DNA of 64,000 nt from Klebsiella pneumoniae (GTDB lineage Bacteria > Verrucomicrobiota > Verrucomicrobiia > Limisphaerales > SXTU01). A program made the translations under genes and the position numbers. The stretch lies in assembly GCA_943330855.2 (NCBI GenBank), contig CALQJI020000019.1:1-64000 (forward strand). The letters run 5' to 3'. The notes beneath the pieces are model-generated. The model made no database searches, was not told the DNA's origin, and was given only the letters and a program-made list of their open reading frames with translations. Shown here in pieces: positions 1 to 64,000 of this stretch (its first letter is position 1; every line of letters begins with the position of its first letter).

Positions 1-2820
1 AAATGCACGGTAAGGGCTCGAACGGAGAGGTTTTCAGGCGGCCCCTCAACCCAACGGGTTCCGTGCAACGCCGGAGAACAACCCCGCCTGTTTTCCCCTC
101 TAAAAGCTGCTTTCTCGGGTTTCTACCCACTAAGTTCCCCGAATACCCTAAAAAACTCGTGGCTCGTGGACCCGCTACTTAATGCCGGAAATTCCGTGAG
201 CGTGCTGGACTACTCCATTGGCTCGCTCGCGATCGGCACTCACACGATCAAGATCAAAACGGATGCGACAGGAACCGTCTTGGAAAGCAACGGGAGCGAC
301 AACGAATACACCAAAACCATCACCGTCACGGGGCCGAATCTCACGCCCTACCAACCGAGCGGATGGTCAGACAAGATCGTTGTTTCCAAAACTTCCGGAA
401 TCACGACTGACAGCAGTGGTCTGACTCAAACGGATACACTGTATCTGAATTGGGCGGTCATTAATGACGGCAGTTTGCCAACTACGAATCGGTTCTACAC
501 CGCGCTCTACGTTGATGGAGTTCGCAAAACTTCCTGGTCCAGCGACCCTCCTTTGAACGCTGGCTCATTCATCAAGGTTCAAGACTACGCGCTTGGTTCT
601 CTCGCGATTGGCACGCACACGCTTAGGATTGTAGCCGATTTTACAAACGGCATCCCGGAGAACTCTGAGGTGGATAATGAATACACGAAGACGATCACGA
701 TTGCAGATAACGATCCAAACGATGGAATTGCAGGTGCGTTTGCACTCGGTGCAATGAACCAGACGCGCACTGGACTTGGGCAAATCGCCTCACCCACGGA
801 CGTGGACATATTCTCTTTCACTGTTGCGGCAGGACAACGCATCTCGTTTGACATTGACCAGACATCACTCGGATTCAACTCCTACATTCGCCTCTTCAAT
901 TCAAGTGGGGCACAACTCGCAGCGAACGACAACGCACACGGGCCAGGACCAGAGGAAATCAGCACCGAGAACTCCTATCTAGATTTCACGTTCAGCAGCG
1001 CCGGAACATACTACTTGGGCGTCTCTGGCGCAGGCAATACGAACTACAATGCTGTCACGGGGACCGGTGATTCAAGCGGCAGCACAGGCCTTTACACGCT
1101 GGTTGTCTCGCCTGGTTTGGCCGGGACTGCAAAACGTGACGGGAACAGCACCGAATACCCCGTTGATATTCTGTCGATAGACGGCAAAGCAATCGACCCT
1201 GCAAAGCGAACTTGGATTGTGACGCATGGCTGGACGTCTTCGCGGGCCGCTCCGTATATTGCCACCACGGCCTCCAACCTGGCCTTGCGCTATCCCCAGG
1301 ACCAAGTCTTGACTCTCGATTGGAGTGCAGCGGCGGTCAGCTCATCTAAAATCTTTGATGCAGCTGCTGAGGACGCAATCAAGAATGTCGGCATTTTTGC
1401 AGCGGATGCGCTCCTCCAGCGGGGGTTCACGGGCGACAAGCTGAATTTAGTCGGCCACAGCTGGGGAAGTTACGTCTCGGACGAGTTGGCCGAGCGCATT
1501 CCGGGAGGGGTGAACACAATCGTCGTCCTCGACCCAGGAGAAGACCATTGGTTGAACAAATTTTATGACCCTCACGCAGCTAACGAAGTGAACTTCGCGC
1601 AACACTCGATGTTCTCTTGGGCATTTTTCAGCTCCGACCGGCTCCTTTTGGTGGGGCCGAACGCAGGCGACGAAACCACACCGACAACCGCCGATGAAGC
1701 CTTTGTGGTTCAGGGCACAACCCACAATGACATCGTCTTCATGTTCGCGGCTTTCCTCGCGAATCCGGCCGCTCCGTTCGCAGCTTACTTCGACATGAAT
1801 CGCCTGTTGAATCATTCTCCCGGCCCATGGCTGCCGAACCAAGTGGACTACTCTGGGGGGGCGGCACCTGGGGGCGGCTACGAAGCGGTTTTGAGCCTCG
1901 GCGCAGACCAGCAAACCGCGACGGACATCGACTACTCTAAGAAACCAGCCAGCCTCAAGGTAACGAGTGTCAGCACGCTGACTATCGCGAATAACGACGC
2001 AAGCCCATTGCCGGGCAAGGGGACGGATTATGGCACGATTCTGATGGGCACCAACGGAGCGACGAATTACTTCACACTAAGCAACTCCGGTGGCACCAAC
2101 CTTCAGATTCAGTCAGTCGCAGTCCCGGCGGGGTTCCAAATAGTAACTTCTCCGTCCACCTTGCTGCGTTGGGACCAGAGCACGGTGCTGGGCGTTCGCT
2201 TTGCACCCGGAGCAGCAGGCACGTTCAGCGGTAATGTGTTCATCACGAACAACGCCCCCGGCAGCGCACCCTTTCGCTTCGCCATCACCGGAACCGCGAC
2301 AAATCCGCCCTCTCCTCCTGTTATCGGTGTTCATCCCACGAACCAATTTGGTGTGGCTGGAAGCAACGTGCTGCTCTCCCTCAGCGTAACCGGCACCCCC
2401 GCTCCCAGTTTTCAGTGGCTGAAAAATGGACAGGCCATCACCGGCGCGACCAACTCCACGCTCAACCTCACAAACCTAGTGAGGACTGCCGGCGGAGTCT
2501 TCTCCGTATTCGTCACGAACCAACTCGGCACCGCGACAAGCAGCAACGCAACTGTCCGTGTGCTGTTTCCTCAGCAGTTTTCGCAGGCACCTGTCCGGCT
2601 GGGGAACGGACAAGTGCGGCTGGTGTTCGGCGACCCGGTTGGTTCCGCACTCACTGCGAACGAACTCACGAACTTCGTCGTTGAGGCTGCTACCAACGTC
2701 CTTTCCACGAATTGGGTTCGCTACACGAACGGCTTCTCCATCGTCGGCGGCAAGGTTCAGTTCGATGACCCGGATGCGCCCGGTTCTCCCCGCCGCTTCT
2801 ATCGGGTCATCGAGCGTTGA
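1..2820 (+). CDS. Exported multidomain lipase-like protein (5'-partial)
   Basis: The reading frame is open to the window edge and shows no signal peptide, so the gene is 5'-partial; an internal GTG lies at 166. Two similar repeats (about 150-335 and 350-700) share SW..DP.LNAG, GSLAIGTHT and DNEYTKTIT and look like CARDB-type beta-sandwich modules. A pre-peptidase C-terminal (PPC) domain follows (about 712-1105), then a lipase-type alpha/beta hydrolase (about 1120-1840) with the nucleophile elbow GHSWG at 1453-1467. The 3' part encodes a choice-of-anchor D (ASPM/HYDIN-like) domain (about 2010-2310), an Ig-like domain (about 2320-2570) and a tail ending FYRVIER. Inference: a secreted or surface lipase/esterase with adhesion modules; the substrate is unknown. 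The first 120 bases match the repeat poorly, so the true N terminus is unresolved. Confidence 0.75.
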   Translation, partial: KCTVRARTERFSGGPSTQRVPCNAGEQPRLFSPLKAAFSGFYPLSSPNTLKNSWLVDPLLNAGNSVSVLDYSIGSLAIGTHTIKIKTDATGTVLESNGSDNEYTKTITVTGPNLTPYQPSGWSDKIVVSKTSGITTDSSGLTQTDTLYLNWAVINDGSLPTTNRFYTALYVDGVRKTSWSSDPPLNAGSFIKVQDYALGSLAIGTHTLRIVADFTNGIPENSEVDNEYTKTITIADNDPNDGIAGAFALGAMNQTRTGLGQIASPTDVDIFSFTVAAGQRISFDIDQTSLGFNSYIRLFNSSGAQLAANDNAHGPGPEEISTENSYLDFTFSSAGTYYLGVSGAGNTNYNAVTGTGDSSGSTGLYTLVVSPGLAGTAKRDGNSTEYPVDILSIDGKAIDPAKRTWIVTHGWTSSRAAPYIATTASNLALRYPQDQVLTLDWSAAAVSSSKIFDAAAEDAIKNVGIFAADALLQRGFTGDKLNLVGHSWGSYVSDELAERIPGGVNTIVVLDPGEDHWLNKFYDPHAANEVNFAQHSMFSWAFFSSDRLLLVGPNAGDETTPTTADEAFVVQGTTHNDIVFMFAAFLANPAAPFAAYFDMNRLLNHSPGPWLPNQVDYSGGAAPGGGYEAVLSLGADQQTATDIDYSKKPASLKVTSVSTLTIANNDASPLPGKGTDYGTILMGTNGATNYFTLSNSGGTNLQIQSVAVPAGFQIVTSPSTLLRWDQSTVLGVRFAPGAAGTFSGNVFITNNAPGSAPFRFAITGTATNPPSPPVIGVHPTNQFGVAGSNVLLSLSVTGTPAPSFQWLKNGQAITGATNSTLNLTNLVRTAGGVFSVFVTNQLGTATSSNATVRVLFPQQFSQAPVRLGNGQVRLVFGDPVGSALTANELTNFVVEAATNVLSTNWVRYTNGFSIVGGKVQFDDPDAPGSPRRFYRVIER

Positions 2821-3056
2821 AGGCCACGCGGCAGTGCGGCCCTACCACGCCCCCCGTAGGTGGCGACGTGAGGAGTCTCTATCTGAATCCCGCACTCCGC
2901 GTTCCGAGTTGATTGGAGACTCGTCACCTCGTCACCTACGACCCCGCAGCGCGGCCTGCCCTGTGTGCGGCATCCCTTGGGCAAACTTTGCTCAGAAATT
3001 TCTGGCATCCCCCTTTGCAAGCCCGCCCTGCTCGCCTACGCTCTGCTGCATAACGC

Positions 3057-4589
3057 ATGAAGAGCTTGTTAATCTGGTTGGTTGTTCTCGGCACCTTGGG
3101 CGGGGGCGGTTACTACGCTTACCAAAAATGGCCGGACAAGGTCGCGTTTTGGAAGACCGCTGCGAAGGCGGAGGATGCCGCCAAGAAGTTCGCGCGGCCC
3201 ACCACCGCCGTCGTCGTCCCGCGCAACATCAGCTTCGCCATCAGCGCGGCCGGTGAGATCACGCCGGCCGAGCAGGTCTCGGTGCGGCCCGAGGTGAGCG
3301 GGCGCATTGCCACGATGCCGGTGGACCTTGGCGACAAGGTCAAAAAGGGTGCCGTGCTCTTCACACTCGATGACTCTGATTTGCAGATTGAGCGTAGCCA
3401 GCGTCAGACGGAAATCGAGGCGACCAAGCTGCAAATCGAGGGCGCGCGGCTCACCTTGGAGAAGCTTCAGCTCGACTTCGATCGCACCAAGCAGATTTTC
3501 GAGAACAAACTTCCCCTGGATCGCAGCCAGCGGCAGACGGACATCGAGGCGGCCAAGCTCCAGATCGAAGGCGCCCGGCTCGCGCTCGAGAAGTTGCAGC
3601 TCAACTTCGACCGCGCCAAGCAGCTCTACGACAACAAGCTCTTGGCGAAGGAAGTTTTCGAGAACGCTAAGGCTGAGCTCGATCAGGCGCGCAACACCCA
3701 CGCGCTCGCCCGCAACAACTACGACAAGCTGCTCACGCGGGAAGTCCTCGAGAACGCGAAGATCGACGTGGACCTGGCCCGCAACAACCACGCGCTCGCC
3801 CGCAACAGTTACGAGCGTTCGCTCAAGGCGCTGCAGCTCGTGGAGGACCGGATTTCCAAGACGAAGAACACCGCGCCGTTCGACTGCACCATCCTCACGC
3901 GGCCGGTGTCCGTGGGCCAGGCGGTGTCCGGCTCCGGCGGCGTCAACAGCGGCACCGAGGTGCTCACCGTGGCCGACCTCAGCGAACTCATCATCAACGC
4001 GCACATCAATCAGGCCGACGTGACGCGCTTGACGGTGAACCAGAAAGTGCAAATCGAGGTCGAAGCCGTCGCCGGTTTGAAGCTCTTCGGGCGCGTGGAC
4101 CGCATCGCGCCGCAGGCGACGATCAAGAACGGGATCAAAGGCTTTTCCACCCGCATCATCGTGAAGAACGACGAGAAGTCCGGCGTGCGCCCCGGTATGA
4201 CAGCCAACCTCACCATCCCGCTGCAAGCCGCCGACAACGTGCTGGCCGTCCCGTTGGCGGCGGTCTTCAGCGACCAAGGCGAGCGCTTTGTTTATGTGAA
4301 GCAGGGCGAGAAATTTGCGCGCTCCCCGATTTTGTTAGGCGTGACTGACTATGACTTCGCTGAGGTGACGAAGGGTTTGGAGGGCGGCGAAACCGTCTCG
4401 CTGATCACGCCCGCAGACGAGGTCGGGAAAGTCCAGCAAGCCTTCGGCGCAGCGGCCAAAGGCGGCAAGGGGGGAGGGAAAGGCGGCGGCAAAGCTGGCG
4501 AAAGCAAGGACGGATCCAAAGGCGGCAGCGCCCCAAGCAGCGGTGGCAAAGGCGGCGCCGGCGAGCGCAAAGGCCCGCCCGGCCAATAA
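3057..4589 (+). CDS. MacA/HlyD-type periplasmic adaptor of an efflux system
   Basis: A 510-residue membrane-fusion (adaptor) protein. It has one N-terminal membrane anchor (residues 1-22), a lipoyl half-motif (VRPEVSGRIATMPVDLGDKV, about 77-96), a long coiled-coil hairpin (about 108-285), the second lipoyl half and a beta-barrel (PGMTANLTIPL). Such proteins bridge an inner-membrane transporter to an outer-membrane channel. The hairpin carries two in-gene duplications: a 129-bp unit (from 3396 and from 3525, both starting SQRQT.IEA.KLQIEGARL) and a 90-bp unit (from 3651 and from 3741, EV.ENAK...D.ARN.HALARN). The C terminus is a Gly/Lys-rich tail (KGGKGGGKGGGK). The next gene, 38 bp downstream, is a MacB/LolD-like ATPase, so the two probably form one operon. 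No permease gene follows. Confidence 0.88.
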   Translation: MKSLLIWLVVLGTLGGGGYYAYQKWPDKVAFWKTAAKAEDAAKKFARPTTAVVVPRNISFAISAAGEITPAEQVSVRPEVSGRIATMPVDLGDKVKKGAVLFTLDDSDLQIERSQRQTEIEATKLQIEGARLTLEKLQLDFDRTKQIFENKLPLDRSQRQTDIEAAKLQIEGARLALEKLQLNFDRAKQLYDNKLLAKEVFENAKAELDQARNTHALARNNYDKLLTREVLENAKIDVDLARNNHALARNSYERSLKALQLVEDRISKTKNTAPFDCTILTRPVSVGQAVSGSGGVNSGTEVLTVADLSELIINAHINQADVTRLTVNQKVQIEVEAVAGLKLFGRVDRIAPQATIKNGIKGFSTRIIVKNDEKSGVRPGMTANLTIPLQAADNVLAVPLAAVFSDQGERFVYVKQGEKFARSPILLGVTDYDFAEVTKGLEGGETVSLITPADEVGKVQQAFGAAAKGGKGGGKGGGKAGESKDGSKGGSAPSSGGKGGAGERKGPPGQ

Positions 4590-4593
4590 GCTC

Positions 4594-4621
4594 CTTTCAA
4601 CTTTCACCCTTCAGCTTTCAA
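4594..4621 (+). repeat. Heptanucleotide array, 4 units
   Basis: Four contiguous 7-bp units, CTTTCAA, CTTTCAC, CCTTCAG and CTTTCAA, fill the gap between the adaptor and ATPase genes and end 6 bp before the ATPase ATG. They occupy the place where a ribosome binding site would be expected, and no clear Shine-Dalgarno is visible. Confidence 0.75.
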
Positions 4622-4627
4622 CCCGGC

Positions 4628-5386
4628 ATGTCCCTGATCGAACTCCGCGGCGTCAGCAAAATCTACCACCTCGGTGGTGAGGAGATCCGCGCGCTCGACA
4701 ACGTGGACCTCGACATCGAGGGCGGCGAGTTCATCTCCATCATCGGACCTTCCGGCAGCGGCAAGTCCACGCTCATGCACATCCTGGGCTGCCTTGATTC
4801 GCCTTCGAAGGGCAGCCTCAAGCTCGATGGCACCGAGATCGCCAGCGCTTCGGCGCGCGAGTTGGCACGCATCCGCAACCAGAAGATCGGGTTCGTCTTC
4901 CAGTTCTTCAACCTGCTGCCCAAGTTGAACGTCCTTCAAAATGTCGAGCTGCCGCTGGTCTATGCCGGTTGCAGCTCCCGCGAACGCCGCGAGCGCGCGA
5001 TGGACGCGCTCCGCCTCGTCGAGATGGACAACCGCGCCAAGCACCGCCCCATGCAACTCTCCGGTGGCCAGCAGCAGCGCGCCGCCATCGCCCGCGCGCT
5101 GGTGAACAGCCCCAAGATCGTCTTCGCCGACGAGCCAACCGGCAACCTCGACTCCCACACCGGCGAGACCATCCTGAAACTCTTTCACGACCTCAGCCTC
5201 AAAGGCCGCACCATCATGCTCGTGACGCATGACCCGGAGATCGCGGCGGTCACCCCGCGCAAGATCGAGATTCGCGACGGCAAGATTGCGAAGAACGTGG
5301 ATGCGCGATTGGCCGGGCAGATGGATGGGCCGAAATTCACGGTCGGACAGGCCGGGACGCCGAGTTCTCCTGCGTTGCCAAGCTAG
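4628..5386 (+). CDS. ABC transporter ATP-binding protein, MacB/LolD-like
   Basis: A 252-residue ABC ATPase with Walker [10 protein letters not shown] (residues 40-48), Q-loop [14 protein letters not shown], signature LSGGQQQR, Walker [13 protein letters not shown] and switch His in VTHDPEI. The sequence is closest to the MacB/LolD/FtsE class, which drives mechanotransmission of substrates or lipoproteins rather than classic pumping. The ATPase core is followed by about 25 extra residues with no recognisable motif. It lies directly behind the MacA-like adaptor. The FtsX/MacB-type permease that should complete the machine is absent here; the next gene is ychF, so the permease must be encoded elsewhere or is missing. 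Confidence 0.93.
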
Positions 5387-5396
5387 GGAAACGCTG

Positions 5397-5469
5397 ATTT
5401 AACCACAGAGACACAGAGTTCACCGAGAAAAGCCGGTGAAATCCCCTCTCTGTGCCTCGGTGGTTAAAT
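5397..5469. repeat. Inverted repeat of the ACCACAGAG type
   Basis: The outer arms ATTTAACCACAGAG... (from 5397) and ...CGGTGGTTAAAT (to 5469) pair at about 20 of 22 positions. An inner hairpin, TTCACCG with CGGTGAA, lies between them. The element could form a cruciform or a long RNA stem-loop between the ABC gene and ychF. There is no T-tract, so it is not an obvious intrinsic terminator. A related 8-9-bp periodicity (CACAGAGA, CACAGAGTT) is visible in the left arm. Confidence 0.75.
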
Positions 5470-5616
5470 GCTTTGTTCAGCGCCCTAGTCGCCGTTGATC
5501 ACTGGCACCATGCAAGGCGAAGGCGGAACGGTTTGGCGAGTTGCGCACGAATCTGGGCTTTACCCGGCCTTTGCGCTTGCAAAGCCACTGCTGCGGCGCA
5601 CGCTCTGCGCCCTCTT

Positions 5617-6720
5617 ATGCTCAAAGCTGGAATCGTCGGTCTGCCCAACGTCGGCAAGTCCACCCTGTTCAACGCCGTCACCCGCACCCGCAAGGCCGAG
5701 GCGGCGAATTACCCCTTCTGCACCATTGACCCCAACGTCGGCGTCGTGACCGTGCCCGACGAGCGGATGTATGTGCTTCAGAAGATTGCCAAGACCAGCG
5801 TCGTCATCCCCGCCGCCATCGAGTTCGTGGACATCGCCGGCCTCGTGAAGGGCGCGAGCGCGGGCGAGGGTTTGGGCAACAAGTTCCTCACCCACATCCG
5901 CGAGGTGGACGCCATCGTGCAGGTCGTCCGCTGCTTCGAGGACGCCGACATCCACCACGTCACCGGCACCGTGGACCCCGTCCGCGACATCGAGATCATC
6001 AACACGGAGTTGGTCCTCGCCGACCTCGAGTCCGTGAAGAAGCGCCGCGAGAAAGTCGCCAAGGACGCCAAGCGCGGCGACAAGGCTGCCATCGCAGAGG
6101 ACGCCGTGCTGGCGAAGTTCGAGCCCGTCCTCGACAGCGGCAAGCTCGCGCTCTCCGTCCAACTCACGCCCGAGGAGAAGGTCATCTCCCGCACCTTCTG
6201 GCTGCTCACGGACAAGCCCACCATCTTCGCCTGCAACGTGAAGGAGTCCGACCTCGCCACCGCCGAGACGAACGCCTACGTGCAGAAAGTCCGCGACTAC
6301 ACCAAGACGAACCTCGCCTGCGAAGCCGTCGTCATCAGCGCGCAAATCGAGAGCGACCTGACTGACCTGACGCCCGAGGAGGCGAAGGCGTTTCTCAAGG
6401 AGCTGGGCGTGGACGAGAGCGGCGTGGGCGCGCTCATCCGCGGCACCTATCACCTGCTCGGCCTGCGCACCTACTTCACGGCGGGCGAGAAGGAAGTCCG
6501 CGCGTGGACCATCCACGCCGGCGACACCGCGCCCAAGGCGGCGGGCGTCATCCACTCCGACTTCGAACGCGGCTTCATCAAGGCCGAGACCGTGGCTTAC
6601 AACGACTTGGTGAACTGCGGCTCCGTCGCCGTCGCGCGCGAGAAAGGCCTCTACCGGATGGAAGGCAAGGAATACGTGGTGAAAGACGGCGACGTGCTGC
6701 TGTTCAAGTTCAACGTGTAG
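5617..6720 (+). CDS. ychF: Ribosome-binding ATPase/GTPase YchF
   Basis: A 367-residue Obg-family P-loop protein. P-loop GLPNVGKST is at residues 8-16 and the switch region contains EFVDIAGLVKGAS. The C-terminal TGS domain is intact (RTYFTAGEKEVRAWTI, HSDFERGFIKAE). The frame is open further upstream to 5452, but the conserved start MLKAGIVGLPNVGKS fixes the ATG at 5617 and gives the usual family length (about 363). YchF hydrolyses ATP, binds ribosomes and takes part in stress responses. It is a single cytosolic gene with no evident operon partner. Confidence 0.96.
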   Translation: MLKAGIVGLPNVGKSTLFNAVTRTRKAEAANYPFCTIDPNVGVVTVPDERMYVLQKIAKTSVVIPAAIEFVDIAGLVKGASAGEGLGNKFLTHIREVDAIVQVVRCFEDADIHHVTGTVDPVRDIEIINTELVLADLESVKKRREKVAKDAKRGDKAAIAEDAVLAKFEPVLDSGKLALSVQLTPEEKVISRTFWLLTDKPTIFACNVKESDLATAETNAYVQKVRDYTKTNLACEAVVISAQIESDLTDLTPEEAKAFLKELGVDESGVGALIRGTYHLLGLRTYFTAGEKEVRAWTIHAGDTAPKAAGVIHSDFERGFIKAETVAYNDLVNCGSVAVAREKGLYRMEGKEYVVKDGDVLLFKFNV

Positions 6721-6779
6721 CGCTGCCCTTTTGGCCTTTGCCCTTGCCAAGCGGAGGGGCCATTTCTACCGTCCTTCGT

Positions 6780-7181
6780 ATGGATTCGCAGTTGGCCCAA
6801 TACGTTCCGGTGCTGTTCCTCCTCCTCGTGGCCCTCGCCATCGCGGGCGGCATTCTCATCCTCTCCGAGATCGCCGGGCGCCTGCTCAACCGCAAGATCG
6901 CCGCGCGCACCACGCAGGTGAAGGACATCCCCTACGAGTGCGGCATGCTCCCCATCGGCGGCGGCAGCTCTCGTTTCTCGGTGAAGTTCTACCTCGTGGC
7001 GATGCTCTTCATCCTGTTCGACATCGAAGTGGTCTTCCTCTACCCGTGGGCGGTCGTCTATCGGGAAGTCCTCGCCCAAAACGCCGCGCTCATCCTCGGC
7101 TCGATGGCATCCTTTGTCGGCATCCTCTTCGTCGGCTACATCTACGCGTTGAAAAAAGGCGCGTTGGATTGGAAAAGCTAA
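6780..7181 (+). CDS. nuoA: NADH-quinone oxidoreductase subunit A (orphan)
   Basis: A 133-residue integral membrane protein with three predicted TM segments (about 8-28, 75-97 and 101-122). It has the family signatures YECGMLP after TM1 and KFYLVAMLFILFDIEVVFLY around TM2. NuoA is part of the membrane arm of complex I. The start is the ATG at 6780, 59 bp after ychF. The usual neighbours nuoB-N do not follow; the next gene is a phosphohexomutase. This is either a detached nuoA copy or the product of a split nuo operon. Confidence 0.92.
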   Translation: MDSQLAQYVPVLFLLLVALAIAGGILILSEIAGRLLNRKIAARTTQVKDIPYECGMLPIGGGSSRFSVKFYLVAMLFILFDIEVVFLYPWAVVYREVLAQNAALILGSMASFVGILFVGYIYALKKGALDWKS

Positions 7182-7190
7182 GTTAGCGGA

Positions 7191-7222
7191 GTTGAAGCGT
7201 TGAAGAGTTAAAGGGTGAAGAG
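7191..7222 (+). repeat. Octanucleotide array, 4 units
   Basis: Units GTTGAAGC, GTTGAAGA, GTTAAAGG and GTGAAGAG lie in the gap between nuoA and the phosphohexomutase. A GTG at 7215 inside the array is a possible upstream start for the next gene, but belonging to a repeat makes it less likely than the ATG at 7242. Confidence 0.65.
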
Positions 7223-7241
7223 TTTTCCCAACCACCTCCCC

Positions 7242-8678
7242 ATGAGCATCCAAATCAAATTCGGCACCAGCGGCTGGCGCGGCCTCATCGCGCGCGACTT
7301 CACCTTCGAGGGCGTCCGCCTCGCCGCCCAAGGCATCGCCGACTACCTCAACTCGGAACTCAAAACTCGGAACTCAAAACTCGCCGGACGAAAGCCCGTC
7401 GTCATCATCGGTCACGACACCCGCTTCCTCGGACGCGAGTTCAGCCTCGCCGTCGCCGAGGTGCTTGCCGCCAACGGTCTCACCTGTCTCCTTTGCCAGC
7501 GCGACGCCCCCACGCCCGTCATCGCGCACACCATCCGCGTCCGCAAGGCCATCGGCGGCATCAACATGACCGCCAGCCACAACCCGGCGGAATACCAGGG
7601 GCTGAAGTTCTCCACCTACAACGGCGCGCCCGCCACGCCCGAAGTGACGAAGCAAATCGAGGACAACATCGCCCAGCGCCAGACCGCCGGCTGGACCTTC
7701 AAGGCCGCCGTTGTCGGCACGTTCTCCTGCAAGACCATTGACCCGCAGCCCGACTACTTTAAGCAGATTCGCAAGCTCATCGACTTCGACATCATCCGGA
7801 ACGCGAAGCTCAAGATCGCCGTCGAGCTGATGTATGGCACCGGGCGCGGCTACCTCGACACGCTCCTCACCGAGGACGGCGGCGCGAAGGTCACGGCCTT
7901 CCACAACGAGCTGAACCCGCTCTTCGGCGGCCACCACCCCGAGCCGGACGCGCACGGCATGGAAGAAGTCAGCAAGTTCGTCCTCGCGGGCAAGGCGCAG
8001 TTCGGCCTCGGCCTGGATGGCGATGCCGACCGCTTCGGCATTGTGGACAAGAGCGGCGTGTGGCTCACCCCGAACCAGATTCTCGCGCTCGCGCTCTACC
8101 ACCTGAAGAAAAACCGTGGCTGGACCGGCGCGGTCGTCCGCACCGTGCCCACGAGCCATCAGGTGGACGCCGTCGCTGAGTTGTTTGGCGTGAAACTCCA
8201 CGAGACCCCCGTCGGATTCAAATACATCGGAGCGCTCATGGAGAGCGAACCCGTCATCGTCGGCGGCGAGGAGAGCGGCGGCCTGAGCGTGAAGGGCCAC
8301 GTGCCTGAGAAGGACGGCATCCTCGCTTGCCTGCTCATGGCCGAACTCGTCGCGACCGAGAAGAAATCCCTCGGCCAGATCCTCAAGGCGCTGGAGAAGC
8401 AGACCGGCGAATTCCACACCACCCGCATCAACATCAAGATCAACCCCGAGACCAAGGACGCCCTGCTTGGCAAGCTGAAGGCTGGCCTCAAGGACGTGGG
8501 CGGCCTCCCCGTGGAGAAGTTTATCACCACCGACGGCTTCAAGTTCCTCCTGCCCAACCGCGAGTGGGTCGCCTTCCGCGCCAGCGGCACCGAACCGCTC
8601 ATCCGCTGCTACATCGAGGCCAAGTCCGCCAAGCAGATGAAGAAGCTGGAAGTCGCTTGCCGGAAGATTTTGGCCTGA
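7242..8678 (+). CDS. Phosphoglucomutase/phosphomannomutase family protein
   Basis: A 478-residue alpha-D-phosphohexomutase. The start is the ATG at 7242 (MSIQIKFGTSGWRG), matching the family N terminus. It carries the phosphoserine loop TASHNPAEYQG, the metal-binding loop GLDGDADRFG, the sugar-specificity loop GGEESGG and the phosphate-binding loop RASGTEPLIRCYIEA. It interconverts hexose 1- and 6-phosphates for cell-envelope or glycogen metabolism; specificity for glucose or mannose cannot be settled from sequence alone. An extra segment (about residues 37-48, SELKTRNSKLA) between the first helix and the GRKPVVIIGHDTR strand is encoded by a 7-bp repeat array (7350-7384) and looks like an insertion. 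Confidence 0.92.
   Translation: MSIQIKFGTSGWRGLIARDFTFEGVRLAAQGIADYLNSELKTRNSKLAGRKPVVIIGHDTRFLGREFSLAVAEVLAANGLTCLLCQRDAPTPVIAHTIRVRKAIGGINMTASHNPAEYQGLKFSTYNGAPATPEVTKQIEDNIAQRQTAGWTFKAAVVGTFSCKTIDPQPDYFKQIRKLIDFDIIRNAKLKIAVELMYGTGRGYLDTLLTEDGGAKVTAFHNELNPLFGGHHPEPDAHGMEEVSKFVLAGKAQFGLGLDGDADRFGIVDKSGVWLTPNQILALALYHLKKNRGWTGAVVRTVPTSHQVDAVAELFGVKLHETPVGFKYIGALMESEPVIVGGEESGGLSVKGHVPEKDGILACLLMAELVATEKKSLGQILKALEKQTGEFHTTRINIKINPETKDALLGKLKAGLKDVGGLPVEKFITTDGFKFLLPNREWVAFRASGTEPLIRCYIEAKSAKQMKKLEVACRKILA
7350..7384 (+). repeat. Heptanucleotide array inside the phosphohexomutase gene, 5 units
   Basis: Five contiguous 7-bp units, AACTCGG, AACTCAA, AACTCGG, AACTCAA and AACTCGC, lie in coding sequence and encode a hydrophilic loop before a conserved beta-strand. 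The reading frame is maintained. Confidence 0.85.
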
Positions 8679-8890
8679 GCGCAAGACGGAAGGCCGGCGG
8701 CCCTGCGTGACGACCCGTTCGTGGGCAGGTTTTTCCACTGAAAGAAGTTCACGCACCCACGCACCCGGCGGCTTCTAACTCGGGGCAAAGCCATCACGGC
8801 TTCGGCTTCCAGTATTCTCATTGCGTCGTGGCGAGTGGGCGGTAGGCTCCAACCCAAGTCATTTCAGCTCAGCTCACCCCAGCATTGTCT

Positions 8891-10300
8891 ATGAACCTAC
8901 CCAAGACTTCTCGGCGCACGGCGCTTAAAGCCGGCGGCGTCGGATTGCTCAATCTCGCGGTCCCCGGGTTGGTCGTCGGGAAGGACAAGTTCGATGCCTC
9001 GGGCAAGGCGGTGGCCTCGAAGAAGTGCTGCATTTTTGTGCTCCTGTGCGGCGGCCCGAGCCACATTGACACGTGGGATTTGAAGCCGGACGCGCCGTCC
9101 GAGATTCGCGGGCCTTACAAACCCATCCGCTCGAAGGTGCCCGGCATGCAGTTGAGCGAACTCCACCCCAAGCTCTCCCAGGTGACCGATCAATTTTGCC
9201 TCATCCGCTCGATGACGCATCCCCGCCCGATCAACAACCACTTCGACGCCATGCACAACCTGCTGTGCGGGCAGGTGGTCGAGCGGGTCAGGGAAGGCGT
9301 CCCCGACGACCTGCCCTACATCGGGTCGGTGGTGGCGAAGCATCTCTCCAATGAGCGCAACCTGATCACCAACGCGTGGCTGATTAAGTGCGTGGGCGCG
9401 CCGGTCTTCTGCGCCCCGAACCTCGGCTCCGGCGGTTATCTCGGATCGAGTTACGCGCCGGTGTTCATTGGCTCCGCTGACAACCACCCGGCGATGCCGA
9501 AGTTCAAGCTGCCCGAGATTTATGACTCCGGTGATCCCGCCCGGATGCAGGAACGGCGCAAGCTGCTCGACACCTTGGAGTCGAACCGCCTCGCGGAAGA
9601 ACCGCAGGCCAAGGACTGGCATGAACTGCGCGAGTTGGCCTACGACGCGATGACCCGGCCGGAAGGGCGCGCGGCTTTCGACTTGAAGCAAGAGCCGTTG
9701 GCCGTCCGCGAACGTTACGGCATGCACCCGCTTGGGCAAAACCTGCTGCTCGCTCGGCGGATGGTGGAGGCGGGTGTGCGCTTTGTGACCGTGAACGGCT
9801 GGGTCGGCCCTGCGCCTGGGGAGACCGGTGGCGGACCGCCCGCCTCCAGTTGGGACATGCACGGCGGCAACATGGGGATGGGCAATGCCTTCAGTAACGG
9901 CTCCTACGGCATGAACTTTTGCCTGCCGCGCTTGGACGAGTCACTTTCCGCGCTGCTGACCGATCTGAAGGAGCGCGGGATGCTGGAGGACACGATGGTA
10001 GTCGCCGTGGGCGAGTTCGGGCGCACGCCGGTCATCTTGACGGAAGGTCCACCCGGTCGGCAGCACTGGCCGCAGTGCTTCTCCGCGATTGTGGCCGGCT
10101 GCGGGATTCGCGGCGGAGCCGTGTATGGCGAGTCGGACAAAACCGCTGCTGCGCCGAAGAGCAATCCCGTGACCCCTCAAGACCTCCACGCCACCATCCT
10201 CCATGCTTTGGGTGTGCCTCTGAGCGACCTCGGCAAGAACACCGGCATCATCCGTCCGCCGTTCTCTTCCGGCAAACCAGTCATGGGGCTGTTCGGATAG
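8891..10300 (+). CDS. DUF1501 family protein with Tat signal
   Basis: A 469-residue protein beginning MNLPKTSRRTALKAGGVGLL, a twin-arginine-type export signal. The body matches DUF1501 (alkaline-phosphatase/sulfatase-like fold): CGGPSHIDTWDLKPDAP near the N terminus, VAVGEFGRTP and GRQHWPQCFSAIVAGCG in the C-terminal half, and PQDLHATILHALG near the end. DUF1501 proteins are very abundant in Planctomycetes and Verrucomicrobia, usually paired with DUF1549/DUF1553 cytochrome-type proteins; their biochemical role is not established. No such partner is adjacent here (212 bp of unassigned sequence upstream, cstA downstream). Confidence 0.9.
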   Translation: MNLPKTSRRTALKAGGVGLLNLAVPGLVVGKDKFDASGKAVASKKCCIFVLLCGGPSHIDTWDLKPDAPSEIRGPYKPIRSKVPGMQLSELHPKLSQVTDQFCLIRSMTHPRPINNHFDAMHNLLCGQVVERVREGVPDDLPYIGSVVAKHLSNERNLITNAWLIKCVGAPVFCAPNLGSGGYLGSSYAPVFIGSADNHPAMPKFKLPEIYDSGDPARMQERRKLLDTLESNRLAEEPQAKDWHELRELAYDAMTRPEGRAAFDLKQEPLAVRERYGMHPLGQNLLLARRMVEAGVRFVTVNGWVGPAPGETGGGPPASSWDMHGGNMGMGNAFSNGSYGMNFCLPRLDESLSALLTDLKERGMLEDTMVVAVGEFGRTPVILTEGPPGRQHWPQCFSAIVAGCGIRGGAVYGESDKTAAAPKSNPVTPQDLHATILHALGVPLSDLGKNTGIIRPPFSSGKPVMGLFG

Positions 10301-10440
10301 TTCGAGCGCAGCACAGTCTCCGGGTTGACAAATTCATCACGCCGACCGCTTCAGTCTCCTCCTGCCCGGCGCTCGCCGCCAACCGCTTCCCGCATTGCAG
10401 TCGTGGAGCCGCTGCGTAGGATGCGCGGCACTCGTTGCGC

Positions 10441-12885
<2,445 letters not shown>

Positions 12886-12971
12886 GGTAGGCGGGCGGGG
12901 AAATTTATTAGTAATTAGTGCTTAGTCATCCCTGCCCGGCACGCACTTCACTGATTATTAACCACTTCTGC

Positions 12972-13544
12972 ATGAAACTCGGCCTTTTCGGCGGCACCTT
13001 CGACCCCGTCCATCTCGGGCATCTGCTCGTGGCGCAGGCGGCGTGCGAGGAGTTCGGACTGGACCGGCTGTGCTTCATCCCGGCGGCACAGTCGCCCTTC
13101 AAGCCGGGGAGCGAACCCGCGCCTACGAAGGCTCGTCTCCAGATGCTCCGCCTCGCGCTCGCGGGCCAACCGCACTACGAAGTGGATCCGCAGGAACTTA
13201 CGCGCGGCGGCGTCTCCTACACAGTGGACACGGTGCGCGACTATCGCCGCCGCTTTCCGGACGCGCAGCTCTTCTGGCTCATCGGCGCGGACCACGTCAC
13301 GAAGCTCCCATTGTGGCGCGATGCGGAGGAACTCGCGGCCAGCGTGGAGTTCCTCGTCATTCCCCGGCCGGGTGAGCCGAGCGTTCCCTTTCCCGCACCG
13401 TTCCGTGGAGCGACCTTGAAGGGTTTTCCGCTGGGCGTCTCCTCGTCGCAAATCCGGGCGCGGGTGAAGGCCGGTTTGCCGGTGGATTTGCTCACCGGCC
13501 AGGGCGTCGCCGAGGCCGTTCGTGCGAACAGGCTTTATCTCTGA
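12972..13544 (+). CDS. nadD: Nicotinate-nucleotide adenylyltransferase
   Basis: A 190-residue nucleotidyltransferase. The motif GGTFDPVHLGHL (residues 7-18) contains the HxGH signature, WLIGADH is the substrate-binding strand, and VSSSQIRAR is the ISSTxIR-like phosphate-binding motif. It converts nicotinate mononucleotide and ATP to deamido-NAD+ in NAD synthesis. The start is the ATG at 12972 because MKLGLFGGTFDP is the conserved N terminus. It lies 25 bp upstream of rsfS, a gene pair conserved in many bacteria, so the two are probably co-transcribed. Confidence 0.96.
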   Translation: MKLGLFGGTFDPVHLGHLLVAQAACEEFGLDRLCFIPAAQSPFKPGSEPAPTKARLQMLRLALAGQPHYEVDPQELTRGGVSYTVDTVRDYRRRFPDAQLFWLIGADHVTKLPLWRDAEELAASVEFLVIPRPGEPSVPFPAPFRGATLKGFPLGVSSSQIRARVKAGLPVDLLTGQGVAEAVRANRLYL

Positions 13545-13569
13545 GCCGTTGTTTGCCACTGTCCCTGCA

Positions 13570-13947
13570 ATGGAAGCAAAACAACTCGCTCTGCTCTGCC
13601 GGGAACTGGCGGACAACAAGAAGGCCGAAGACATCGTGGTGCTTGACGTTCACAAGGTGTCGAGCGTGACGGACTACTTCGTGATCTGCTCCGGCACGAG
13701 CGCGCCGCACTTGCGGTCCATCGTGAACGAGTTGCAAGACCGCCTGCAGGATGATCACGGGATTGAGCCGCTTGCCGCCGAGGGCATGACCGGCGGGCGC
13801 TGGGCGGTGATGGATTTCTTCGACGTGATTGTCCATGTCATGCACCCGGACGTGCGGCAGCAATATGATCTCGAAGGCTTGTGGAGCGACGCGAAGCCAG
13901 TGCGCCCGGCCCGCAAGCGGAAGGTGAAGGCGGCTGCGGCGGAGTAA
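13570..13947 (+). CDS. rsfS: Ribosomal silencing factor RsfS
   Basis: A 125-residue RsfS/Iojap protein. Family motifs are KKAEDIVVLDVHKVSSVTDY, FVICSGTSAPHLRSI and WAVMDFFDVIVHVM. It binds ribosomal protein uL14 and blocks joining of the subunits when nutrients are short. The start is the ATG at 13570 (MEAKQLALLCRELADNKKA). A basic tail (ARKRKVKAAAAE) ends the protein. It is the second gene of the nadD-rsfS pair. Confidence 0.95.
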   Translation: MEAKQLALLCRELADNKKAEDIVVLDVHKVSSVTDYFVICSGTSAPHLRSIVNELQDRLQDDHGIEPLAAEGMTGGRWAVMDFFDVIVHVMHPDVRQQYDLEGLWSDAKPVRPARKRKVKAAAAE

Positions 13948-13977
13948 CGAGCGGGCCAGTGCGCCGCTCTGAATCTT

Positions 13978-14014
13978 GTAGCCGCAGCAGGTGAGGAGGC
14001 TGGTTCGTTCGAAC
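13978..14014 (+). repeat. Dispersed repeat GTAGCCGC..AGGTGAGGAGGC, copy 1
   Basis: A 37-bp sequence, GTAGCCGCAGCAGGTGAGGA followed by GGCTGGTTCGTTCGAAC, in the gap after rsfS. Related copies occur at 29347-29382 (+), 40363-40392 (-) and 25866-25893 (-), all in or next to intergenic spaces. Confidence 0.65.
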
Positions 14015-14042
14015 ACCGCTAACGCCAACCTCGCCTCGGCGC

Positions 14043-14594
14043 CTAAGTCCGCTGATCGATGCCGAACTTGTTGATCGGCGAGACGAACCGTGCGGATTCG
14101 CCCGGCTGAATGACGCGCGCGAGGTAGAGCCACAGGGAGAGGAACACCAAAATGTTCATGGCCTGCGAGACGCCGTGCCACATCCCGAACTCCTTCGCCG
14201 CCGCCTCGCGTTGCTGCGCGGTGGCCGGGAGGCGGTAGTGGTCTGAGTATTTCACGCGTTGGAGGTTCTTGAGCTTGGGCTGCAGCCAGAGGCCGCCGAG
14301 CAGGCTCAGACCGAGGACTCCGCCCACCAGCCAGACTGTCATCCGCGGCGGCACCTTGCCGGAATACATCCACTCCGCGCCTAGGTGTGCCAGCGCGAGC
14401 AGGCCGCAGACGTAGTGCAGAATGAAGTAGCGGCCCAAGACCAATTCGGCGATGGCCCCGTTGTAGGGCGGCGGGAAGAGCCGCTTCATCTCGTCCGTGA
14501 AGAAGGCCGGCCCGGCGAAGAAGGTGAAGAAGACGGTTGCGCCAAACCAAACCGCCGCCACGGTCACGCCGAAAAATCGCAGAAAGGAAAGCAC
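14043..14594 (-). CDS. DUF4149-like integral membrane protein
   Basis: A 183-residue hydrophobic protein with about four predicted TM segments (about 5-27, 47-70, 84-103 and 143-162). A WFGATVFFTFFAGPAFF-type first segment and a Pro-rich loop (LFPPPYNG) resemble DUF4149/TMEM205-like proteins, whose function is unknown. It reads against nadD-rsfS and converges with them. The family call rests on overall pattern rather than a diagnostic motif. Confidence 0.7.
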   Translation of the reverse strand: MLSFLRFFGVTVAAVWFGATVFFTFFAGPAFFTDEMKRLFPPPYNGAIAELVLGRYFILHYVCGLLALAHLGAEWMYSGKVPPRMTVWLVGGVLGLSLLGGLWLQPKLKNLQRVKYSDHYRLPATAQQREAAAKEFGMWHGVSQAMNILVFLSLWLYLARVIQPGESARFVSPINKFGIDQRT

Positions 14595-14785
14595 GCTCGG
14601 ATGCTAGGGAAAGCTCCCCGGCGCTGCCAAGCCCTGACTTCAGTCCTTTGGCTGCCGCGAGGTTCCGCGTTGAATGCACAGCCGCAAGCACTGCCCTTGC
14701 CACCAACTCCGACTGATGTGCGCCCGCTGCAGCATCAAAAATGGTTTGCGAGCTGCCAGCCAGCGGGCTCAACTCCCAGCCTCAC

Positions 14786-15763
14786 ATGACACGCCCCCCT
14801 CTCGCTTCTTTGCCCAAACCCCGTTCCCGCCGCGAGTTTTTAGCTGCCAGCACCGTGCTGTGTGGGACGTGGGCGGTGGCGCGAGCGGCGGAGGCTTCCT
14901 CACCGACCCCGCCGCCCGAGCCCATCATCGACATTCACCAGCACACTCATTACCACGGCCGCACGGACCTGCAGATGCTCGCGCACCAGCGCGCGATGGG
15001 CGTGACGACGACTCTCCTGCTCCCGGCGGGACGCGTCGCCGAGCGCCCGTCCACACACACCGGCAAGTCCAACGGCCTCGCTGCGCGGTGCACCGGCAAC
15101 GAAGCCGTGGTGGAATTCGCCAAAGCCCACCCCGGTGAATTCCTCTTCGGAGCGAACGAAATCACGGACCTGCCGGAGGCCAAGGGCGAGATCGAGAAGT
15201 ATCTCAAACTCGGCGCGAAGCTCATCGCCGAGCAGAAATTCGGGGTGCAATGCGATTCGTCCGAGAGCGAGTGCCTCTATGCGTTGGCGGCTGACTACGG
15301 GGTGCCGATCCTCCTGCATTTTCAGGAAGGCACTTACAACTCCGGTTTTCAGCGGCTGCCCGCGATGCTGAAGAAGTTCGCCACGACCACCTTCATCATG
15401 CACGCGCAGACGACCTGGGCGAACATTGACGCCAACTACGACTGGAAATCCCTCTACCCCACCGGCCCCGTCGCCAAGGGCGGCCTCACGAGCAAGTATC
15501 TCGCGGACTACCCGAACTGCTTCGCCGACATGAGCGCAGGCTCCGGGCTGAACTCCCTCCTGCGCGACGAGGAACACACGCGCTGGTTCCTCGCGCAGCA
15601 TCAGGACAAAATCCTCTACGGCAGCGATTGCGCGGACACGCTTGGGCGCGGGCCCGGCTGCCAGGGAGCCGGCACCATCGCCGCCCTGCGCAAATACGCG
15701 GCGAGCAAAGCCGTGGAGCGCAAAATCCTCTTCGAGAACTCGAAGAAGTTGTTCCGTCTGTGA
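14786..15763 (+). CDS. Tat-exported amidohydrolase family protein
   Basis: A 325-residue TIM-barrel metal hydrolase (COG2159-like). The N terminus RSRREFLAASTVLCGTWAVA is a twin-arginine signal with a hydrophobic core. Metal-binding features are IIDIHQHTHYHG (HxH on the first strand), an ILLHFQEG strand with a His, FIMHAQTTW with a His and LYGSDCAD with the late Asp. Inference: a periplasmic or exported hydrolase or decarboxylase; the substrate cannot be read from sequence. The start is the ATG at 14786. It is a single gene; a hairpin (15801-15843) follows. Confidence 0.87.
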   Translation: MTRPPLASLPKPRSRREFLAASTVLCGTWAVARAAEASSPTPPPEPIIDIHQHTHYHGRTDLQMLAHQRAMGVTTTLLLPAGRVAERPSTHTGKSNGLAARCTGNEAVVEFAKAHPGEFLFGANEITDLPEAKGEIEKYLKLGAKLIAEQKFGVQCDSSESECLYALAADYGVPILLHFQEGTYNSGFQRLPAMLKKFATTTFIMHAQTTWANIDANYDWKSLYPTGPVAKGGLTSKYLADYPNCFADMSAGSGLNSLLRDEEHTRWFLAQHQDKILYGSDCADTLGRGPGCQGAGTIAALRKYAASKAVERKILFENSKKLFRL

Positions 15764-15800
15764 CGCAGCCCGCCCGGGGTGCAACCGCGCACTGCCCCCG

Positions 15801-15843
15801 ATAGCCCACGGGCCGGAGCGCGCGCGCGAAGTCCGTGGGTTAT
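15801..15843. repeat. Hairpin after the amidohydrolase gene
   Basis: Arms ATAGCCCACGG (15801-15811) and CCGTGGGTTAT (15833-15843) pair at 10 of 11 positions across a 21-bp GC-rich loop. It lies 38 bp after the amidohydrolase stop. There is no T-tract, so a role in transcription termination is possible but not shown. Confidence 0.65.
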
Positions 15844-15978
15844 GAGCTTTCACCTCCTTGTGCGAAGCCCCCGCTGCGGCCCGGAGTGCCGCGCTCCGGG
15901 GCGGTGCACGAATGCGCCCGCTCGCCGCAGTTGCCCCTCATCTCGACAAGCATTCCACCGGCTGGCACGTTCGCGGGG

Positions 15979-16827
15979 TTGAACAATCAACTCGAACAAC
16001 TCCGTGCCCTGCTCCGTTCCTACGGCTCGTGCCTTGTCGCGTATTCGGGGGGCGTGGACTCGGTGCTCCTGGCCTTCGTCGCCCATGAGGTGCTCGGCGC
16101 TCGCGCGCTCGCGGTGATCGCCGACTCGCCCAGCCTGCCGCGCCGCGAGCTGGAGGAGGCGCTCGAACTGGGACGCCGCTTCAACTTTCCCGTTCGCATC
16201 GTCAAGACCGGTGAGTTCGACAACGCGAGCTACACGGCCAATCCCTCCAACCGCTGCTATTTCTGCAAGCACGAGCTGTTCGAGGATATCACTCCCATCG
16301 CCCGCGCTGAGGGGTTCGCGGTGATCGCTTACGGAGAGAACGCCAGCGACCTCGCTGATTTTCGGCCTGGAGCGCTCGCAGCGAAGGAGTTTCAAGTTCG
16401 CGCGCCGCTGAAGGAGGCCGGCCTCACGAAGGCCGACATCCGCGCGCTTTCCGCGCAGCTCGGTCTGCCCACCGCCGACAAGCCCCAGATGGCCTGCCTC
16501 AGCTCGCGCATTCCCCACGGGCAGGTGGTGACGCCGGCGAAGCTGCTCATGGTGGAGTCCGCCGAGACCGTGTTGCGGGAGCTGGGCTTTTACGATGTCC
16601 GCGTCCGCCATCACGAGGCCCCCGGTGTGCTCGCGACTCCGGGTGTCGCACCCGCGCTGGCCCGCATCGAGGTGGGCGTTGCAGAACTTCCGAAACTGCT
16701 GGAAGCCGGGCTGCGAGACCGCGTGACCGCTGCGTTGAAAGGCATTGGCTACACGGCGGTGGAGGTGGACACGCAGGGCTACCGGCGCGGCAGTTTGAAC
16801 AACCTCGCAGCAAATGCCGGAGGCTAA
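15979..16827 (+). CDS. larE: LarE-type ATP-dependent sacrificial sulfur transferase
   Basis: A PP-loop ATPase of about 282 residues. It has the pyrophosphatase loop AYSGGVDSVLLAFVA, then NRCYFCKHELFE, YGENASDLADFRPG and QMACLSSRIPHG. LarE adds sulfur to pyridinium dicarboxylate mononucleotide in nickel-pincer cofactor synthesis. The CxxC in RCYFC plus the Cys in ACLSSR match the three-cysteine variant thought to hold a [4Fe-4S] cluster, unlike the Lactobacillus enzyme, which has only the latter Cys. The frame is open from 15835; the TTG at 15979 gives the usual family length, but a GTG at 15904 is also possible. No larA, larB or larC is nearby, so its client is unknown. Confidence 0.88.
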   Translation: MNNQLEQLRALLRSYGSCLVAYSGGVDSVLLAFVAHEVLGARALAVIADSPSLPRRELEEALELGRRFNFPVRIVKTGEFDNASYTANPSNRCYFCKHELFEDITPIARAEGFAVIAYGENASDLADFRPGALAAKEFQVRAPLKEAGLTKADIRALSAQLGLPTADKPQMACLSSRIPHGQVVTPAKLLMVESAETVLRELGFYDVRVRHHEAPGVLATPGVAPALARIEVGVAELPKLLEAGLRDRVTAALKGIGYTAVEVDTQGYRRGSLNNLAANAGG

Positions 16828-16876
16828 GGAGCAGGCACTCCGCGATTGGGCCGTTCCTCCGTTCCTCCGTCTCGCC

Positions 16877-17917
16877 TCACGCCGCCTGCTGTAGCTCCAC
16901 GTCCGCAGGCAGTTTCAGCCCCGTCTCATCCAGCTTCGCCAGCAACTCCGCCACGACCGCCGTCGTGTCGGTGCGGTCGAAGCGGGCTTGGTAATTGAGG
17001 AGGATGCGGTGGTTCAACACGGAGGGAGCCACGGCCTTCACGTCCTCGAAACCGGCCGTGGGCCGGCCCGCCACGAGGGCGTGCGCCCGCGCCGCTTCCG
17101 CGATGGCGATGGCGGCGCGCGGGGAGGCACCGTAGTTGACGTATTTATTCACCGCCTCCGTGGCCTCTGGCGCGCCGCGATGCGTGGAGGCCACGAGCCG
17201 CGCCACATAGCGCGCGACGGGCGCGGGCATGAAGATGCACTCCATCACGGCGAAGAGTTCCTCCAACTGCCCCTTCTCCATCTGCCAAGTCGGCTCGGGC
17301 AGCTCGCCGCGCCGACGCTCACTGATGATGCGCGCCAACACATCCGCATCCACATGGTTGAAGAGTAGGCGGAAGAGGAAGCGGTCGAGCTGCGCCTCGG
17401 GCAACGGGTAGGTTCCTTCCAGCTCGATGGGATTCTGGCTGGCGAGGACGAAGAAGGGCTGCGGCAACTTGCGCGTGACGCCCAGCAGCGTGACGCAGCT
17501 TTCCTGCATGGTTTCGAGTAGCGCGGACTGCGTCTTGGGCGAGGCGCGGTTGATTTCGTCGGCGAGCAGGATGTTGGTAAAAACCGGGCCCGGCTGGAAG
17601 GTCATCTCGCGTTTGCCCCCGACGGTGTCTTGGAGAATGTGCGTGCCCAGCACGTCGCCGGGCATGAGGTCGGGGGTGAACTGCACGCGCTTGAAGTCGA
17701 GCTGAAGGATGCGGCCCAGCGTGCGGATGAGCGCGGTTTTGCCCAAGCCGGGCAGCCCCTCGAGCAGGATGTGGCCGCGACTGAGGATGCCGATGAGCAC
17801 GAGACGATGCACGTCCGCGCGGCCCAGCAGGATGCGGTCAAGCTGCTCCAGCGTGCGCGTGCAGAGGGCGAGGGCGGGTTTGAGCTCCTCCGGTTTGAGC
17901 ACAGTCGGGGTGGTCAT
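16877..17917 (-). CDS. MoxR-family AAA+ ATPase
   Basis: A 346-residue AAA+ protein with Walker A GLPGLGKT, Walker B ILLADEINRASPKTQSALLE, sensor FFVLASQNPIELEGTYPLPE and the following QLDRFLF. MoxR ATPases act as chaperones that assemble or activate metalloenzymes and envelope complexes. They normally sit beside a DUF58 protein and VWA-domain proteins; none is adjacent here. The start is the ATG at 17917 (MTTPTVLKPEEL); the frame is open up to 18004 but the upstream 29 codons are not family-like. It is divergent from the pilin-like genes. Confidence 0.92.
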   Translation of the reverse strand: MTTPTVLKPEELKPALALCTRTLEQLDRILLGRADVHRLVLIGILSRGHILLEGLPGLGKTALIRTLGRILQLDFKRVQFTPDLMPGDVLGTHILQDTVGGKREMTFQPGPVFTNILLADEINRASPKTQSALLETMQESCVTLLGVTRKLPQPFFVLASQNPIELEGTYPLPEAQLDRFLFRLLFNHVDADVLARIISERRRGELPEPTWQMEKGQLEELFAVMECIFMPAPVARYVARLVASTHRGAPEATEAVNKYVNYGASPRAAIAIAEAARAHALVAGRPTAGFEDVKAVAPSVLNHRILLNYQARFDRTDTTAVVAELLAKLDETGLKLPADVELQQAA

Positions 17918-18143
17918 CGCACGCGATGAAAACGCGGGCTGTTCCGGCTGGCGAGGAAAAAGCCCTCGTGGGCATCGCAGCGGATAATTCGCAACCGAGG
18001 CCAATGGGGCAGGGGAATGATATGCGTAAAATCTAGTCGCCGGCCCTCACCCGCTCGTCGCGATTAGGCGAACATTCCGAGGCTTCGGGCCGCTTGCAAA
18101 CGAGCCGGAACTGGCTAGCGTCTCACCACTAACACCACTGCCT

Positions 18144-18940
18144 ATGAGACCAACCAAGCCAACGCCCGCCCTGATCCGCTCCACCGGCTTCACCCTCATC
18201 GAACTCCTCGTCGTCATCGCCATCATCGCGATCCTGGCAGGGATGCTTTTGCCGGCCTTGAGCAAGGCGAAGGAAAAGGCGCTGGGCACCAAATGCTTGA
18301 GCAATATGAAGCAACTTCAGCTCGCGTGGGTGCTTTACGCGGGAGATCAGGACGACCGCATCGTCTCAAGCCGCGGCGGCATCCCTTGGCACAAACCAAC
18401 GAAGCTTGGTGCACTGGTTGGATGCAGCCGGGCGGGGTTTATGTTGCGGGCACCGAGACCAACGTGAATTACTTCATGCACGCGCTGCTAGGCCGTTACG
18501 CGGGCAACGCAGGTATTTTCAAGTGCCCTTCAGACAGGTTTGTGTTTACGGGCCTGACCGTGCCGTATATCCGCAGTGTGTCCATGAACATGTGGATGGC
18601 TTGGGAGCCTGCTGCCGGCTTGGTCGGAGCCGGCAGGAACTACAAACGGCTGGTGGAAATTGGGCAGGCCAGTGACCGGTTCGTGTTCATCCACGAAAAC
18701 CCGAACACGATCGAGGATGGCACCTTCCGGCTCAACTTTAACGCGGCGGGCGTCCAGCCACCTATCGTTTTTGAAAACGCTCCCTCCGCGCTCCACAACA
18801 AGGGGACTAGCCTGGGCTTCGTGGACGGTCACGCGGAAGTTCACAAGTGGGAGACCGTCACCTATGTGAATGCGGTCCCTATCGCAGCTAACACGCTGGT
18901 GGACGTCCTTTGGCTCAAAGGCAAGGCCACCGAATACTAA
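18144..18940 (+). pseudogene. Prepilin-like (pseudopilin) gene broken by a -1 frameshift
   Basis: The 5' half (from 18144) encodes a prepilin signal and helix, [20 protein letters not shown], and continues to [13 protein letters not shown]. The homologous continuation [13 protein letters not shown]...KCPSDRF is in another frame and runs to 18940. The shift lies between about 18375 and 18396. It is equivalent to one missing base, and comparison with the next gene ([11 protein letters not shown]...[13 protein letters not shown]) shows exactly where the frames part. The C terminus has the H-X9-DG motif (HNKGTSLGFVDG). It could be a true pseudogene, a sequencing error or, less likely, frameshifting; no canonical slippery heptamer is present. 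The intact neighbour starts 2 bp after its stop, so it is a tandem paralogue. Confidence 0.82.
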
Positions 18941-18941
18941 G

Positions 18942-19757
18942 ATGGCACTCTCCAACAAACTGACGCGCAGAGGTTTCACCCTGATCGAACTGCTGGTCGT
19001 CATCGCCATCATCGCGATCCTGGCGGGGATGCTCCTGCCCGCGTTGTCCAAGGCCAAGGAGAAGGCGATGGGCACCAAGTGCATGTCCAACAACAAGCAG
19101 CTTCAACTGGCGTGGACGCTTTATTACGACGACTTTGACTCAAGGATCGCACGGGGAGGCAATGGCGCTGCCATCACCACAACGAACAACACTTGGTGCG
19201 CGGGTTGGATGCGTCCGGGCGGCGGCGTCTATGCAGCCGGCGACGAGACCAACACGGCTTATTTCATGGATGCTCAACTTGGGCGCTATGCAAGAAGCCC
19301 GGGGGTTTTCAAATGCCCCTCTGACAAGTTCAAGTATCCCGGAACCGTGGATGTATTTTGTCGGAGCGTCTCGATGAACAACTGGATGAGCGGCAGCGCG
19401 CGGATGATCACCAACCCGGCCTTCACGCCCGTTCCAAGGGTCTATCAGCGGGCCACTGAGATTTCCAACCCCACGGAGAAGTATGTCTTCCTGCACGAGG
19501 ATCCCAACTCCATTGACGATGGCTACTTTGCCGTGGACATGTCGGTCCCGAGTGGCTGGGGATCGGACAACCTGCCCACCGCCGTTCACCTCGGCAGCTC
19601 CATCATGGGCTGGGTGGACGGGCATGCTGACTACCGGAAGTGGAAGAACACCCGGCTCTCGACCGGCGATGCGATTCCCAACGTCGTGCGCCTGGACAAC
19701 AGTGTCAGCGGCCCCGGCTCGGACATCGAGTGGCTCAAGCAGCGCACCACCGAGTAG
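18942..19757 (+). CDS. Type II secretion/prepilin-like protein with H-X9-DG C terminus
   Basis: A 271-residue prepilin-like protein. Residues 11-30 carry the cleavage/methylation signal and hydrophobic helix ([20 protein letters not shown]), with the cleavage Gly before FTLIE. A globular domain follows, with [31 protein letters not shown] and the motif [12 protein letters not shown] near the C terminus. Proteins of this type are highly amplified in Planctomycetes and Verrucomicrobia; their function (pseudopilus, surface fibre or other) is unclear. No secretion ATPase or secretin gene is in the window. It is a tandem paralogue of the frameshifted gene just upstream. Confidence 0.9.
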
Positions 19758-19854
19758 CGGACGTTCATCTTCCCTCTCGGCGCGCAGTTGGAGCCGGTGA
19801 AGCAGCTCCGCAGCCGCTGAAATTCGCCCCGCCGCAACCGTGCGAAAGGCCGCG

Positions 19855-20466
19855 CTACTTCGCATCCAGCACGCGCCACATATACCACGCGGCGATGGAG
19901 CGGTAGGGCCGCCAACGCTCGCCCTCGGCCAAGAGTTCCTTCGGCGTGGGCAATTCCTTCCAGCCGTAGGCTTTGGCGAAGCCGCAGCGCACGCCGTAGT
20001 CGCCGACGGGCAACACGTCCCGCCGGCCCAGCGTGAAAATGAGGAACATCTCGACGGTCCACGGCCCGACCCTGCGAATCTCCGTGAGCCGGGTGACCAG
20101 TTCCGCGTCGCTCAACCGCGCGGCGTCCCGGCGCGTGGGGACGTGGCCGGTGGCGGTCTTGAGAGCGATATCCTTGATGGCCGCCGTCTTTGCGCGCGAC
20201 AGGCCGGCACTGCGTAGCTGCTCATCCGGTGCGGCTACGATTGCCTCAGGCGTCGGGAATTTCTGGCCGGGGAAGAGCGCGATGAAGCGCTTGAGAATGG
20301 TCTGCGCCGCCGTGCCGTTGAGCTGCTGGTGTGTCACCGCTTGCACGAGCGACTGGAACGGCGGGCAGCTCCGGCGCGGACGGATGGTGCACGGCCCAAC
20401 CTCACGGATGACCCGCGCAAGCACGCGGTCAGCCTGGGACAGGTGGCGCTGGGCTTCCTCGTGCAT
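19855..20466 (-). CDS. DNA-3-methyladenine glycosylase II-like (HhH-GPD)
   Basis: A 203-residue HhH-GPD base-excision glycosylase of the AlkA type. The helix-hairpin-helix is EIRRVGPWTVEMFLIFTLGR, and the catalytic Asp follows in LPVGDYGVRCGF. An earlier region, LVQAVTHQQLNGTAAQTIL, matches the common HhH-GPD N-terminal helix pair. It removes alkylated purines from DNA. It lacks the N-terminal TBP-like domain of E. coli AlkA, so it is the shorter MAG-like form. It lies 20 bp behind the aldehyde dehydrogenase gene on the same strand, so the two may be co-transcribed. Confidence 0.9.
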   Translation of the reverse strand: MHEEAQRHLSQADRVLARVIREVGPCTIRPRRSCPPFQSLVQAVTHQQLNGTAAQTILKRFIALFPGQKFPTPEAIVAAPDEQLRSAGLSRAKTAAIKDIALKTATGHVPTRRDAARLSDAELVTRLTEIRRVGPWTVEMFLIFTLGRRDVLPVGDYGVRCGFAKAYGWKELPTPKELLAEGERWRPYRSIAAWYMWRVLDAK

Positions 20467-20486
20467 GGAGGAGCGGGAGGTTCAGC

Positions 20487-21923
20487 TCACCACGCGCGCT
20501 CGATGCTGCGGCGCTGCCAGAGGAACTCGAACATGTTGCCCTCGTGCGGCTGATCCCACGAAATCTTCATCGTCGAGACCGGGCCGATGTTCAGCCGGTC
20601 AATCTCCGCGAAGTCCGTCACCGCCTCGATGAACGCTTGGTCCTTCGTGATGACGCTCGCGGCCAGCGTGTAGCCAATCTTGTGCAGCATCTCCGACTGC
20701 GGGCAGGTCACGACGCTGGCGTAGGGGCAGAGGAATTCCTTGTTCGCCAGCGGGTGCGCGAAGCTGTCGCAGTGGACGATGGTCGGCCTCATGTAGGTGC
20801 CGCCCTCGAAGACCACTTTGCGCGGACCGTTGCGATACTTCGCCGTCACGTCCGTCGCGCCGGGCGTCTTCAAGGCATCGTCAATCTGCGTATCAATGAA
20901 GTCCGCCATCTTGAGGTTCGCGAAGCCGGAGAGCCGGGCGTTCGGGTCTTCCGCGCCCGTCGGGGCGAACGGCCCGAGCTTCTGCGCGAGCGCGTCGGCG
21001 ATCTCCGCGGCGTATTTCGGCACGACCACGGCGGAGGCGTTGATGCAGGAGCGACCGCCGTTGTCGGAGATGGCCCCGGCGATGACGTCGATGTAGTCGG
21101 GCCAGTGCTCGATGCAGTCGTCGCCGATGAGGAACTTGCTCCAGCCCGGCCCGTGGAGCTGGATGGCGGGGTTGTTGGCGTATTGAGCCATCGTGTTCTT
21201 GTCGCCGAAAATGAGCGCGCGGCCGGTGCTCTTGAGAATCTCGCCCGCGCCTTCGTGATCGGTCGGGTAGAAGCCAAACGCCTCCGCCGGCACGCCCGCC
21301 GCGATGAACGCCTGGATGAGCCGGTAAGGCGTCCACGGCTCTTCCTTGCCCGGCTTGATGATGACGGGCGTCTTGAGCGAGATGGCGGGAATCCACAGCG
21401 AGTTCACCGCCGGCGAGTTGCTGGGCATGACCAACCCGAGCGCGTTGCAGGTGGGGAAGTAACTCAGATTGGTGCCGAACTGCTCGCCCGTGCCCCGGTC
21501 GAGGATGCCCAAGTCCAGCCCGCGCGAGAGGCCGTTGAGGACGAACTTCATGTTCGTCAGCGCGAAGTGGATCTTAGCCATGTTGCGCTGGACCATGTTC
21601 CACGGCAGGCCGCTGGTGCAGCTCAGAGTCTCGATGTATTGCTGCGCCGACTGCGTGTGCCCTTGGTCCCCGAGCGGCAGCGTGCCGTTGAGGAAGTGCT
21701 CGCCCGCCTTCGCCGACATCTCCATCAGCTCGGCGCAGGTGAACTTCTTCAAGGCCGCGCGGGCGGACTCAATCTTCGCGAGGTCACGGCGGACAATGCC
21801 GGCATTGACGTTGGAGAGGACAGCCTTCACCTCGCCGGTCTTGTGGTCTTTGACCTCGAACTTGTCGAGGGACTCGTAGTTGCGGCCCAACCGGAGAACG
21901 GGGAGATGCGGAACAGTGCTCAT
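20487..21923 (-). CDS. Aldehyde dehydrogenase family protein, atypical active site
   Basis: A 478-residue ALDH-superfamily protein. The catalytic Cys lies in NGGRSCINASAVVV, and NALGLVMPSNSPAVNSLW and KTPVIIKPGKEEPWTPYRLI are the cofactor-binding strands. The position that normally reads ELGGK, with the general-base Glu, reads LHGPGWSKFLIGDD. This resembles the GPG motif of CoA-acylating ALDHs, in which that Glu is absent. Inference: an acylating or otherwise non-hydrolytic ALDH; the substrate is unknown. The start ATG is at 21923, divergent from the first CNNM gene across 166 bp. Confidence 0.85.
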   Translation of the reverse strand: MSTVPHLPVLRLGRNYESLDKFEVKDHKTGEVKAVLSNVNAGIVRRDLAKIESARAALKKFTCAELMEMSAKAGEHFLNGTLPLGDQGHTQSAQQYIETLSCTSGLPWNMVQRNMAKIHFALTNMKFVLNGLSRGLDLGILDRGTGEQFGTNLSYFPTCNALGLVMPSNSPAVNSLWIPAISLKTPVIIKPGKEEPWTPYRLIQAFIAAGVPAEAFGFYPTDHEGAGEILKSTGRALIFGDKNTMAQYANNPAIQLHGPGWSKFLIGDDCIEHWPDYIDVIAGAISDNGGRSCINASAVVVPKYAAEIADALAQKLGPFAPTGAEDPNARLSGFANLKMADFIDTQIDDALKTPGATDVTAKYRNGPRKVVFEGGTYMRPTIVHCDSFAHPLANKEFLCPYASVVTCPQSEMLHKIGYTLAASVITKDQAFIEAVTDFAEIDRLNIGPVSTMKISWDQPHEGNMFEFLWQRRSIERAW

Positions 21924-22057
21924 ATTTATTACGTGTGCGGACTATTTCAAACTGAGGGCGAGCCGCGCAAGCACTGGTTTTGTAAACGCGGCGTGCGGGG
22001 GCGCAATGCGCGGTGGCTGCTGCGAGGATAAATACGTTGCTTGTCCAGGACACCGCA

Positions 22058-22078
22058 CTTCTGACTTTTGACTTTCGG
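22058..22078 (+). repeat. Heptanucleotide array, 3 units
   Basis: Units CTTCTGA, CTTTTGA and CTTTCGG lie in the divergent gap between the aldehyde dehydrogenase and the first CNNM gene, 11 bp before the latter's start. The gap shows no other clear feature. Confidence 0.6.
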
Positions 22079-22089
22079 TCGGGGCGGTC

Positions 22090-23337
22090 ATGCTCTCGCC
22101 AATGTCACTGGCACCGTTCATCGCCTGGCTGGGTGTGCTCGGCTTTGCGGCGGCAAGTTTCTTCTTCGCGCTGGCGGAGACGGCGCTGTTCTCGCTGGGT
22201 AAATGGCGCGCGCGGCAGCTCGCCGAGCGGTCGCCGGCTCTGGGCGGTTCCGTCGCTGCGCTGTTGCACGAGCCACAGGATTTACTCGCGACGATTGTCC
22301 TGGGGAACACGCTTGCGAACACGGGGTTGATTGCGTTGGTGCTCTGGATGGGCTTGGGCGGGACGGGGGTGTATCTGGGGCTCACGCTAGCGGGAGCATT
22401 TCTGTTGATCCTGTTGGGTTGCGAGGTAGTGCCCAAGACGCTCGCGGTGCGGATGCCGGAGTTTTGGGCGCTACGTTTGGCGAGGCCGATGACACTTCTG
22501 GTGCGCCTCTCACGGCCTCTGCGGCAGGTGGCGCAGGGGGCGAACGAAGGTTTGCTGCGTCGGCTAATTCCCAAGTCTATCCAACCTCAGGCCACGCTGA
22601 CGGACGCCGATTATCATGAGTTGATTGAGCTGGCCTTCCAGCAGGGCACCCTCGCGGCGTCGGAGAAGGAAATCATCCTGCAAATCATTCAGCTCGACCG
22701 CCGCACGGCGAAGGATGTGATGCGCCCGCGCGCGCGCATGGCGAGTATTCCGGACAATTTGCGGGTCGAGGAGATGGTCGCGGCGGCGCGGAAGTTCGGG
22801 CACGAGCGGCTGCCACTTTATGACGAGTCGCCGGACACCATCGTCGGTATTCTAAACTGTCGCGCGCTGCTGCTGGAACCGAACGGAGACCTGGCGGATG
22901 CGATCGAATTCCCCTCTTTTGTGCCGGAGAGCATGAACTTGCTCCAGCTCCTGAGTGCGTTGCAGCGGCAACGGCGCGGGCTGGCAATAGTGATGGATGA
23001 ATTCGGCTCCACCGCCGGACTGGTCACGATGGAGGACATCATCGAGGCGATTGTCGGGGAAATTCGCAGGGAGGGGGAGGCTCCGGGCTTCGTGATGGAG
23101 CAAATCGGACCGGGCCGCTGGCGGGTGAACGGGACGATGCGGGTGGAGGATTTTCGACGCGAGTATCCTGAGTTGGGCGAGGTGGCTGGGGTGGATACGG
23201 TGGGGGGATTGCTCGTGGCGTTGAGGGAAGTGGTGCCGCAGACGGGCGAGTCCGTGGTTTTCGGCGGCGTGCGGTTGACGGCGCAGGTGGCCGATGAGCG
23301 GCGCGTGCGCGAGGTGCTGGTGGAGCGGGTAAAATGA
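22090..23337 (+). CDS. CNNM/CorC-type transporter (DUF21 + CBS pair + CorC_HlyC), gene 1 of 3
   Basis: A 415-residue protein. An N-terminal DUF21 membrane domain (about residues 8-190; ASFFFALAETALFSLGKWRARQL, GNTLANT, GCEVVPKTLAVR) is followed by a CBS pair (VMRPRARMASIPDNL, RLPLYDESPDTIVGIL, GLAIVMDEFGSTAGLVTMEDI) and a C-terminal CorC_HlyC-type domain. Members are linked to Mg2+ export or homeostasis and were once annotated as haemolysins. The start may be 22090 or the ATG at 22102. It heads a run of three related genes in the same direction. Confidence 0.9.
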   Translation: MLSPMSLAPFIAWLGVLGFAAASFFFALAETALFSLGKWRARQLAERSPALGGSVAALLHEPQDLLATIVLGNTLANTGLIALVLWMGLGGTGVYLGLTLAGAFLLILLGCEVVPKTLAVRMPEFWALRLARPMTLLVRLSRPLRQVAQGANEGLLRRLIPKSIQPQATLTDADYHELIELAFQQGTLAASEKEIILQIIQLDRRTAKDVMRPRARMASIPDNLRVEEMVAAARKFGHERLPLYDESPDTIVGILNCRALLLEPNGDLADAIEFPSFVPESMNLLQLLSALQRQRRGLAIVMDEFGSTAGLVTMEDIIEAIVGEIRREGEAPGFVMEQIGPGRWRVNGTMRVEDFRREYPELGEVAGVDTVGGLLVALREVVPQTGESVVFGGVRLTAQVADERRVREVLVERVK

Positions 23338-23344
23338 TTTTTTG

Positions 23345-23503
23345 GCCCCAGATGAAACACCGATGGCACACAGCTGAAGAGCGCAGCGCGGACGCCTGCG
23401 TCCGTAACGGGCGGTTGCGAGCATGGGCGGGCTGCGGACGTGGGCGTCCGCGCTCCAATGTTCTGTCTGTGTTCCATCTGTGGTTCATCTGTGGCTCAGA
23501 AAC
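23345..23503. repeat. Long imperfect inverted repeat with 11-bp periodicity
   Basis: The left arm (about 23345-23400) reads CAGATGAAACA, CCGATGGCACA, CAGCTGAAGAG and then GCGCGGACGCC. The right arm (about 23441-23503) is its approximate reverse complement (GGCGTCCGCGC then TGTTCCATCTG, TGGTTCATCTG, TGGCTCAG). The arms exceed 50 bp with about 40 bp between them. The element fills the gap between the first two CNNM genes, where it could form a large RNA hairpin. A related element is at 51311-51476. Confidence 0.8.
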
Positions 23504-23527
23504 AGTGGCGAAAGGAGGCTCATCGTG

Positions 23528-24514
23528 ATGGCGTGGGCTGTCTTTTTCTCCGTGCTGCTGCTTTGCCTGACGGTGTCGTTCATCCTGTCCGGCATGGAGG
23601 CGGGCGTGCTGGCGCTGAACCGGCTGCGTATCCGCAACCTGATGCGCAAGGGCGGTCGGCGCGCGCGGTTGCTGCACGGCTGGCTGGAGCAACCGGAGAA
23701 CTTTTTGTGGACCATCCTCGTGGGCAACACGCTGGCCAACTTTCTCGGCGGCGGTTTGGTGGTGTATGCGTTGCACCGGCAGTTTAAGGACGCGCCGGTG
23801 TGGTTCGCGCTCTGGACGTTGGTGATGGCGCTGCTCTTCTACGTTTGGTGCGAGCTGCTCCCTAAGATGCTTTTCTCGCGCTACCCGAACCGGCTTTCGC
23901 TGCAAGTCGCGCCGTTCTTCCGCCTGATCCATTTCCTGCTGCGCCCGCTGGTGGGTCTGACCACGACGTTGAGCGACGGATTGCTGCGCTGGACGGGCGG
24001 ACGGATCTTCACCGGGCACTTGTTCGCGAACCGCGACGAGCTCCGCCGGCTCATGCAGGAGTCCGCGCAGTGCATGACGAGCGAGGAGCGAGTCATGATA
24101 AATCGCGTGTTGGATTTACAGAATCTCACCGTGCGCTCAGTCGCTGTGCCCTGGGAAAAAGTGGTGAGCGTGGAGACCACGACGCCGATGAAGAACGTGA
24201 TGGAGTTATTCCGGAAGCGGCAGTTCACGCGGATGCCGGTGTGCGAATCGCGCACGGGCCGAGTGCGCGTGGCGGGGGTGCTGAGCTTGGAACGGTTGCT
24301 GTTCCAAGCGGAGGTGGATGAACGCAAGCTGGCGGTGGATTACTTGCAGCCGGCGCTTTATCTGGATGAAGAGCAGCGACTGGAAGACGCCTTGCGCGCG
24401 ATGCAACGGAGCGGCCAGCGGCTGGGCATCGTGCTGGCGCGCGACCGGAGCGAGTTGGGCGTGGTTAGCTTGGAAGACATTCTCAAAGCCGTCTTCGGGG
24501 AGGTGAGCCTGTGA
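23528..24514 (+). CDS. CNNM/CorC-type transporter lacking the CorC_HlyC domain, gene 2 of 3
   Basis: A 328-residue protein with a DUF21 membrane domain (ILSGMEAGVLALNRLRIRNL, VGNTLANFLGGG, CELLPKMLFSRYP) and a CBS pair (VAVPWEKVVSVETTTPM, FTRMPVCESRTGRVRVAGVL, RLGIVLARDRSELGVVSLED). It ends right after the CBS pair, so the CorC_HlyC domain present in both neighbours is missing. Position and sequence suggest an accessory paralogue, perhaps a hetero-oligomer partner; that is inference. The start is the ATG at 23528, preceded by AAAGGAGG (23511-23518), a strong ribosome binding site. Its stop overlaps the next start (GTGA), implying translational coupling. Confidence 0.88.
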   Translation: MAWAVFFSVLLLCLTVSFILSGMEAGVLALNRLRIRNLMRKGGRRARLLHGWLEQPENFLWTILVGNTLANFLGGGLVVYALHRQFKDAPVWFALWTLVMALLFYVWCELLPKMLFSRYPNRLSLQVAPFFRLIHFLLRPLVGLTTTLSDGLLRWTGGRIFTGHLFANRDELRRLMQESAQCMTSEERVMINRVLDLQNLTVRSVAVPWEKVVSVETTTPMKNVMELFRKRQFTRMPVCESRTGRVRVAGVLSLERLLFQAEVDERKLAVDYLQPALYLDEEQRLEDALRAMQRSGQRLGIVLARDRSELGVVSLEDILKAVFGEVSL

Positions 24515-25836
24515 CATTCGACGAGTTCATGGTTATCGCGGTCAAGGTGCTGGCGGTCTTGGTGCTGGCCGGCTTGAACGGCTTCTTCGTTGCGGCGGAG
24601 TTTGCGCTCGTGAAGGTGCGCGACTCGCAACTAGCCCCGCTCGCCGCGCAAGGCCAGCGGCGCGCGCGCATGGCGCGGCACCTGGTGGCGCAGCTGGACA
24701 CCTATCTGAGCGCGGCACAGCTCGGCATCACGCTGTCGAGCCTGGCGCTGGGCTGGATTGGCGAGCCGATTTTCGCCGACCTGCTCCGGCCGGTCTATGA
24801 CGCGCTGAACGTGGCCAGTGAGCACACGCGCCACACGGTCTCCTTCCTGGTCGGGTTCACGGTCATCACCTTCCTGCACATCGTCGCGGGTGAGATGGCC
24901 CCGAAATCCCTCGCCATCCGCATGCCGGTGGAGACCTCGTTGTGGGTCGCCTATCCGTTTCACTGGTTCTACATCGCAATGAAGCCGTTCATTCATGCGC
25001 TCAACTACAGCGCGCAAGGGCTGCTGCGGTTGGTCGGGATTGAAGCCGCGTCCGAGCACGCCGGCGCGCACTCGGAGGCGGAACTGCGCTTGATGTTCGA
25101 TGCGAATCAGCGGCACGCGGGCGGCTCGAAGCTGGGCCGGGAAATTGTTTTGAACGCGCTCGACCTGCGTCACCGGGTCGCCCGTGAAGTGATGAGGCCG
25201 CGCGCGGAAATCACGGTGCTCGATACGCAGGCGAGCATCGCCGCGTGCTTGGAGGTGGCGGAGAAGACGCGTTACTCGCGCTTCCCGTTGTGCGAGGCGG
25301 GCGACTTGGATCGGACGCTCGGCGTTGTGCACATCAAGGATTTGTTCGCGATGCGGCTGAAGGCGCGCAGTGGGGCTGACCTAGCGGTGGTCGCGCGCAA
25401 GTTGGTGTTCGCACCGCCGATGGCGCGGCTGGAAGGGCTGTTGCAATTGCTCCTCGAACGCAAGCTACACATGGCGATGGTCGTGGACGAATACGGCGGG
25501 ACGGTCGGGTTGGTCACTTTCGAGAACATCATCGAGGAGGTGGTCGGGCAGATTCAGGATGAGTTCGACCAAGAGAAGCCGTTGCTCCAGAAGCTCGTCG
25601 ATGAGGTCTGGGACGTGGACGGTGCGCTGCCGTTGCACGAGTTGGAGGAACTGGTGGGCGAGGCGCTGGCCGAGGATGAAATTACGACTGCGAGCGGTTT
25701 TGTGACGCATCGGCTGGGCGGCTTCCCGAAGGAAGGCGACGTGGTCAATTTGGTGGCCTTCACGCTGCGGGTGGAAGCACTGGACGGGATGCGTGTGGCG
25801 CGGCTGCGGCTGGAGCGGCGGGCGGAGCCCCTCTAG
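24511..25836 (+). CDS. CNNM/CorC-type transporter (DUF21 + CBS pair + CorC_HlyC), gene 3 of 3
   Basis: A 441-residue full-length member. The DUF21 domain contains LAGLNGFFVAAEFALVKVRD, AAQLGITLSSLALGWIGEP and VAGEMAPKSLAIR. The CBS pair contains VMRPRAEITVLDTQA, RYSRFPLCEAGDLDRTLGVV and MAMVVDEYGGTVGLVTFENI. The C-terminal CorC_HlyC domain has WDVDGALPLHELEELVG and TASGFVTHRLGGFPKEGD. The GTG start overlaps the previous stop by 4 bp. It is closer to the standard CorC/YtfL pattern than gene 1. Confidence 0.92.
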   Translation: MTFDEFMVIAVKVLAVLVLAGLNGFFVAAEFALVKVRDSQLAPLAAQGQRRARMARHLVAQLDTYLSAAQLGITLSSLALGWIGEPIFADLLRPVYDALNVASEHTRHTVSFLVGFTVITFLHIVAGEMAPKSLAIRMPVETSLWVAYPFHWFYIAMKPFIHALNYSAQGLLRLVGIEAASEHAGAHSEAELRLMFDANQRHAGGSKLGREIVLNALDLRHRVAREVMRPRAEITVLDTQASIAACLEVAEKTRYSRFPLCEAGDLDRTLGVVHIKDLFAMRLKARSGADLAVVARKLVFAPPMARLEGLLQLLLERKLHMAMVVDEYGGTVGLVTFENIIEEVVGQIQDEFDQEKPLLQKLVDEVWDVDGALPLHELEELVGEALAEDEITTASGFVTHRLGGFPKEGDVVNLVAFTLRVEALDGMRVARLRLERRAEPL

Positions 25837-25865
25837 TGGCGCGCTGTGAGCGCACGCTTTAGCTC

Positions 25866-25893
25866 TTCAACCGCCTCACCTCGGTGGCTACTT
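25866..25893 (-). repeat. Dispersed GTAGCC repeat, copy 2 (inverted)
   Basis: On the minus strand this reads GTAGCCACCGAGGTGAGGCGG followed by TTGAAGA. It matches the repeat at 13978 and 29347. It overlaps the stop codon of the kinase gene (TAG at 25890-25888), so the repeat supplies that stop. Confidence 0.6.
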
Positions 25894-28221
25894 CCCGTTA
25901 CCGGACCGCGCCTCATGCTGTTTCCAGAAATCCTCCGTGAGCGGCACCTGATCCCAGCCGCCTTCCGGCAGGATGTAGCCGATGTGTTTCAATCGGGGAA
26001 GCGGCTTGAGCACATCGAGATTCTTCGCGCCGACGGGCAGGGTGATGGCCTCCAGTTGCTTGCACTCGGCCAGCGCGGAGAAGTCGGTGAGGTTCGTGCA
26101 GCCCTCGAGTTGGAGGAAGCGCAGCGGGGCGGCTTTAAGCGGCCCGAGGCTCGCGATGCGCGTGTGCGCGAGGTTCAGGCTGACGAGCTTCATGCCGGCC
26201 AGGACGCTGAAGTTGGTGGCGCGGGTGTGGGCCGCGTCGAAGCGCGTCAGCGGCATCCACTTGAGCGCCGCCAGGTCCACGACGCGCGTGTTGCTGACGT
26301 CGAGCGAGCGAAGGGGCATGGCCTTGAGTGGGCTGAGGTCGTCCACCTGCGTGTCCGCGAGGTCGAGCTTGGTTAGCGGGGCGGTGCGGAAGGGTGAAAG
26401 GTCGTTGAAGTCGAGTTGCCGCACGGACAGGGACAGGCCGCCGCCCTCGCGTTTGAGCACGCCGGCGAGGCCGAGCTTGTCCACCACGGCTTTCCAAGAC
26501 TCGAAGGTGCCTTGGGCGTTCTTGTTCTCGCGCGTGGCCATGGCGATGGCCTCGGCGGTGCGCTGCTGGCGCGACATGTTGATGCGTAACTCGGCGAGGC
26601 TTTCCGGCTTGAGCGTGGGCTGGCCCGCGTTGTCAGCGAGCAGTTTTTCGCAGAGCCGGAGGTTGCGCTCGGCGAGCAGCGTTTCGGGGTCCAGGTCCAG
26701 TGCGTGCGCGTAGGCGTCGCGGGCCGCCTCGAGCTGGAGTAGGGACTGTAGGATGTGGCCCTTCAGGGCGTGGAATTTTGCGTCGTCCGGCCGGAGGGAG
26801 ACGGCGTAGTTAATTTTCGCGAGCGCCTTCGCGAACTTGAACTGGTCCACGAGTGCCCCGGCTTCGAAGTAGAACGTGGGCGCGGTCTCCTTCAGCTCGG
26901 CCAGCGTGCGGGTGACCTTACTCGTGAAGTGCGCGGCCAAGGCCACCATCAAGCCCAGCGAGATGAAACTCAGGATAAACTCGGTGCGATGCCGCCGCAC
27001 GAGTAGCAGCAACAAGCGCGGCGCGCTGGCGTTCTCGGCGGACGTGGCAAAGCCATTCTGGTAGGCCGTGATGTCCTGCTGAAGCGCTGCGACGGTGGGG
27101 TAACGCTTCGCGCGGTCGCGGGCCAGTGCCTGCATCGCGACGGCGGAGAGTGCGGAGGGAATGCGCCGGTCGGGACAGTGCGCCAGCTGCGGGGCCGCGA
27201 CTTCGGGTGACGACGCAGCCGGGCCGGTGTGGCGGGTGGTGTGGGTGTGGCGCGGGTTGTAGCTGGTCGGCGGATTGATGCTGCCGGAGGCGACTTGTGT
27301 GAGGACTTCGTTGACCGTATCGCCGCCGACGGGCGGATGCAGCGTGAGCATCGAGTATAGAATCGCACCCAACGCGTAGATGTCCGTGCGCTCGTCAATG
27401 TCCTCCACGCGTCCCTCCGCCTGCTCCGGGGCCATGTAGCGCGGCGTGCCCTTCACCTGGCCGGAGAGCGTCTTGAAGCTGTCGCCGGATAGCTCTTCTG
27501 CCACGCTTGGCTTCTGAAACGTCGTCGTGTCCGCGTCGCGGCCCGGGCCGCGCACGCGCTTGGCTAGCCCCCAGTCCATTACAAAGACCTCGCCGAACTC
27601 ACCCAGCATGATGTTGTCAGGCTTCAGGTCGCGGTGCACCACGCCGCGCGAGTGCGCGAACGCGATGGCATCGCAAATTTTTTGGTAGACCGTCAGCAGC
27701 GTGCGCAAGGGATACTTGGTGATGGCTGCCGTGTCCTTCTGCTGAATCTTCTCGAGCACCTCGGAGAGCGTGACGCCCTCGACGAGCCGCATCGTGTAAT
27801 AGACCACGCCGTCTTTGGTGACGCCGAGTTCGTGCAGCGGGACGATGTGGGGATGCTCCAATTGTCCCGTGATGCGCGCCTCGGTGATGAGCCGGTAGAC
27901 GTGTTCATCCGTGGCCTCGGCCCCGGTGAGAATCACCTTCACCGCCACCGTGCGCTGGATGCTGGTGTCGCGTGCGGAAAGGATCGCTCCCATCCCGCCC
28001 TTGGCGAGAAAACGGCCCAGCTCATAGGCCGAGGAAGGCATCTGGCCGGGGCCCGTCACCGCGTCGGGAGGGGCCTGGTTGAAGCGCTCCGCCAGAAAGC
28101 TGGACAAGGCGGAGGCGGCGTTCGGGTGCGTGGCTTCGAGAGACTGTTTCAGGCGAGCGAACGTCGCCTCCTGCGGGGGAGGCGCGAAGACTTCGACGGT
28201 TTTCTCGCTCGGTTTGGTCAC
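25888..28221 (-). CDS. Membrane Ser/Thr protein kinase with TPR and leucine-rich C-terminal domain
   Basis: A 777-residue protein. The kinase domain (about residues 65-390) has glycine loop LAKGGMGAI, VAVKVI (Lys), catalytic HRDLKPDN, a DWG in place of DFG and APE in RYMAPEQAEG. One TM segment lies at about 411-431, so the kinase is cytoplasmic and the rest extracytoplasmic. A TPR-like region (about 450-535, INYAVSLRPDDAKFHALKGH) and LRR-like repeats (about 590-730; DLSPLKAMPLRSLDVSNTRV, LAALKWMPLTRFDAAHTRA) follow. Inference: a receptor-like kinase sensing through the LRR part. The upstream neighbour (an esterase) is on the same strand but over 200 bp away. Confidence 0.9.
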   Translation of the reverse strand: MTKPSEKTVEVFAPPPQEATFARLKQSLEATHPNAASALSSFLAERFNQAPPDAVTGPGQMPSSAYELGRFLAKGGMGAILSARDTSIQRTVAVKVILTGAEATDEHVYRLITEARITGQLEHPHIVPLHELGVTKDGVVYYTMRLVEGVTLSEVLEKIQQKDTAAITKYPLRTLLTVYQKICDAIAFAHSRGVVHRDLKPDNIMLGEFGEVFVMDWGLAKRVRGPGRDADTTTFQKPSVAEELSGDSFKTLSGQVKGTPRYMAPEQAEGRVEDIDERTDIYALGAILYSMLTLHPPVGGDTVNEVLTQVASGSINPPTSYNPRHTHTTRHTGPAASSPEVAAPQLAHCPDRRIPSALSAVAMQALARDRAKRYPTVAALQQDITAYQNGFATSAENASAPRLLLLLVRRHRTEFILSFISLGLMVALAAHFTSKVTRTLAELKETAPTFYFEAGALVDQFKFAKALAKINYAVSLRPDDAKFHALKGHILQSLLQLEAARDAYAHALDLDPETLLAERNLRLCEKLLADNAGQPTLKPESLAELRINMSRQQRTAEAIAMATRENKNAQGTFESWKAVVDKLGLAGVLKREGGGLSLSVRQLDFNDLSPFRTAPLTKLDLADTQVDDLSPLKAMPLRSLDVSNTRVVDLAALKWMPLTRFDAAHTRATNFSVLAGMKLVSLNLAHTRIASLGPLKAAPLRFLQLEGCTNLTDFSALAECKQLEAITLPVGAKNLDVLKPLPRLKHIGYILPEGGWDQVPLTEDFWKQHEARSGNGK

Positions 28222-28402
28222 GGCGTTGAAGGTAAGGAACGGTCCCGTTCAAACAAGCGGGGAAACTCCTTACTCTGGCATCAGGGATTCTCCCACCGCT
28301 TTCCTGACGCAGCGCGGCGAATGAGATCCGATTGGGGAAGAATGGGGTTGAAGCATGGAAGCATCGGTGGCCCGTGGTCACAGGAGCATCCCCCAGCTCG
28401 CA

Positions 28403-28426
28403 CTCATCAACTCATCAACTCTTCAA
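28403..28426 (+). repeat. Octanucleotide array, 3 units
   Basis: Units CTCATCAA, CTCATCAA and CTCTTCAA lie in the gap between the kinase and esterase genes, just beyond the esterase stop. They belong to the same class of short-period arrays as 7191-7222. Confidence 0.6.
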
Positions 28427-28432
28427 CCCCGC

Positions 28433-29260
28433 CTACCTCCCCGCGTGCTTCGCGATGAACTCCACAATCGGCCCCGAGTCCTCCAGCCCGTGTGGGTGGT
28501 GGGCGATGCCGGGCTTGCGGATGAGCGTGATGTCGCCGCCGAGTGCCTTGTAGCGCGTCGCGATGAGGCCGGTGTTCTCCTCCCACGGCACTACATCATC
28601 CGCGTCGCCGAAGACGTGGAGCAGGGGCACCTTGGCCTTCGCCAGCGGCGCGAGGCGGTCCACGGGATTGCCAGTGTAGGCGAGTGCGGCGGCTTCGTCG
28701 GGGAACTTGAATACCTTCAACACGAGCGCCCAATCGCCCTTGCTGCCCTTGCCCTTGCCCTTGCCGCCGGGCCAACTCTTGAAGTCACACACCGCCGCGT
28801 CCGCGTAAATGCACGCGACCTTGTCCGGGTTCGCAGCCGCCCAATTGTAGCAATACAGACCGCCCCGGCTCAGACCCACGAGCGCGGCTTTCTTAGCGAA
28901 GCCGAACTTGTCCGTCAGCTCGGCGTAGCACTTATCCCAATGCGCCACCGCGTCCGGGCAGCCGAGCAGGTTGGGCACGCTCATATAAACCACATGAAAG
29001 CCCCGGCCCAGCAGCGCGATATCCGGTGCGGGCTTGTGGCCGAAAAACTCGCCGTGCCATACCCACGGCTTGCCGGGGGCGGCCTGCTTGGGAGCGACGA
29101 CGAGCACGTTTTTTCCGTCCACCGCGAAGTCGTAACGGTCGTAGCCATTCCACTGCGATAGCTTGCCGGGGAATGGCGCGTCTGCGGCGGACGCGGCGGG
29201 GACAAAGGCTGCGAGGAGAAGCAGCGCGAGGGTTGGCCAAGGTGAAGTTGAGGTATGCAT
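28433..29260 (-). CDS. Exported alpha/beta hydrolase (esterase-like)
   Basis: A 275-residue protein. The signal peptide is MHTSTSPWPTLALLLLAAFV...ASA. The hydrolase fold has the nucleophile elbow GLSRGG, acid-strand candidate LLHVFGDADDVVPW and a His in IAHHPHGLEDS. A Gly/Lys-rich stretch (GGKGKGKGSKGD) follows the DFKSWP segment and looks like a low-complexity insertion. The start is the ATG at 29260; the frame is open to 29578 but the signal peptide sets the start. Substrate unknown; carbohydrate-ester hydrolysis is a guess from related exported hydrolases. Confidence 0.82.
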   Translation of the reverse strand: MHTSTSPWPTLALLLLAAFVPAASAADAPFPGKLSQWNGYDRYDFAVDGKNVLVVAPKQAAPGKPWVWHGEFFGHKPAPDIALLGRGFHVVYMSVPNLLGCPDAVAHWDKCYAELTDKFGFAKKAALVGLSRGGLYCYNWAAANPDKVACIYADAAVCDFKSWPGGKGKGKGSKGDWALVLKVFKFPDEAAALAYTGNPVDRLAPLAKAKVPLLHVFGDADDVVPWEENTGLIATRYKALGGDITLIRKPGIAHHPHGLEDSGPIVEFIAKHAGR

Positions 29261-29346
29261 TCGGGTGGGGAGGCTACCGGGCTGGCGGGGAATTTCAACC
29301 GTGGTGCGAGGGCGTTTTCGTCTCCGGCTTCTACTCCACGGGTCGC

Positions 29347-29382
29347 GTAGCCGCCGAGGTAAGGAGGCGGATTCGTTCGAGC
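29347..29382 (+). repeat. Dispersed GTAGCC repeat, copy 3
   Basis: GTAGCCGCCGAGGTAAGGAG followed by GCGGATTCGTTCGAGC, a close match to 13978-14014. It fills most of the 152-bp gap between the esterase and the next minus-strand gene. Confidence 0.65.
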
Positions 29383-29412
29383 GCACCCAGGTCCGCCTGC
29401 TCACCTCGCCCG

Positions 29413-30612
29413 CTACGGAAGCGGGGGGCTTTCGAGCAGACGGAGCGTTGGCAGGACGGTGGCCGGTTCCGCCGTCTCGTCGGCGAAGAGGACCTTGATC
29501 GAGGAGAAGCGATCTCGCCGCCAGTGGTCCTCGCGCAGCAGCCAGTCGCGCACAAACTCGGCGGTGGTCTTGCGGCAATCTTCCCGGACGGAGGCGATGC
29601 GGCGCGGGTCGCCAGCGTGGCGCGTGAGATAAGGGGTGAGGCTGCGCTCCAATTCAGCCATCTGCTCCTTCGCGTCGAAACGCGCCCAGCCAGCCTCGGA
29701 ACGCTTCCGCATGGTTTCGGTGTGAATCGCCGGCGGCAGGGTTGGGCGAATCGCCGGCGCTCGCACGATGCAGGTGTTGCCGACTACCTCGAGCTTCCAC
29801 GGGTCACGGAGATTGAGGTGGAAACGGTAGGTAACCTCCATGGAAATCTCCGAGACGGTTTCACCAATGTAGAGCCAGCCAATGTTGCGCTCGTCCGCGC
29901 GAGTGCGTGTCTCGGTGGCTCGGGAGGTGGCGAGTTCGAGGTTGCCGCCGGGCGTTCGGTCCACTTTGGGCAACGCGGAGGTGAACGTCTCGGTGATGTG
30001 TCTCTGGCGAAACTTCGAGGCAATCCCACCCACACCGTCGAGCACCATCTTCGTCCCAAGGAGCAGCGTTCCGCACAGGAGCGACACGATAACGAGCTTC
30101 ACCCACCACGGTTCAATACGAGACGGGGCCGGGGGCGGGGGCGGGGCGGTGGGTGGTGGCGGGGGTGTTGCCATGGGCGGCGGTGGCGGCACAGGCGGAG
30201 AGCTGGCGATGACTTGGGCTTCGATGGGAATGGAGGACTGCCGCGCCTCACTCACCAACGGCCCGGCCGCTGTTGCGCGTTTCGCCCGCAGGATGCCCGC
30301 CCACGTCAGGAGCGCGAGGCCCACGGGAGTTCCCGTGATGGAGGTCGGCACGCCCGCGAGCACGCCGAGGAAAAAGCCCTTGGCGAGCGCTTTTCCCCAG
30401 TCATCGCGGTGGAGGAAACGCTGGATGAACAGCGTGGTGAAGGCGACGGAGAGAAAACTCAGCGGGATGGTGAGGAACCAGGTGAGCGCGACCCAATCGG
30501 CGAGCATCCACAGGTTGTCCACGAAGACCAGCGCGGCGGCGGCCAGTGGATGCACCGGCACATCGAAGCGGCGGACCGGCGTTGGCTCCGGCGATGCGGC
30601 GGGCTGACTCAT
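29413..30612 (-). CDS. Membrane protein of unknown function with proline-rich linker
   Basis: A 399-residue protein I do not recognise. The N-terminal part has two or three hydrophobic segments (about 30-62 and 82-107). A Pro-rich linker (SSPPVPPPPPMATPPPPP) then leads to another TM (WWVKLVIVSLLCGTLLLGT, about 167-186) and a 210-residue soluble domain with MEVTYRFHLNLRDPWKLEVV and RKRSEAGWARFDAKEQMAEL. The soluble part vaguely recalls DUF4230-like proteins, but I see no diagnostic motif. Upstream, 15 bp away on the same strand, is a small unknown gene, so they may be co-transcribed. Confidence 0.7.
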   Translation of the reverse strand: MSQPAASPEPTPVRRFDVPVHPLAAAALVFVDNLWMLADWVALTWFLTIPLSFLSVAFTTLFIQRFLHRDDWGKALAKGFFLGVLAGVPTSITGTPVGLALLTWAGILRAKRATAAGPLVSEARQSSIPIEAQVIASSPPVPPPPPMATPPPPPTAPPPPPAPSRIEPWWVKLVIVSLLCGTLLLGTKMVLDGVGGIASKFRQRHITETFTSALPKVDRTPGGNLELATSRATETRTRADERNIGWLYIGETVSEISMEVTYRFHLNLRDPWKLEVVGNTCIVRAPAIRPTLPPAIHTETMRKRSEAGWARFDAKEQMAELERSLTPYLTRHAGDPRRIASVREDCRKTTAEFVRDWLLREDHWRRDRFSSIKVLFADETAEPATVLPTLRLLESPPLP

Positions 30613-30627
30613 GATGTGCCGCGAAAT

Positions 30628-30945
30628 TTACCTCGCAGGCGCGTCTGGCTCAACTGTGGAAACGGGCTCGCCCGCCGGAGATTCCGGGGCTTGAAAGAGT
30701 TCAGGGTGGTCATTCTGCTGCGGCACGGTGGCGGTGATGGCCGCCACATCGGCCAGGTTCACAGCGAATACGCCGACAGGCGCGTCATTGGAGGCGCCGT
30801 CCACAACGGCATAGGCGCGGTGGGCCTTCACGTTGATGTCGAGGAACTGGAGATAGTCGCGCATCAACTGGTCATCGGCCAGCGCGGTGTCCACGTAGCC
30901 AGTGCCGTTGTTGAGGTTCTTCAGATAGATAGTGAAATAGACCAT
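30628..30945 (-). CDS. Small hypothetical protein
   Basis: A 105-residue soluble protein, MVYFTIYLKNLNNGTGYVDT..., with no recognisable family. It has a plausible beta-alpha pattern (YAVVDGASNDAPVGVFAVNL) and an acidic, Pro-rich C terminus (ELFQAPESPAGEPVS). Support for coding is the compact spacing (15 bp) to the following gene and a well-formed ATG start. It could be an adaptor for the downstream membrane protein; that is speculation. Confidence 0.6.
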   Translation of the reverse strand: MVYFTIYLKNLNNGTGYVDTALADDQLMRDYLQFLDINVKAHRAYAVVDGASNDAPVGVFAVNLADVAAITATVPQQNDHPELFQAPESPAGEPVSTVEPDAPAR

Positions 30946-31077
30946 ATCGGGTGAGGTGCGTTAGGAAGGGAGGTAACACGAACACACCACGGCTGAAGCC
31001 ATGGCCCAGGTCGCTTTCCACTCCGTGTTTGTTCCGTGTTTCATCCGAGGCTTAACAACTGCGTTGCGTAGTGCGGT

Positions 31078-31839
31078 TCACTGTCCAGCCAGCACGGACT
31101 CAATCTTGCGCCGCAGGTCGGCGTTCACCTCTTCGGGCGAGCGGTCGGCGTCCACGATGTCGAAGCCGTAGGTGGCTTGGAGGCGGGTGAATTGCCGGGC
31201 CATGAGGGCCTGATACTTCAGGAAGCTGTCGAACATGTCGCGCGACAGGCCGAGGTCCATGCCGCTCTCCCAGTAGTCGAGGGCCTTGCTCTTGGCGAAG
31301 GTCCGCTGCACGAGTTGCTCGGGCGTGATGTTCAGGTAGAAGACCGCGTCGGGCACGAGGGCGATGCCGTAGAGGTTTTTTAACCACGCCTCGTCCATGC
31401 CACGCACGAGGTCGCGGGCCATGAGGGTGTAGATGTAACGGTCGGCGAGGACCATGAACCCAGCCTTGAGCGCGGGGAGCATGATGTTTTCAACCTGGTC
31501 GGCGAAGTCCGTGGCGTAGAAGAGGCTCAGGGTGGTGCGGCTCAGGATGTTGCCAGCTTGCGCCTTCTCCAGTTCCTCGCTGACGAGGTCGGAGCGCTTG
31601 AGGCCGACTTGCACGGTGGCGTGGCCGCTGCCTTCGAGCCACTCGACGAGTTGGGCGATTTGGGTGGAGCGCCCGGAGCCGTCCGCTCCCTCGACGACGA
31701 TGAGCTTGCCGCGCAGTTTCTCCTCGTCCACGCCGGGAATGCCCTCGCCGTAGAAGCGCTTGAGCGTGGGCTTGGGGATGACGACCTCCGGCGTGCGGGG
31801 CGCGGGTGCGAGGCGTTTGACTTTGCGCGGGGTGGGCAT
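31078..31839 (-). CDS. Thymidylate kinase-like protein with Arg in the P-loop
   Basis: A 253-residue protein of the dTMP kinase family, with an extra N-terminal region of about 45 residues. The P-loop reads GADGSGRST, so the invariant Walker A Lys is Arg. The DRY motif (LADRYIYTLMARD) and the segment YWESGMDLGLSRDMFDSF are present. The Arg should weaken or change ATP binding, so this may be a pseudo-kinase partner of the next gene, which has an intact P-loop. The start can be the ATG at 31839 or the GTG at 31845 that overlaps the upstream stop (GTGA). It is the second gene of the tandem pair. Confidence 0.85.
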   Translation of the reverse strand: MPTPRKVKRLAPAPRTPEVVIPKPTLKRFYGEGIPGVDEEKLRGKLIVVEGADGSGRSTQIAQLVEWLEGSGHATVQVGLKRSDLVSEELEKAQAGNILSRTTLSLFYATDFADQVENIMLPALKAGFMVLADRYIYTLMARDLVRGMDEAWLKNLYGIALVPDAVFYLNITPEQLVQRTFAKSKALDYWESGMDLGLSRDMFDSFLKYQALMARQFTRLQATYGFDIVDADRSPEEVNADLRRKIESVLAGQ

Positions 31840-31841
31840 GG

Positions 31842-32525
31842 TCACGCTTTCTGGAGGGCGAAGGACGGCAGGTCGATGCGATCAGCGACGAGCTTGCGCA
31901 CGATGGATTGCTGCGTCTCGATGGTCTCGTTCGCGTCAATTACGTTGAAGGAGAACTCGCGGCTCATGGCGAGGTATTGCTCCAGCATCCGGCCTTGGAA
32001 GATGCGGAAGCTCTCGCCGGGGTCGGTGGAGAAACCCATGTCCATGCCGGCCTCGAAATATTTCAGCTCGGGGCGTCCGTCGAGGATGCGGTTCAAGGAC
32101 ACTTCCAAGTCCGCGCGGAAGAAGAACGTCATGTCCGGCAGCGCGGCGAAGCTGTAAAGGCCGCGCACCCATTCCGGCGGGCAGGTGCGCACCACATCGC
32201 GCGCGAAGGCCGTGAAGATGTAGCGGTCGCAGAGCACGAGATAGCCCGCGCGGAGCAACGGCACGAGCTGGCGCTCGTAGCGGTCGGCGAAGTCCGTGGC
32301 GTGGATGAGGCTGAACGTGGTGGGCGTGAGCAGGGTCATCTTCTTGCCCTTGCTGGTGGCGGACTTGACCAACTCGGAGGAGTTCCACTCGCTGAAGAAG
32401 ACCTTCAAGCCCAGCAGCTCCAGCCAGCGTTTGAGCAGGTAGATTTGCGTGGATTTGCCGGAGCCGTCCAAGCCCTCCACCGCGATGAGGCGGCCGGGGA
32501 AACCAAGTTGTGCGAATGTCTTCAT
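31842..32525 (-). CDS. Thymidylate kinase-like protein
   Basis: A 227-residue P-loop kinase: EGLDGSGKST (residues 17-26), DRY motif LCDRYIFTAFARD and a shared family segment YFEAGMDMGFSTDPGESF. It would phosphorylate dTMP to dTDP, or a related nucleotide. It is a diverged duplicate of the adjacent downstream gene: both have the unusual ..SGMD(L/M)G(L/F)S / AGMDMGFS segment, not typical of E. coli Tmk. Whether this is the cell's essential Tmk is unknown. The start ATG is at 32525. Confidence 0.87.
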   Translation of the reverse strand: MKTFAQLGFPGRLIAVEGLDGSGKSTQIYLLKRWLELLGLKVFFSEWNSSELVKSATSKGKKMTLLTPTTFSLIHATDFADRYERQLVPLLRAGYLVLCDRYIFTAFARDVVRTCPPEWVRGLYSFAALPDMTFFFRADLEVSLNRILDGRPELKYFEAGMDMGFSTDPGESFRIFQGRMLEQYLAMSREFSFNVIDANETIETQQSIVRKLVADRIDLPSFALQKA

Positions 32526-32586
32526 CTCTTTCAGAGCGCGGGGAGATTTAGCGGCAGGGCAGGGGAACTCAACGCCTTTTTCCTGC

Positions 32587-33240
32587 TCAACGCAGGCCGA
32601 ACACCGAAGCCATCAGCCCGAGGGTTCCGTAAATCAGGAAGCCCAGCGCGGCGCGCACGGCGGGAATGTTGATGACCACCAGCACGGCGATGAAGCCAAA
32701 TTGGTAGAAGCGCATATACGTCTCCTGACTCATGCCGATGAGGTTCTTCAAGATGTGCGAGCCGTCCAGCGGCGGGATGGGGATGAGGTTGAAGAAGCAC
32801 AGACCAAGGCTCATGGCCGCCGCCCGGATGCTGGCTTCCACCATGCCGTCCACGCCGGTGAGCACGCCGACCTTCGCCAGGGCGACGAGCGCGAAGGCCA
32901 GGATGAAGTTCACCGTCGGCCCGGCCACGGTGACGAGCGTGTCGTCAATGCGCGGGCGGCGGAGGTTGGAGATGTTCACCGGCACGGGCCGTCCCCAGCC
33001 GATGATGAAGCCGGCGAGCGCCGGGTTCGACAGCGCGACGAACGAGGCCATCAGCGGCAGCACCACGGTGCCGATGAATTCCATGTGCGCGATGGGATTG
33101 ATGGTGACGCGGCCCTCGTTGTAGGCCGTGTTGTCGCCGCACTTCCACGCCACCCATGCGTGCCCCCACTCGTGCAGCGTGATCAGTGGCACGAAGATCA
33201 GGTAACCCAGCAGCACGTTGAAGATGTCCGATTGACTCAT
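32587..33240 (-). CDS. Site-2 protease (M50) family membrane protein
   Basis: A 217-residue polytopic zinc protease. The metal-binding motif HEWGH (HExxH, about residues 23-27) is on the first TM, and NLIPIPPLDGSHIL supplies the third ligand Asp. About five TM segments are predicted. It has no PDZ domain, so it is the short SpoIVFB-like type rather than RseP. It probably cleaves a membrane-bound substrate; none can be named. It lies 61 bp upstream of the thymidylate-kinase pair on the same strand. Confidence 0.92.
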   Translation of the reverse strand: MSQSDIFNVLLGYLIFVPLITLHEWGHAWVAWKCGDNTAYNEGRVTINPIAHMEFIGTVVLPLMASFVALSNPALAGFIIGWGRPVPVNISNLRRPRIDDTLVTVAGPTVNFILAFALVALAKVGVLTGVDGMVEASIRAAAMSLGLCFFNLIPIPPLDGSHILKNLIGMSQETYMRFYQFGFIAVLVVINIPAVRAALGFLIYGTLGLMASVFGLR

Positions 33241-33344
33241 TGGGGGCGGAAGCTAGCCGAGGCCGAGCCAAAGCCCAAGCGGAAGTCAGCGCGACCTGCG
33301 ACTGGCGGTTTGCTTCTCCAGTCAGGTCGGCTCACGATTCGAGC

Positions 33345-35456
33345 ATGCGTTCCCTCGTTGTCGTTGTCATCGCCGTCGTGCTGGCGGGTTGCGCTGCTCC
33401 CGGCGTGCGGCACGGCGGCAGCCGTGCGCCGTTGGATGTAGAAGGCGTGTGGCCCAAGCTCCCCGAGCGCGATGGCTCCGTCCTCATCCCCGCGCAGGAA
33501 TGGCCGCTGCGCCCCGGCCCGCGCGAGGTGCGTGTGCAAGTGCATTATCCGGATGGCACGCGCGCCAGCATCGGCCCGCGCACGGGCATCTTCCTCACGC
33601 TGCACAACTGGGGCGGCACCGACTGCGCGGGCACGGCGAACCCGGCGGCACTCGCCCGTGAGTTTAACTGCGTCGCGCTGTGCGTGAACTATCTGCAAAG
33701 CGGCCCCAAGGATTCCATCGAAGGCCCGGAGCCTTACGACTTCGGCTGGCTGCAAGGCCTCGACGCCTTGCGCGCGCTGTGGCTCGTGTTCCACGAACTC
33801 GACACCACGAAGACTCCGTTCGCACGCGGACGCATCTTTGCCACCGGCGGCTCCGGCGGCGGCAACGTCACGCTTATGGCCAACAAGCTTGCGCCGCGCA
33901 CCTTCACCGCCGTCGTGGATATGTGCGGCATGAAGAAACTCAGCGACGCGCTTGCTTACAATCTCCCCGCCGCCGGTGGCCTCAACGCCCGCTGGAGCCG
34001 CGACTTCACCAACGCTAATTACCTCTCTCCCGGCTCCCAGGAAATCCGCTTCGTCGGCCATCCCGCACACCTCGCTGAGATGAAGCGCCTCGGCACGTCG
34101 GCGAAGGTTTTCTCCGTCCACGGCGTGGACGACCGGACCTGCCTCGCCGACGGGCAGGAGATGGTCGCGAACATGGCGCACGCCGGATTGGACATCGTGC
34201 CCATCTGGGTGACGAAGGAGATGGTGGACGGCAAGGTATTCGCCTCCACGGGCCATTCACTCGGCAGCCGCACCCTCATCCCCGGCCACGTCGCCGGGAA
34301 GTATCTGCACGCCGATAGCGCCGATGCACTTGAGCGCAGGACGCCAACGGACTTCGAGTGCCGTGACGAAGTCCGATACGCCACGACCGACGGTGCGTTT
34401 GTAGTCTCCTACGCACGGGGCTATCCCGTCGGACGCTTCGAGGTCGCGTCGCCCACGCCTGCATACCCGGACCGCTTAGATGTGATGCGAGTTATGGCCG
34501 CCGATGGAAAGAGTCGCACGGCGAAGAAGCCGTCCGAGTGGGAGCCGCGCCGCCAGCACATCGCTGCTGCGTTGGAGCGCGTGATGGGGTCGTTTCCCAA
34601 CCCCGCCAAACGTGTCGCGCTCGATGTGAAGGTGCTGGAGGAAGTGAAGCTCGAAGGCGGCTTGCTGCGACGGAAGTTGAGCTACCAGAGCGACGCCACT
34701 GACCGCGTCACCGCGTATCTCTTCCTGCCTGAAGCCAGCACGAGACTGAAGAGCCCCGCCGTCCTCTGCCTCCACCAGACCACCCGCGCCGGCAAAGCCG
34801 AGTCTGCCGGCATCACGCCCAACCCGCTCCAATACGCACTCGACCTCGCGCGCCGAGGCTACGTCACGCTCGCGCCCGACTACCCGAGTTTCGGCGATTC
34901 CAAATATGACTTCGACCCACGCCACGGCTACGCCAGCGGCACCATGAAGGCCATCTGGGACAACGTCCGAGCGGTGGACTTGCTCACGTCGCTGACCGAA
35001 GTGGACCCCACGCGCATCGGCGTGCTCGGCCACTCGCTCGGCGGGCACAACGCGATGTTCACCGCCGTCTTTGAGCCGCGCCTGCGCGTCATCGTGTCGA
35101 GCTGCGGCTTCACCACCTTCCGCAAGGACGACCTGCCAAGCTGGACGGGCAAGGTCTATATGCCGCGCATCGCGAGCGAGTTTGGCAACGACGCAGCGAA
35201 GGTGCCGTTCGACTTCCCGGAGATAGTCGCTGCGCTCGCGCCGCGCCCGTTCCTCGCGGTCGCGGCCGAGCAGGACAGTGACTTCGACGTGTCCGGCGTG
35301 CGCGACGTGCTGGCCGTCGCGCGCAAGGTGTATGGCCTTCACGGCAATACGGCGAACATCGCTGGCTACTATCCGAAAGCTCCGCACTCTTTCCCCGAGG
35401 ACGCGCGCAAAGTTGCATCCGAGTTTTTCGACCAGCACCTGCGAGGTGCGAAGTAG
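33345..35456 (+). CDS. Lipoprotein with two fused alpha/beta hydrolase domains
   Basis: A 703-residue protein starting at the ATG at 33345, with a lipobox (VVVVIAVVLAGCAAPG; lipidated Cys at residue 15). Domain 1 (about 40-360) resembles DUF2920-type hydrolases: nucleophile elbow TGGSGGGN and acid candidate SVHGVDDRT. Domain 2 (about 375-700) is dienelactone-hydrolase/acetyl-xylan-esterase-like: GHSLGGHNAMF nucleophile, FLAVAAEQDSDFD and catalytic His in YPKAPHSFPED. Both domains look complete, which suggests a bifunctional esterase at the outer membrane or periplasmic face. Single-domain homologues are common, so the fusion is notable. Downstream is ispD, unrelated. Confidence 0.85.
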   Translation: MRSLVVVVIAVVLAGCAAPGVRHGGSRAPLDVEGVWPKLPERDGSVLIPAQEWPLRPGPREVRVQVHYPDGTRASIGPRTGIFLTLHNWGGTDCAGTANPAALAREFNCVALCVNYLQSGPKDSIEGPEPYDFGWLQGLDALRALWLVFHELDTTKTPFARGRIFATGGSGGGNVTLMANKLAPRTFTAVVDMCGMKKLSDALAYNLPAAGGLNARWSRDFTNANYLSPGSQEIRFVGHPAHLAEMKRLGTSAKVFSVHGVDDRTCLADGQEMVANMAHAGLDIVPIWVTKEMVDGKVFASTGHSLGSRTLIPGHVAGKYLHADSADALERRTPTDFECRDEVRYATTDGAFVVSYARGYPVGRFEVASPTPAYPDRLDVMRVMAADGKSRTAKKPSEWEPRRQHIAAALERVMGSFPNPAKRVALDVKVLEEVKLEGGLLRRKLSYQSDATDRVTAYLFLPEASTRLKSPAVLCLHQTTRAGKAESAGITPNPLQYALDLARRGYVTLAPDYPSFGDSKYDFDPRHGYASGTMKAIWDNVRAVDLLTSLTEVDPTRIGVLGHSLGGHNAMFTAVFEPRLRVIVSSCGFTTFRKDDLPSWTGKVYMPRIASEFGNDAAKVPFDFPEIVAALAPRPFLAVAAEQDSDFDVSGVRDVLAVARKVYGLHGNTANIAGYYPKAPHSFPEDARKVASEFFDQHLRGAK

Positions 35457-35535
35457 GGCAAGCGCGTTGGGGCGCATTTGTCCGTAATGTCAGGCGGGTT
35501 GCGCGCCCCACTCCACATGTCTAGCCTCCTCGCCT

Positions 35536-36255
35536 GTGGACACGCACCACGCACCACTCAGCACGCATCACGTCACCGCCGTCATCGTCGCCGCCGGCTC
35601 CGGCACGCGCATGGGGCCGGGCGTGGACAAGCTTTTCCTCGAAGTCGCCGGTCGCCCCATCGTGGCGCACACGTGGGCGCGCTTCGACGCGGCGGCGTGC
35701 ATTGACGACCTCGTGTTGGTCGTGCGCGACGGGATGCAGGAGGAGTTCCGCAAGCTCGCGGTTGAGTCTGGTTTCACGAAACCATTCCGCCTGACCGTCG
35801 GCGGCAAGGAGCGGCAGGACTCGGTCTGGAACGGCTTGCAAGCGCTGGCGCAGGATTGCGAAATCGTCGCTATCCAAGACGGCGCGCGGCCCTGCACGAG
35901 CTTGGTCGTCATCGAGGCAACCATCGCAGCGGCCTGCGAGACGGGCGCGGCCGTCGCGGCGCAGCGCGTGACAGACACGATCAAGGAATCCGACGGTGGG
36001 ACGCTCGTGGCGAAGCACATTGACCGTTCGCGTCTGTGGGCCGTGCAGACGCCGCAGGTGTTCCGCGCGGAGGTGATTCGCCGCGCGCTGGCAGCGGTGC
36101 GCGAGCGCGGGGTGATCGTGACGGATGACACGGCGGCGTGTGAGTTGATCGGCCAACCGGTGGCGTTGGTGGAGAGCCGGGAGCCGAATCCGAAGGCAAC
36201 TTCGCCGGCGGACCTGCTCTATTTGGGGCTGCTCCTCAAAAGGTTGAACGGCTGA
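35536..36255 (+). CDS. ispD: 2-C-methyl-D-erythritol 4-phosphate cytidylyltransferase
   Basis: A 239-residue IspD: CTP-binding loop VIVAAGSGTRMGPGVDKLFL, LTVGGKERQDSVWNGL, DGARP and TDDTAACEL. It forms CDP-ME in the non-mevalonate isoprenoid pathway. The start is a GTG at 35536, about 10 residues upstream of the first conserved strand. The gene is followed by a CtpA-type protease and tsaD on the same strand, spaced 87 bp and 5 bp. Confidence 0.94.
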   Translation: MDTHHAPLSTHHVTAVIVAAGSGTRMGPGVDKLFLEVAGRPIVAHTWARFDAAACIDDLVLVVRDGMQEEFRKLAVESGFTKPFRLTVGGKERQDSVWNGLQALAQDCEIVAIQDGARPCTSLVVIEATIAAACETGAAVAAQRVTDTIKESDGGTLVAKHIDRSRLWAVQTPQVFRAEVIRRALAAVRERGVIVTDDTAACELIGQPVALVESREPNPKATSPADLLYLGLLLKRLNG

Positions 36256-36342
36256 CGTGGGCGGCTAGTCCACTCCTCGGCCTGCGGTGAAGCCCTCACT
36301 TGCCAAGCATTTCGGTGGCTCCTAACGTCGGCCAATAGAATT

Positions 36343-37698
36343 ATGAAACGCCGCTTCTTCATCGGATTGCTCATGGCCGTGCTCGGCCTGAACCTCCTCT
36401 TCGGCACGCGGCTCTATCTCGCGCACGCCGAGACCGCCGCCAAGGAAAATGCCTACGAGAACATCGAGCTGTTCACCCGCGTGCTGGAAACTATCCGGCA
36501 GAACTACGTGGACGGCGGAAAAATTTCCTACCAGCAGCTCATCCAGGCCGCGCTCAAAGGCATGGTCAGCTCGCTCGACCCGCACAGCGAGTTCATGGAG
36601 GCGCGCAAGTATGACGACATGAGGAAGGACACCGAGGGCGCGTTCGGCGGCGTGGGGATCGTCTTGGGCGTGCGGACCAACGGTGCCAGCAAGGGCGTCA
36701 CGCTCACGGTCTCCGAGACGATGGATGGCACGCCCGCCAGCAAAGGCGGCATCAAGCCCGGAGATCGCATCGTCAAGATCAACGGCCAGACCACGGAGAA
36801 GTTCACCATTGATGACGCCGTCCGCCGGCTGCGAGGTAAGAAGGGCACGGAAGTCACCGTCACCATCGCCCGGCCCGCGATCGAGCAGGAACTGGAGATT
36901 AAACTCATGCGCGACACGATCAGCGTGCCCAGCGTGCGCGATGTCGTCGGGACCAGTGAGTTCAAGCTCGACGAAAATAAGATCGGCTACGTGCGGCTAC
37001 GGCAGTTCGGCGAGAAGACCGCCGACGAGTTGGAAGCCGCGCTGGTCAAGATGGAGAAGGCCGGCATGAAGGGCTTGATGATGGATTTGCGCGACAACCC
37101 CGGCGGCTTGCTGGACCAAGCGGTGAAGGTGTCCGAGAAGTTCCTCCCGCGCGGCCAGCTCGTCGTCTCCACCGAGGCGAGGCAGATCGCGGACATCCAA
37201 AAGTTCACCGCGTCCGGGCGCAATCCGCGTCCCCTGTTGCCGATGGTCATCCTCATGAACGGCGGCAGCGCGAGCGCGTCGGAGATCGTCGCCGGCTGCT
37301 TGCAGGACTTGAAGCGCGCCGTGGTGCTGGGTGAGCAGAGTTTCGGCAAAGGTTCCGTGCAGAGCATTCTCCCGCTCTCCGATGGCTCTGCGCTGCGGCT
37401 CACGACGGCGAAGTATTACACCCCCAGCCACAAGGTCATCCACGAGAAGGGCATCACGCCCGATGTGGCCGTGGCGATGTCCGCAGACGAGGAGCGCTAC
37501 TACGCCATCAAGCGCTCCGGCGCACCGCTCGACGCGCTCGACGAAAAGGAGCGCGAACTGGTGGCCAAGGCCCGCGACCTCCAGCTCGACCGCGCCACCG
37601 ATATGCTCAAGGGCATCCTCCTCTACGACAAACAGGGCAAGCCCGTGGGCAAGGTGGCGGCGCAAGCGGCCGCCGAACCCGCGAACGCGAAGAAGTAG
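36343..37698 (+). CDS. S41 family C-terminal processing protease (CtpA-like)
   Basis: A 451-residue periplasmic serine protease. The N-terminal signal/anchor is RRFFIGLLMAVLGLNLLFGT. A PDZ domain follows (about 95-180; GVGIVLGV, GGIKPGDRIVKINGQ). The catalytic region has NGGSASASEIVAG (Ser) and GEQSFGKGSVQS (Lys), the Ser-Lys dyad of tail-specific proteases. It trims or degrades envelope proteins; no specific substrate is implied here. The start is the ATG at 36343. It lies 5 bp before the tsaD start, so it is probably in one transcript. Confidence 0.93.
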   Translation: MKRRFFIGLLMAVLGLNLLFGTRLYLAHAETAAKENAYENIELFTRVLETIRQNYVDGGKISYQQLIQAALKGMVSSLDPHSEFMEARKYDDMRKDTEGAFGGVGIVLGVRTNGASKGVTLTVSETMDGTPASKGGIKPGDRIVKINGQTTEKFTIDDAVRRLRGKKGTEVTVTIARPAIEQELEIKLMRDTISVPSVRDVVGTSEFKLDENKIGYVRLRQFGEKTADELEAALVKMEKAGMKGLMMDLRDNPGGLLDQAVKVSEKFLPRGQLVVSTEARQIADIQKFTASGRNPRPLLPMVILMNGGSASASEIVAGCLQDLKRAVVLGEQSFGKGSVQSILPLSDGSALRLTTAKYYTPSHKVIHEKGITPDVAVAMSADEERYYAIKRSGAPLDALDEKERELVAKARDLQLDRATDMLKGILLYDKQGKPVGKVAAQAAAEPANAKK

Positions 37699-37703
37699 TC
37701 GCG

Positions 37704-38759
37704 GTGCTCCTCGCCCTCGAATCCTCCTGTGACGAAACCAGCGTCGCCATCGTCCACGACGGACGCGTGCTGGCGAACGTCGTCGCCTCGCAAATCAAGC
37801 TTCACGCCGAATACGGCGGGGTCGTCCCGGAGCTGGCGACGCGTGAGCATCTACGAAATCTGATTCCAGTTACCACCGCCGCGCTCCAGGGCGCGAATGC
37901 CCAACTCGCCCAACTCACCGCCATCGCGGCCACCCTTGGCCCTGGCTTGCCGCAGGCGTTGATGATTGGCGCGCGCGCGGCGCAGGCGATGGCCTTCGCC
38001 CTGCGCAAACCCTTCTTCGGTATCCACCACCACGAGGCGCATCTCTACTCGCCGTGGATTACCGTCGCCCCGCCGCCCGCCTCCAGCCCCCAGACCACAG
38101 GCACGCTTCGGGCTGACTTCGCGAGCTTCCAGCCGAACGTTTCCCTCATCGTCAGCGGTGGCCACACGATGATTGTCTTCGTCAAGGCGGAGCTGAAGCA
38201 CCAACTCCTCGGCAGCACCGTCGACGACGCCGCGGGCGAGTGTTTCGACAAGGCCGCCAAGCTCATGGGCCTGCCGTATCCCGGCGGCCCGGAGCTGGAC
38301 GCACTCGCCGAGCAGGGCGATCCGAACGCGTTCGACTTCCCGCGCCCGATGATTCGCGAGCGGCACGACGAATTTAGCTTCAGTGGCCTGAAGACCTCGG
38401 TGCGCTACTTCCTTCGTGACCAGCCCTTCATCCTCGACGACCCCGAGAGCGTCCGCGACCTCTGCGCCAGCGTGCGCGCGGCCATCGTGGATGTGCTGGT
38501 GACCAAGACCGTGCGGGCGGCGAAGCGCCTGGGCGTGCCGTGCGTGACCGCTTCCGGCGGCGTGACGTGCAACCGTGCGCTGCGCAAACAACTTGCCGAA
38601 GCCTGCGCCAGCAATGGGCTCACGCTTCGGCTCGCCGACAAATCTCTTTGCACGGACAACGCGGCGATGGTGGGCATCCTCGCGGAGCGCAAGCTCCAGC
38701 ACGGCGTCGCACCGACCTCCTTGGATGAGGAAGTGAAGCCGAGCTGGCCGCTCGTCTAA
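37704..38759 (+). CDS. tsaD: tRNA N6-adenosine threonylcarbamoyltransferase
   Basis: A 351-residue TsaD (Kae1/Qri7): ESSCDETSVAIV at the N terminus, YGGVVPELATREH, metal motif HHEAHLYSPW, LIVSGGHTMIV and FSFSGLKTSVRY. It transfers the threonylcarbamoyl group to A37 of ANN-decoding tRNAs. The GTG start (37704) is inferred from MLLALESSCDE, with the previous stop 5 bp upstream. An insertion TVAPPPASSPQTTGTL after the HHEAH motif is lineage-specific low-complexity sequence. The family length is otherwise normal. Confidence 0.95.
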   Translation: MLLALESSCDETSVAIVHDGRVLANVVASQIKLHAEYGGVVPELATREHLRNLIPVTTAALQGANAQLAQLTAIAATLGPGLPQALMIGARAAQAMAFALRKPFFGIHHHEAHLYSPWITVAPPPASSPQTTGTLRADFASFQPNVSLIVSGGHTMIVFVKAELKHQLLGSTVDDAAGECFDKAAKLMGLPYPGGPELDALAEQGDPNAFDFPRPMIRERHDEFSFSGLKTSVRYFLRDQPFILDDPESVRDLCASVRAAIVDVLVTKTVRAAKRLGVPCVTASGGVTCNRALRKQLAEACASNGLTLRLADKSLCTDNAAMVGILAERKLQHGVAPTSLDEEVKPSWPLV

Positions 38760-38795
38760 AGCCCCTCCGGCACGCCGGTCCGCACCCCGTCGGCT

Positions 38796-40124
38796 TCACC
38801 GCGCCGCTTGCTTCACGGGCTTGTGCTCGATGCGATACAGCGCCGTGTCCGTGCGGAGGTAGAGCGCGTGGTCCACGGCGGCGAGGGAGGCGAAGATTTT
38901 GCCGGGGAGCTGGTTCTTCTCCAGCACTTCAAACTGCTTGCCGGGCTTGAGGACGGTCGTCAGCCCTTCGCGGTTGTGGACGTAGATTTTCCCGTCGGCA
39001 AACGTGGGTGAGGCGCTGTAGTTACCGCCGATGCGCTCGCGGTAGTGTTCGGCGCCGGTCTTGGCATCGAGGCAGGTGAAGATGCCGCCGTCATTGGCGA
39101 AGTAGAGTTCGTTCCCGACCAAGAGCGGCGAGGGCATCGTCGGTGCGCCTTTATCGTAGCGCCAGGCAATCTCTGGTTTGTCCACCCCGGCATAGCGCAC
39201 CGCGAGGATCTGCGCCTTCATGAACCCGGTGCTCAGGTAGATCATCCCATGCCCGACCACGGGGCGCGGGGTGAGGGAGAAGCCCAGCATCCCATACTTC
39301 ACGCGCCACAGCTCACGGCCCTGTTCGTCGTAGCTGTAAAGCCAGTCGGACGCGGGGGAGATGAGTTGCTCCTTACCGTTGATGGCGAGGATGAGCGGAG
39401 TGCCGTAGGATTTGCGGAGCTGCGGATCCTTGTTCATCTCACCGGCGCGCGGCGTCTTCCACGCGAGCTTGCCCGTGCGTTTGTCCAACGCGGCGATGAG
39501 CTGCTGGTCGCTGCCGTCCAGGTGGAAGAGCATCAGGTTCTTCCAAATCACCGGGGTGCTGCCGGGGCCGTTCTCGTGCTGGACGACCAGGGACGTGTCG
39601 GTCCAAAGCACCTTGCCGGTGCGCGTGTCGAGACAGGCGTTGCCCATCGAGCCGAAGTGGCAATAGAGCTTCCCGTCCTCGATGACCGGGGTGGCGGAGG
39701 CGTAGCTGTTGAGCGCGTGGACCCATTGCGGTTCGCGGGCGGTGAGGAGGACGAGGTTGTGCGTGAGCTTGCCGGAATCACGGTCCACGCCGAGCGCGCG
39801 GAACTCGACTTTCTCTAGGACCGTGAGGGGCTGGTTGCCGGTGTTGGCCTTGAGGCGTCGGTCGGCGTCTTCTTTCTTCGCCAGCGTCTCGATGGCGGTG
39901 GTGAGCCAGATGGTTTTGCCTTCGATGACGGGTGAAGACCATGCCCGGCCCGGCAGCTCCGTCTTCCAAGCCACGTTATTAGTCTCGCTCCACGAAGCGG
40001 GGAGGCCCGTGGCCTTCGCGTGCCCTTGGCCGCCGGGGCCGCGCCACTCCGGCCACTCGGCGGCAGTGAGGGAAGTGGAGAGGGCGACCCAGGTGGTGGC
40101 GATGAGCAGGTGCGAGGAGTTCAT
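38796..40124 (-). CDS. PQQ-like beta-propeller repeat protein, exported
   Basis: A 442-residue protein with signal peptide MNSSHLLIATTWVALSTSLTA and repeated propeller blades: DTRTGKVLW, DKRTGKLAW, DAKTGAEHY and similar W-docking motifs (EWRGPGGQG near the start). The fold is that of BamB/quinoprotein propellers. The PQQ-binding catalytic residues of alcohol dehydrogenases are not obvious, so this is more likely a scaffold or binding protein, as in many Verrucomicrobia. It is a single gene between tsaD (convergent) and glcF. Confidence 0.85.
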   Translation of the reverse strand: MNSSHLLIATTWVALSTSLTAAEWPEWRGPGGQGHAKATGLPASWSETNNVAWKTELPGRAWSSPVIEGKTIWLTTAIETLAKKEDADRRLKANTGNQPLTVLEKVEFRALGVDRDSGKLTHNLVLLTAREPQWVHALNSYASATPVIEDGKLYCHFGSMGNACLDTRTGKVLWTDTSLVVQHENGPGSTPVIWKNLMLFHLDGSDQQLIAALDKRTGKLAWKTPRAGEMNKDPQLRKSYGTPLILAINGKEQLISPASDWLYSYDEQGRELWRVKYGMLGFSLTPRPVVGHGMIYLSTGFMKAQILAVRYAGVDKPEIAWRYDKGAPTMPSPLLVGNELYFANDGGIFTCLDAKTGAEHYRERIGGNYSASPTFADGKIYVHNREGLTTVLKPGKQFEVLEKNQLPGKIFASLAAVDHALYLRTDTALYRIEHKPVKQAAR

Positions 40125-40243
40125 GTGTATGACGGCGGGTAGAAAGACGCTTTGTCCGGGGAAGTCAATTCATGCCAAGCGGCTGGCGGCGCGGTCGCCG
40201 CAGGTCGAATGAGGGGTGCGAATGCCAGTGGTAAACAAAGACA

Positions 40244-40290
40244 CCCCTCACCCCGGCCCGCTCCCCTCATCCGATGAAGGGAGAGGGAGG
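40244..40290 (+). repeat. Palindromic CCCCTCACCCCGG repeat, copy 1
   Basis: Sequence CCCCTCACCCCGGCCCGCTC then CCCTCATC.GATGAAGGGAGA, a hairpin whose arms CCCTCATC and GATGARGGG pair. It sits in the gap between the propeller gene and glcF. Further copies are at 42839-42885 (inside glcE) and 43603-43649. Confidence 0.8.
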
Positions 40291-40362
40291 GGAGGCGTGG
40301 GTGGAATGCCAGCCGCAGGTGAGCTAGTAGGCCTTCTCCCTTCCTCGGAGGAGGGGTGGACA

Positions 40363-40392
40363 GCTCCGCCTCCCTAACTCGGCGGCTACGAA
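40363..40392 (-). repeat. Dispersed GTAGCC repeat, copy 4 (inverted)
   Basis: On the minus strand: GTAGCCGCCGAGTTAGGGAG followed by GCGGAGC, matching 29347-29382 and 13978-14014. It ends 8 bp before the glcF stop. Confidence 0.55.
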
Positions 40393-40400
40393 GCTCCGGT

Positions 40401-41798
40401 CTATGCGGCGGAGCCGGGGAGTTGGCGCGCGAGGTAGTCCGCGATGTGAAGGGTCTCGATGTGCGTGGCCCCGGCCTGATCCAAGCCGGCGCGCATCTGG
40501 AGCAGACAGCCGGGGTTCGTCGTGACGATGCAGGTCGCGCCGGTGCGGAGGATGTTTGCCACCTTCCTGCCTTGGAGGCGCTCGGCCATCGCTGGCTCCG
40601 TGAGGTTGTAGCTGCCGGCGCTGCCGCAGCACACGTCCGACTCCGGCATCTCCACGAAGTTATCCCCGGCCACCGCCTTCACGAGGACCCGTGGCGCGTG
40701 GGTGATGCGTTGCGCATGGGCCAGATGACAAGCGTCGTGGAAGGTGACCTTCTGAGTTGAAGGTTGAAGGTTGAAAGCGGAAGCGGCGCCGCTGCCCGCT
40801 GACTGCTGAAAGCTGTCCGCTGAAAGCTGTCCGCTTGCCACGAGGAACTCGCTCAAGTCTTTCACCTTGGCGCTGAAGGCGGCGGCGCGCGGGTCATCGG
40901 GGAGCAAGTGGGCATACTCTTTCAGCGTCGAGCCGCAGCCGGCGGCGTTGATGATGATGGCGTCGAGCGGTTCGCGGGCGAAGGCGTCCAGGTTGGCGCG
41001 GGCGGCGGCGCGGGCGGCGGCGAGGTTGCCGCCGTGGGCGTGCAGGGCGCCGCAACAGCCTTGGTCAACGGGGGTGACGACATCGTAACCGGCGAGGTTC
41101 AGCAGGCGGATGCTGTTCTCGTTTGTGCGTCCGAACATGACGTTCATCACGCAGCCCCGGATGAAGCCGACGCGCCCGCGAGCCGGGGAGCTTTCTATAA
41201 GGAGGGCAGGCGGGCAGGAGGAAGGCAGCAACCCGGTTTTCTCCTGCCCTCCTGCCTTCCTTATAAATCCCGGCTTAATCCCGAAGGCCCGAGAGAGCTC
41301 CGGCAAGTTCCCTTCCCTCATCTCATCGGGGAGGAGGGCCAGCGAGTCGCGGATGAACTTGGGGAAGAGGTGGCCGGCGTCTGCCCACTTGAGCAGCCGG
41401 GCGGGGAGCAGGGCAAGTTTCATCCGCCACGGGTGCGGGAAGACGCGTTCGATGAGGATGCGGCGCAGGAAGGTTTGAAAGGGTGAGCGGTGATGGTGCC
41501 GTTCGATGTGGTCGCGCGTGGCTTCGAGCAGCGCTCCGTATTGGACGCCGCTGGGACACGCCGCTTCGCAAGCGCGACAACCCAAACAGTTGTCGATATG
41601 CCGGACCGCCGTGTCGCCCAGCGGGAGGCGGCCTTCCTGAAGCGCGCGCATCAAATAGATACGGCCCCGGGGCGAGTCGTTCTCATTGCCGGTCTCCAAG
41701 TAAGTGGGGCACGAGCCCAGGCAGAGTCCGCAATGGATGCAGGCGAGAGACTGCTTCTCATCCAAGAAGCGCGGGAGTGAGGGGGCAGGGCGGCTCAT
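40401..41798 (-). CDS. glcF: Glycolate oxidase iron-sulfur subunit GlcF
   Basis: A 465-residue iron-sulfur protein with two 4Fe-4S motifs (CIHCGLCLGSCPTY, CLGCRACEAACPSG), then two CCG domains (QGCCGALHAHGG and VCCGSAGSYN). GlcF passes electrons from the FAD subunits GlcD/GlcE to the quinone pool. The start is the ATG at 41798, from MSRPAPSLPRFLDEKQSLACIHC. Two in-frame low-complexity insertions stand out: a 25-bp-arm hairpin at 41196-41265 (encoding roughly residues 178-200) and heptanucleotide arrays at 40756-40839 (about residues 320-347, SGQLSADSFQQSAGSGAASA). glcD is not in the window, although glcE is upstream. Confidence 0.9.
   Translation of the reverse strand: MSRPAPSLPRFLDEKQSLACIHCGLCLGSCPTYLETGNENDSPRGRIYLMRALQEGRLPLGDTAVRHIDNCLGCRACEAACPSGVQYGALLEATRDHIERHHHRSPFQTFLRRILIERVFPHPWRMKLALLPARLLKWADAGHLFPKFIRDSLALLPDEMREGNLPELSRAFGIKPGFIRKAGGQEKTGLLPSSCPPALLIESSPARGRVGFIRGCVMNVMFGRTNENSIRLLNLAGYDVVTPVDQGCCGALHAHGGNLAAARAAARANLDAFAREPLDAIIINAAGCGSTLKEYAHLLPDDPRAAAFSAKVKDLSEFLVASGQLSADSFQQSAGSGAASAFNLQPSTQKVTFHDACHLAHAQRITHAPRVLVKAVAGDNFVEMPESDVCCGSAGSYNLTEPAMAERLQGRKVANILRTGATCIVTTNPGCLLQMRAGLDQAGATHIETLHIADYLARQLPGSAA
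40756..40839 (-). repeat. Two heptanucleotide arrays inside glcF (3 and 7 units)
   Basis: On the + strand 40756-40776 reads GTTGAAG, GTTGAAG, GTTGAAA. Then 40791-40839 reads GCTGCCC, GCTGACT, GCTGAAA, GCTGTCC, GCTGAAA, GCTGTCC, GCTTGCC. The coding consequence in glcF is the linker SGQLSADSFQQSAGSGAASA before the second CCG domain. Frame is kept. Confidence 0.85.
41196..41265. repeat. Near-perfect hairpin inside glcF (25-bp arms)
   Basis: The left arm 41196-41220 (TATAAGGAGGGCAGGCGGGC AGGAG) and the right arm 41241-41265 pair at 23 of 25 positions across a 20-bp loop. The element lies in coding sequence between the N-terminal ferredoxin part and the first CCG domain, and encodes IRKAGGQEKTGLLPSSCPPA and a few more residues on the glcF strand. 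Confidence 0.85.
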
Positions 41799-42574
41799 GG
41801 CAAAGGGGCAAGGCGGAGGGGTGAAGGCAAAACGAAAAAGGTAAGAGGCAAAAGGGGGACGGTCGCCGCTCGGCACTTTTGCCTTTTGCCGCTTACCTTT
41901 TGCCTTATCCCACCTCTCCTCCTCGGGTCCGGGAGGTTCGGCGGTGCCGTGGCAGAGTGGCGGCTCGGTTTGCTGGGCTGTCCAAGTGCGTTGCCGAGGT
42001 GGGTGAAGTGTATAAAAAGCCGCAGAAGTGCGTTGCCGAAGTGGCGGACGCTCTGCCGGATGTCCGGCAAGGCGTCGCCGAAGTGGCGGACGGGCTGCCG
42101 GATGTCCGGCAACGCATCGCCGAAGTGGCTGACACACCACTTGACACTCCGTGGCACATCTTTGACTGCACTGACACACTGCTTGACTCTCCGTGGCACA
42201 TCTTTGACTGCACTGACACACCACTTGGCACTCCGTGACACAGTTCCTAGTGGGGGATTGGGTTGCTGAGCGTTCCGGGACGCATTCCCCGATCGGGGAT
42301 TGGGCTGCCGAGGGTTCCGGGACGCATTCCCCGATCGGGGATTGAGCTGCCGAGGGTTCCGGGACGCATTCCCCGATCGGGGATTGGGTTGCCGAGGGTT
42401 CCGGGATGCATTCCCCGATCGGGGATTAGGCTGCGGAGGGTTCCGCACTGCTCTGCCGAAGTGACCGGAGGCTCCCGGAAGGTCCGGCAATGCGTCCGCA
42501 CGGTCAAAGACGGGCCGCTGCGTCGTCTTGACTACTGGTTTGAGGGTCTTGTGGAGGTTGCGGGACATCGGCAC
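41795..42574 (-). CDS. Candidate ORF of 14-residue repeats between glcE and glcF
   Basis: A 259-codon open frame. It starts at GTG 42574 (3 bp after the glcE stop) or ATG 42568 and ends in an ATGA overlap with the glcF start. The protein is a series of diverged 14-residue units such as HFGDALPDIRQPVR, RSGNASRNPRQPNP and AVKDVPRSVKWCVS, with a heptad-like alternation (xHFGDAL / PDIRQxV). The C-terminal 40 residues come from a separate heptanucleotide array (41824-41911). I recognise no family. Operon-like spacing argues for translation. Against it, the period (42 bp) divides by three, so other frames on both strands are also open, and the sequence may only be a tolerated repeat expansion. Confidence 0.4.
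   Translation of the reverse strand: MPMSRNLHKTLKPVVKTTQRPVFDRADALPDLPGASGHFGRAVRNPPQPNPRSGNASRNPRQPNPRSGNASRNPRQLNPRSGNASRNPRQPNPRSGNASRNAQQPNPPLGTVSRSAKWCVSAVKDVPRRVKQCVSAVKDVPRSVKWCVSHFGDALPDIRQPVRHFGDALPDIRQSVRHFGNALLRLFIHFTHLGNALGQPSKPSRHSATAPPNLPDPRRRGGIRQKVSGKRQKCRAATVPLLPLTFFVLPSPLRLAPLP
41824..41911. repeat. Paired heptanucleotide arrays forming an inverted repeat
   Basis: 41824-41858 reads AAGGCAA, AACGAAA, AAGGTAA, GAGGCAA, AAGGGGG. 41877-41911 reads TTTTGCC, TTTTGCC, GCTTACC, TTTTGCC, TTATCCC, approximately its reverse complement. The pair could fold into a hairpin immediately upstream of glcF (minus strand), in the place of its leader. Confidence 0.75.
41947..42534. repeat. Array of diverged 42-bp units (about 14 copies)
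   Basis: Units begin every 42 bp from 41947 (41947, 41989, 42031, 42073 ... 42493), mostly with CRT. Three sub-families are visible: CGTTGCCGAAGTGGCGGACG types (41989-42114), CATCTTTGACTGCACTGACA types (42157-42240) and CATTCCCCGATCGGGGATTG types (42283-42450). The last contains the 14-bp perfect palindrome TCCCCGATCGGGGA in each unit. Some units show 21-bp sub-periodicity. It lies wholly between glcE and glcF, with no unique spacers as in CRISPR. Confidence 0.9.
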
Positions 42575-42577
42575 GGG

Positions 42578-43564
42578 TCAAGTCGGGGGGGCGGGGAGGA
42601 TGCCGTGGGGGTCGAAGGTGGCTTTGAGCCGCTGAGTAAGAGCTTGGGGCACCGCGCTCTGGCTGGGCAAGGCGCTGCCGCGGTGGTGGAGGATGCCGTT
42701 CGCAGCCCGGGCAATGAAGGGCAGGGGGCCGAGGGCGGCGATGGCTTCGGGCAGTTGGCTGGGGAGCACGGAGCGGGTCTGGATGGCAGTGGGAGCGGAC
42801 CAAAAGACTTGTTCGTAGTCGGGCGCAAGGGCGGGCAACCCCTCACCCCGGCCCGCTCCCCTCATCTGATGAGGGGCGAGGGTGAAGCCGGTGGCGCGGG
42901 TGCGCTGCCATGCCACTTCCTCGGCGGTGCCGGCCAGACCAAGCACGAGGGTGAGGGTGCCGGAGGCGGTGCCGTCGGGGGCGAGGTTGTGGAGGTCGAG
43001 GATAACGGGGGTGAGGGGGGATTGAAGGAGGTTTTCCACCGCCGCCCACGCGGCCGTGAGGGTGGGGAACTGCGCGGTGAGAATGACTTCTTCAACTGGC
43101 AGGGGGCGGAGCTTAAAGGTGGCGGCGCTGATGATGCCCAGGCTGTCCCGCGCACCGACGAAGAGTTTCAGCACGTCGTAGCCCGCTACATTCTTCACCA
43201 CTTTCCCGCCGGAATGGGTGACGCGGCCATCGGCCAGCACCGCTTCCAGCCCGATGAGGTGCTCACGGATGGTGCCGAAGCCGCAGCGCCGAGGGCCGCA
43301 GAGGTTTTCGGAGAGAAGCTGATGGAGGGTGACGCGTTCCGGGTGGGGCGGGTCGATGGGAAGCCACTGGCCATGAGCGGCGAGGGTGGCTTGGAGGGCG
43401 GCGAGGGTGAGGCCGCCTTCCGCGGTGATGGTCATGTCCTCGGGGGTGTATTCGCGGACGGCCGTGAGGGCGGCGAGGTCCACGGCGGTGACCGGAAGCC
43501 GAGCGGCGTGGGCATCCGCAAGGCGGCGAGCGAGGTCCGGGAGGCTGACGGGGGTGAGGGTCAT
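42578..43564 (-). CDS. glcE: Glycolate oxidase FAD-binding subunit GlcE
   Basis: A 328-residue FAD_binding_4-type protein. Motifs are YTPEDMTITAEGGLTLAALQ (PCMH/FAD domain), GPRRCGFGTIREHLIGLEAV, THSGGKVVKNVAGYDVLKLF and GARDSLGIISAATFKLRPLP; the C terminus FDPHGILPAPP matches the family. GlcE pairs with GlcD and GlcF to oxidise glycolate to glyoxylate. A palindromic repeat (42839-42885) is inserted near the 3' end and encodes LAPHQMRGAGRGEG. The start is the ATG at 43564. The glcF gene follows after the 14-residue-repeat ORF; glcD is missing from this window. Confidence 0.88.
   Translation of the reverse strand: MTLTPVSLPDLARRLADAHAARLPVTAVDLAALTAVREYTPEDMTITAEGGLTLAALQATLAAHGQWLPIDPPHPERVTLHQLLSENLCGPRRCGFGTIREHLIGLEAVLADGRVTHSGGKVVKNVAGYDVLKLFVGARDSLGIISAATFKLRPLPVEEVILTAQFPTLTAAWAAVENLLQSPLTPVILDLHNLAPDGTASGTLTLVLGLAGTAEEVAWQRTRATGFTLAPHQMRGAGRGEGLPALAPDYEQVFWSAPTAIQTRSVLPSQLPEAIAALGPLPFIARAANGILHHRGSALPSQSAVPQALTQRLKATFDPHGILPAPPT
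42839..42885. repeat. Palindromic CCCCTCACCCCGG repeat inside glcE, copy 2
   Basis: The same element as 40244 and 43603: CCTCACCCCGGCCCGCTCCC followed by CTCATCTGATGAGGGGCGAG, hairpin arms CCCTCATC and GATGAGGGG. On the glcE strand it encodes LAPHQMRGAGRGEG without breaking the frame. Confidence 0.85.
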
Positions 43565-43602
43565 GTCGGGGGAAGTGGGAGGGGGATTCGTGTGAGATTA
43601 AA

Positions 43603-43649
43603 CCCCTCACCCCGGCCCGCTCCCCTCATCGGATGAAGGGAGAGGGAGG
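43603..43649 (+). repeat. Palindromic CCCCTCACCCCGG repeat, copy 3
   Basis: CCCCTCACCCCGGCCCGCTC then CCCTCATCGGATGAAGGGAGA, nearly identical to copy 1. It lies just upstream of glcE (minus strand) and before the end of the next kinase gene, in a 120-bp gap. Confidence 0.8.
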
Positions 43650-43684
43650 AAAAACGTCTCGCCACAGGCGGGGTCATGTCGGGG

Positions 43685-46108
43685 TCACGCGGCGGGCTGG
43701 GGGGCATCGCCGTCCAGCACCGTGCGGAGGGTGGTGAGGATCTTCTCGGCGGTGTAGGGCTTGGAGAGGAAGGCTTTCATGCCCAGCGCCTTGAGTTCCT
43801 CGAACTTGGCATCCTGATCCATGCCGCTGGTGGCGATGACTTTGATGTTGGGTTCGAGTTTCTTGAGCACGCGCATCATGGCGGGACCGTCCATGATGGG
43901 CATCATCACGTCGGTGAGCACGAGGTTGATGGTGGTCTTGTGCTGGGCAAAGAGGGCGAGGGCTTCGACGCCGTTGCCACTGGTGAGGACGCGGTAGCCG
44001 GAGCTTTCGAGGAGTTTGCTCGCGGCGGTGAGGATGCTGGCCTCGTCATCCACGATGAGGATGGTCTCGCCCTGACCGCGGGCGAGGGGTTTCTTCTCGG
44101 CGCGTGGCTCGAGCTTCGCATCGGGCGTGGCGGGGAAGAAGCAGGAGAAGGTGGTGCCTTTGCCGACTTCACTGGTGACCTTGAGGAAGCCGTTGTGGCT
44201 CTTGGCGATTCCTAGCACGGTGGAGAGGCCGAGGCCGGTGCCCTGGCCGTGGGCCTTGGTGGTGAAGAAGGGGTCGAAGATTTTCTCAAGGATGTCTGCG
44301 GGAATGCCGGTGCCGGTGTCGCTCACCCGCAGGACGACGTAAGGGCCGGGTTTGGCGGCGGCGTCGAAGGTGGCGTAGTGGGTGTCGATGGTGATGTTCT
44401 CGGAGAGGATGTTGATGGAGCCACCGTTGGACTGGGCGTCGCGGGCGTTGATGCAGAGGTTGAGGAGAACTTGGTGGAGGTGAGTGGGGTCGCCGATGAT
44501 GGGCCAGAGGTCGCGGCTGTTCTTGGACTGGACCGTGATGTTCTTGGGGAAGGTTTCGCGAACGATCTTGGTCATTTCATCTACCAAGTGCCGGAGGTTG
44601 ACGACGACGCTCTCGCCTTCCATGCCCCGGGCGAAGGCGAGGAGTTGCTTGACGATGTCGGCCCCGCGCTGGGCGCTGGTCTCGATGTTGCTGATGAGCA
44701 TCTCCGTCTCGCGCGGCCCCAAGCCCTGTCGCAAGAGCGGGGCGGACATCATGATGGGAGCGAGGATGTTGTTGAGGTCGTGAGCCACCCCGCCCGCGAG
44801 TGTGCCGATGCTCTCCATGCGCTGGGAGCGGAGGAACTGAGCTTCAAGTTTCTTCTGCTCGGTGAGGTCGGTGTTGATGGCCAGGACGGCGCTGGGGTGG
44901 TTGTCCGCGTCGCGCACGAGGGTCCAGCGGGAGCTGACGAGGACTTCGGTGCCGCGCTTGGTGAGGTGGCGTAGCTCACCGCTCCACGAGCCCTTTTCGA
45001 GGAGCTCCGCTTGAGCGGCGTCGAAGACGGCCGTGTCCCGATACAGCAGCTCGGTGACTTGATGGCCCTTGATCTCTTCCGCCGTCCAGCCGAAGAGGCG
45101 TTCCGCGCTCTTGTTCCACGAGGTGATCCAGTGGCCCAGGTCGCGGACGAGGATGGCGTCTTGGGCGAGGTCAATGAGGCTGGCTTGCTGGAGAATTTTG
45201 CGCTCGGCCTGCTTGCGCTCAGTGATGTCGCGGAAGCTCCAGACGCGGCCGACGATCTGTTCGCCGACGCGCTGGGGCTGGGAGTAACGCTCGAAGATGC
45301 GGCCGTCCACGAACTCGATGAGGTCGTAGCTCGCCGCCTCGGGCGTGGCGTTGAGCTCGCGGAATTTCTGGTTGAAGCTCTCCGGATCTTTGATTTGCCA
45401 GAGGACGGCGTTGAGCATGTCTTGGTAGTGCTTCGACGCGATGAGGGAGGGGGGGAGATTCCAGATGGCGAGGAACCGTTTATTGTGGCCGGCCATGCGG
45501 CCTTGCTGGTTCACCACGAGGATGCCGTCGGCGGTGGATTCCAGCGTGGCCTGGGTGAGGGCGACGGATTTCTCAAGCTGCGCGGTGCGCTCCGAGACGA
45601 GGGTCTCCATGCTCCGCATCTGGGAGCGGACCTGCTGGGCGAGGGACGACTTCTCGGTGAGCGCGACGACGAGTTGGCTGACTTCAACGTTGTCGAAGGG
45701 TTTTTTAAGGATGAGCAAGCGGTCGTTGCGGCCGAGCTTGCCGACCATTTCCTCCCACGAGTAATCCGAGTAGGCAGTGCAGATGACGCAATGCAGATGG
45801 GGGTCCGCCCGCCATAGATGTGAGATGGTCTCCACGCCGTCCCAGCCCGGCGGCATCCGCACGTCCACGAACGCCAGACTGTAGGGCCGGTGGTCCAGGA
45901 TGGACTGGGTGACGAGCGCGAGCGCCTCCTGCCCCTGATAGGCCGAGTCCAACTCGTATTCGAGGGTCGTCTCCTGCGGTAATTGATCGCCGAAGAGCGC
46001 CGCCTCGGCCGCGCTCAAGTCCGCCACCGCTGAGGGCGGCGGGCAGAGGATCTTGCGGAAGTCGTCGTGGATTGCGCGGTTGTCGTCGATGACGAGGAGG
46101 CGGTGCAT
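43685..46108 (-). CDS. Hybrid sensor histidine kinase (REC-PAS-PAS-HisKA-HATPase-REC)
   Basis: An 807-residue cytoplasmic protein. The N-terminal receiver has LLVIDDNRAIHDD and the phospho-Asp in FVDVRMPPGWDG. Two PAS domains follow (about 175-290 and 300-420), then HisKA with [14 protein letters not shown], a HATPase_c domain ([40 protein letters not shown]) and a C-terminal receiver (ILIVDDEASILTA, VLTDVMMPIMDG). It has no TM segment, so it senses a soluble or internal signal. It is one of three kinase genes in a row; no DNA-binding response regulator is next to them. The kinase core is paralogous to that of the gene at 47793-50990. Confidence 0.95.
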   Translation of the reverse strand: MHRLLVIDDNRAIHDDFRKILCPPPSAVADLSAAEAALFGDQLPQETTLEYELDSAYQGQEALALVTQSILDHRPYSLAFVDVRMPPGWDGVETISHLWRADPHLHCVICTAYSDYSWEEMVGKLGRNDRLLILKKPFDNVEVSQLVVALTEKSSLAQQVRSQMRSMETLVSERTAQLEKSVALTQATLESTADGILVVNQQGRMAGHNKRFLAIWNLPPSLIASKHYQDMLNAVLWQIKDPESFNQKFRELNATPEAASYDLIEFVDGRIFERYSQPQRVGEQIVGRVWSFRDITERKQAERKILQQASLIDLAQDAILVRDLGHWITSWNKSAERLFGWTAEEIKGHQVTELLYRDTAVFDAAQAELLEKGSWSGELRHLTKRGTEVLVSSRWTLVRDADNHPSAVLAINTDLTEQKKLEAQFLRSQRMESIGTLAGGVAHDLNNILAPIMMSAPLLRQGLGPRETEMLISNIETSAQRGADIVKQLLAFARGMEGESVVVNLRHLVDEMTKIVRETFPKNITVQSKNSRDLWPIIGDPTHLHQVLLNLCINARDAQSNGGSINILSENITIDTHYATFDAAAKPGPYVVLRVSDTGTGIPADILEKIFDPFFTTKAHGQGTGLGLSTVLGIAKSHNGFLKVTSEVGKGTTFSCFFPATPDAKLEPRAEKKPLARGQGETILIVDDEASILTAASKLLESSGYRVLTSGNGVEALALFAQHKTTINLVLTDVMMPIMDGPAMMRVLKKLEPNIKVIATSGMDQDAKFEELKALGMKAFLSKPYTAEKILTTLRTVLDGDAPQPAA

Positions 46109-46115
46109 TAGGAGC

Positions 46116-46150
46116 GGTTGAAAGGTGAAGGTTGAAAGGTGAAAGGGGCG
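46116..46150 (+). repeat. Heptanucleotide array upstream of a kinase gene, 5 units
   Basis: Units GGTTGAA, AGGTGAA, GGTTGAA, AGGTGAA, AGGGGCG occupy the leader (minus strand) of the kinase gene starting at 46108, beginning 8 bp beyond its start codon. Confidence 0.75.
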
Positions 46151-46203
46151 GGGCGAGGGCGGGCGATGCGGGCGAGTGGGGGCGAGGGGTTCATGGCGTA
46201 GGA

Positions 46204-47784
46204 TTAAGCCTTCGCCTCCGGCGGGTGGAGGGGGAATTCGAGGGTGAAGGTTGCGCCTTTGCCCGCGCCGTCGCTGTGGGCGCTGAGACTGCCGCCCATC
46301 TCCTTCGCCGCCAGCGCGCCGTGGTGGAGGCCGAAGCCGTGGCCCTGCGGCTTGGTCGTGAAGCCGTGCTGGAAGAGGCGCGACATGGTCTCGGGCGTGA
46401 TGCCCGATCCGGTGTCCCCCACGGAGATGCGGACGGAGTCGGGGCCGTTCATGGCGATGCGCACGGTCAAGGTTTTGTCCTTCACCTCCGGCTTGTCGAG
46501 CGCGTGCTTGGCGTTGGCGAGGAGGTTCACGAGGATTTGCATGACCTTGTGCCGCTCGAGGGTGGCGGTGGGCTTGGCAGCGAACTCCCGGCGCACGCGG
46601 ATTTCATGGCGGGTGAAAGAAATGGTGTTGAGCCGCAACGCGTCCTCGACCACATCCGCCACGGCCATCGCTTCGTGAATGCCCGTGACCTTCGCGTGGT
46701 TCTGCTGCATCGCGATGATGACCTTCACGTGCTCCAAACTTTGCGCGAGGGAATCGAGTTCCTTGAGCGCCTGCGCCTGTTCGTCCTGCAAGTGCGTGGC
46801 GAGGGTGCGGAGGAAGGCGGGCACCTGTTTGCCCTTCGGGTCCGTGGTGAGGAACTGGCTGAGCTGGCCTTCGTTCTCGGCGAGCAGCTTGGCGACGCGC
46901 TCGACGCTGGCGACCTTGGATTTGCGGACGCTCTCGGCCACGAGCGAGGCGGAGACGTTCACGCTGTTGAGGACGTTGCCGACGTTGTGCAGCACGCCGG
47001 TGGCAATCTCGGCCATGCCCGCGCGGCGCGCCGTGTCCACCAGCTCGCGCTGTGCGCGGTCCAAAGCCTCGGCGTCGGCGTTCATGCGCTGAGTGATGCG
47101 CCCGCCGTAGAAGACGGTGCTTCCGACCATCACGATCACGAGGCCCGCGACGACGAATTCCAGCCGACGCAGCCGGGCGACTTCCTCCATCTGCTTGTCG
47201 AAAATGCGGGTCTGGATGCCGCTGACTTGCAGGCGCAGGTCGGAGAGCACGGCCATGATACCGGCGTAGTCGCGGTTCACGTTCACAAGCCGGCGCGCGG
47301 CCATGTCCGGCGTGTCGCTCAGGAAGCGGTCGAAGAGGTTCTCCGCTGTCTCGACCATGCTGTCCACGGCGGCGGTGAGCTTGACGAAATCCTCGACGAG
47401 TTTGCGGCTCTCGATGCTCTCGACGGCCGTGAGCGCCTCACCGCGCTTGGCCCGGACGCGGATCTTGAAGGACTGGTTGGCGAGTTGCATCGCCTCCCGC
47501 TGCCGGGCCGGGTCGCGCGAGATGAACACGTCGTTACACCGTGCCTGCACGGCTTGGGCGGTGCTGATGAGGTCACTGTAATCGCGCAGCCGCCGGTCCC
47601 ACGAGTGGCTCACCTCCACGCTGCGGGTGAAGGCCTCCTGCATTTGATGGTTGAGCCAGAGGGTGAACCCGACGGTGAGGAGGTTGAAGGCCGCCAGCAC
47701 GTAATACAGCAGGTGCCATTGGTGCCGCTGGTGTGACTCTTTCGAGGGTTTTCCGGACGGGGTGGCTGGAGTCGAGTCGGACAT
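46204..47784 (-). CDS. Membrane sensor histidine kinase
   Basis: A 526-residue kinase with a TM at about 25-45 and another at about 184-206 (LEFVVAGLVIVMVGSTVFYG), flanking a helical sensor region of about 140 residues (4-helix-bundle type). The kinase core has the H-box EIATGVLHNVGNVLNSVNVS and HATPase motifs VNLLANAKHAL, VGDTGSGI, HGFTTKPQGHGFGLH. The HNxGN H-box differs from the classic HxxxN pattern of the neighbouring kinases. Inference: an inner-membrane sensor feeding the cytosolic hybrid kinases on either side. It lies 8 bp after the next kinase stop, so an operon is likely. Confidence 0.92.
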   Translation of the reverse strand: MSDSTPATPSGKPSKESHQRHQWHLLYYVLAAFNLLTVGFTLWLNHQMQEAFTRSVEVSHSWDRRLRDYSDLISTAQAVQARCNDVFISRDPARQREAMQLANQSFKIRVRAKRGEALTAVESIESRKLVEDFVKLTAAVDSMVETAENLFDRFLSDTPDMAARRLVNVNRDYAGIMAVLSDLRLQVSGIQTRIFDKQMEEVARLRRLEFVVAGLVIVMVGSTVFYGGRITQRMNADAEALDRAQRELVDTARRAGMAEIATGVLHNVGNVLNSVNVSASLVAESVRKSKVASVERVAKLLAENEGQLSQFLTTDPKGKQVPAFLRTLATHLQDEQAQALKELDSLAQSLEHVKVIIAMQQNHAKVTGIHEAMAVADVVEDALRLNTISFTRHEIRVRREFAAKPTATLERHKVMQILVNLLANAKHALDKPEVKDKTLTVRIAMNGPDSVRISVGDTGSGITPETMSRLFQHGFTTKPQGHGFGLHHGALAAKEMGGSLSAHSDGAGKGATFTLEFPLHPPEAKA

Positions 47785-47792
47785 GGTGTAAA

Positions 47793-50700
47793 TCAGCCGC
47801 GCTTGGCCGGGTCGTCCGCGAGGAGGTCGCGCAAGCTGTGCAGCAACTTCTCAGCGGTGTAAGGTTTGGTGAGGAATGAGTCCACGCCTAAGGCGCGCAG
47901 CTCCTCGAACCGCGCGTCGGGCTCCAGCCCGCTGGAGGCGATGATCTTCACTTCGCCATCGAGCTTCTTGATCACTCGGGTCAACGCGAGGCCGTCCATC
48001 ACCGGCATCATCACGTCGGTCAAGATCAGGCGGATGGCACTGCGGTGACGGGAAAACATGGTGAGCGCTTCCGCGCCGTCGGTGGCCGGGAAGACTTTGT
48101 AGTTATGCCGTTCCAGCAGCTTGCACGTCGCCTTAATGATGCCGTCCTCGTCATCCACCACGAGGATGCCCTCGCCCCGGCCCATCGGTAGTGGGATGCG
48201 GAGGGCTTCGTCGTCCGCTGCTTGGGCGTTGGGCGCGGCGGGCAGGAGCACGTTGAACACGGTCCCTTTCCCCTCCTCGCTATACACATGGACCATGCCG
48301 CCGTAGTTCTTGATGATGCCCATTACTGTCGCCAAGCCTAGGCCGGTGCCTTTGCCGATTTCCTTCGTCGTGAAGAAGGGGTCGAAAATCTTCTCCATGA
48401 TTTCCTTCGGGATCCCGGTGCCGGTGTCTGAGACCCGGATGGTGACGAACGGCCCGGCCTTCGCCTCGGTGTCCTGCACGGCGTAATGCTCGTCGAGTTG
48501 TAGGTTCTCCGCGACAACTTTGAGGGTGCCGCCGTGGGGCATGGCGTCACGGGCGTTGATGCAGAGGTTGAGCAGCACTTGGTGCGTGTGCGTCGGGTCG
48601 CCCATGATGGGCCAGAGGTCGCTCGCGACTTCGGCGGTGATGGTGATGTTCTTCGGGAAGGTTTCGCGCGCGATCTTCACCATGTCTTTGATGATGTGGC
48701 GTGGCTGCACTACCACACGCTCGCCTTCGATGCCGCGCCCGAAGGCGAGCAACTGCTTGACGATGTCGCTGCCGCGCTGGGTGTTGGTCTCGATGGTGTC
48801 CAGCAGCCGGTCGAAATCCTCGGCGGGCAACGAGTCCATGCGCAGTAACGGCGCGGACAGCATGATGGGCGCGAGGATGTTGTTCAGGTCGTGAGCCACC
48901 CCGCCGGCCAGCGTGCCGATGCTCTCCATACGCTGGGCGCGCAGGAATTGACTCTCCAGTCGCTTCTTCTCCGTGATGTCAGTGTTGATGGCGAGGACGG
49001 AGGCTGGCTGGCCGTCGTCGTCGCGCACCAGCGTCCAGCGGCTACTGACGATCACCTCGTGTCCGTCGCGGGCGACCTGCTTTAGCTCTCCGCTCCATTC
49101 CCCTTTGGCGAGCAGAAGTGTCTGCGCCGCCTCGAATGGTTTCGTGTCCTTCAGCACCAGCTCAGTCACACGCCGGCCACGCGCCTCCTCCGCTTTCCAA
49201 CCGTAGATGCGTTCTGCCCCGTGGTTCCAATAGATCACCTCGTGGCTCAGGTTGCGCACGATGATGGCGTCGCCCGCGAGGTCCAAGAGTCGAGCCTGCG
49301 AGCGGATTTTTTCCTCGGCGCGCTTGCGTTCCGTGATGTCCGAAGTGATGCCGTCGGCGACGACCTGACCGTCCTTCTCGTAAATCGCCGACGCGCGCAG
49401 CAAGAGCCAACCCCGGCGTCCATCCTTGCGCTGGTAACGGCATTCCACCTCGAAGCGCTCCTGCCGATCGAACAACGCCAGCCACGCCTCGTGCAACCGC
49501 GCCGTGTCGTCGGGATGCACGCAGCCCAAACCCAGCACCGCTCCCGGCACCTTCAACTCGTCCGCCGTGAAGCCGTAAATCCGCTCCGCGTTGCCGCTCA
49601 TGAAAAGCGCCTCGCCCGCCGAGTTCGCCGTCCACACCGCGTCGGGGATATGGTTCACCAGCGAGCGGAATTTCTCCGCGTTGAGCCTCAACGCCTCGTG
49701 CGCGAGCTGTCGCTCCGTCATGTCCCGCGTCACCACTCCGTAGCCACGCAGCGTCCCGTCCGTGCGCCGTAGCGCGGTGATGACCGAGTTAGCCCAGAAT
49801 TGCGCGCCGCCTTTTTGCTGCCGCCAGTCCTCGTCCTCGAATTGCCCCATCTCTTCGGCCAGCCGCAGGTCCAACTCCGGCTTGCCCAGCACCACATCGC
49901 CCGGCGGATACATCCGCGCGATATGTTGGCCGATCATCTCCGAGGCCGGTTCGCCGAAGAGACTTTCCGCCCCGTGATTCCACGTTAGCACGCACGCCTC
50001 TGCGTCCAGCGTTACGATGGCGTAGCCCTTCACATCGTCCACCAGCATTCGGAATCGCTCGTCACTCTCGCGCAACGCGTCCTCCGACAGCTTCCGCTCG
50101 ACCGCGGTTGCCAGCACGTTCGCGATGCCTTGCAGGAAGTGCGCGTCCGCCGGCGTGAACTCACGGGCGCGCCCCGAGTGCGCCCCCAGCACGCCGAACA
50201 CGCGGCTCCGCAGCCGGATGGGCACGGTCAGTCCGCTGACGACGCCATGCTCACGCAATAACGCAGAAGGTTGAAAACGCGATTCGGCGGCCCAGTCCGC
50301 CACGTTGACTGGCACCCCCTCGCGCCACGTCATGCCGGCCTGCGACTCGTGCGTCGCCGACAGCCGGATGTTGCCCACGCAACCGGGTTTCCAGCCCCCG
50401 CCCGCGCGCAATAGCAGTTCGCCCGCTCCCGGGGTCAGCTCCAGCACCTCGCAAAAATCCGCTCCCAACGCCGCCACCACCCGCTCCGCCGTGCCCGCCA
50501 GCAACGCGTCCACTTCCATGCCTGCCAGCACCCACTGGCCGAACTGCGCCAGTTCCGCCTGCTGCCGCGCACGCGCCGCCGTCTCCTGTCGCAGCCGCTC
50601 CTGCGCCTTCCGCTCCTCCGCTTCGCGCAGCGCCCGTTCGAGAGTGGGCCGCAGCCGCAGCAGGTTTGACTTCCGCACATAATCCGCCGCCCCGCCGCGC

Positions 50701-50990
50701 AACGCAGCCACTGCGGCATCTTCGTCCATCTGACCCGAAACAAAAATGAAAGGCACCCCGCAGCCCGTCTGCTGCACCATCGCCAATGCGTCCATGCCGC
50801 TGAAATCCGGGAGTAAAAAATCGCACAGGATCACGGTCCAGCCGCCCTGCTTGAGCGCCACTTGAAACTCTGCCTCCGTCCCCACGCGTTCCGCCGTCAG
50901 GGCGTAATCGCCGCGTTTCAACTCCGCGAGCACGGCTGCCGCGTGGCTCTCCTCATCCTCCACGATCAGCACGCGTAGGGGGAAAGCCAT
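47793..50990 (-). CDS. Hybrid sensor histidine kinase (REC-GAF-3xPAS-HisKA-HATPase-REC)
   Basis: A 1065-residue protein. Receiver ([32 protein letters not shown]), GAF domain (about 150-310; [30 protein letters not shown]), three PAS domains (about 310-435, 435-560, 565-685), HisKA with [18 protein letters not shown], HATPase ([33 protein letters not shown]) and a C-terminal receiver ([24 protein letters not shown]). It likely receives signals through the GAF/PAS domains. The core resembles the kinase at 43685-46108, so the two came from a common ancestor. It is the first gene of the three-kinase run; its start is the ATG at 50990. Confidence 0.95.
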
Positions 50991-51543
50991 TCAGCGCCTC
51001 TCTCCCACGGGGCTGGCTGCAAAACCACAGCGCTGGATGCACGGGCTAAACACGCAGGGAAAGCTAGCGACCGGTTCGGTAAATCGCAATTCACATTCCG
51101 CCCTGCACGCGTGTTGGCGGGGGATTCACCAAGCGGTGGCAAGGGATTGGCGCGCAAAGGTGATGGAGCGGAGGGATTTTTTTTGGTGAGAGGTTCCCTT
51201 GCCCTCAAATCCTTTGCCATGCACTCAGCCGAGGGCGGACGAATTCCCAGCCGCAGGCGCGGCAGCGCATGAAAGGCCGGCTGCCACGCTGATTAAGCCG
51301 GAGCATTCTTTAGCCACGGATGGAATCCGGATGGAACCCGGATGAAACACCGATGGGACGAGCCGAACGCATCCTGCGATGGAGGTAAACGCGGCCACCG
51401 AAGGGTGATGAGGGCAACCGAATTGAAACGCAGCGGCAAGATTTCCACCTCCTGTTCCGTGTTCCATCCGTGGCCCAACTGCATGGTCCCGGCTGAGTGC
51501 AGGAGACTTCCCACCGCCGGGGCCTTCAGCATAACCTCAGCGC
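50991..51543. other. 553-bp divergent intergenic region
   Basis: The gap between the divergently oriented kinase (minus) and oxidoreductase (plus) genes. It contains an imperfect inverted repeat (51311-51476), a T8 run at about 51178 and no convincing ORF. Promoters for both flanking genes should lie here, but I cannot place a clear -35/-10 pair. Confidence 0.7.
51311..51476. repeat. Imperfect inverted repeat with 11-bp units
   Basis: The left part has four units, GGATGGAATCC, GGATGGAACCC, GGATGAAACAC and CGATGGGACG (51318-51360). The right part, TGTTCCG and TGTTCCATCCG then TGGCC (51453-51476), is the approximate reverse complement of the start of the left part. It is the same element type as 23345-23503. 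Confidence 0.7.
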
Positions 51544-52896
51544 ATGCAAACCACCGCCGTCTCCCTGCCCACCGCGCGCCGTAAGTTCCTCCTCGCCAGC
51601 TCTGCCGCCGCCACGGCTCTGGCCTTTCCCGCCCTCCTCAGCGCACGCAACCCCAACGACAAACTCGCCATCGCCATCATCGGCTCCGGCGGGCGCGGGG
51701 GCGCAAACATGGGCGGCGTGGCGCAGACCGAATACATCGCCGCGCTCTGCGATGTGAACCAGCGCAACCTCGACGCCGCCAAAGCCAAGCACCCGCAGGC
51801 CGCGACCTTCACGGACTTCCGCAAACTCTTCGACCACGCGAAAGACTACGACGCCGTGGTGGTCAGCACCTGCGAGCACACGCACGCCTTCGCCACGATG
51901 CTGGCCCTCCAGACGGGCAAGCACGTGTATTGCGAAAAGCCGCTCACCTACAACATCTACGAGGCGCGCAAGGTCCGCGAAGCCGCCGCCGCGCGCCCGA
52001 AGCTCGCCACGCAGATGGGCATCCAGATTCACGCGACGGAGAACTACCGGCGCGTGGTCGAGCTGATTCAGAGCGGAGCCATCGGCGCGGTGCGCGAGGC
52101 GCACGTGTGGGTCTCCCGCGCGTGGGGATTGCAGAGTGCGGAGGCGGCGGCGCGGAACAAGGACATCGTCAACGTCACCGACCGGCCCAAGGACGCATCG
52201 CCGATTCCCGCCGGGCTGGACTGGGACTTGTGGGTCGGCCCCGCGCCAGAGCGGCCGTTCAACGAGGTCTATTTCCCCGGGCCCAAGTGGTATCGCTGGT
52301 GGGACTTCGGCAACGGCACGATGAGCGACCTTGGCTCGCACATGAACGACTTGCCGTTCTGGGCGCTCAAGCTCAAGGCCCCGTTGACAGTTGAGGCGTT
52401 CGGCCCGCCTGCGCATCGTGAGATTGCGCCGGCCTCGATGCACGCGACTTACGAATATGCCGCGCGCGAAGGTATGCCGCCGGTGAAGCTCACGTGGTAT
52501 CAGGGCGAGGACAAACCCAAGCTCTGGACCGAAGGCAAGATTCCACAGTGGGGCACCGGCCATCTTTTCGTCGGCGACAAGGGCATGCTGCTCTCGGACT
52601 ACGGCAAGCACGTGCTGCTGCCGGAGAAAGATTTCGTGGATTTCAAGCGCCCCGAGCCGACCCTCCCGCGCGTGAAGAGCCACTACGACGATTGGTTAAG
52701 CGCCATCAAGAGCGGCACACAATCCAGCGCGAACTTCGAGTATTCCGGCTGGCTCACCGAGGCGAACCACCTCGGCAACGTGGCGTATCGCGTGGGCAAG
52801 AAGCTGGAGTGGGACCCGGTGAACCTCCGCGCGAAGAACGCGCCCGAGGCCACCCCGTTCATCCAGCGCGCGTATCGCAAAGGGTGGAGCTTGTAA
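51544..52896 (+). CDS. Tat-exported Gfo/Idh/MocA family oxidoreductase
   Basis: A 450-residue protein starting [20 protein letters not shown] with a twin-arginine signal. The Rossmann part has [12 protein letters not shown] (dinucleotide loop) and HVYCEKPLT with the EKP motif; the C-terminal alpha/beta domain is typical and ends [20 protein letters not shown]. Such Tat-exported members in PVC bacteria are thought to act on sugar derivatives in the periplasm with bound NAD(P). The start is the ATG at 51544. Its last 60-70 bases are mirrored by a remnant at 58550-58621. Downstream lies an AraC regulator in the same direction. Confidence 0.9.
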
Positions 52897-52974
52897 GGCC
52901 CCCGCTAGAAAATCCTCTACTATGCGGCCAGCTAACCAATCCCACGCCCGAGATCTGCAAGCATCTTTGCTGAC

Positions 52975-53730
52975 GTGAAGCGCCCGCATGAGGAACTAAA
53001 CTGGCGATCTCAGGTCACGGGCGATCCGCTCTGGCCCCTGACCGAATTGTTCGAGCCGTTGGAAGACGTGCAGTTCTGGGTCAAGGACCGCGAGAACCGC
53101 TACGTCCGCGTCAATCGCGCGTTTCTGCTCAACTACGCACTCGACGAAGCCGCCCAAATCATCGGCGAAACGGACTACCACCTCTCCCCTGCCTTTCTGG
53201 CGGACCAGTTCTGGCTGGATGACGAGCGGGTGCTTGCCGGGCACCGCGTCGTCAACCGCATCGAACTGGTTGGCGACGCCGACCAGACCACCTTCTGGAA
53301 CGTGACGAACAAGGTGCCCTTCCGCGACGCCCGGGGGCGCGTCGTCGGCACGGCCGGCACCACCCGGCGGCTGGGGCCGGCGGACCAGAGTGTGGCCGGG
53401 GCTGATGGCTTTGAAGCCGTCATGGCGCGCATCCGCGACCATTACCGCGAGCAACTGTCGAACCGGGAACTCGCCGCGCTAGCGGGGCTTTCGGTCCGGG
53501 GATTCGAGCGGAAATTTCAGCAACACTTCCAAGTCCCCCCCCAGCAATACCTCCGCAAGCTGCGCCTCCGGATGGCCTGCCGAGAGCTGGTGTTTACCGA
53601 AAAGGCACTCGCCGAAGTTGCTGTCGAGAGTGGGTTTGCGGACCAAAGCCACTTTAACCACGAGTTCCGCCGCCAGATGGGCCGGACGCCCCGGGGGTAT
53701 CGGGAGCACTACCGGCGGGCCGGGGATTAA
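52975..53730 (+). CDS. AraC-type transcriptional regulator with PAS-like N terminus
   Basis: A 251-residue regulator. A PAS-like domain (about 20-130; LEDVQFWVKDRENRYVRVN, VFWNV-like) is followed by an AraC-type HTH (about 160-250): NRELAALAGLSVRGFERKFQ, the second HTH around EVAVESGFADQSHFNHEFRR and TPRGYREHYR. A PAS-domain sensor fused to AraC DNA binding suggests direct detection of a ligand. The start is the GTG at 52975. It could regulate the upstream oxidoreductase or the large fusion gene downstream. Confidence 0.85.
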   Translation: MKRPHEELNWRSQVTGDPLWPLTELFEPLEDVQFWVKDRENRYVRVNRAFLLNYALDEAAQIIGETDYHLSPAFLADQFWLDDERVLAGHRVVNRIELVGDADQTTFWNVTNKVPFRDARGRVVGTAGTTRRLGPADQSVAGADGFEAVMARIRDHYREQLSNRELAALAGLSVRGFERKFQQHFQVPPQQYLRKLRLRMACRELVFTEKALAEVAVESGFADQSHFNHEFRRQMGRTPRGYREHYRRAGD

Positions 53731-53812
53731 ATCCGCTTGCAGACAAAACTCTGCCGTTCGCGCGCAAGACGGACCGCGCTCGGCATGAGTATTTTCTTCT
53801 GACGCTACGGCT

Positions 53813-54004
53813 ATGAAAACCGCCTCCGGCATGACCCACATAACCAATGGTCAGCTCTTCGACGGCACCGGCGCACCGCCCGTGCCGGACGCCGCGCTGG
53901 TCATCGCAGAGGGTCGTATCCGCTACGCCGGCCCAGCCGCGGGCGCGCCAGCCATGCCAGCCGAGGCGCGGCGCATTGACGCGCGCGGCGGCACCATCAG
54001 GCCC
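53813..54004 (+). pseudogene. Amidohydrolase 5' remnant
   Basis: Residues read from the ATG at 53813 form the N-terminal strands of an imidazolonepropionase-like amidohydrolase: NGQLFDGTGAPPVPDAALVI, AEGRIRYAGPA, ARRIDARGGTI. The family continues with a metal-binding PGLIDxHxH segment, but here the frame turns into unrelated sequence right after GGTIRP at about 54001. The frame stays open into the next gene, making a spurious fused ORF of 1307 codons. This is a truncated gene end left by a deletion or insertion. Confidence 0.8.
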
Positions 54005-54058
54005 TGCTCCAGCTACGCTCTTGCTATGCCAAATTTTAACCCCAATGACAGGACACCA

Positions 54059-57000
54059 ATGCGAAATACTCTAATTGAAATGAACACCTCCAGCTCGCAC
54101 TGGTTATCACCAGCCGCCCAAGACAGCACCTTTCACCTGTCTAGCAACCGCACGTTCAGGCTTTTTTTAGTGTGTTTCGTGTGTCTCGTGGGCCTCTCCT
54201 CCCGAGCCGCCGAGGCCCAACTCTTCGCCCGCACGAACTTGGTGGCGTGGTGCATCGTGCCGTTCGACTCCAAGAAACGCGGCCCCGCCGAGCGCGCGGA
54301 GATGGTCGCCAAGCTCGGCTTCACCAAGGTGGCCTATGACTGGCGTGGGGAGCATGTGCCGACGTTCGAGGAGGAGATTCTGGAATACCGGAAGCACAAG
54401 CTGGATTACTTCGCGTTCTGGTCGCAGCACGATGAGGCATACCGGCTGTTCGCGAAGCACGGACTGCACCCGCAAATCTGGGTCGTGATGGGTTCGCCCG
54501 CCGCACCCACCAACGAAGAACGGGTCCAGCTTGCTGCTAGGCAGTTGCTGCCAGTGGTCGAGCGCACGCGCAAGGCCGGGTGCCAGCTCACGCTTTACAA
54601 CCACGGCGGCTGGGCCGGCGAGCCGGAGAACATGGCCGCCGTTGCGAAGCTTCTCCGCGAGCAACACGGCGCGGCGCATGTGGGCGTCGTTTACAACCTC
54701 CACCACGGCCACGAACACCTCGACCGCTTCCCCGTCGCGCTCAAGACGATGATCCCCTATCTCCACTGCCTCAACCTTAACGGCATGATCGCTGGCGGCG
54801 ACAAGAAGGGGCAGAAAATCCTGCCGCTCGGCGCGGGTGAACTCGATCTCAGCCTGCTCAAAATCATCCGTGATTCCGGCTATCGCGGCCCCATCGGGAT
54901 CATCGGCCACACCAACGATGACGTGGAGCAGCGGCTTCAGGACAATCTGGACGGGCTGGACTGGCTGCTGCCGCAACTCGAAGGCAAACCCGCCGGACCG
55001 AAGCCAAAGTTTCGCACCCACAACGCTTCCCGCGCGGGCGACTTGCCGCCGCCGACAGTTGCCACCAGCACCGGGCAACCCTCGCTCGCGAAGGAGTTTG
55101 GCCGGGCCCTGACCGGAGGCATGGTGGTCGAGGGCAAGCCCGAATACCGCACGTTGCCGCTCACCATCGAATGCCGGGCCAAGGTGGCTTCCAAACACGG
55201 GTTCAATATCCTCGTCGCCAGCGACCCCAAGTCGTCGGCGGAGCATTGGGAGCTATACAGCTACGTCGGCAGCGGCGTGTTCAGTCTTTACCTGCCAGGA
55301 CGGGGCGGGGAATTCAAAACGCAGGTGGACATTGCCGACGGCCAGTGGCATGCGCTGGCGGCGGTGATTGAGCCCACCCGCGTGCGGCTGTTTGTGGACG
55401 GGAAGCTGGCCCGCGAGGCGCCGCTCCGCCCGCTCACCGGCACGCCGAGGCCCGGCGGACTGGCCTTTGGCCGACTGGTGGAAGGCGGTCTGGGTTGCGA
55501 TGGCTTGGTGGACGACGTGCGGATTTCCCGTGGGGCGCGGGACATCGCAGCCGTGGCGGCGGAACCGCTGAAGCAGGATGCGCGCACGGTCGGTTTGTGG
55601 AACTTCGACACGTTGCCAGCCGCGCGGGACAAGCCCGCCGCCACCGGCCCGAAGGTGGATTATTGGGCGGTGGAAGACGCCGCCGCTCGCGCGAAACTGC
55701 CGCTTTACAAAACCATTCCCGCCGCCCGCACGGACGAACTCACGCCCCACAATGGGTTCCCGAAAGCCGAGACGTTCCGCACCTGGACCCGCTCGCACGG
55801 CGATGACGGTTCCTCCCGTTTCTCCGCGTTGACGCAGCTCAACCGGAGCAACGTGAAGAACCTCCAGCCCGCGTGGACGTATCACTCGAAGGACGGCTCG
55901 GCGAACATTCAGTGCAACCCCATCATCGTGCGCGGCGTGATGTTTGCGCCGACGGTGGGCCAGCAGGTCGTCGCCGTGGATGCCGCGACGGGCGTGGAAA
56001 AATGGCGGTTCAAGCCGGAAGGCCGGCCCGCCTTTCGCGGGCTGTTGTGGTGGCCGGGGCGGGCCGGCACGGGCGAGCGGCTGTTCTTCTGCGCCGGCAA
56101 GTTTCTCCACGCGCTGGACCCGGTGAGCGGCCAGCCTGTGGCCGGCTTCGGCACGGGGGGCCGGGTGCCGCTGCCGGGGCCGGCCACGGCGGGGCCAGCC
56201 ATCTTCGAGCGCACCATCGTGGTGCCGGGGTTTGAGAAGGATGTGTGGGGCCTGGACACCGTGACGGGCGAATTGCGGTGGACCTTTCATACGGTGCCGC
56301 ACCCCGGTGAATTTGGTTACGAGACGTGGGACCGGACGGAGGGCGGGGCGAATTGCTGGGGTGGCATGGCCATGGATGAGCAGCGCGGCATCGCCTTCAT
56401 CACCACAGGATCGCCGAAGCCAAACTTCCTGGGCATGAGCCATCGCGGGGACAACTTGTTCGCCAACTGCCTCATCGCGCTGGATGTCCGCACGGGCCGG
56501 CGGCTCTGGCATTTCCAGGAAATGCCGCACGACATCTGGGATCTCGATCTGCCTGCCCCGCCGGTGCTCTCGACCATCACCCGCGATGGGCGGCGCGTGG
56601 ATGTGGTCGCGGCGGTGAGCAAGACGGGCAACACGCTGCTGCTCGACCGCGTGTCGGGCAAACCCGTGTTCCCCTTCCGCCTGCGCCGCGCGCCCACGAG
56701 CACGGTGCCGGGTGAAATGACGGCTCCGTATCAGGCGGACGTGGAACTGCCGCAGCCCTTTGCACGGCAGGAATACACGCTGGCGGATGCCCCCACGCGG
56801 ACGCCCGAGGTGCGCGAATGGGCGCTGGAGCAGCTCAAGAGCGCGCAGTTCGGCTGGTTCCTGCCGGTGAGCGACCGGAAGGTAACGGTGTTCTACGGTG
56901 TCCACGGCGGCGCGGAATGGACCGGCGCCTGCACCGACCCCACGACCGGACGGCTCTACGTCAGCGCGAACGAGGTGCCGTGGGTGATGTCGCTCATCAA

Positions 57001-57736
57001 CTTCGATGAACCCGCCCGCGACCCCAAGGCCCCGCCGACGCGCGGGCAGCAACTCTACGAACTCGCCTGCGCCCAGTGCCACGGCACCAATCGCAACGGC
57101 ATCGGCGTGGCCCCGCCATTGCGTGCCTTGCAGCATCGGCTGAAGGAAGCGGATGTGGTGGCGTTGCTCAAGACCGGCCGGGGCTTGATGCCCGCCGCGC
57201 CGCCGATGAGCGAGCCGGACTTGCAGGCGTTGCTGGATTTCCTGTTCGTGCGGGACCTGCCCAGCGGCATCGCAACCGCGCCGCGCCCGAAGCCCGAGCG
57301 CCCGCAATACAGCCAGAATTCCTTCACGCGCTTCCTCGATCCGGACGGCTATCCCGCCTGCAAGCCGCCGTGGGGCACGCTGAACTGCCTCGACCTCAAC
57401 ACCGGCAAACTCCTGTGGAAAGTGCCGCTCGGTGAACACGAGGAACTCACGCGGCAGGGCGTGCCGAAGACCGGCACGGAGAATTTCGGCGGCGCAATCG
57501 TCACCGCCGGCGGGCTCGTCTTCTGCGCGGGCACGAAGGACGGCAAGCTCCGCGCCTTCGACACCGAGACCGGCGCGGAGCTGTGGTCCGCCAAATTGCC
57601 ACTGGGCGGCTACGCGCCGCCAGCCACGTATGAGGTGAACGGCCGGCAGTTCGTGGTCATCGCCGCGAGCGGTGGCGGCAAGCTCGGCGGTTCGACGGGC
57701 GATGCCTACGTGGCCTTTGCGCTGCCGGGGAAATGA
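54059..57736 (+). CDS. Epimerase-LamG-quinoprotein dehydrogenase-cytochrome c fusion
   Basis: A 1225-residue exported protein from the ATG at 54059, preceded by AGGA 8 bp upstream. The signal ([20 protein letters not shown]) is coded partly by 9-bp units GTGTGTTTC, GTGTGTCTC, GTGGGCCTC (54170-54196). Domain 1 (about 54-307) is a sugar-phosphate-isomerase/epimerase TIM barrel ([23 protein letters not shown]). Domain 2 (about 350-520) is a LamG-like sandwich ([14 protein letters not shown]). Domain 3 (about 560-980 and 1080-1225) is a PQQ-type dehydrogenase propeller ([24 protein letters not shown]). A cytochrome c domain with CAQCH (residues 1004-1008) is inserted into it. Inference: periplasmic sugar oxidation with built-in electron transfer. 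The next gene overlaps by 4 bp (ATGA). Confidence 0.85.
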
Positions 57737-58425
57737 ACACCCGCCGCGCCTTCACGCTGATCGAGTTGCTCGTGGTCATCGCCATCATCGCGATCCTGGC
57801 GGGGCTGCTCTTGCCAGCCCTGGCCAAGGCGAAGCACAAGGGCCTCGGCGCCAAGTGCACAAGCAACCTGCGGCAGGTGTATCTCCTCGAACAAACCTTC
57901 GCCTTGGACAACGACAACACCGTGCCGTTGGGCTATCGCGACGGACGCAAGCAATTCAACACCATGGTTTACAGTGGCACGGCGAATAAGTTTGTCCTCT
58001 TCGGACGACTTTACACGGAGGGTCTGGTGAGCGCTCCGAGCGTGCTCTACTGTCCGGCAGAACGCGCCCCCACCCAGTCCTTCAACACCGCCGCCAACCC
58101 GTGGCCGCCTGGAATCGCGGGCATCAACGTGCAAGGCGGCTACGCGGCGCGGCCCGTCGTAGATTGGGCGCTCAACGACACGCCCGACCCCTGGCCCCGG
58201 CTGGACAGTCCGACGAACCAAGCCCTGCTGGCCGACGGTCTGGGCCAACCCGCCCGCGTGGACTCCCGGCACGTCACCGGTGCCAACGTCGCCTTCTCGG
58301 ACGGGTCGGTGCGCTGGGTGCGCCGCGCCGTATTTGCCGCGCCGTTGAGCTTGTGCAACACCGTGAGCCCGGCCTGCAACGCCGCGCAGGATCAGCTCTG
58401 GGCCGCGCTGGACACCGCGCCGTGA
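57733..58425 (+). CDS. Prepilin-like protein with H-X9-DG motif, third copy
   Basis: A 230-residue prepilin-like protein with [20 protein letters not shown] at the N terminus (here A, not G, precedes FTLIE), a globular middle with [12 protein letters not shown] and the motif [12 protein letters not shown] near the end. The start ATG at 57733 overlaps the fusion gene's stop, so the two are translationally coupled, unusual for a pilin-like protein and a large dehydrogenase. Whether the change of the Gly at the cleavage site blocks processing is not known. Confidence 0.88.
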
Positions 58426-58509
58426 TCAGAACCCGCGCTCAAGGAGCGCGGACGCCCACGCCCGCAGCCACGTTGACAGCCACGGCGCATGGGGAGGAAA
58501 ATATTCTCC

Positions 58510-58621
58510 GTCGGGAAAATCGCTGGGGCAGCGGTCCAGCGGGGTAGCGCGCGCGAAGAACGCGCCCGAGGCCCAACCGTTCATCCAACGCGAGTATCGC
58601 AAGGGCTGGTCGCTGGCCTGA
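58510..58621 (+). pseudogene. 3' remnant of a Gfo/Idh/MocA oxidoreductase gene
   Basis: Reading from 58550, [23 protein letters not shown] then stop matches the C terminus of the oxidoreductase at 51544-52896 ([20 protein letters not shown]). About 56 of 69 bases agree, 24 consecutively. Upstream similarity (SGKSL, from about 58511) is weak. No start or domain precedes it, so it is a gene tail. It and the intact tail (52828-52896) are in direct orientation. Confidence 0.8.
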
Positions 58622-58633
58622 AGCGGAGCGCGT

Positions 58634-58654
58634 TTGGAGCTTGGAGCTTGCGCC
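58634..58654 (+). repeat. Heptanucleotide array upstream of sufT, 3 units
   Basis: Units TTGGAGC, TTGGAGC and TTGCGCC, ending 22 bp before the sufT start. No other feature is visible in the 55-bp gap after the oxidoreductase remnant. Confidence 0.7.
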
Positions 58655-58676
58655 GGGCGACTCCATATTCCCGCGC

Positions 58677-59222
58677 ATGAGCGCAGGCACCACGGTCAAA
58701 CTCTCCCGCGATTGCGCGGCCATTCAAATCCCCGTCGGCACCGAGGTCACGCTGAAGGCGGCGACGCCGGTGGACATCGTGCAAACCCTCGGCGGCACCT
58801 ACACCGTCCACAGCATGGGCGGGCTTTTCCGCATTGATGGCAAGGACGCCGATGCCATCGGTCTCTCGCCGCAGGCCGCCACCGTGACGGATTCCGCAGC
58901 CCCGCAAGCCGTCTCCGAGCAAGCCGTCTGGTCCGTGCTCAAGACCTGTTTCGACCCGGAAATCCCCGTCAACATCGTGGACCTCGGGCTGGTTTATGAC
59001 ATGGGCGTCGAGCCGATTCCCGATGGCGGCCACAAGGTCTTCGTCAAGATGACGCTCACCGCGCCCGGCTGCGGCATGGGCCCGACCATCGCCCGCGATG
59101 CGCAGCAGAAAATCCTCGCGCTCGATGGCGTGCAGGACGCGAGCGTGGAAGTCGTCTGGGACCCGCCGTGGCACCAGTCCATGATTTCAGCGGAGGGGCG
59201 GAAGATTCTGGGCCTGGGCTAA
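58677..59222 (+). CDS. sufT: Putative Fe-S cluster assembly protein SufT (DUF59)
   Basis: A 181-residue protein. The C-terminal DUF59/MIP18 domain has KTCFDPEIPVNIVDLGLVYD, LTAPGCGMGP with the conserved Cys and VEVVWDPPWHQSMISAEGR. The N-terminal 75 residues match the extra SufT region (IPVGTEVTLKAATPVDIVQT, TVHSMGGLFRI). SufT supports maturation of Fe-S proteins under high demand. The start is the ATG at 58677 (MSAGTTVKLSRDCAAIQIPV). Its stop overlaps that of the convergent cutA by 4 bp. No suf operon is nearby. Confidence 0.9.
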   Translation: MSAGTTVKLSRDCAAIQIPVGTEVTLKAATPVDIVQTLGGTYTVHSMGGLFRIDGKDADAIGLSPQAATVTDSAAPQAVSEQAVWSVLKTCFDPEIPVNIVDLGLVYDMGVEPIPDGGHKVFVKMTLTAPGCGMGPTIARDAQQKILALDGVQDASVEVVWDPPWHQSMISAEGRKILGLG

Positions 59223-59545
59223 AGCGTGCTCGTCGACAGCCAGTCGAGGTATTTGCTGTTCCCCTCCGCCAGCGGCAACGCGACGAACTCCGGCGTGTCG
59301 TAGGGATGCTTGGCCACGACGAGCTTCTCCAACGCAGCCAGCTTCGCGCGCGTGGTCTTGAAGAGGATGAGCACCTCCGCGCTCGACTCCAAGTTCCCCT
59401 GCCACCAGTAGTGTGACTCAATCTTCGGCACGACGTTAGCGCACGCGACGAGCCGAGCAGTCAGTGCCGCCTTCGCCAGCGTGCGGGCGGTCTTCAAGTC
59501 CGGTGCGGTGACGAGGACAAGGCGGAAGTCGGCGGCGCGTTTCAC
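59219..59545 (-). CDS. cutA: Divalent-cation tolerance protein CutA
   Basis: A 108-residue CutA: LVLVTAPDLKTARTLAKAAL, LVACANVVPKIESHYWWQGN and HPYDTPEFVALPLAEGNSKY, the family's defining segments. It forms a trimer; the metal-tolerance role is poorly understood. The start is a GTG at 59545 that overlaps the upstream nuclease stop (GTGA), so the gene is translationally coupled to it. Confidence 0.94.
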   Translation of the reverse strand: MKRAADFRLVLVTAPDLKTARTLAKAALTARLVACANVVPKIESHYWWQGNLESSAEVLILFKTTRAKLAALEKLVVAKHPYDTPEFVALPLAEGNSKYLDWLSTSTL

Positions 59546-60606
59546 TTCTTCTTCTTCGTGGTCTTCGGCTTCTCGTCGCCCTTGCCATCGCCCTTCGCAT
59601 CGGCCTGGAGCTTGCGCGTGGCGAGCTGGTTCTTGAGGAAGTTGTCCACGGGCGCGTTTTGATACGCAGTGAGCCACAGGTCGCCGAGCAGTTGCGCGGC
59701 GAGGCTGATCTGCTTGCTCAGAACTGGGAAGCCTTCCAAGCCCATCTCGCCGTTGCCCGAAAGGCGGCCGTCCTTGTTCATCTCGTAGAGCGGCTCGACG
59801 AGCTTGTGCTGCTCGGCGATGAAGCGCATCAGCATCGGGAAAACGTCGTCGTTGCCGTTCGCCAGCGTGTTCAGGTTCGTCGCGGGCCGCAGCTTCGCGC
59901 GCAACTCCGCGTCCTTGAGCCCGCCGACCTTGCGCAGGTAGCCACCGTCAATCCACGAGTGGAACGTCTTGTTCGTCGCGTAGCCCTTCGGGTTCGCGCC
60001 CACCCAGCCATTGAAATGCTTCGTCGTGTGCAGCGGTTGCGTGGCGTCGCCGACGTAGTGGCCCATCACGCCCATGATGTAGAGGATGTTTTGCCGCGCC
60101 TGTGCGACCTCCTCTGGCGTGCCCATCTCTTCGTAAACCTTCAGGTAGCTGAAGCCAGATTTGAGCTTTGAGTAATTTTCCATGATGGCCCACGGAAGGA
60201 AGCCGGGCATATGCCGCGTGCGGTCGAGGTCCTTGTCGTCGGCGGGGAATTTCTCCGGGTGCTTCGCGCGGATGACGCCGAGCTGCGCCGTGAACTCATA
60301 TCGAAAATGACTCACGTTCGCCGCCGCGATGCCGTAAGTGTCGAGGTCCTCCATGTCGAAGTAATGGTCCAGCCCGTTGAAATGCCGCAGCGGCCGGTCG
60401 GTCGTGTTGCGCCAGCGGTCCGCCTCGCCCGCGAGAAAGCCGACGCGCTCCTGCGCTGCGGCGTCGCGGAGAGCGGCGGGGAAGTTCGTCGGCAACGAGG
60501 CGAGCGCGAGGAGGTTGACGGTGCGGTGGCCCTCGTAATCCCAAGCGTGCAACGGCAGAACGGCGATGAAGGCAAACCAGAGCGAGGCGAGGAAACGGAT
60601 TTTCAC
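59542..60606 (-). CDS. S1/P1-type zinc nuclease
   Basis: A 354-residue exported protein. The signal peptide RFLASLWFAFIAVLPLHA ends before WDYEGHRTV, whose Trp is the family's N-terminal zinc ligand. Further ligands are RHFNGLDHYF and GHYVGDATQPLHTTKHFNG. The fold matches S1/P1 nuclease and bacterial phospholipase C. It hydrolyses single-stranded nucleic acid or 3'-nucleotides. The basic C terminus is Lys-rich (GDEKPKTTKKKK). The GTG start is at 60606, from the signal peptide. It is the upstream partner of cutA. Confidence 0.85.
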   Translation of the reverse strand: MKIRFLASLWFAFIAVLPLHAWDYEGHRTVNLLALASLPTNFPAALRDAAAQERVGFLAGEADRWRNTTDRPLRHFNGLDHYFDMEDLDTYGIAAANVSHFRYEFTAQLGVIRAKHPEKFPADDKDLDRTRHMPGFLPWAIMENYSKLKSGFSYLKVYEEMGTPEEVAQARQNILYIMGVMGHYVGDATQPLHTTKHFNGWVGANPKGYATNKTFHSWIDGGYLRKVGGLKDAELRAKLRPATNLNTLANGNDDVFPMLMRFIAEQHKLVEPLYEMNKDGRLSGNGEMGLEGFPVLSKQISLAAQLLGDLWLTAYQNAPVDNFLKNQLATRKLQADAKGDGKGDEKPKTTKKKK

Positions 60607-60719
60607 GGCGGGAGAGTGAGGAAGCACCGGGAGGCTGGCAACCGCTGAGTTGGCCTGTCCGAAAAGCGGCGCTGAAGCGACCGCCGTCCAGACGCTTCGC
60701 GACGCCCGAGGTCGCCCGA

Positions 60720-61739
60720 CTACTTCTCCTGCGATGCTTGCGGCCACCACTCTGTAGCCCGCAGCGTCAGCCGCCCGCCGTCGCGGAGAATGAACAGCAC
60801 ACCGAGCTTCTCGCGCTGCGCCAGTGCCCATGCCTTTTCGAAGCCCAGCACCGTCAGCCCCGTCCCCAGCGCATCCGCATGCATCGTGGTCGTGTGTAGC
60901 ACGCTCACCGATGCGATGCCTGACTCCGTCGGCCAGCCCGTGCGCGGGTCGAGGTGATGCGAGTAGCGGCGGCCCGCGAGGGTGAAGAATTTACGGTAAT
61001 CGCCGGAGGTGGCGAGCGACTGATTCCCGAGCGACGAGGTTGTGGCGAGCAACGGCCTGCCATCATCAGGCTGCTCCACTCCCACGCGCCAACCGAGACC
61101 GGCCGAGCCGTTCCCGCGCGCCTTCAACTCCCCACCCACATCCACGAGGAAGTCCTGCACACCGAGCTTCGCCAAGACTTCGCCAAGACAGTCACTCGCA
61201 TAGCCGGGACACAGTGCGGACAAGTCCACGGCGACATCCGGCTGTGTCTTCCGAAGCGCGGGCGGGTCGAGCCGGGCGTGAAGTTTCTGCCAGCCGACGC
61301 GTTTCAGTGCGGCGTCGATGTCGGCATCGCTGGGGATGCGGCCTTTCTTCCCGCCCGGCCCAAATCCCCAGAGCAGCACGAGCGGAAACACCGTCACGTC
61401 GAACGCGCCTTCCGTGAGCTGGCTCACCGCCAGCGCCTCGTGCACGACGAGCGCCGTGTCACGCGGAACGGGGAACCAGTTCGTGTCGCGCGACGCGTTG
61501 AAGCGGGACAGGCCCGAGTCCGTGCGCCAAGTGGACATTTGCACTTCTAAGCTATCCAACCTCGTCTGCAATACACGCTCAACCGCGCTGACCACGGGGG
61601 TGCTCGTGACGGGGCGAAACTTCGCGGACCAAGTGGAACCCATCGTGAAGCCGCGAAGAGTGACGACGGCAACAGGCTCGGTGCCGGCTGCAGCGCAGAA
61701 GAACTGCGTCGCGAAAATCAGGCAGGCGAGGAGTTTCAC
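60720..61739 (-). CDS. apbE: FAD:protein FMN transferase (ApbE)
   Basis: A 339-residue ApbE: GFTMGSTWSAKF at the start, VDLSALCPGYASDCL, FLVDVGGELKARG, SGDYRKFF, YSHHLDPRTG and MHADALGTGLTVLG with the Mg2+-binding Asp. Signal peptide KLLACLIFATQFFCAAAG. It attaches FMN to Thr/Ser of flavoproteins in the periplasm. The start ATG overlaps the stop of the upstream heme-dehydrogenase gene (ATGA), so the two are coupled, which suggests a flavinylated partner of that system. Confidence 0.94.
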   Translation of the reverse strand: MKLLACLIFATQFFCAAAGTEPVAVVTLRGFTMGSTWSAKFRPVTSTPVVSAVERVLQTRLDSLEVQMSTWRTDSGLSRFNASRDTNWFPVPRDTALVVHEALAVSQLTEGAFDVTVFPLVLLWGFGPGGKKGRIPSDADIDAALKRVGWQKLHARLDPPALRKTQPDVAVDLSALCPGYASDCLGEVLAKLGVQDFLVDVGGELKARGNGSAGLGWRVGVEQPDDGRPLLATTSSLGNQSLATSGDYRKFFTLAGRRYSHHLDPRTGWPTESGIASVSVLHTTTMHADALGTGLTVLGFEKAWALAQREKLGVLFILRDGGRLTLRATEWWPQASQEK

Positions 61740-64000
61740 TGCCCCTTCAAGAACGCCATCAAGTCCGCCAGCTCCTGCCGCGTCATGGTCTTCTCCAGTT
61801 CGTTCGGCATGAGCGAGGTGCTGCTGCTGGTGAGCTTGGCGATGTTCGCGCGGAGGAGGGTTTCCTCGACCCCTTGCGCGGCGCGGAGGGTGACGCTGGT
61901 GGGCGTGTCGGAGGTGAGCAGGCCGGTGAGGGAACGTCCGTCCTTGGTCTCGACTTCGTAGGCGGTGAAGCCGGGGTAAATCTCGGCGTCGGGCACGAGG
62001 ATGTGGAGGAGGATGGCTTCGGCGGGCTGGAGGCGGACGCCGGTCAGCTCCGGGCCGACGCGCTGGCCTTCGCCCGCGAACTGGTGGCAGGCGGCGCAGG
62101 TTTTTACGAAGACGGCCTTGCCGTTCTTCGCGTTGGCAGGGAGCGCGAGGATGGCCTTGTGGTCTTCATAGACCTTCATGCGGTCGGCGGCGCCTTGGGG
62201 CTGGAAGGCTTTGGTAGCGCGCGCGGCCACGGCGGCGTCCTTGTGCTTGAGGAGCGGGTTGCGGCGGTTCGCGGGCACGGCCCAGGGCTGCACCACGCCC
62301 TTCTCGACGGCGTCCAGCAGCACGAGTTGCAGCGCGGGCTGGGAGAGCATCGCGGTGAGGACGGCGTCGCGGACGGGCGGGGTGTAGCTGCGCCAGCGCT
62401 CGCGCTCGACGAGCCACTCGCCGGCCTTCGCGTCGGGCAACTGGCTCAACGCGCGCACGGCGGCGGCCTGCAGCTCGTTCGGCGTCTGCGGGGCGATGAG
62501 GGACTGGAGGGCGGCGCCGGCGGTGGCGGCGTCGCTGTGGGCGAGGAGGTCAATGGCGGCGAGCCGCTCGGGCGTGGGCGCGGAGGCGGTCGCGACGGTC
62601 TTGCTGGCGGCGGCGAACAACTCGCCGAGGCGGCGCGCCGTGTCGGGGTTCGCCGACGCGAGCGTGACGAGGGCGGAACGGCCATCCTTGCCGAGGCCCT
62701 TGGCGCGCGCGCCGTTGCCGAGGCCGATGGCGAAGGCGGATTGCCAGTCCGCAGTGTCCGGTCTGTTTGAATCAAGTCCGGCGCGCAAGCGGCTACCAAG
62801 TTGAGCCGCCGGCTCCGCGCTCGCAAGCAGATGGCCCAAATCGAACATAAGAGTTGAAAGGCTCGCCCGCTCTGAAGTCGTGAGAGCGGCATCCATTGCC
62901 AAGGCAAGGAGCGAATCGAGCAACTCGCCTGCGCATTCCTTAGCACCACTCAAGACGCCAGCTCGCATCCAGCGATTAGCCCCGTCGCGCACACCGAGTT
63001 CAGCCAACGAGACCACACAGAGTTTGTCCTTCGGGTCACCAAGGAGGAGCGCTAGCATTAAGCGAACGCGCGAATCGGAGTCCCCCTTACGGAGCGCAGC
63101 TAATCCCAACTTGGACGCCCGAATGGTGGCGTCTCCTTGCGTGCCGGGATTGGTGAGCGCCGATTCCGCCAGCCGCATGGCACTCTCACGGACACTGGGA
63201 CTCGGGTCGGCAAGCGCGAGTAGAAACTGGGTGTTGTTTATAGGCGAAAACCAACCACACGCGTTGAGAAGGTTGAGGGCAGCAGCCCTAGTCGCAGGCG
63301 GTGAGGTTGAGTTCAAATGGTTGGCTAGCTGGGCGAGGCTTTGAGCTGAGTTCTTGTCAGAATTCTCCAGCAACAGCCGAAACACAGTTGTCCGCACCCA
63401 CCCATTCGCATCGTTCAGCTTGGCGACGAGTTCCTTTGTCGTGGCTTTGCCGAGGTCGAACTTTGGACATTGGACTTTGGACATTGGACCCTCCGGCACG
63501 ACTCGCCAGATTCTCCCCATCGTCTTCCCCGCCTCGTAGTCGAGGGTGCCGCGGATGAACTCGGGGAGATACTGCGGGTGGTCTATCACCTTGCGATACA
63601 TGTCGCAGATGTAGAGCGCGCCGTCCGGGCCGGTGGCGCTGAAGACGGGGCGGAACCAGGTGTCGGCGCTGGCGAGGAATTCGCGGCCGGGCGTGGCGGG
63701 CGCGGACTTGAAGGTGGGGCCGTCGGGCGTGAGCACCTGGCGCTGGACGAGGTTTTGCGCGGGTTCGCAGATGAAGGCGCTGTTCGCGAAGCTGCTCGGC
63801 AGCGCGCCGCCGCGCCACAGGCTGATGCCGCACGCGCTGGTGAAGGTGCCCGCGTGCGGCGTGCTCATCAGGCTGGGGATGAACGCGGCGGTGGTGTGGT
63901 CCGCGCTCAGGGGCCAGACCTTCGCGGCGTCGCCGGGCGTGGCGACGTCCTGCACGGTGTCGGAGAAGGCGAGGTGCGGGTTGCGCTTGAGGTAGCGCGG
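61736..64000 (-). CDS. Heme-binding membrane-bound dehydrogenase with HEAT-like repeats (5'-partial)
   Basis: The 3' part of a Pirellula/Verrucomicrobium-type dehydrogenase; the N terminus lies beyond the window edge, and the frame stays open to 64000 through RNPHLAFSDT. Visible parts are a propeller-like region (GPDGALYICDMYRKVIDHPQ), a long HEAT-repeat region (about residues 155-600; TRAAALNLLNACGWF, DPSPSVRESAMRLAESAL) and a C-terminal cytochrome domain with CAACH in VKTCAACHQFAGEGQRVGPE. The cytochrome matches the PVC putative heme-binding domain (TIGR02603-like). A heptanucleotide array (63461-63488) adds SKVQCPKF in frame. It is upstream of, and overlaps, apbE. Confidence 0.92.
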   Translation of the reverse strand, partial: PRYLKRNPHLAFSDTVQDVATPGDAAKVWPLSADHTTAAFIPSLMSTPHAGTFTSACGISLWRGGALPSSFANSAFICEPAQNLVQRQVLTPDGPTFKSAPATPGREFLASADTWFRPVFSATGPDGALYICDMYRKVIDHPQYLPEFIRGTLDYEAGKTMGRIWRVVPEGPMSKVQCPKFDLGKATTKELVAKLNDANGWVRTTVFRLLLENSDKNSAQSLAQLANHLNSTSPPATRAAALNLLNACGWFSPINNTQFLLALADPSPSVRESAMRLAESALTNPGTQGDATIRASKLGLAALRKGDSDSRVRLMLALLLGDPKDKLCVVSLAELGVRDGANRWMRAGVLSGAKECAGELLDSLLALAMDAALTTSERASLSTLMFDLGHLLASAEPAAQLGSRLRAGLDSNRPDTADWQSAFAIGLGNGARAKGLGKDGRSALVTLASANPDTARRLGELFAAASKTVATASAPTPERLAAIDLLAHSDAATAGAALQSLIAPQTPNELQAAAVRALSQLPDAKAGEWLVERERWRSYTPPVRDAVLTAMLSQPALQLVLLDAVEKGVVQPWAVPANRRNPLLKHKDAAVAARATKAFQPQGAADRMKVYEDHKAILALPANAKNGKAVFVKTCAACHQFAGEGQRVGPELTGVRLQPAEAILLHILVPDAEIYPGFTAYEVETKDGRSLTGLLTSDTPTSVTLRAAQGVEETLLRANIAKLTSSSTSLMPNELEKTMTRQELADLMAFLKGQ
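63461..63488 (-). repeat. Heptanucleotide array inside the dehydrogenase gene, 4 units
   Basis: On the + strand the units are CTTTGGA, CATTGGA, CTTTGGA and CATTGGA, or twice CTTTGGACATTGGA. In the gene they encode the segment MSKVQCPKFDL between the propeller and HEAT regions. Frame is kept. Confidence 0.85.

Follow-up and report, generated by a model that had tools for sequence, protein, structure and literature searches.

The window examined here, which is the whole stretch of 64,000 nt that was analysed, is located on contig 19 of a 5.42-Mb draft assembly of 153 contigs (designated G000), and it was compared with congeners and order relatives, the named records of which are Limisphaerales/Pedosphaera-type Verrucomicrobiota, with gene starts throughout being the output of a simple purpose-made predictor. 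On its reverse strand the window carries a glcE-like gene (42578..43564, 328 aa, FAD-binding, PF01565), whose TGA stop occupies 42578-42580, as the upstream partner of a glcF-like gene (40401..41798, 465 aa, with 4Fe-4S and CCG domains, PF02754 and PF13183). The assignment of these genes as glcE and glcF in the preliminary description agrees with the family search to the extent that GlcE and GlcF were the top NCBIfam equivalogs, but both scores were below the curated equivalog cut-offs. Directly upstream of the pair lie two histidine-kinase genes (43685-47784, reverse strand), not glcD.

The two genes are separated by 779 nt, and a 259-codon open reading frame (41795..42574, reverse strand), here called the relay ORF, spans this distance, starting with a GTG 3 nt past the glcE TGA, or with an ATG 9 nt past it, and ending in a TGA that overlaps the glcF start as ATGA (41795..41798, reverse strand). 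The frame and both of its ends are as originally reported, as are the unit peptides quoted from it and the 42-bp repeats at constant spacing, for which exact 42-nt direct-repeat spacing was observed from 41984 to 42491 with about 12-14 units in register, as compared to the approximately 14 claimed. The array (41984..42491, no strand assigned; RNA fold z = -5.2) is built from units of two 21-bp palindromic halves, among which the palindromic cores CCCCGATCGGGG and GCCGGATGTCCGGC, for example, recur, and TRF resolved it into sub-blocks at 42030-42133 (GCCGGATGTCCGGC; 2.5 copies, 90%), 42129-42242 (TGACAC/GTGGCA; 2.7 copies, 88%) and 42253-42445 (CCCCGATCGGGG; 4.6 copies, 93%). The array, however, makes up a part of the ORF and not the whole. 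At its glcF-side end lies a conserved, mostly non-array block of 99 nt, CTGCGGCTTTTTATACACTTC...CTCCCGGAC (41927..42025, reverse strand), which has identical length and phase in the congeners G002 and G004 and whose head, TTCTGCGGCTTTTT, also terminates an array on contig C17. This is followed by a TTTTGCC-type inverted repeat (41815..41922, no strand assigned), which bears no relation to the 42-bp units and is an interspersed element of intergenic DNA with many further copies in the genome (matches on C63, C113, C117, C47, C59 and others). The 259-codon frame crosses array, conserved block and inverted repeat alike.

The 42-bp array and the frame across it

The 42-bp array family was found at two loci in the searched G000 assembly, and in 2.4 Mb of G000 ten intergenic arrays of 2.8 or more copies fell in the period range 15-60, every one of them repeating at exactly 21 or 42 (positions including C13:37427, C15:2476, C17:5082, C18:23235, C1:126613, C2:89304, C10:62561 and C4:16449), from which it follows that the period belongs to the DNA element and not to a protein. 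Shorter intergenic arrays concentrate at periods of 7 and 14 (and 11), and the intergenic DNA shows a strict 7/21-bp register. A 21-bp array on contig C14 (L219 13265-13533), the TTCTACACGTCGG family of which was found again on C10, has a second half that is the reverse complement of the first and lies within a predicted 1485-aa ORF. Arrays of the same family as that at glc are situated directly upstream of an orphan 326-aa gene in both G000 (C17; L009 2660-2925) and G004 (C130; L069 450-780), where they finish in a common CTGCGGCTTTTT block. The 326-aa gene, for which no Pfam family was found, is 80% identical between the two genomes, and the position kept in both species suggests that array and gene are linked.

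Periods of exactly 21 or 42 bp correspond to two or four helical turns, the unit cores are palindromic, and, folded as RNA, the arrays score 5-9 SD lower than shuffled sequences (z -5 to -9), on both strands where tested (C17). These properties would suit an array which works as DNA or RNA, either through phased palindromes that bind a protein or through hairpins that adjust the ratio of glcE to glcF or the stability of the mRNA, the open frame then being secondary. Against such a role, inserts at the same junction in G010 and L137 (described below) are devoid of the array yet possess a relay ORF, no binding protein and no conserved RNA structure could be found, and such a role leaves the open frame unexplained; we therefore consider it very improbable as the main explanation.

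The open frame in G000 by itself constitutes weak evidence. As 42 is a multiple of three, each of the six frames reads the same 14 codons over again in every unit, and a frame that is without a stop in the array tends to remain open; among the 48 frames of eight array regions 5 were stop-free, and in the window other frames too extend far into the array. Dinucleotide shuffling gave P = 0.0065 for an open relay frame in G000 and P = 0.036, 0.003, 0.035 and 0.021 for the given frame in four further inserts (range 0.003-0.036), values which take no account of array periodicity, through which stop-free frames become more frequent than the shuffles would suggest. Such chance openness favours a neutral accident, whereby a minisatellite was inserted, its openness results merely from 42-bp codon periodicity in a GC-rich genome, and glcF is translated independently. 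Most genes in the scan are without a recognisable Shine-Dalgarno sequence, so that independent initiation without this motif would be normal. For the same reason the absence of a Shine-Dalgarno sequence, which occurs at only 4-21% of predicted starts in the genome, was dropped as evidence of coupling. A first point against the accident is provided by a control, in that the same array family outside the operon, before the 326-aa gene (G000 C17 and G004 C130), has no frame that is open in both species.

The openness of the frame and its position in the operon also speak for a real, novel protein of 14-residue repeats that is expressed together with the glycolate-oxidase-like subunits, as the preliminary description had proposed as one option. 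In the 99-nt block the pS/pN of the relay frame (pS 0.37-0.46, pN about 0.27) is slightly over that of the other frames, which hints at weak amino-acid constraint at most. The coding score, however, is negative: under a dicodon model trained on G000's own genes the relay ORF scored -0.06 per codon, as compared to a median of +0.32 and a 1st percentile of +0.11 for 908 predicted genes, and it had no match in Pfam or NCBIfam. When synonymous and non-synonymous changes between units were compared, amino-acid change proved near-neutral, with weak constraint at best; six G004 units showed a non-synonymous difference of 0.094 against a synonymous difference of 0.054 (pN > pS), and three G000 units showed the reverse direction on six differences. 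In G010 an ORF with the same ends specifies an unrelated peptide and contains no 42-bp unit, and the same DNA family occurs elsewhere as non-coding arrays. The relay ORF thus displays neither the dicodon signature of the genome's genes nor between-species conservation of amino acids. Its coding score, the family searches and the comparison between species all led to the rejection of a repeat-protein gene, and we regard this proposal as hardly credible.

The glcE-glcF junction across relatives

In contigs of related genomes the spacing between glcE and glcF was estimated at -49 to +27 nt for 52 of 56 junctions, and in the insert-free congeners G003, G005, G006, G007 and G008 the two genes are directly adjacent or overlap as GTGA or ATGA; the predicted ancestral state is one in which glcE and glcF touch. 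It is established that interspersed repeat DNA, here mostly a 42-bp palindromic minisatellite, occupies a glcE/glcF junction at which the stop and start codons of most relatives overlap or come close to touching. In two order relatives (G163:C43:11768-13243 and G186:C182:4816-5898) glcE and glcF are apparently one frame with a single TGA between them.

Four congener inserts are complete, measuring 779 nt in G000, 653 nt in G002, 863 nt in G004 and 407 nt in G010, and all four lengths are 2 mod 3. In each, one sense frame is free of stops (0, 4 and 2 stops per sense frame in G000; 0, 5 and 3 in G002; 0, 7 and 5 in both G004 and G010), every antisense frame holds 2-14 stops, and the relay frame has an ATG 9-12 nt past the glcE stop. 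A further insert, in G009, of which 124 nt are visible, is open solely in that same frame, and all five insert-bearing congeners (G000, G002, G004, G009 and G010) have an ATGA or GTGA at -4 nt on glcF. Each congener insert therefore has one sense frame which closes on the glcF start and which, where the insert is fully visible, opens just past the glcE stop, with content and length varying: G002 and G004 have a recognisable array or terminal block, and the G010 insert consists of other repeats. In another genus, L137 has an independent insert of 247 nt that is made of a different repeat and contains an ORF bordered by an ATGA on either side (2, 7 and 0 stops per sense frame). In L101, from another lineage, an open frame ends about 20 nt before glcF, with no start close past the glcE stop.

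A common origin is probable for the congener inserts, which are therefore not independent cases. In gene trees G005 and G008, which have no insert, fell among the insert-bearing congeners with weak support, so that a single clean monophyletic gain is not supported and losses or exchange are implied.

A neutral accident fits these junctions poorly. Five congeners whose inserts differ in content share one open frame, including G010, where the 42-bp unit is absent and the other two sense frames hold 7 and 5 stops, and a frame is open in L137 as well; to this may be added the lengths of 2 mod 3 in all four complete congener inserts. On this evidence, together with the replicated genome-wide excess described below, we consider an accident rather unlikely, and the relay frame looks to have been selected for openness, as judged from the sequences compared. 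The preliminary description had held that relatives with adjacent glcE and glcF and no unit, and with out-of-frame repeats elsewhere, would speak against its proposal. This situation was found in part, in that most relatives do have glcE and glcF touching with no unit, and elsewhere no frame of the array family is open in both of the species examined, which argues against the protein reading and not against the coupling reading.

Relay-type ORFs in other co-directional gaps

A relay ORF was defined for co-directional gaps of 150-300 nt as one which starts between -5 and +15 nt from the upstream stop and whose stop lies at -4 or -1 nt relative to the start codon that follows. These criteria were fixed on set 1 and applied unchanged to set 2, which consisted of new sequence. 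Relay ORFs were present in 11 of 119 gaps of set 1, as compared to 3.4 for a shuffled interior, 2.6 for an out-of-frame rotation and 2 for the reverse complement, and in 12 of 108 gaps of set 2, as compared to 5.25, 3.3 and 3, respectively; none of 100 shuffles equalled the observed count in either set. In each of two separate halves of the analysed sequence, relay ORFs in gaps of this size thus exceed chance by a factor of 2-4, and the replication of this excess in set 2 is a further argument against a neutral accident at glc. When split by content, repeat-bearing gaps had relay ORFs in 17 of 117 cases against 5.8 expected (reached by 0 of 200 shuffles) and the remaining gaps in 6 of 110 against 2.8 (12 of 200 shuffles), indicating that the excess lies mainly in repeat-bearing gaps. 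Most of the 23 relay ORFs have a gene score below zero; a few may be real small genes, and at least one (MKAYEELIK..., on C1) resembles such a gene.

Gaps of 300-1000 nt in G000 showed no excess (1, the glc ORF itself, against 0.9; 0 against 0.4), which rules out that long gaps are bridged in general and makes the glc case unusual in length. In other Verrucomicrobiota genomes no excess was observed among 27 gaps of 150-300 nt (1 against 0.85), a sample of low power.

Other relay gaps are occupied by other repeat families. The window itself contains a relay-type ORF at 23334-23528 (forward strand), consisting in part of a high-copy intergenic repeat (93 other matches), whose start overlaps the upstream stop as ATGA and whose stop shares 1 nt with the ATG that follows. 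A second, repeat-bearing relay ORF (15779-15982, forward strand; 18 other matches) lies between genes at 14876-15763 and 15979-16827 and closes at -4 nt relative to the start of the latter. A palindrome, CCACGGATGAAACACGGATT...CATCCGTGG, is interspersed in many gaps (L230, L231; C2 at about 129068 and 155365), with two cases in which it carries an ORF (MKHRLNTD...SVAQTQ, for example) whose stop is at -4 nt relative to the following gene. That a single repeat element always yields a relay was rejected, as the ATGAAACACCG-type palindrome is present in many gaps without the exact overlap.

A proposed translational relay and its comparison with known systems

Termination-reinitiation coupling at ATGA or GTGA overlaps is a known system (PMC10666635, PMC6728339), in which overlapping gene pairs are enriched for subunits of heteromeric complexes and reinitiation was nearly abolished at a spacing of 20-38 nt in the gene pairs tested (PMC10666635). 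With reinitiation near zero at such distances, several hundred inserted nucleotides would be expected to uncouple glcF if nothing brought the ribosomes across. We consider it probable that repeats were inserted at an overlapping stop/start junction and were tolerated only as an open ORF that relays ribosomes from glcE to glcF. Ribosomes which finish glcE would re-initiate on the relay ORF, translate across the repeats and re-initiate on glcF at -4 nt, thereby keeping two putative subunits of one complex translationally coupled, and the peptide made from the relay ORF would be a by-product. As untranslated RNA can provoke Rho-dependent polarity (PMC12548453), translation of the relay ORF would also spare the operon an untranslated stretch of 400-860 nt that could invite it. 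The array could lengthen or shorten without loss of frame, given that its 42-bp unit is a multiple of three. The idea of a relay arose at the glc locus, with L137, G009 and set 2 as its later support. The alternative offered in the preliminary description, a minisatellite expanded in frame with coupling maintained, comes close to the comparative evidence, with the coupling itself being predicted from sequence; it needs widening, as this junction has been occupied by repeats of several kinds, among them the array, and relay ORFs are over-represented genome-wide. The difference from ordinary ATGA/GTGA coupling is that at glc an ORF of 400-860 nt made of repeat DNA separates the genes and bears the overlap.

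The nearest parallel is with the mycobacterial interspersed repetitive units, or MIRUs (Supply et al. 1997), which, in the literature cited, are units of 46-101 bp at 41 loci in H37Rv, tandem and mostly intergenic, thought to be transcribed within operons and to disturb expression little upon insertion (PMC12548453, PMC3914561, PMC3635867), and which carry an ORF coupled at -4 nt to the gene that it precedes (PMC12548453). The glc insert resembles them as a repeat ORF at -4 nt on the next gene (G000, G002, G004, G009, G010 and L137), and in being placed at the former overlapping stop/start junction of co-directional genes that are presumably co-transcribed. It differs in its 42-bp units of palindromic 21-bp halves as opposed to 46-101 bp, in a family present at two loci as compared to 41 in H37Rv, in phylum, and in that several unrelated repeats play the same role at the glc junction, the G010 and L137 inserts not being such arrays. 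The glc insert may thus work like a MIRU, as judged by these features, and it is not classed as one given its unit length and locus number.

In Rickettsia, palindromic elements are inserted in frame within genes and extend the host proteins. There, as at glc, palindromic repeat DNA is tolerated through an open frame, but the glc case involves a separate ORF between two genes. To our knowledge, REP and other extragenic palindromes have no description as bridging ORFs. They share with the glc array the character of short palindromic repeats in intergenic DNA (PMC3733652), and the glc array differs in its strict 21/42-bp periodicity.

A broader proposition, which we advance tentatively and hold to be somewhat short of probable, is that the Limisphaerales lineage accommodates several unrelated interspersed repeats in its operons as relay ORFs that are selected only for their openness and for closing on the next start. 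If this is true, relay ORFs let repeat DNA enter an operon without uncoupling its genes, and represent a general, sequence-independent counterpart of the MIRUs. An 800-nt repeat between coupled genes should be costly, given that reinitiation is near zero beyond 20-38 nt (PMC10666635). On the relay reading, if correct, it is the openness of the ORF and the positions of its ends that are under selection and not its product, which would account for some of the repeat-made hypothetical proteins at operon junctions, would caution against calling such ORFs functional proteins, and would provide a natural test of long-range translational coupling.
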